Source: Candidatus Fermentibacterota bacterium (GTDB lineage: Bacteria; JAFGKV01). From it: a stretch of DNA of 13,508 nt. This document shows, one piece after another, positions 1-13,508 of this stretch; within the stretch, counting starts at the first letter, position 1; each line of letters starts with the position of its first letter. The stretch covers positions 1 through 13,508 of the forward strand of contig JAFGKV010000129.1 in NCBI GenBank assembly GCA_016928395.1. Direction: 5' to 3'. Position numbers and translations under genes: made by a program. Below the pieces are notes generated by a model. It was not told the origin of the DNA. It searched no databases and worked only from the letters and a program-made list of their open reading frames with translations.

Positions 1-269
1 GGTATCGCTATCGAAATTCCACTCGACGAGCCTGACTGGTCGGGAGCGCGAGCTCAAGTATGAGCACGGCTTTGCATGTTCTCTCAACCAAGTGGGGGTC
101 CCGGGCCCGCCCGGACGATACGTGGTGCAACTTCCGGTGCCGCGGCGGGAAGTTACAGTTCAGCCCGGCCTGGCGGCGAGCCCCTCCCTTTGGCAAAGGG
201 AGGCCGGGAGGGATTTGGAACGAGGGCACGCTCGCCGTTCTCAGCCGCCTCTCAGCCCCGGGCGGCCTC
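1..269. other. Intergenic DNA downstream of ispF
   Basis: No reading frame here looks coding. The open frames on both strands are either antisense extensions of ispF or have arbitrary composition. Apart from the hairpin at 183-203, I see only a weak 4-bp dyad (GAGC...GCTC, 44-55). I find no tRNA-like T-arm. The first ~60 bases could be the 5' end of a further minus-strand gene, but no start codon with a ribosome binding site is visible. Confidence 0.4.
183..203. repeat. Perfect REP-like hairpin downstream of ispF
   Basis: Arms CCTCCCTTT (183-191) and AAAGGGAGG (195-203) are exact inverted complements around a GGC loop, giving a 9-bp stem. On the minus strand the stem is preceded by AAATCCCTCCCGG and is not followed by a T-run, so it is a poor intrinsic terminator. 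The layout of an AAATCCC lead followed by a C-rich/G-rich stem with a TTTGCCAAA-like top resembles dispersed intergenic palindromes of many environmental bacteria. That resemblance is from memory. It could also protect the 3' end of the ispF transcript, as it starts 67 bases after the ispF stop. Confidence 0.55.
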
Positions 270-779
270 TCAGTCGATCCGTTCGGGCCTTTCCCCCTGA
301 TCGGCCGCGGAGTCGCAAAGAAGGACCACAACCCAGGCCGCGAGGCCTTCTCCTCGACCAACTGGCCCCAGGCCTTCATTGCTGGTCGCCTTCACCGATA
401 CCGCGCCGTCCTCGATGTCCAAGGCTCCTGCCAGGGCCCGACGCATTGCCTGAACATATGGCCCGATGCGAGGCTCTTCCAGTATGACCATCACATCAAG
501 GTTGACAACGGCATACCCGGCGAGAGACAACAGGTCTCGCACGTGTCGCAGCAGGGCCAGGCTGTTCGCCCCTGCCCAGGCCGGGTCCTCGGGAGGGAAG
601 TGCGCGCCTATATCCCCCAGAGCAGCCGCACCCAGCAGGGCATCCGCGGCGGCATGACAGATCACATCGCCGTCGGAATGCGCCTGGGGACCGCGCGGCC
701 AGGGAATGTGCACCCCTCCCAGCACCAGAGGCCGGCCTTCAATCAGCCGGTGTATGTCGTACCCACATCCAATCCGCAT
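270..779 (-). CDS. ispF: 2-C-methyl-D-erythritol 2,4-cyclodiphosphate synthase
   Basis: IspF cyclises CDP-ME 2-phosphate to MEcPP with release of CMP, the fifth step of the MEP isoprenoid pathway, in the cytosol as a homotrimer. The 169-residue product carries the family landmarks in order: GYDIH (6-10), whose Asp8 and His10 are metal ligands; LGG (20-22); SDGD followed by His42, the third metal ligand; DALLGAAALGDIG (46-58); FPPED; and KATSNEGLG with GRGEG (130-145). The usual KATT is KATS here, a mild change. The C-terminus runs about ten residues beyond the typical end. A longer frame begins at a TTG (800), but the ATG at 779 starts the conserved MRIGxGYD and has AGGGAG five bases upstream. 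The gene overlaps ispD by 41 bases, so the two are probably translationally coupled. It is last in the ftsY operon. Confidence 0.97.
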   Translation of the reverse strand: MRIGCGYDIHRLIEGRPLVLGGVHIPWPRGPQAHSDGDVICHAAADALLGAAALGDIGAHFPPEDPAWAGANSLALLRHVRDLLSLAGYAVVNLDVMVILEEPRIGPYVQAMRRALAGALDIEDGAVSVKATSNEGLGPVGRGEGLAAWVVVLLCDSAADQGERPERID

Positions 780-1458
780 GGTCGCTCCCTGTGTGAACAA
801 CCCACTGGGCCAGAGCCTCAGCCAGGACGAAATCGCCTTCGGTAGTCAGCTTGAACGCGAACGGGCTCCCCGGCACAAGTCGGGGCCTGATGCCGAGCAG
901 TTCGGCTCCCTGGGCTTCATCGGTCAGTTCTCGATCCGGCAGTGCCGCCACGATCGCGGCCAGGACCTCACGACGGCAGGCCTGCGGGGTCTGCGCCACC
1001 ATGAGACCTCGCCGGTCCACGGTGCCGGCCGCGTAGTGGCCTTCCTGCCGTTTGACCGTATCCGCCACGGGAAGAACGGGGAGCGCCATCCCGGTCTCCT
1101 CGCATGCGTCTGCTACCCGGCGGATCAGCGATGCAGCAAGGAAAGGCCGTGCGGCATCATGCACCAGAACCGTCGCCGCCTCCTCCGGCACCGCGGCCAA
1201 GCCACGGGCCACGGAGTCCCGCCGGAGAGGCCCACCCGCGACCACACGTATCCGAGCAAGCTCGGCGCACTCGCTCCGCACCATGGTCACGGAGTCTTCT
1301 GGGACCACCAGCGTCACGCCTCCCCAGGCATGAAGAGCCCGCATGCTCCATCGGTAGAGCGGCATCCCGCCCAACAGCCTGAATTGCTTGGGTACGGCGC
1401 CGCCCATGCGCGACGAAGCGCCGGCCGCCACGACGATGGCCCACCTGTCACCCCTCAT
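739..1458 (-). CDS. ispD: 2-C-methyl-D-erythritol 4-phosphate cytidylyltransferase
   Basis: IspD joins MEP and CTP to give CDP-ME and pyrophosphate, the third MEP-pathway step. The 239-residue protein shows the nucleotide-binding loop AAGASSRMG (11-19) and PKQF (23-26), in which Arg17 and Lys24 match the catalytic Arg/Lys pair of the family. It also has GGPLRRDSVARGL (75-87), VHDAARPF (99-106), VADTVKR (131-137), QTPQA (156-160), TDEAQGAEL (179-187) and FKLTTEGD (202-209). The C-terminus has about 20 residues (VVHTGSDH onwards) beyond the usual end. These are encoded where the frame runs into ispF, so they may be a by-product of the overlap. The ATG at 1458 overlaps the end of the preceding membrane protein gene by 11 bases and lacks a clear Shine-Dalgarno, which suggests coupled translation. 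Confidence 0.97.
   Translation of the reverse strand: MRGDRWAIVVAAGASSRMGGAVPKQFRLLGGMPLYRWSMRALHAWGGVTLVVPEDSVTMVRSECAELARIRVVAGGPLRRDSVARGLAAVPEEAATVLVHDAARPFLAASLIRRVADACEETGMALPVLPVADTVKRQEGHYAAGTVDRRGLMVAQTPQACRREVLAAIVAALPDRELTDEAQGAELLGIRPRLVPGSPFAFKLTTEGDFVLAEALAQWVVHTGSDHADWMWVRHTPAD
785..790 (-). promoter_or_regulatory. Ribosome binding site of ispF
   Basis: AGGGAG on the minus strand lies five bases before the ATG at 779, inside the end of ispD. It decides the ispF start in favour of ATG 779 over the in-frame TTG at 800. Confidence 0.7.
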
Positions 1459-2824
1459 AGTGTGTCAACGCCGCGAGATTGGCCCCTACCGCCAGGGCAA
1501 GCCCCGAGAGAAGCACAAACCACCGCCGCCGCCATCCCACGATGGCGATCCATCCAAGATGGATGAAGAACACCAAGGCCGGCGCGCAGGGCAGAAGAAA
1601 CCGGCCCTGGGGTTGCGGAAAGTCCAGATTGTACCGGTATACTCCTGCAAGCAGAAGCAAAAACGCCAAACCCAGCAAAGCGATCTCCCGGCGTGCAGAG
1701 GCGTTGGGTCGCCACCGGATCGGCCCCATGCCGGCAATGAGGAGCCCGGCTACCACACAGAGCAGGGCCAGCTTGACCGGCACGCCACCGACCGCGGGCA
1801 TCCTGGCACTGAACCAAGGCACGGCCAGAGGCCAGCCCAGAAAGGATACTATCGCGCCGCCAAAGACTGCGCCGGCCCAACGGCCAAGCCGGCCGTCCCA
1901 GCGAGAACTGACCAGCCCCGCGGCGCCGACGCCGGCAACCATGGTGACAAGGATGTAGACCGATGGGCCCGCGGTCTGCCGCGCCGAGGGGCCGAAGGCC
2001 GCCCACAGCGATCGCCATAGTTCCACAGTGACGGCATACAGGTATTCGGGCGATACCCGCTCTCGTCGCACCAGCGTTGGTGACGCCGCCATCTGCTGGC
2101 TCCACCCAAAAACGTCACCGTAGAGGAGCCAATTGCGCCAGAACCACCATCCCGCCACCACCGCGACGACCAGCAAGAGCTTGCCTGTCAAGGCCAGACA
2201 CCTCGACGGGCTCAGCCTCCGCTCCGTCACCAGGCGAACCCAGGCCAGCACGGTGTAGGGCAGAAGGAAGAGAGCGGAGAACTTCGACAGGATGGCACCG
2301 CCGACCAATGCCGCGGCACCCACGCCTCGACGCCCGTCCCATCGCGTGGGGTCCACGCCGACAAAGAGCGCCAGGGCCACAAGAAGCTGCACCAGCGCGC
2401 CGTTGTTCACCGAGACGGAGAGAAAGGAGAACATGGGTAGAAGGCCTGCCGAGGCTGCCATCACCGCCGAGGACACGGGCGCACCCGGCAAGAGCCTTCG
2501 CGCAATGCCATAGTATGCCACCACGCTGCCCACAGCCATGAGTAGAGAGAGCCACCGCAATGACCAGTCAACACCCACCGCCGCGGATGCTACCGCGGCG
2601 ACGGTATAGTACAAGGGCGGCTGATGGCCTTCCGACCACCCGCCGCCATGGGTGAACCGCAGAGCGGGGAACTGCCGATCGGTCGCCAGGGCCCGCACAT
2701 ACTCGAGATGGGCCTCCTCATCGGGACCGTGGGCCGGAGGGAGCGCATGGAGCCAGAGGACGCCGGCCGCCAGAGGAATCGCCATTACACCGATGATCAG
2801 AGCTCTGGTTCGCGCAGGAGTCAT
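1448..2824 (-). CDS. Polytopic membrane glycosyltransferase-like protein (GT-C, GT39/DUF2142 type)
   Basis: This is a 458-residue, very hydrophobic protein with roughly ten or more membrane segments. After the first helix the extracytoplasmic loop contains GPDEEAHLEYVRAL (33-46) and then EGHQPPLYYTV. An acidic pair in loop 1 followed by PPLYY is the pattern of GT-C glycosyltransferases of the PMT/ArnT and DUF2142 kind, which move a sugar from a polyprenyl phosphate to a lipid, glycan or protein outside the cytoplasm. Near the C-terminus, NLDFPQPQGRFLLPCAPAL fits the usual 'R(Y/F)L(L)P' segment before the last helices. Acceptor and sugar cannot be told from sequence. The ATG at 2824 overlaps the stop of the gene before it as ATGA, and the 3' end overlaps ispD by 11 bases. 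The fold class is well supported; the precise family is less certain. Confidence 0.85.
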   Translation of the reverse strand: MTPARTRALIIGVMAIPLAAGVLWLHALPPAHGPDEEAHLEYVRALATDRQFPALRFTHGGGWSEGHQPPLYYTVAAVASAAVGVDWSLRWLSLLMAVGSVVAYYGIARRLLPGAPVSSAVMAASAGLLPMFSFLSVSVNNGALVQLLVALALFVGVDPTRWDGRRGVGAAALVGGAILSKFSALFLLPYTVLAWVRLVTERRLSPSRCLALTGKLLLVVAVVAGWWFWRNWLLYGDVFGWSQQMAASPTLVRRERVSPEYLYAVTVELWRSLWAAFGPSARQTAGPSVYILVTMVAGVGAAGLVSSRWDGRLGRWAGAVFGGAIVSFLGWPLAVPWFSARMPAVGGVPVKLALLCVVAGLLIAGMGPIRWRPNASARREIALLGLAFLLLLAGVYRYNLDFPQPQGRFLLPCAPALVFFIHLGWIAIVGWRRRWFVLLSGLALAVGANLAALTHYEG

Positions 2825-4068
2825 CGGGCATCATCCTCAGAAAAGGGACGATCGTTCCGGGCCATCCACGCCAAGTGCAGGAGAATCGCCGATATCAGGG
2901 TGCGAAACGTACCCACGGCAACTCCTCCCAAACGAACCCGGTCCAACAATTCCATGGGGTGGGGCCAGGTCTCGAAGGAATGGGGTGCCAGAGGGGCAAA
3001 GAGCAGCACCGACGCCTCCCGGGGGAACTGAAAGGTGTAGACCACCATGGCGATGCCCATCAGCGCGGTGAGAATCCCCACTCTGGGCCGAACGCTGTGC
3101 TGAATGGCCAGCAGCGGCACGAGCCACGCGAGCCACTGGGGATGGAAGTAGGTAAGGGCGAACATTGTGTACATCACCGAGGCGCTCCATCGCCAGATCT
3201 CGTCTATCCCCGCTGGACGGGCGGCCTGGGCAATGGCTAGATAGATCAGAAACAACGCCAGAGGAAAGAGGTAGATCACGTCTGACTGTAAGAGCGGCAC
3301 ATAGGCGGCGAAAAGGAAAACCCGATGGGGCATGGTGAGGATGCTCGCCAATTCTGCGCTGTCGCGGAAGGCTGGCAGCGAGGAGGAAACCGCAAGCTGC
3401 ACGGCAAGAACGAGCAGAAGCGGAACCACCAGCCCCGCGGTCATGACCAGTCGTTCCCGGCCCGAACGCGGCGCCAGCCACCAGAACAAAGGCAGCAGCA
3501 AGGCAGCGTAGAACCGCATGAGCACGGCGCCCATCAAGGCCAGGAAGCCGGCAAGAGGCCGGCGGCGATACAGCGCCACCAGCGACAGCACCACGAACAG
3601 CACCGGGAAGCTCTCGTAGCGCCCATAGAGGTGAATCCCGTAGAGGAGAAAGGGATTCCAGAGCCAGTAGGCCCGCACTGCGGTCCGGCGGTGCTCGGGA
3701 ATGATGGAGAGCAACAGGGCTAGCGCGCCCAACTCGGCGGCCAGATAGGGCAGTTTCAGCAGGATCAGGATTCCTGGCGCCCACGGGTGCTGGGCTAATG
3801 CCCGCCACCCGGTAGCATCGTCGAAGGGGTGAAGCCAGATGCCATGAGGGATCAGTGAAAAGAGGCGCAGGAGAGCCAACCACCCGGCGTGGACGAGGTG
3901 GACCAGCAGCTGATTGTGCTCTATGGCGGTGCCGTGATAGGCCAGGAGGTGTGACCTCCAGTACACGGAGTAGAGATCCCCGTGGAAACCCGCTCCCATG
4001 AGGGCAAACCGCAGCAGAATCGCCGGGACCACGAGCAAGATCTGACGCGTCCCAATCCTCTTCACCAT
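2821..4068 (-). CDS. Polytopic membrane mannosyltransferase-like protein (GT-C, GT87/PIG-M-like)
   Basis: This 415-residue integral membrane protein is unlike its two GT-C neighbours. Helix 1 (ILLVVPAILLRFALMG) is followed by a loop with HGDLYSVYWR. Later come YWLWNPFLLYG, GRYESFPVLFVVLSLVAL and RFYAALLLPLFWW. The 'LWNP...' and 'GR(Y/F)(D/E)..P.LF..L.L..L' pattern is seen in polyprenyl-phosphate-mannose-dependent GT-C enzymes of the GT87 and PIG-M groups. The open frame continues upstream to 4422, but that stretch is Arg/Gly/Pro-rich antisense-like sequence lying on the preceding gene. The ATG at 4068 immediately precedes a basic residue cluster and helix 1, and overlaps the preceding stop as ATGGTGA. 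The 3' end overlaps the next gene as ATGA. Substrate unknown. Confidence 0.83.
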   Translation of the reverse strand: MVKRIGTRQILLVVPAILLRFALMGAGFHGDLYSVYWRSHLLAYHGTAIEHNQLLVHLVHAGWLALLRLFSLIPHGIWLHPFDDATGWRALAQHPWAPGILILLKLPYLAAELGALALLLSIIPEHRRTAVRAYWLWNPFLLYGIHLYGRYESFPVLFVVLSLVALYRRRPLAGFLALMGAVLMRFYAALLLPLFWWLAPRSGRERLVMTAGLVVPLLLVLAVQLAVSSSLPAFRDSAELASILTMPHRVFLFAAYVPLLQSDVIYLFPLALFLIYLAIAQAARPAGIDEIWRWSASVMYTMFALTYFHPQWLAWLVPLLAIQHSVRPRVGILTALMGIAMVVYTFQFPREASVLLFAPLAPHSFETWPHPMELLDRVRLGGVAVGTFRTLISAILLHLAWMARNDRPFSEDDAR

Positions 4069-5645
4069 ACTGTGCTCGGCGTAAGGGAATCGAAGTTCAT
4101 CCACAGATGCACGATCCGAGCCCCATTGTACGCGGTGGCGGCCAGGACCACCAGTCCCACGATCCGGCGCCACCGGGGATACCGATCCGCCAGAAGCTGC
4201 GCGGTGACCACCATGGGCACGATGGTCAGCATGAGATGCTTGGTCTGACGCCAGTCTGTGACGGATCCCAGCAGCCAGCCCGCCAGCGCCCAAAGCGAAA
4301 GGAAGCGAATGGAGCCTGGCTGGGTCAACCCCCATAAGACCCCCGCAACTCCCAAGGCCAGGAGGGGAGGGCTGAGATTGCGGGCCCACTCCAGCCACAG
4401 GCCGCCTACGCCGGGATACCAACCCGGTCCATGCGTACCCATATTCATATCCTGGAGCAGAAACCTGTCGCGAAAATCATAGTAGAAGTGATCCTTGAGA
4501 AACGTCGACCACTCGACGGAGGCGCCATAGCCCCACCACAGGGCCGTGCCCGCGGCCACACCCCACAGCCATGGATCCCGGATCACTCGGCGGATACCCT
4601 CGACGCCTCCGGGCGCGAGGCGCCAGAGGCCATAAGCTGCCGGGACGAAGAGCATCTTCTGGTTCAGAAGGCCCAAGACGGCGCCGGCCATGAACCGGGG
4701 CCACCGAGCAGCCGGTCCCAGCGCCAGCAGGGCGCCTAAAGCCAAAACCGCAGTGCTGGGCGTGGTGAAGCCGGCATAGCCCATGCGCACAAACACTTCG
4801 GGAATCAAGAGATACGCGACTCCCGTCACCAGGGCCGTGGCGGGGGCGCCCCCTAGTAGCAGCGCGAGATCGGCAAGGAGCAGCGGGACAAGTGCTGCGT
4901 AGAATGTGGTGAGGGTCCGCGCGGCGAGGACGAGTTCGTGATTCAGCTCGAAGGCCTCAATGTCTTTCTGCCGGAACCGTGTGGTTGCCCAGGGCGCCTC
5001 ATCCAGAAGCTGCACGATCCGGCCGCTCTGCCAGTAGAACTCCGCCTGCTGGAGCCGGTCGACCAGAAGCAGAGCGGCGCCGGCCTGAAGGTGCAGCAGA
5101 GGAGGTTTGGAGAAGATGTACGCGAAGTGAGTCTCGGTGCCGTAGGGCTTGCCGTGCTGGAGATAGCCGTAGGCCGGGTTGGCGATGACCATGTCCTGAT
5201 CTTGCTGCGGCGGCACGACCCACGAGGACGAGCAGAAGGCAAGAAGCCAGGCAGAGATGAAAAGCAGCTTCTTCCAGCCCGCCCACCGTGCCAGGGCCGG
5301 GCGGAGACGGCCCGCAAGCTTCAGCAGAGCGCGAGGCCTCAGGAGCCACGCCACGGTAAGCAGCACCCAGTAGAACGCCCATCCGTGCCACGGAGCCAGG
5401 CGAATGCCGGCCACACGGGAAAGGAGAAGCCCGGCCATAAGGGCTCCCGCACTGGTTCCAAAGACCATTGCCCAGTAGGCCCATCCAAAGCCACTCCGAG
5501 GTGGGACGAACAGCATTCCCGGGAACACAACGATGACGAACGGAATCAAAAGGGCGGCCGCGGCGCCGAACGGTGCGACGACGGCGCACAGATGAGCGGC
5601 GACCAGCGGCGCGCAGGTAATGGCAGCAGCGCGAAGGGGCAGCAT
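4062..5645 (-). CDS. Polytopic membrane glycosyltransferase-like protein (GT-C, GT39/PMT_2 type)
   Basis: About 527 residues and highly hydrophobic. A first group of helices (about residues 5-145) precedes a loop with PQQDQDMVIANPAYGYLQHGKPYG and then YIFSKPPLLHLQAGAALLL. A 'DxD...HGxxY...KPPL' loop is the hallmark of GT39-like polyprenyl-phosphate-sugar transferases. Unusually, this loop follows four or so helices instead of one, so the protein carries an N-terminal membrane extension. TDWRQTKHLMLTIVPMVV near the C-terminus matches the conserved basic 'R...KH....P' segment before the final helix. The start is ambiguous: ATG at 5645 (used here) leaves 11 bases after the ftsY stop, while an in-frame TTG at 5660 overlaps that stop as TTGA. 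Neither has a strong ribosome binding site. The 3' end overlaps the next gene by seven bases. Confidence 0.85.
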   Translation of the reverse strand: MLPLRAAAITCAPLVAAHLCAVVAPFGAAAALLIPFVIVVFPGMLFVPPRSGFGWAYWAMVFGTSAGALMAGLLLSRVAGIRLAPWHGWAFYWVLLTVAWLLRPRALLKLAGRLRPALARWAGWKKLLFISAWLLAFCSSSWVVPPQQDQDMVIANPAYGYLQHGKPYGTETHFAYIFSKPPLLHLQAGAALLLVDRLQQAEFYWQSGRIVQLLDEAPWATTRFRQKDIEAFELNHELVLAARTLTTFYAALVPLLLADLALLLGGAPATALVTGVAYLLIPEVFVRMGYAGFTTPSTAVLALGALLALGPAARWPRFMAGAVLGLLNQKMLFVPAAYGLWRLAPGGVEGIRRVIRDPWLWGVAAGTALWWGYGASVEWSTFLKDHFYYDFRDRFLLQDMNMGTHGPGWYPGVGGLWLEWARNLSPPLLALGVAGVLWGLTQPGSIRFLSLWALAGWLLGSVTDWRQTKHLMLTIVPMVVTAQLLADRYPRWRRIVGLVVLAATAYNGARIVHLWMNFDSLTPSTVW

Positions 5646-5656
5646 GATTCCGGGGA

Positions 5657-6580
5657 TCAATCGGCAGAGAGCAATGCGTCGACGAAGGCGCCGGCCTCAA
5701 AGGGTTCCAGATCGTCAAGGCCCTCACCGACGCCCAGCCATCGAACCGGCAGCCCCAGTTCCCGGGCCAATGGCAGCACGACGCCTCCCTTGGCGGTACC
5801 GTCCAGCTTGGAAACCACGATACCGGTGATGCCCAGGCTTTGATGAAACTGCCGGGCCTGGGCTATCGCGTTCTGCCCCATGGTCGCGTCGACCACCAGC
5901 AAGACCTCGTGGGGCGCACCCTCATGGGCCTTGCCCACGACCCGTTGGATCTTCAAGAGCTCCTGCATGAGGTTGACCTTGGTGTGGAGCCGCCCCGCTG
6001 TGTCGAGGATAACCACATCATTGCCCCGGGAACGGCCTGCCGCCACTGCATCGAAGGCGACACTGGCAGGATCCGCGCCGGACTTCTGCGCCAGGAGATC
6101 AGCCCCGACCCGGTCAGCCCAGATGGCCAGTTGTTCCACCGCCGCGGCACGAAATGTGTCTGCTGCCCCCAGGAGCACCCGGCGGCCCGCCTGGACGTGA
6201 CGATAGGCGAGCTTGCCGATGGTCGTGGTCTTGCCCCCGCCATTGACCCCGATCACCAAGACGACCTCTGGGGGAATGGGCGGCAGAATGGCGGCCTCTG
6301 CGGGGGGCACGGCCGACAGCATGCGAACCATACTAGCTCTGACGATCCCTAATACGTCGTCCCACGTGGCGCCGGGATGCACAGCGAAGTATGCGCTTAC
6401 GTCGTCACGGATGATACCTGCGGTCTGGATGCCGACATCTGCCTGAATGAGCAGTTCTTCAAGTTCATCCAGCAGTTCCTGGCGATTCTCGGCACTGGAG
6501 GATCGCAGAAGCTGGAGCCCTTGCCCCAGGACATTGCGGGTCTTGGCCAGCCCGGCCTTGAGACGGGTGAATGCTTTCAT
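5657..6580 (-). CDS. ftsY: Signal recognition particle receptor FtsY
   Basis: FtsY is the GTPase receptor that docks SRP-bound ribosomes at the membrane and hands nascent membrane proteins to SecYEG. The 307-residue product has an N-terminal helical N domain starting MKAFTRLKAGLAKTR, then the NG GTPase motifs: G1 GVNGGGKTTTIGKL (111-124), DTFRAAA (141-147), G3 DTAGRL (193-198), MGQNA (234-238), G4 SKLDGTAKGG (257-266) and GVGEGLDDL (283-291). There is no acidic A domain, so it is the short form, in which the N-terminal amphipathic helix is expected to bind the membrane. An upstream in-frame ATG (6598) exists. I prefer 6580 because GAGG lies nine bases before it and it matches the usual FtsY start; ATG 6586 is a third choice. 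It heads a run that encodes three multi-pass membrane proteins. Confidence 0.96.
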   Translation of the reverse strand: MKAFTRLKAGLAKTRNVLGQGLQLLRSSSAENRQELLDELEELLIQADVGIQTAGIIRDDVSAYFAVHPGATWDDVLGIVRASMVRMLSAVPPAEAAILPPIPPEVVLVIGVNGGGKTTTIGKLAYRHVQAGRRVLLGAADTFRAAAVEQLAIWADRVGADLLAQKSGADPASVAFDAVAAGRSRGNDVVILDTAGRLHTKVNLMQELLKIQRVVGKAHEGAPHEVLLVVDATMGQNAIAQARQFHQSLGITGIVVSKLDGTAKGGVVLPLARELGLPVRWLGVGEGLDDLEPFEAGAFVDALLSAD

Positions 6581-6589
6581 ACGCATGAG

Positions 6590-6593
6590 CCTC
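6590..6593 (-). promoter_or_regulatory. Probable ribosome binding site of ftsY
   Basis: GAGG on the minus strand stands nine bases before ATG 6580. The competing ATG at 6598 has no purine-rich element upstream. Confidence 0.45.
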
Positions 6594-6646
6594 AGCATGG
6601 GTGTGAGCGAGCAAACTCATACAAAGTGCTCGGGAGCGCAAATGTG

Positions 6647-6670
6647 GCGACGTCGCAGGAGCGACGTCGC
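6647..6670. repeat. Twin palindromes able to form a 10-bp hairpin upstream of ftsY
   Basis: The self-complementary decamer GCGACGTCGC occurs twice (6647-6656 and 6661-6670), separated by AGGA. Because each copy is its own reverse complement, the unit can pair as one perfect 10-bp stem with a 4-base loop, or act as two adjacent dyad sites. It sits 67 bases upstream of the preferred ftsY start. It lacks a following T-run on either strand, so it is not a canonical intrinsic terminator. A 5'-leader structure or a tandem operator are both possible. Confidence 0.6.
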
Positions 6671-7280
6671 GGGATAGGAGGAGGGGTGCCAGACCGGGGA
6701 AGCGCGCATCCACTATTCAAGCCCGGGCTGCCGATCTACGCCAGGAAATCACTACCGACGCCACCCGAGCAGCTCGCACGAAGATCGTCCTCACCGCGAC
6801 AGCGCCAATGTCCTCACTCTGGATGTGGGTGATGATTCTGTCGGCACTGCCCGAAGAGCGCCAGATCACTACGTACGCTAGTTCATAAGTACGGTAACGT
6901 ATCGAGATCGATGGGGCGACCGGGCAACACGGCGCGAGGAGGGCAGATATCCGCTGGGATATCCAACCGATCGAGCAACACAGCTGCACGGGATACAGCG
7001 GCGATCGAATGTGGCGTATGTGTGAATCAGTGTGCTTAGGCAAAGGCACACAAGACTCTGGTCATGCGAGCGTAGGGGCGTTTCGCTGCAGGATATGTCG
7101 GGTGGCTTCTCTGCAACGCCGTTAGGGTGTCTGACCGTTTGACCGAACCTGATCAGATCGGTGTGCCTCTGGCAGGCAGGGAGGTTCACATTGCGGGAGA
7201 GCAAAATGGCAGCCCCAGCCTCGCCGAGGATCAGCACCCACACTCTGGCGGCGCCTTTCAGAGCCGGGAGACCAGCCCCT
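6671..7280. other. About 610 bases without a convincing gene
   Basis: No frame on either strand has the composition of a real protein here. The longest open frames (about 110-120 codons on the minus strand) are Arg/Ser/Cys-rich and have no domain I recognise. I find no tRNA T-arm and no SRP RNA tetraloop signature, though I looked for the latter because ftsY is adjacent. Two hairpins are visible. One has arms GATATCC and GGATATC around GCTG (6946-6963). The other has arms GTGTGC and GCACAC around a 10-base loop (7030-7051). Neither has a T-run. Base composition looks more mixed than in the flanking genes, which could indicate eroded sequence. Confidence 0.45.
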
Positions 7281-8687
7281 TCAGAATCCCCATCCGACCT
7301 CTTCCATGACGAACACCAGCAGGCCGCCGTAGACCCAGGCAGTGGGGAGACGGATGCTGTACCAGTCGTGATTGCGGCCCACGCCGCTCTGCGCTACCTT
7401 GAAAGGCTCGGTGGGGAGGAACCCGACGTAAAAGTCAGCCAGCACGGTGGAATCCGAGTAGGGTTGCGCCCGCACTGAGATCGGCGACCGCAGATCCTGA
7501 CGAATCGACACCCGCATCGTCCTCGACCATATTCCGTCGGAGGCGAATCCCTCCTCGACACACTCAGCCATTCTGATGTAGCCATAAGTACGGGGCGGAG
7601 CATCGGTCTCGCACCACCCATTATACACACCGCGGAGCCTCACCGTATCACCCGCTGCGATCCCTACAAAGACGGGGCTGTAGTTCTCCCCAGTGACGCC
7701 TCCGGGCGACCCATGCACATTCACGCCATCCCGCGCCGCAACGCCGGTACGCGGGCTGTATCGACGGCACTCCCCTGAAGACTTGTCCGCGCGAATCACC
7801 CCTTTATCGGTGCCGATCCAGTACTCCCGATCATCCTCATCCACGGACAGGATCGCCAAGGGCACGGGGGGCAGAGCCAGCTCCGTCCACGGCTCGAAGG
7901 TCGCAGTCTCTGGCGCGAACCGGATCAAACCGGAGGCTGGTTCAGCATTTGATTCATACCAGCGCTCGGCGGTCGCGAGGATGATAGAGTTGCCCTCAAC
8001 GAAGCAGTCGGTCACCACACCCTTGAAAATGCCGGACGGGTAGAAGCTGAATGTAGTACTCGGGAGATCAAAGACCCCGACACCGGCGGCGATGTATCCC
8101 TCCATATCACCGACATGGTACGCGAAGACGACCTTCCCGTTCCAGGCAACCGGGTGGAAGAACGGGAACTGACTCTGAGACCTACTCCAGGTTGCCATCG
8201 TGGCAGACAGAGGAGGCGGCGTCGGTGGAACGAAGATACGCCGTAGATGGCCATCATCGATAATGAGGGTATCCATGTTCACGACATACGTAACGTCACC
8301 CGAGCGGAGAGTGTCCGCCATGGTCCACGGCTTGCGCGCTACTCGTTTCGAGACCTCGAGACTCCCGGTGGCCCGATCGAAGTACGCCCTCCACCCCTGC
8401 ATCTCGACGGCGATGCGATCACCGGACTCTCGCAGGCCGTCGATCCTGTTCGACATGAGCCCATTGCCCACACCGTAGTTCGCCCAGGTCTCGTTTCGCC
8501 GGTCAAACACAAACAGCCCAAATGTGTTGCTGCCCCAGTCGGTGTTGCAGCCGCAGTAGACGAAGGAGCTGTCTACCAGGGTGTGTTCGATCAGAACCTC
8601 GTCGATCGAGTGCCTACTCTCGCCCCATGCGAGAGCGAGCTGTGGAATCACCAGGAGCAACGCGAGACGCACACCGGTCCGTGCCAT
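7281..8687 (-). CDS. Secreted beta-propeller-like protein with C-terminal SH3-like domain
   Basis: This 468-residue protein begins with a clear signal peptide (Arg-containing start, hydrophobic core, LALA at 17-20 before Trp21). The body resembles two-component-regulator-propeller repeats: FGLFVFDRRNETWANYG then NGLMSNRIDGL (56-85), and YWIGTDKGVIRADKSSGECRRYS (289-311). Both are typical of blades in which 'W.GT..GL.R.D' strands recur. The last ~65 residues fit a bacterial SH3-like domain: ISVRAQPYSDSTVL, then HDWYSIRL and AWVYGGLL. Such domains often bind peptidoglycan or other cell-wall material. No enzyme motif is seen. The ATG at 8687 has GAAGGGGGT eight bases upstream. It stands alone between gene-free stretches, downstream of menA in the same orientation. 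Blade number and ligand cannot be determined by eye. Confidence 0.8.
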   Translation of the reverse strand: MARTGVRLALLLVIPQLALAWGESRHSIDEVLIEHTLVDSSFVYCGCNTDWGSNTFGLFVFDRRNETWANYGVGNGLMSNRIDGLRESGDRIAVEMQGWRAYFDRATGSLEVSKRVARKPWTMADTLRSGDVTYVVNMDTLIIDDGHLRRIFVPPTPPPLSATMATWSRSQSQFPFFHPVAWNGKVVFAYHVGDMEGYIAAGVGVFDLPSTTFSFYPSGIFKGVVTDCFVEGNSIILATAERWYESNAEPASGLIRFAPETATFEPWTELALPPVPLAILSVDEDDREYWIGTDKGVIRADKSSGECRRYSPRTGVAARDGVNVHGSPGGVTGENYSPVFVGIAAGDTVRLRGVYNGWCETDAPPRTYGYIRMAECVEEGFASDGIWSRTMRVSIRQDLRSPISVRAQPYSDSTVLADFYVGFLPTEPFKVAQSGVGRNHDWYSIRLPTAWVYGGLLVFVMEEVGWGF

Positions 8688-8898
8688 GGCGGCCGACCCC
8701 CTTCAGGCTATGGGTGATGTTTTGCACCGCGCTCGACTCCCATATGAGCGCACGGCACACCGGGGAGAACACCGTATGGTGCAGAAGGTGCCCGGTATGA
8801 GGTCATTCTGAGGGTCGCGGCTCCTCCGGGACGAGCTGCAATGAGCCTCAGCCGAGGACCGATGTCAACCGGAGGGAAAACCCGCCAATGAAGCAGGC
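8688..8898. other. Intergenic DNA between menA and the propeller gene
   Basis: These 211 bases hold the ribosome binding site of the downstream gene and a small dyad (CCTC...GAGG), but no clear terminator for menA and no well-matched -35/-10 pair. No coding frame is evident. Confidence 0.35.
8696..8704 (-). promoter_or_regulatory. Ribosome binding site of the propeller protein
   Basis: GAAGGGGGT on the minus strand, eight bases before the ATG at 8687, supports that start, which also gives a complete signal peptide. Confidence 0.6.
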
Positions 8899-9828
8899 TC
8901 AGAGCCCGAGAATCCTCCCAAGGACCAGACCCGCCGTGAACAGGAGCCCAAAGGTCAGGTTGAGTTGGGCGGTGGCCGCGTCGAGTACGACGAAGGGCGG
9001 GGGATCGCCCGTCGTGGGCCGGGCGTATGCACTACGGATGAGCCCGGTTGTTTGAGGGATAGCCAGAAAGACCAGGAGGCATGTCCACGGCATCCGCGGT
9101 GTGATAGCCCAGACCTGGCTCGCTGCAATCATGAGAACGGCCAGGAGGAGAGCGCCGGCGGTGAGCACGGCATAGTACAGGAAGGACCCACGATCACCGA
9201 GACGCTGGGCCAGTGACCGTGCCCCCAGTTCTCCGTCGCGTCCGATATCGCGCCAGTTATTGGCGTGAAGAATGCCGACGACGAGCATGGCCTGCGGGAA
9301 ACCCCATACCACGGGCGTCCATGTCAGGCGCCCTGTCTGCACGAACCAGCTTCCGGCTGCGACACCGACGCCGAAGGCGAACAGAATCGCGAGGTCACCG
9401 AGGCCGCGATACTTCAGATGCAACGGGGGCGCCGTGTAGCACACCGCAAGGAGCAGGCCGCCCAGGCCGATGGCCGCCACCAGCACGCCTCTGAGGAACA
9501 CGAAGTAGATTCCGATTCCGGCGCCAAAGATGGCGCAATAGGTGGCGAGCTTCAGGGCCTGCCGCGCCGTGATCAGCCCCCGGACCACTGCGCCGCTCAC
9601 CGGGATGACATGCCGGTCGATGCCCTTCGCATAGTCATAGGCGTCGTTGACCAGGTTGCCCGCCGCATGGATCAAGGCCACACCCAGGCTTGCGAGGAAC
9701 AGGTGAATGACATTGAGGGGCACCCCAGTATACCATGCCGCCGCCGCACCGATGAGCGCCGGCATGATGGATGCCGGAAATGCATACGGCCGAATAGCAA
9801 TCCAGAAAACTCGAAGTTGCGCGATCAT
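8899..9828 (-). CDS. menA: MenA-type 1,4-dihydroxy-2-naphthoate prenyltransferase (UbiA superfamily)
   Basis: This is a 309-residue polytopic UbiA-family enzyme. MenA attaches a polyprenyl chain to DHNA at the membrane, giving demethylmenaquinone. The first Asp-rich motif is NDAYDYAKGID (61-71). The second is HANNWRDIGRDGELGARSLAQRLG (188-211). Both bind the Mg-prenyl diphosphate. YTAPPLHLKYRGLGD (131-145) and the N-terminal RPYAFPASIMPALIGAA (13-29) are MenA-like. The ordering and the NNxRD form favour MenA over UbiA or chlorophyll synthases, but another UbiA-family substrate is not excluded. The ATG at 9828 lacks a strong ribosome binding site. The gene lies 156 bases downstream of the sulfatase gene, whose 5' end duplicates this gene's 5' end. 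Confidence 0.9.
   Translation of the reverse strand: MIAQLRVFWIAIRPYAFPASIMPALIGAAAAWYTGVPLNVIHLFLASLGVALIHAAGNLVNDAYDYAKGIDRHVIPVSGAVVRGLITARQALKLATYCAIFGAGIGIYFVFLRGVLVAAIGLGGLLLAVCYTAPPLHLKYRGLGDLAILFAFGVGVAAGSWFVQTGRLTWTPVVWGFPQAMLVVGILHANNWRDIGRDGELGARSLAQRLGDRGSFLYYAVLTAGALLLAVLMIAASQVWAITPRMPWTCLLVFLAIPQTTGLIRSAYARPTTGDPPPFVVLDAATAQLNLTFGLLFTAGLVLGRILGL
9743..9828 (-). repeat. menA copy of an 86-base direct repeat
   Basis: The first 86 bases of menA match 12254-12339, the start of the sulfatase gene, at 74 of 86 positions without gaps. A 31-base block (9750-9780) is identical. The match stops at the start codon on the 5' side and fades at about codon 29 on the 3' side. MenA is the likely source because this segment is a conserved part of the MenA family. 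Confidence 0.9.
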
Positions 9829-9984
9829 GACGACCAGTGCCTGCCCGTGCGTACTCGTCGACTGAGTATCATCCGGAAGTAGAGCGGGGTAGCCTCGCCT
9901 GGTTTGACAAAGCGGTCAGATGAGAAGCGCAGATGACTGTCTCGGCCATGTGTTGCTGAGCAATTCGCACTCACGCCAGCGCCG
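9829..9984. other. Intergenic DNA upstream of menA
   Basis: This stretch contains an imperfect dyad, TACTC (9852-9856) and GAGTA (9864-9868) around a GTCGAC core, about 23 bases upstream of the menA start. It would be a reasonable place for an operator, but the symmetry is imperfect. No confident promoter or terminator is visible. Confidence 0.3.
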
Positions 9985-12339
9985 TCACCGAGCATCCCCG
10001 TTGGAGTCTGATTCTGATTCCGACTCTGACAGGTATCCCAGGAGCCGTAGCTGCTCCCGCAGTTCGCCCGTTGGGCTGAATATGCGTGGCCTCGTCTTCG
10101 GCTGCAGCGGCCTCTCGGCGCGCGTCAGGGCAGACTGAAGGCTTTCGGCCATGGCGCGAGCAATCCCTGGCTCGTCGGCCAGGCGGTTCCGTGTCTCAGC
10201 CGGGTCTTCATCTAGGAAATAGAGTGCCGGTTCAAGGGAGTAGGGATCTCTTCGCGCGACACCTGCGGCGCCCTTCTCATCCAGAATGGCGATGTACTTC
10301 ATGCTGCCTGAGATGAGGCATGCTCTTCGCGTCTTCGATCGGCACTTGTCATTCAGGGCAAGCACTGGCACCACTCGGTGCTGCGTTTTCATCTCCAACA
10401 AGGGTCTGACACTGGCTCCGTCGCAACCCTGCGGGACAGTGAGGCCCAACAGCTCACACACGGTCGGCATAAGATCAACGGTGCTGATGGGGATATCGAC
10501 ATATCTCGTCCCTCGGCAACTGATACCGGGAGCATGGAGATAGAACGGTACACTCAGCAGTTCCGTGTGCACCGAGGATGCCGAGTGCTCGGCGTATAAT
10601 CGGGAGTGATCCCAGAACTCCTCACCATGGTCGCTAAGCACTATGACCACCGTATTCGACCAGAAGCGCAGGCTGTCCAACAGGGCGAACAGCCCCACAG
10701 TTGCATCACATGCGTTGGCAACGCCACCATCATACGCCGCTTGCACATAGGTGGTCTCCGCAGGGGTCAGGTGTTGCCAGGGAATCGAACTCGGGTCTAT
10801 CGGATTCTCTCCCGCGGACAGGTCGCCAAGCCGGCCCCGCGGTAGTTCCCGGCAGAACCTGTCCCTCGTGTAGGGCACGTGGCTTTCGTAGGTATGCACA
10901 AAGAGGAAGAACGGACGGGGCGGGGTACCTCTCAGCCAGGCACGGAGCGGTGGAAAGACATCCTCGACCTTGCCGTATCCATCGAGTGGGTAGTGGAACT
11001 CGTGGAACCCCTGTTCGAACCCTGGGGTGCGCAGTGCGCCTCCACCCGTGAAGGCCGCGCAGTAGTACCCGTTCTTCCGCAGGATCTCGCTAAGGGTTGT
11101 GTACTGGCGAGGAACTACTTCTTCCGTATGTATGTTGAGGAAACGCGAAGTCATGAACTTGGCAGTTGCAGGCACTGTCACTGGCCCCGCCGAGTAGGCC
11201 TTCCGAAAGATGAAGAAGCCCTTCTCGTCTGCAATCGAATCCAGCCGGGTTGATGTGGGCCGTGTGGTGTAGCCATGGGACCCCAGCCGGTCAGCTCGCA
11301 TCGTGTCAAGATCGATCAGAATCACATTGTACGCGCCTGGAGGCATGCTCCTCCGGGTGAGGATCACCGGTTCGCCAATCGCGATCACCTCAGAGGGCCG
11401 CCCCTCCGAAATGAACCTGAGGCTGTCGCACCGATCCGGGAGAGGCTCCTTGAGGGTGTGGGTGAGCCATGGCCCATCTCGTGTGCCCGGACTATCTTGA
11501 AGCGGGGCTTCCCGCCACTGGCCGTCGATCCAGATCTCGGCACGGACGCCGGCAATCCCAAGAAGCTCTGCCGAGTGGAACTGCACTCTTGCTTCTACAT
11601 CTCTCTTTGGAAGGGTCAGCGAAAGCGTATCTTGACCAACAAGAGCAACGCAGTCCCTCGTGACCCCATTGGCCGAAAGGGGAAACTTCCGCATCATTAG
11701 CATGCCATCGGGCGTATCACCGAATCCACGCACGTCTAACGAGGCCAGGGCTCTCGCTCGCTCGCGCTCCCAATTATCCGTAGCGCGGGGCATTGCGAGG
11801 ATTCTGACTCCTTGGATCGGTATCTCTTCATCACGCGGTAGAGGGAACCTGATCGCCAGTGTCGTGACCCCCTCGTGAGGTACTTCGAGCCACAACTGTG
11901 TGCGTTTCCTCAAGAAGACTTCGCTCCTGCTGGAGTCACCATCTCCCTTCGCGACAAGAACTACGGGGTGAGAGAAGTCGATCGGCTCTTTCGGGAAGAG
12001 TGAGCAGAGCATGATCTCGTCTTCCGATAGAGAAGCCCGAACCTTCAGCTCGACCTGTTGGCCCTGCCCGAGCAGTGACCGGCTTTCCGCCCGAAGCCCG
12101 ATGGCGGCGATCTGGTCTCCGTACCTGATTTCGTCATCGATGCTGCCGATATCCGCAACCACTCGCCATGGCCCGGCAGCCTCAGGCTCAGGGATCTGGT
12201 CCAAGAGGCCGACAACTGCCGGGTGCTCCGCCGCGCAGCCACAGAGAAGCACGGCCGCAGCGATGAGCGCCGGCATGATGGATGCCGGAAAGGCATAGGG
12301 CCGCATCGCAATCCACAAGCCTCGAAGTTGATCCTTCAT
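9985..12339 (-). CDS. Sulfatase/alkaline-phosphatase-superfamily protein with MenA-derived N-terminus
   Basis: 784 residues. Residues 1-35 form a basic start plus hydrophobic segment ending LLCGC, a lipobox-like site with Cys35 as candidate lipidated residue, so an exported lipoprotein is likely. Residues 4-29 are near-identical to MenA. Residues about 40-330 form a probably beta-rich domain I do not recognise. The catalytic domain starts at NVILIDLDTMRADRLGSHGY (338-357). It continues with AYSAGPVTVPATAKF (381-395), HTYESHVPY (482-490) and SDHGEEFWDH (569-578). The nucleophile position is Thr388, where formylglycine sulfatases need Cys or Ser, so a phospho-transferase or phosphohydrolase role (as with Thr in LtaS-like enzymes) is at least as likely as sulfate hydrolysis. 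The tail ends with SESESESDS. Start ATG 12339 has GGGAG eight bases upstream; Met12 (12306) is an alternative. Confidence 0.87.
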   Translation of the reverse strand: MKDQLRGLWIAMRPYAFPASIMPALIAAAVLLCGCAAEHPAVVGLLDQIPEPEAAGPWRVVADIGSIDDEIRYGDQIAAIGLRAESRSLLGQGQQVELKVRASLSEDEIMLCSLFPKEPIDFSHPVVLVAKGDGDSSRSEVFLRKRTQLWLEVPHEGVTTLAIRFPLPRDEEIPIQGVRILAMPRATDNWERERARALASLDVRGFGDTPDGMLMMRKFPLSANGVTRDCVALVGQDTLSLTLPKRDVEARVQFHSAELLGIAGVRAEIWIDGQWREAPLQDSPGTRDGPWLTHTLKEPLPDRCDSLRFISEGRPSEVIAIGEPVILTRRSMPPGAYNVILIDLDTMRADRLGSHGYTTRPTSTRLDSIADEKGFFIFRKAYSAGPVTVPATAKFMTSRFLNIHTEEVVPRQYTTLSEILRKNGYYCAAFTGGGALRTPGFEQGFHEFHYPLDGYGKVEDVFPPLRAWLRGTPPRPFFLFVHTYESHVPYTRDRFCRELPRGRLGDLSAGENPIDPSSIPWQHLTPAETTYVQAAYDGGVANACDATVGLFALLDSLRFWSNTVVIVLSDHGEEFWDHSRLYAEHSASSVHTELLSVPFYLHAPGISCRGTRYVDIPISTVDLMPTVCELLGLTVPQGCDGASVRPLLEMKTQHRVVPVLALNDKCRSKTRRACLISGSMKYIAILDEKGAAGVARRDPYSLEPALYFLDEDPAETRNRLADEPGIARAMAESLQSALTRAERPLQPKTRPRIFSPTGELREQLRLLGYLSESESESDSNGDAR
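10007..10030. repeat. Hexamer microsatellite encoding the Ser/Glu tail
   Basis: Four imperfect plus-strand hexamers run in tandem: TCTGAT, TCTGAT, TCCGAC, TCTGAC. On the coding strand they give alternating Ser with Glu or Asp just before the sulfatase stop codon. Whole-hexamer slippage would change tail length without a frameshift. Confidence 0.7.
12254..12339 (-). repeat. Sulfatase copy of the 86-base direct repeat
   Basis: This is the partner of 9743-9828. Differences are concentrated in codons 1-16 (11 changes, including silent ones at Ala11, Pro14 and Ala16). Codons 17-26 are identical at every base. Codon 27 differs by one base (Gly in MenA, Ala here). Confidence 0.9.
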
Positions 12340-12347
12340 GGTCCCCT

Positions 12348-12352
12348 CTCCC
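12348..12352 (-). promoter_or_regulatory. Ribosome binding site of the sulfatase
   Basis: GGGAG on the minus strand, eight bases before ATG 12339, is part of a longer purine run (12343-12352). It lies outside the menA-derived segment, so the fused gene has its own translation start signal. Confidence 0.6.
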
Positions 12353-12373
12353 GCAAGAAGAACTCCGGCGTCA

Positions 12374-12393
12374 CTATTCTAATGTTAGAATAG
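12374..12393. promoter_or_regulatory. 20-bp AT-rich palindrome upstream of the sulfatase; candidate operator
   Basis: CTATTCTAA (12374-12382) and TTAGAATAG (12385-12393) are perfect inverted repeats separated by TG. This A+T-rich island lies in otherwise GC-rich DNA, 35 bases before the sulfatase ATG. On the minus strand it contains TAGAAT, one base off a -10 hexamer, though no good -35 is seen. A dimeric repressor overlapping the promoter is plausible. A transcription-termination role is less likely, as no T-run follows. Confidence 0.5.
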
Positions 12394-12396
12394 CTT

Positions 12397-12411
12397 GAAG
12401 AGACGCTCTTC
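12397..12411. repeat. Short inverted repeat next to the palindrome
   Basis: GAAGAG and CTCTTC are exact inverted complements around ACG, three bases beyond the 20-bp palindrome. Together the two dyads make a compact symmetric unit, which could be a tandem regulatory site or the end of a small mobile intergenic element. Confidence 0.4.
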
Positions 12412-12606
12412 GCCGGTGCGCCGGGGGTCGAAGATGCGCACGCGTCTCCACCCCGTGCGACCAGGAGGGCGCCGTCGTCGTTGCGGGCCTCTTTGCCCGC
12501 GGGTGCATCGACCGCAGCCAGAATGCGTTCACCGGCAATCCCTGGCACTTCATTCAAGGCATCCCCGGAGCACGGCGTCAAGGCCTCGTCCGCGCCCGAC
12601 GCGGCG
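12412..12606. other. Intergenic DNA with coding-like fragments
   Basis: No complete gene. A plus-strand frame without a start, open from 12399 to a stop at 12657, has mostly G or C third positions and reads protein-like in part (GNPWHFIQGIPGA). A minus-strand frame ending in the 20-bp palindrome reads RVRIFDPRRTGEERLFKLF before a stop, with similarly biased codons over about 18 codons. They cannot both be real. Chance in GC-rich DNA or gene remnants are both possible. Confidence 0.25.
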
Positions 12607-13508
12607 TCATGGTGAGTCCTGCCGTGTACGCACGTCATCTTTGGATGACTGCCATGTGAGGATGTGGATCCTCCACCCGGGCACTACCGTAGGGCAGGTA
12701 ATGCTCCGCTCTGTCTCGTAGCCGGGCACCACACTCAAAGCCACGACATACCGAGGTTCGATCTGGGGCGCCCACAATCGTATCCACCACGGCGCATAGG
12801 CTGCCGGGGTGTGCTGGGTGGACGACCCGCGCCAGGCATGTCGCCAGCCCGCCCACTCGTAGCCGCCGTCAATGGTATCAGGATCAACACCCTGCTCCTC
12901 CAACCCTGCGATCTGCTCCCCGCGGCACCGGTTCCACGACAGATAGTCGTGGGTGCCGATGACCGACAGTATCCCCATGACGGCCATTGAGGCCCAGACC
13001 CACGGCCGAATCCGGCCGAGCTTCGGCACCAGGTCAATCACGAACAGCGGCAGGAGGGGCACGAGGTACCGATCGTAGAACGGCGGAAGAGCCGCCAGAA
13101 TCGCCAGCCAGACGATGCCCAAGGCCAAGCCTCCCCGCGCGCGGAGCGCTCCCCAAAACGCCCAGAGCCAGAAGGCGCTACCACCCATGCCTACTACGAT
13201 CGCGCGCAACAGAGACGGGCCAAGAACCAAACCCCCGATCCACGGGATGATCCCCAGCAAGAGCCCGGCCCACGCCGGCAATGCCGACGGTGGAAGGACC
13301 CGCCCCACCAGGCCGATGGCGGCGCCGAGACTGCCCACCGACAGGGTCATCCAGAACCACGATGGCAGCGGGGGAGGCGCCCCCTGCACCCCGATGAATC
13401 CCAACCCCGCCGGATGCAGCACGTTCTCAAGGCTCGGCAAGGGCAACGGGGCGGGAGCGCCCAGCCACCACGCCTGGCCCCACGCCCACAGTATGAAGCA
13501 CGTCGGAA
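12607..13508 (-). CDS. C-terminal part of a GT39-like membrane glycosyltransferase (cut by window edge)
   Basis: The frame is open to the window edge, so the 5' end is missing; the codons before the in-frame TTG at 13446 continue as WWLGAPAPLPSLENVLHP, so that TTG is not the start. About 300 residues are visible. Several hydrophobic helices are followed by FYDRYLVPLLPLFVIDL, the conserved 'RY(L)(L)P(L)' segment found before the last helix of GT39/PMT-like enzymes. A soluble tail of roughly 100 residues follows (TIDGGYEWAGWRHAWRG onwards). The catalytic first loop with its acidic pair would lie outside the window. A polyprenyl-phosphate-sugar-dependent transferase is the likely role. It precedes the sulfatase on the same strand with 267 bases between them. 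Confidence 0.8.
   Translation of the reverse strand, partial: PTCFILWAWGQAWWLGAPAPLPLPSLENVLHPAGLGFIGVQGAPPPLPSWFWMTLSVGSLGAAIGLVGRVLPPSALPAWAGLLLGIIPWIGGLVLGPSLLRAIVVGMGGSAFWLWAFWGALRARGGLALGIVWLAILAALPPFYDRYLVPLLPLFVIDLVPKLGRIRPWVWASMAVMGILSVIGTHDYLSWNRCRGEQIAGLEEQGVDPDTIDGGYEWAGWRHAWRGSSTQHTPAAYAPWWIRLWAPQIEPRYVVALSVVPGYETERSITCPTVVPGWRIHILTWQSSKDDVRTRQDSP

Follow-up and report, generated by a model that had tools for sequence, protein, structure and literature searches.

A sulfatase-like lipoprotein gene carrying a menA-derived 5′ end beside an intact menA gene in a Candidatus Fermentibacterota genome

The window analysed here, a stretch of 13,508 nucleotides from a Candidatus Fermentibacterota bacterium, is the entire contig C167 of a draft genome of 4.79 Mb in 343 contigs (G000). 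The comparison set consisted of three genomes of the phylum: G000 itself, G001, which belongs to the same genus, and G002. On the minus strand of the window, transcription runs through the 3′ part of a gene for a glycosyltransferase-like membrane protein (12607–13446), a gene for a sulfatase-like lipoprotein of 784 aa (9985–12339), and a gene for a menA-type UbiA-family prenyltransferase of 309 aa (8899–9828). Between the first two lie, on the same strand, the probable C-terminal tail remnant of a SpoIIE-type phosphatase gene (12453–12590) and an 18-bp palindrome (12375–12392). Directly downstream of menA, positions 7281–8687 encode a 468-aa predicted exported protein, which gave no match in Pfam or NCBIfam and had no homologue among the compared loci.

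Pfam assigns the two central genes to the Sulfatase (PF00884; residues 338–632, E 6.1e-28) and UbiA families, as the earlier note had proposed from the DNA sequence. The sulfatase-like family includes nine homologues across G000, G001, and G002, with several copies per genome; its N-terminal domain of ~300 aa has no Pfam match, and the residues D345, D570, and H571, in the metal-ligand motifs of the Sulfatase/alkaline-phosphatase superfamily, are invariant in the six aligned members. Formylglycine-dependent (type I) sulfatases carry the motif C/S-x-P-S-R, whose Cys or Ser becomes the formylglycine. In the six aligned family members, this motif is absent from the aligned nucleophile position, which is occupied by an invariant threonine (Thr388, in T-V-P-A-T). 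As Thr388 stands in place of Cys or Ser, formylglycine-type sulfatase activity of the 784-aa protein is doubtful, and a phosphodiester or transfer chemistry would be as likely; “sulfatase” is here a superfamily label only. Among solved structures, the nearest in sequence are those of phosphonate monoester hydrolases and sulfatases; the matches lie mostly in the C-terminal half.

Among the full-length family members, the best catalytic identity was 54%; no close orthologue was found among the family members, and the family tree gave the gene no well-supported place. In a scan of genome contigs, only a G002 contig contained a full-length relative. We also considered a foreign origin of the gene on the basis of composition, and rejected it: its GC3 (0.67) equals that of its own paralogues (0.67–0.68), with most neighbours at 0.73–0.79, so there is no sign of a recent transfer from elsewhere. 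In G002 (L125 1–4647, G002:C110), a sulfatase-like gene of the same family lies ~1.3 kb downstream of menA on the same strand, and the sulfatase–menA neighbourhood may be an old or recombination-prone site. The downstream flank of the sulfatase in the window had no match to any compared locus.

The window menA matches the UbiA profile over its full length (PF01040, 3e-31). Its best NCBIfam models are of the menA type but score below the cut-offs (TIGR00751, 94.0 vs 102.15), so MenA substrate specificity is likely rather than certain. On another G001 contig (L127, G001:C454, 3292–4345), we observed menA pieces of which the 3′ part is 74% identical to the window menA and the 5′ part about 50%. 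The latter belongs to a different UbiA protein. The pieces, with a frame change near 3584–3594, lie next to a ferredoxin-domain protein and are possibly an assembly chimera.

The 5′ ends of the sulfatase gene and menA are alike at the DNA level. We indicate with S the sulfatase copy, with M the window menA, and with G the menA of G001, all compared codon by codon. A repeat search identified codons 1–29 of S (12253–12339) and of M (9742–9828) as an ungapped direct repeat of 87 nt, with 86% identity and a spacing of 2511 bp. S and M differ at 13 of these 87 bases, 12 of them among the first 86, and codons 17–26 are identical. The counts given in the earlier note (74 of the first 86 bases matching without gaps in the same orientation about 2.5 kb apart, 22 of 26 residues agreeing between positions 4 and 29, ten consecutive codons without a silent change) were all reproduced. 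The match is far beyond chance: for an exact core of 30 bp, shuffled sequences give an expected count of 0. When the 4.79-Mb assembly was probed with 106 bp, the matches were the probe itself and menA (E 2.5e-23), with no third copy of the menA 5′ end in the whole genome. Protein searches also link the two N-termini (E 4e-7 and 2.8e-6). With 86% identity over 87 nt in phase, the DNA ancestry is shared, confirming that codons 1–29 of the sulfatase gene are a menA-derived 5′ end, in frame, as had been claimed.

The join falls exactly between codons 29 and 30, within the signal peptide’s hydrophobic core and just before V-LLCGC. From codon 30 onward, M and G agree at many positions where S differs; hence, S consists of menA sequence up to codon 29 and contains none beyond. 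The previously described extent of the match, from the start codon to about codon 29, holds at its far end but not at its beginning: S and M differ at four of the six bases of codons 2–3, and the likeness of M to other menA genes starts at codon 4 (about 9817–9819). The locus consists, then, of a sulfatase-like lipoprotein gene fused in frame behind menA codon 29, with an intact menA and its own copy of the 5′ end directly downstream.

We consider it fairly probable that this chimeric gene was formed at the menA locus itself. The same-genus comparison relies on one genome, G001, whose menA start lies on contig C218, has 80% protein identity to the window menA, and stops at codon 59, at the contig end. 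In G001, a glycosyltransferase-like homologue (L126 3309–5117; syntenic with the window gene and 63.5% identical over 299 aa) is followed by an intact GAF/SpoIIE-type phosphatase gene of 876 codons, in which Pfam found the SpoIIE domain, then by the palindrome CTATTCTCACATTAGAATAGTG, and then by menA. In the window, the glycosyltransferase-like gene is followed by a match to the phosphatase tail, by the same palindrome (TATTCTAACATTAGAATA), and by the start codon of the sulfatase. The phosphatase match covers the last 46 residues, 19 of which are identical, and is weak at 31 bits (tblastn E 1e-6 in a 300-nt test, 0.001 on the whole window).

In the sulfatase copy, likeness to the G001 menA includes the start codon (85 nt, 82%; L126 to window position 12338), and in the window’s menA it begins only at codon 4. 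Codons 2–3 encode K-D in both S and the G001 menA, and I-A in M. The upstream flank of the present menA (9829–9984) has no likeness to that of the G001 menA or to that of the sulfatase, with alignment scores not above those of shuffles (30 against a shuffle mean of 29.7 for the flanks of S and M). A simple tandem duplication of menA including its upstream region was rejected, because the copies have no common upstream sequence. As the landmarks of the G001 menA locus are found in the upstream flank of the sulfatase and not in that of the window menA, the sulfatase is likelier to occupy the original start region of menA. Synteny thus supports, as the most likely arrangement, that the sulfatase copy sits in menA’s original place with the original flank, and that the front end of the present menA was regenerated next to a new flank. 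The palindrome alone would be weak evidence for the locus, since dozens of sites occur in both genomes of the genus; it is its combination with the phosphatase remnant, the order of the genes, and the pattern of codons 1–3 that carries the case, of which this is the most economical reading.

The earlier note had proposed the opposite direction: a local copy of the menA 5′ end placed in front of a resident sulfatase. The copied end would have replaced the start of a sulfatase already lying upstream of menA, and menA would have served as an undisturbed donor. In favour of this, the copy does end beside the sulfatase, and menA as it now stands is complete. We nevertheless consider this unlikely: the probable phosphatase tail, the palindrome, and the likeness up to the start codon belong to the sulfatase’s flank and not to that of the window menA, and it is S, not M, that matches the G001 menA at codons 2–3.

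The age of the duplication also bears on the formation of the chimera at the menA locus. Over codons 4–29, 9 of 78 bases distinguish S from M, whereas S–G and M–G differences both amount to 15 of 78; over codons 1–29, there are 10 bases at which S and M agree with each other and not with G001. The lower divergence between S and M suggests, on a rough clock, a duplication younger than the split from G001, yet not very recent. Gene conversion, which had been mentioned to explain the identical codons, is not needed, because conservation against G001 is likewise higher in codons 17–29 (6 of 39 bases differ between S and G there, 9 of 39 in codons 4–16). An older fusion, predating the split, can nonetheless be conceived: in G001, recombination between the direct repeats would then have removed the sulfatase and left the menA start now seen there. 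Indeed, recombination of 87-bp repeats 2.5 kb apart yields exactly the arrangement seen in G001, an S-like start followed by menA. We regard this as improbable, as the bases shared by S and M against G001 and their lower divergence speak against it, and it would require gene conversion between S and M.

At the protein level, the join falls within a predicted signal peptide. From codon 30 onward, the sulfatase sequence (VLLCGCAAEHPAVVGLLDQIPEPEAAGPW) aligns with family N-termini such as CAGPQPSFVGLLDQITDGEPTGSW of G002 and CTRPTLGVLSLLDQIPEEEPAGPW of a paralogue on contig C260. Its codons 30–35 (VLLCGC; 12235–12252, minus strand) are not menA-like and represent the end of the sulfatase’s own signal peptide, with the lipobox LLCGC and Cys35. 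The whole N-terminus has basic residues at K2, R6, and R13, a hydrophobic core (ALIAAAVLLC), and an [AGS]-Cys lipobox, and a PS00013-type pattern is matched at Cys35. The hydropathy of the core is 2.98, within the family range of 2.1–3.3. In the classical lipobox rule, the Cys lies between positions 15 and 35, so that Cys35 is at its limit. This residue is invariant in all six aligned family members, and its spacing to LLDQI is the same as in the G002 protein.

From these features we infer a hybrid signal on a predicted lipoprotein, in which MenA gives the charged n-region and half of the core (the segment encoded by codons 1–29), and the sulfatase gives the end of the core and the lipobox. 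The idea that the menA segment had become a new export or lipoprotein signal is thereby supported for the front of the signal but not for the whole of it. Wherever the N-terminus of another family member could be read, it was a short, ordinary lipoprotein signal without MenA likeness. These relatives lack the menA segment, so the check that the earlier note had set for itself, a search for sulfatase homologues that share the N-terminus without a menA neighbour, did not refute its reading.

It is also conceivable that the fusion is real but that the menA part is mostly untranslated or unneeded, with translation starting at Met12 (MRPYAFPASIMPALIAAAVLLCGC), which alone would give a lipoprotein signal of standard length. 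The shorter form satisfies the lipobox rule, with the Cys at position 24, and codon 12 is ATG in S and G001 and ATT in M. However, the first ATG is preceded, at a distance of 3 bases, by a strong purine-rich stretch resembling a ribosome-binding site (GGGAGAGGGG), and none is found at normal spacing before codon 12, which makes this start quite unlikely. Least of all do we favour an assembly or binning artefact joining two unrelated fragments in silico: the window is a single short contig of a 343-contig draft and the menA contig C454 of G001 looks chimeric, but no second site in the assembly contains the junction sequence, the two parts are joined in frame within an open frame of 784 codons that preserves the Cys-to-LLDQI spacing of the G002 protein, each flank is either syntenic or specific to menA, and S, with its 12 differences in 86 bases, is not a misplaced copy of M.

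Under formation of the chimera at the menA locus, the front end of the present menA would have been duplicated from about codon 4, and two routes could have led to this. In the first, the sulfatase would have been inserted at menA codon 29 with a target duplication of 78–87 bp. The second would start from the menA-then-sulfatase order of G002: after a tandem duplication with its left end at menA codon 4, a deletion preserving the frame would have joined menA codon 29 to the interior of the sulfatase’s signal peptide, and the distal sulfatase copy would have been lost. This second route would consist of known bacterial events and would explain the reversed gene order; no second sulfatase remnant, as expected from a menA–sulfatase–menA–sulfatase intermediate, was found downstream of menA.

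By either route, the basic N-terminus of MenA, together with the front half of the protein’s first membrane helix, could act as the n-region and half of the h-region of a Sec signal. The sulfatase’s own LLCGC would complete the core, with cleavage and lipidation at Cys35, and the expected product would be an exported lipoprotein with the same mature protein as its relatives. The sulfatase would be expressed from the former promoter and start site of menA, with menA now the downstream gene. On the evidence of one contig and one locus in one draft genome, we lean towards the view that the enzyme gene came to lie within the first-helix region of a prenyltransferase gene, that it thereby acquired both its site of expression and a functional hybrid lipoprotein signal, and that the donor was restored behind it.

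The locus presents a clean bacterial 5′-end exchange, known in kind and unusual in its donor. In the terminal reassortment of type III effectors, 5′ regions and N-terminal export signals are exchanged (Stavrinides et al. 2006, cited in PMC6460904). The present case resembles it in that an export signal and its upstream region are joined to an unrelated coding region to give a new secreted chimera; here too, the 5′ region and N-terminus were exchanged and the remainder is homologous to a family with other N-termini. The effector donors are other exported proteins of a type III secretion system, whereas here the 5′ end comes from a multi-helix enzyme of the cytoplasmic membrane, export would follow the Sec/lipoprotein route, and the donor contributed only one half of the signal core. 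A second parallel is promoter capture (Anderson and Roth 1978; Li and Bock 2019, cited in PMC11111574), in which a tandem duplication or a deletion fuses a coding region, without long homology, to the expression region of an adjacent gene; in our case, the fusion also adds 29 codons of protein, and the donor gene is intact downstream. Compared with the sulfatase-like lipoproteins of the Fermentibacteria (G000, G001, and G002), the mature protein is the same, namely, the Cys, a short linker, SLLDQIP..AGPW, and the sulfatase-like domain, whereas the signal peptides of the paralogues with a readable N-terminus are unrelated to MenA. Our literature search retrieved no case in which a prenyltransferase’s first helix makes up half of a lipoprotein signal while the donor survives beside it, and nothing close on the gain of a signal from a membrane helix.

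The gain or replacement of an export signal in bacteria is rarely caught in the act. At this locus, comparison with a single relative suffices to identify the donor, the recipient, the breakpoint, and the original flank, and the donor is a membrane enzyme, not an exported protein. If this is true, the N-terminal helices of membrane enzymes could be a ready reservoir of export signals. For automatic annotation, the locus is a trap, in that a protein can have a menA-like N-terminus without being a prenyltransferase.

Finally, the 18-bp palindrome (TATTCTNAyrTNAGAATA) is a repeat found genus-wide. Allowing up to two mismatches, we counted ~60 matches per strand in both G000 and G001 (forward and reverse matches overlap), with 0 matches to the reversed pattern used as control and none to the palindrome in G002 by the same search. 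In some of the copies inspected (L138, L141, and L142 of the set L136–L143), the flanking bases also pair, giving hairpins of up to about 38 nt. The element could be a genus-specific operator, a hairpin, or a small repeat.
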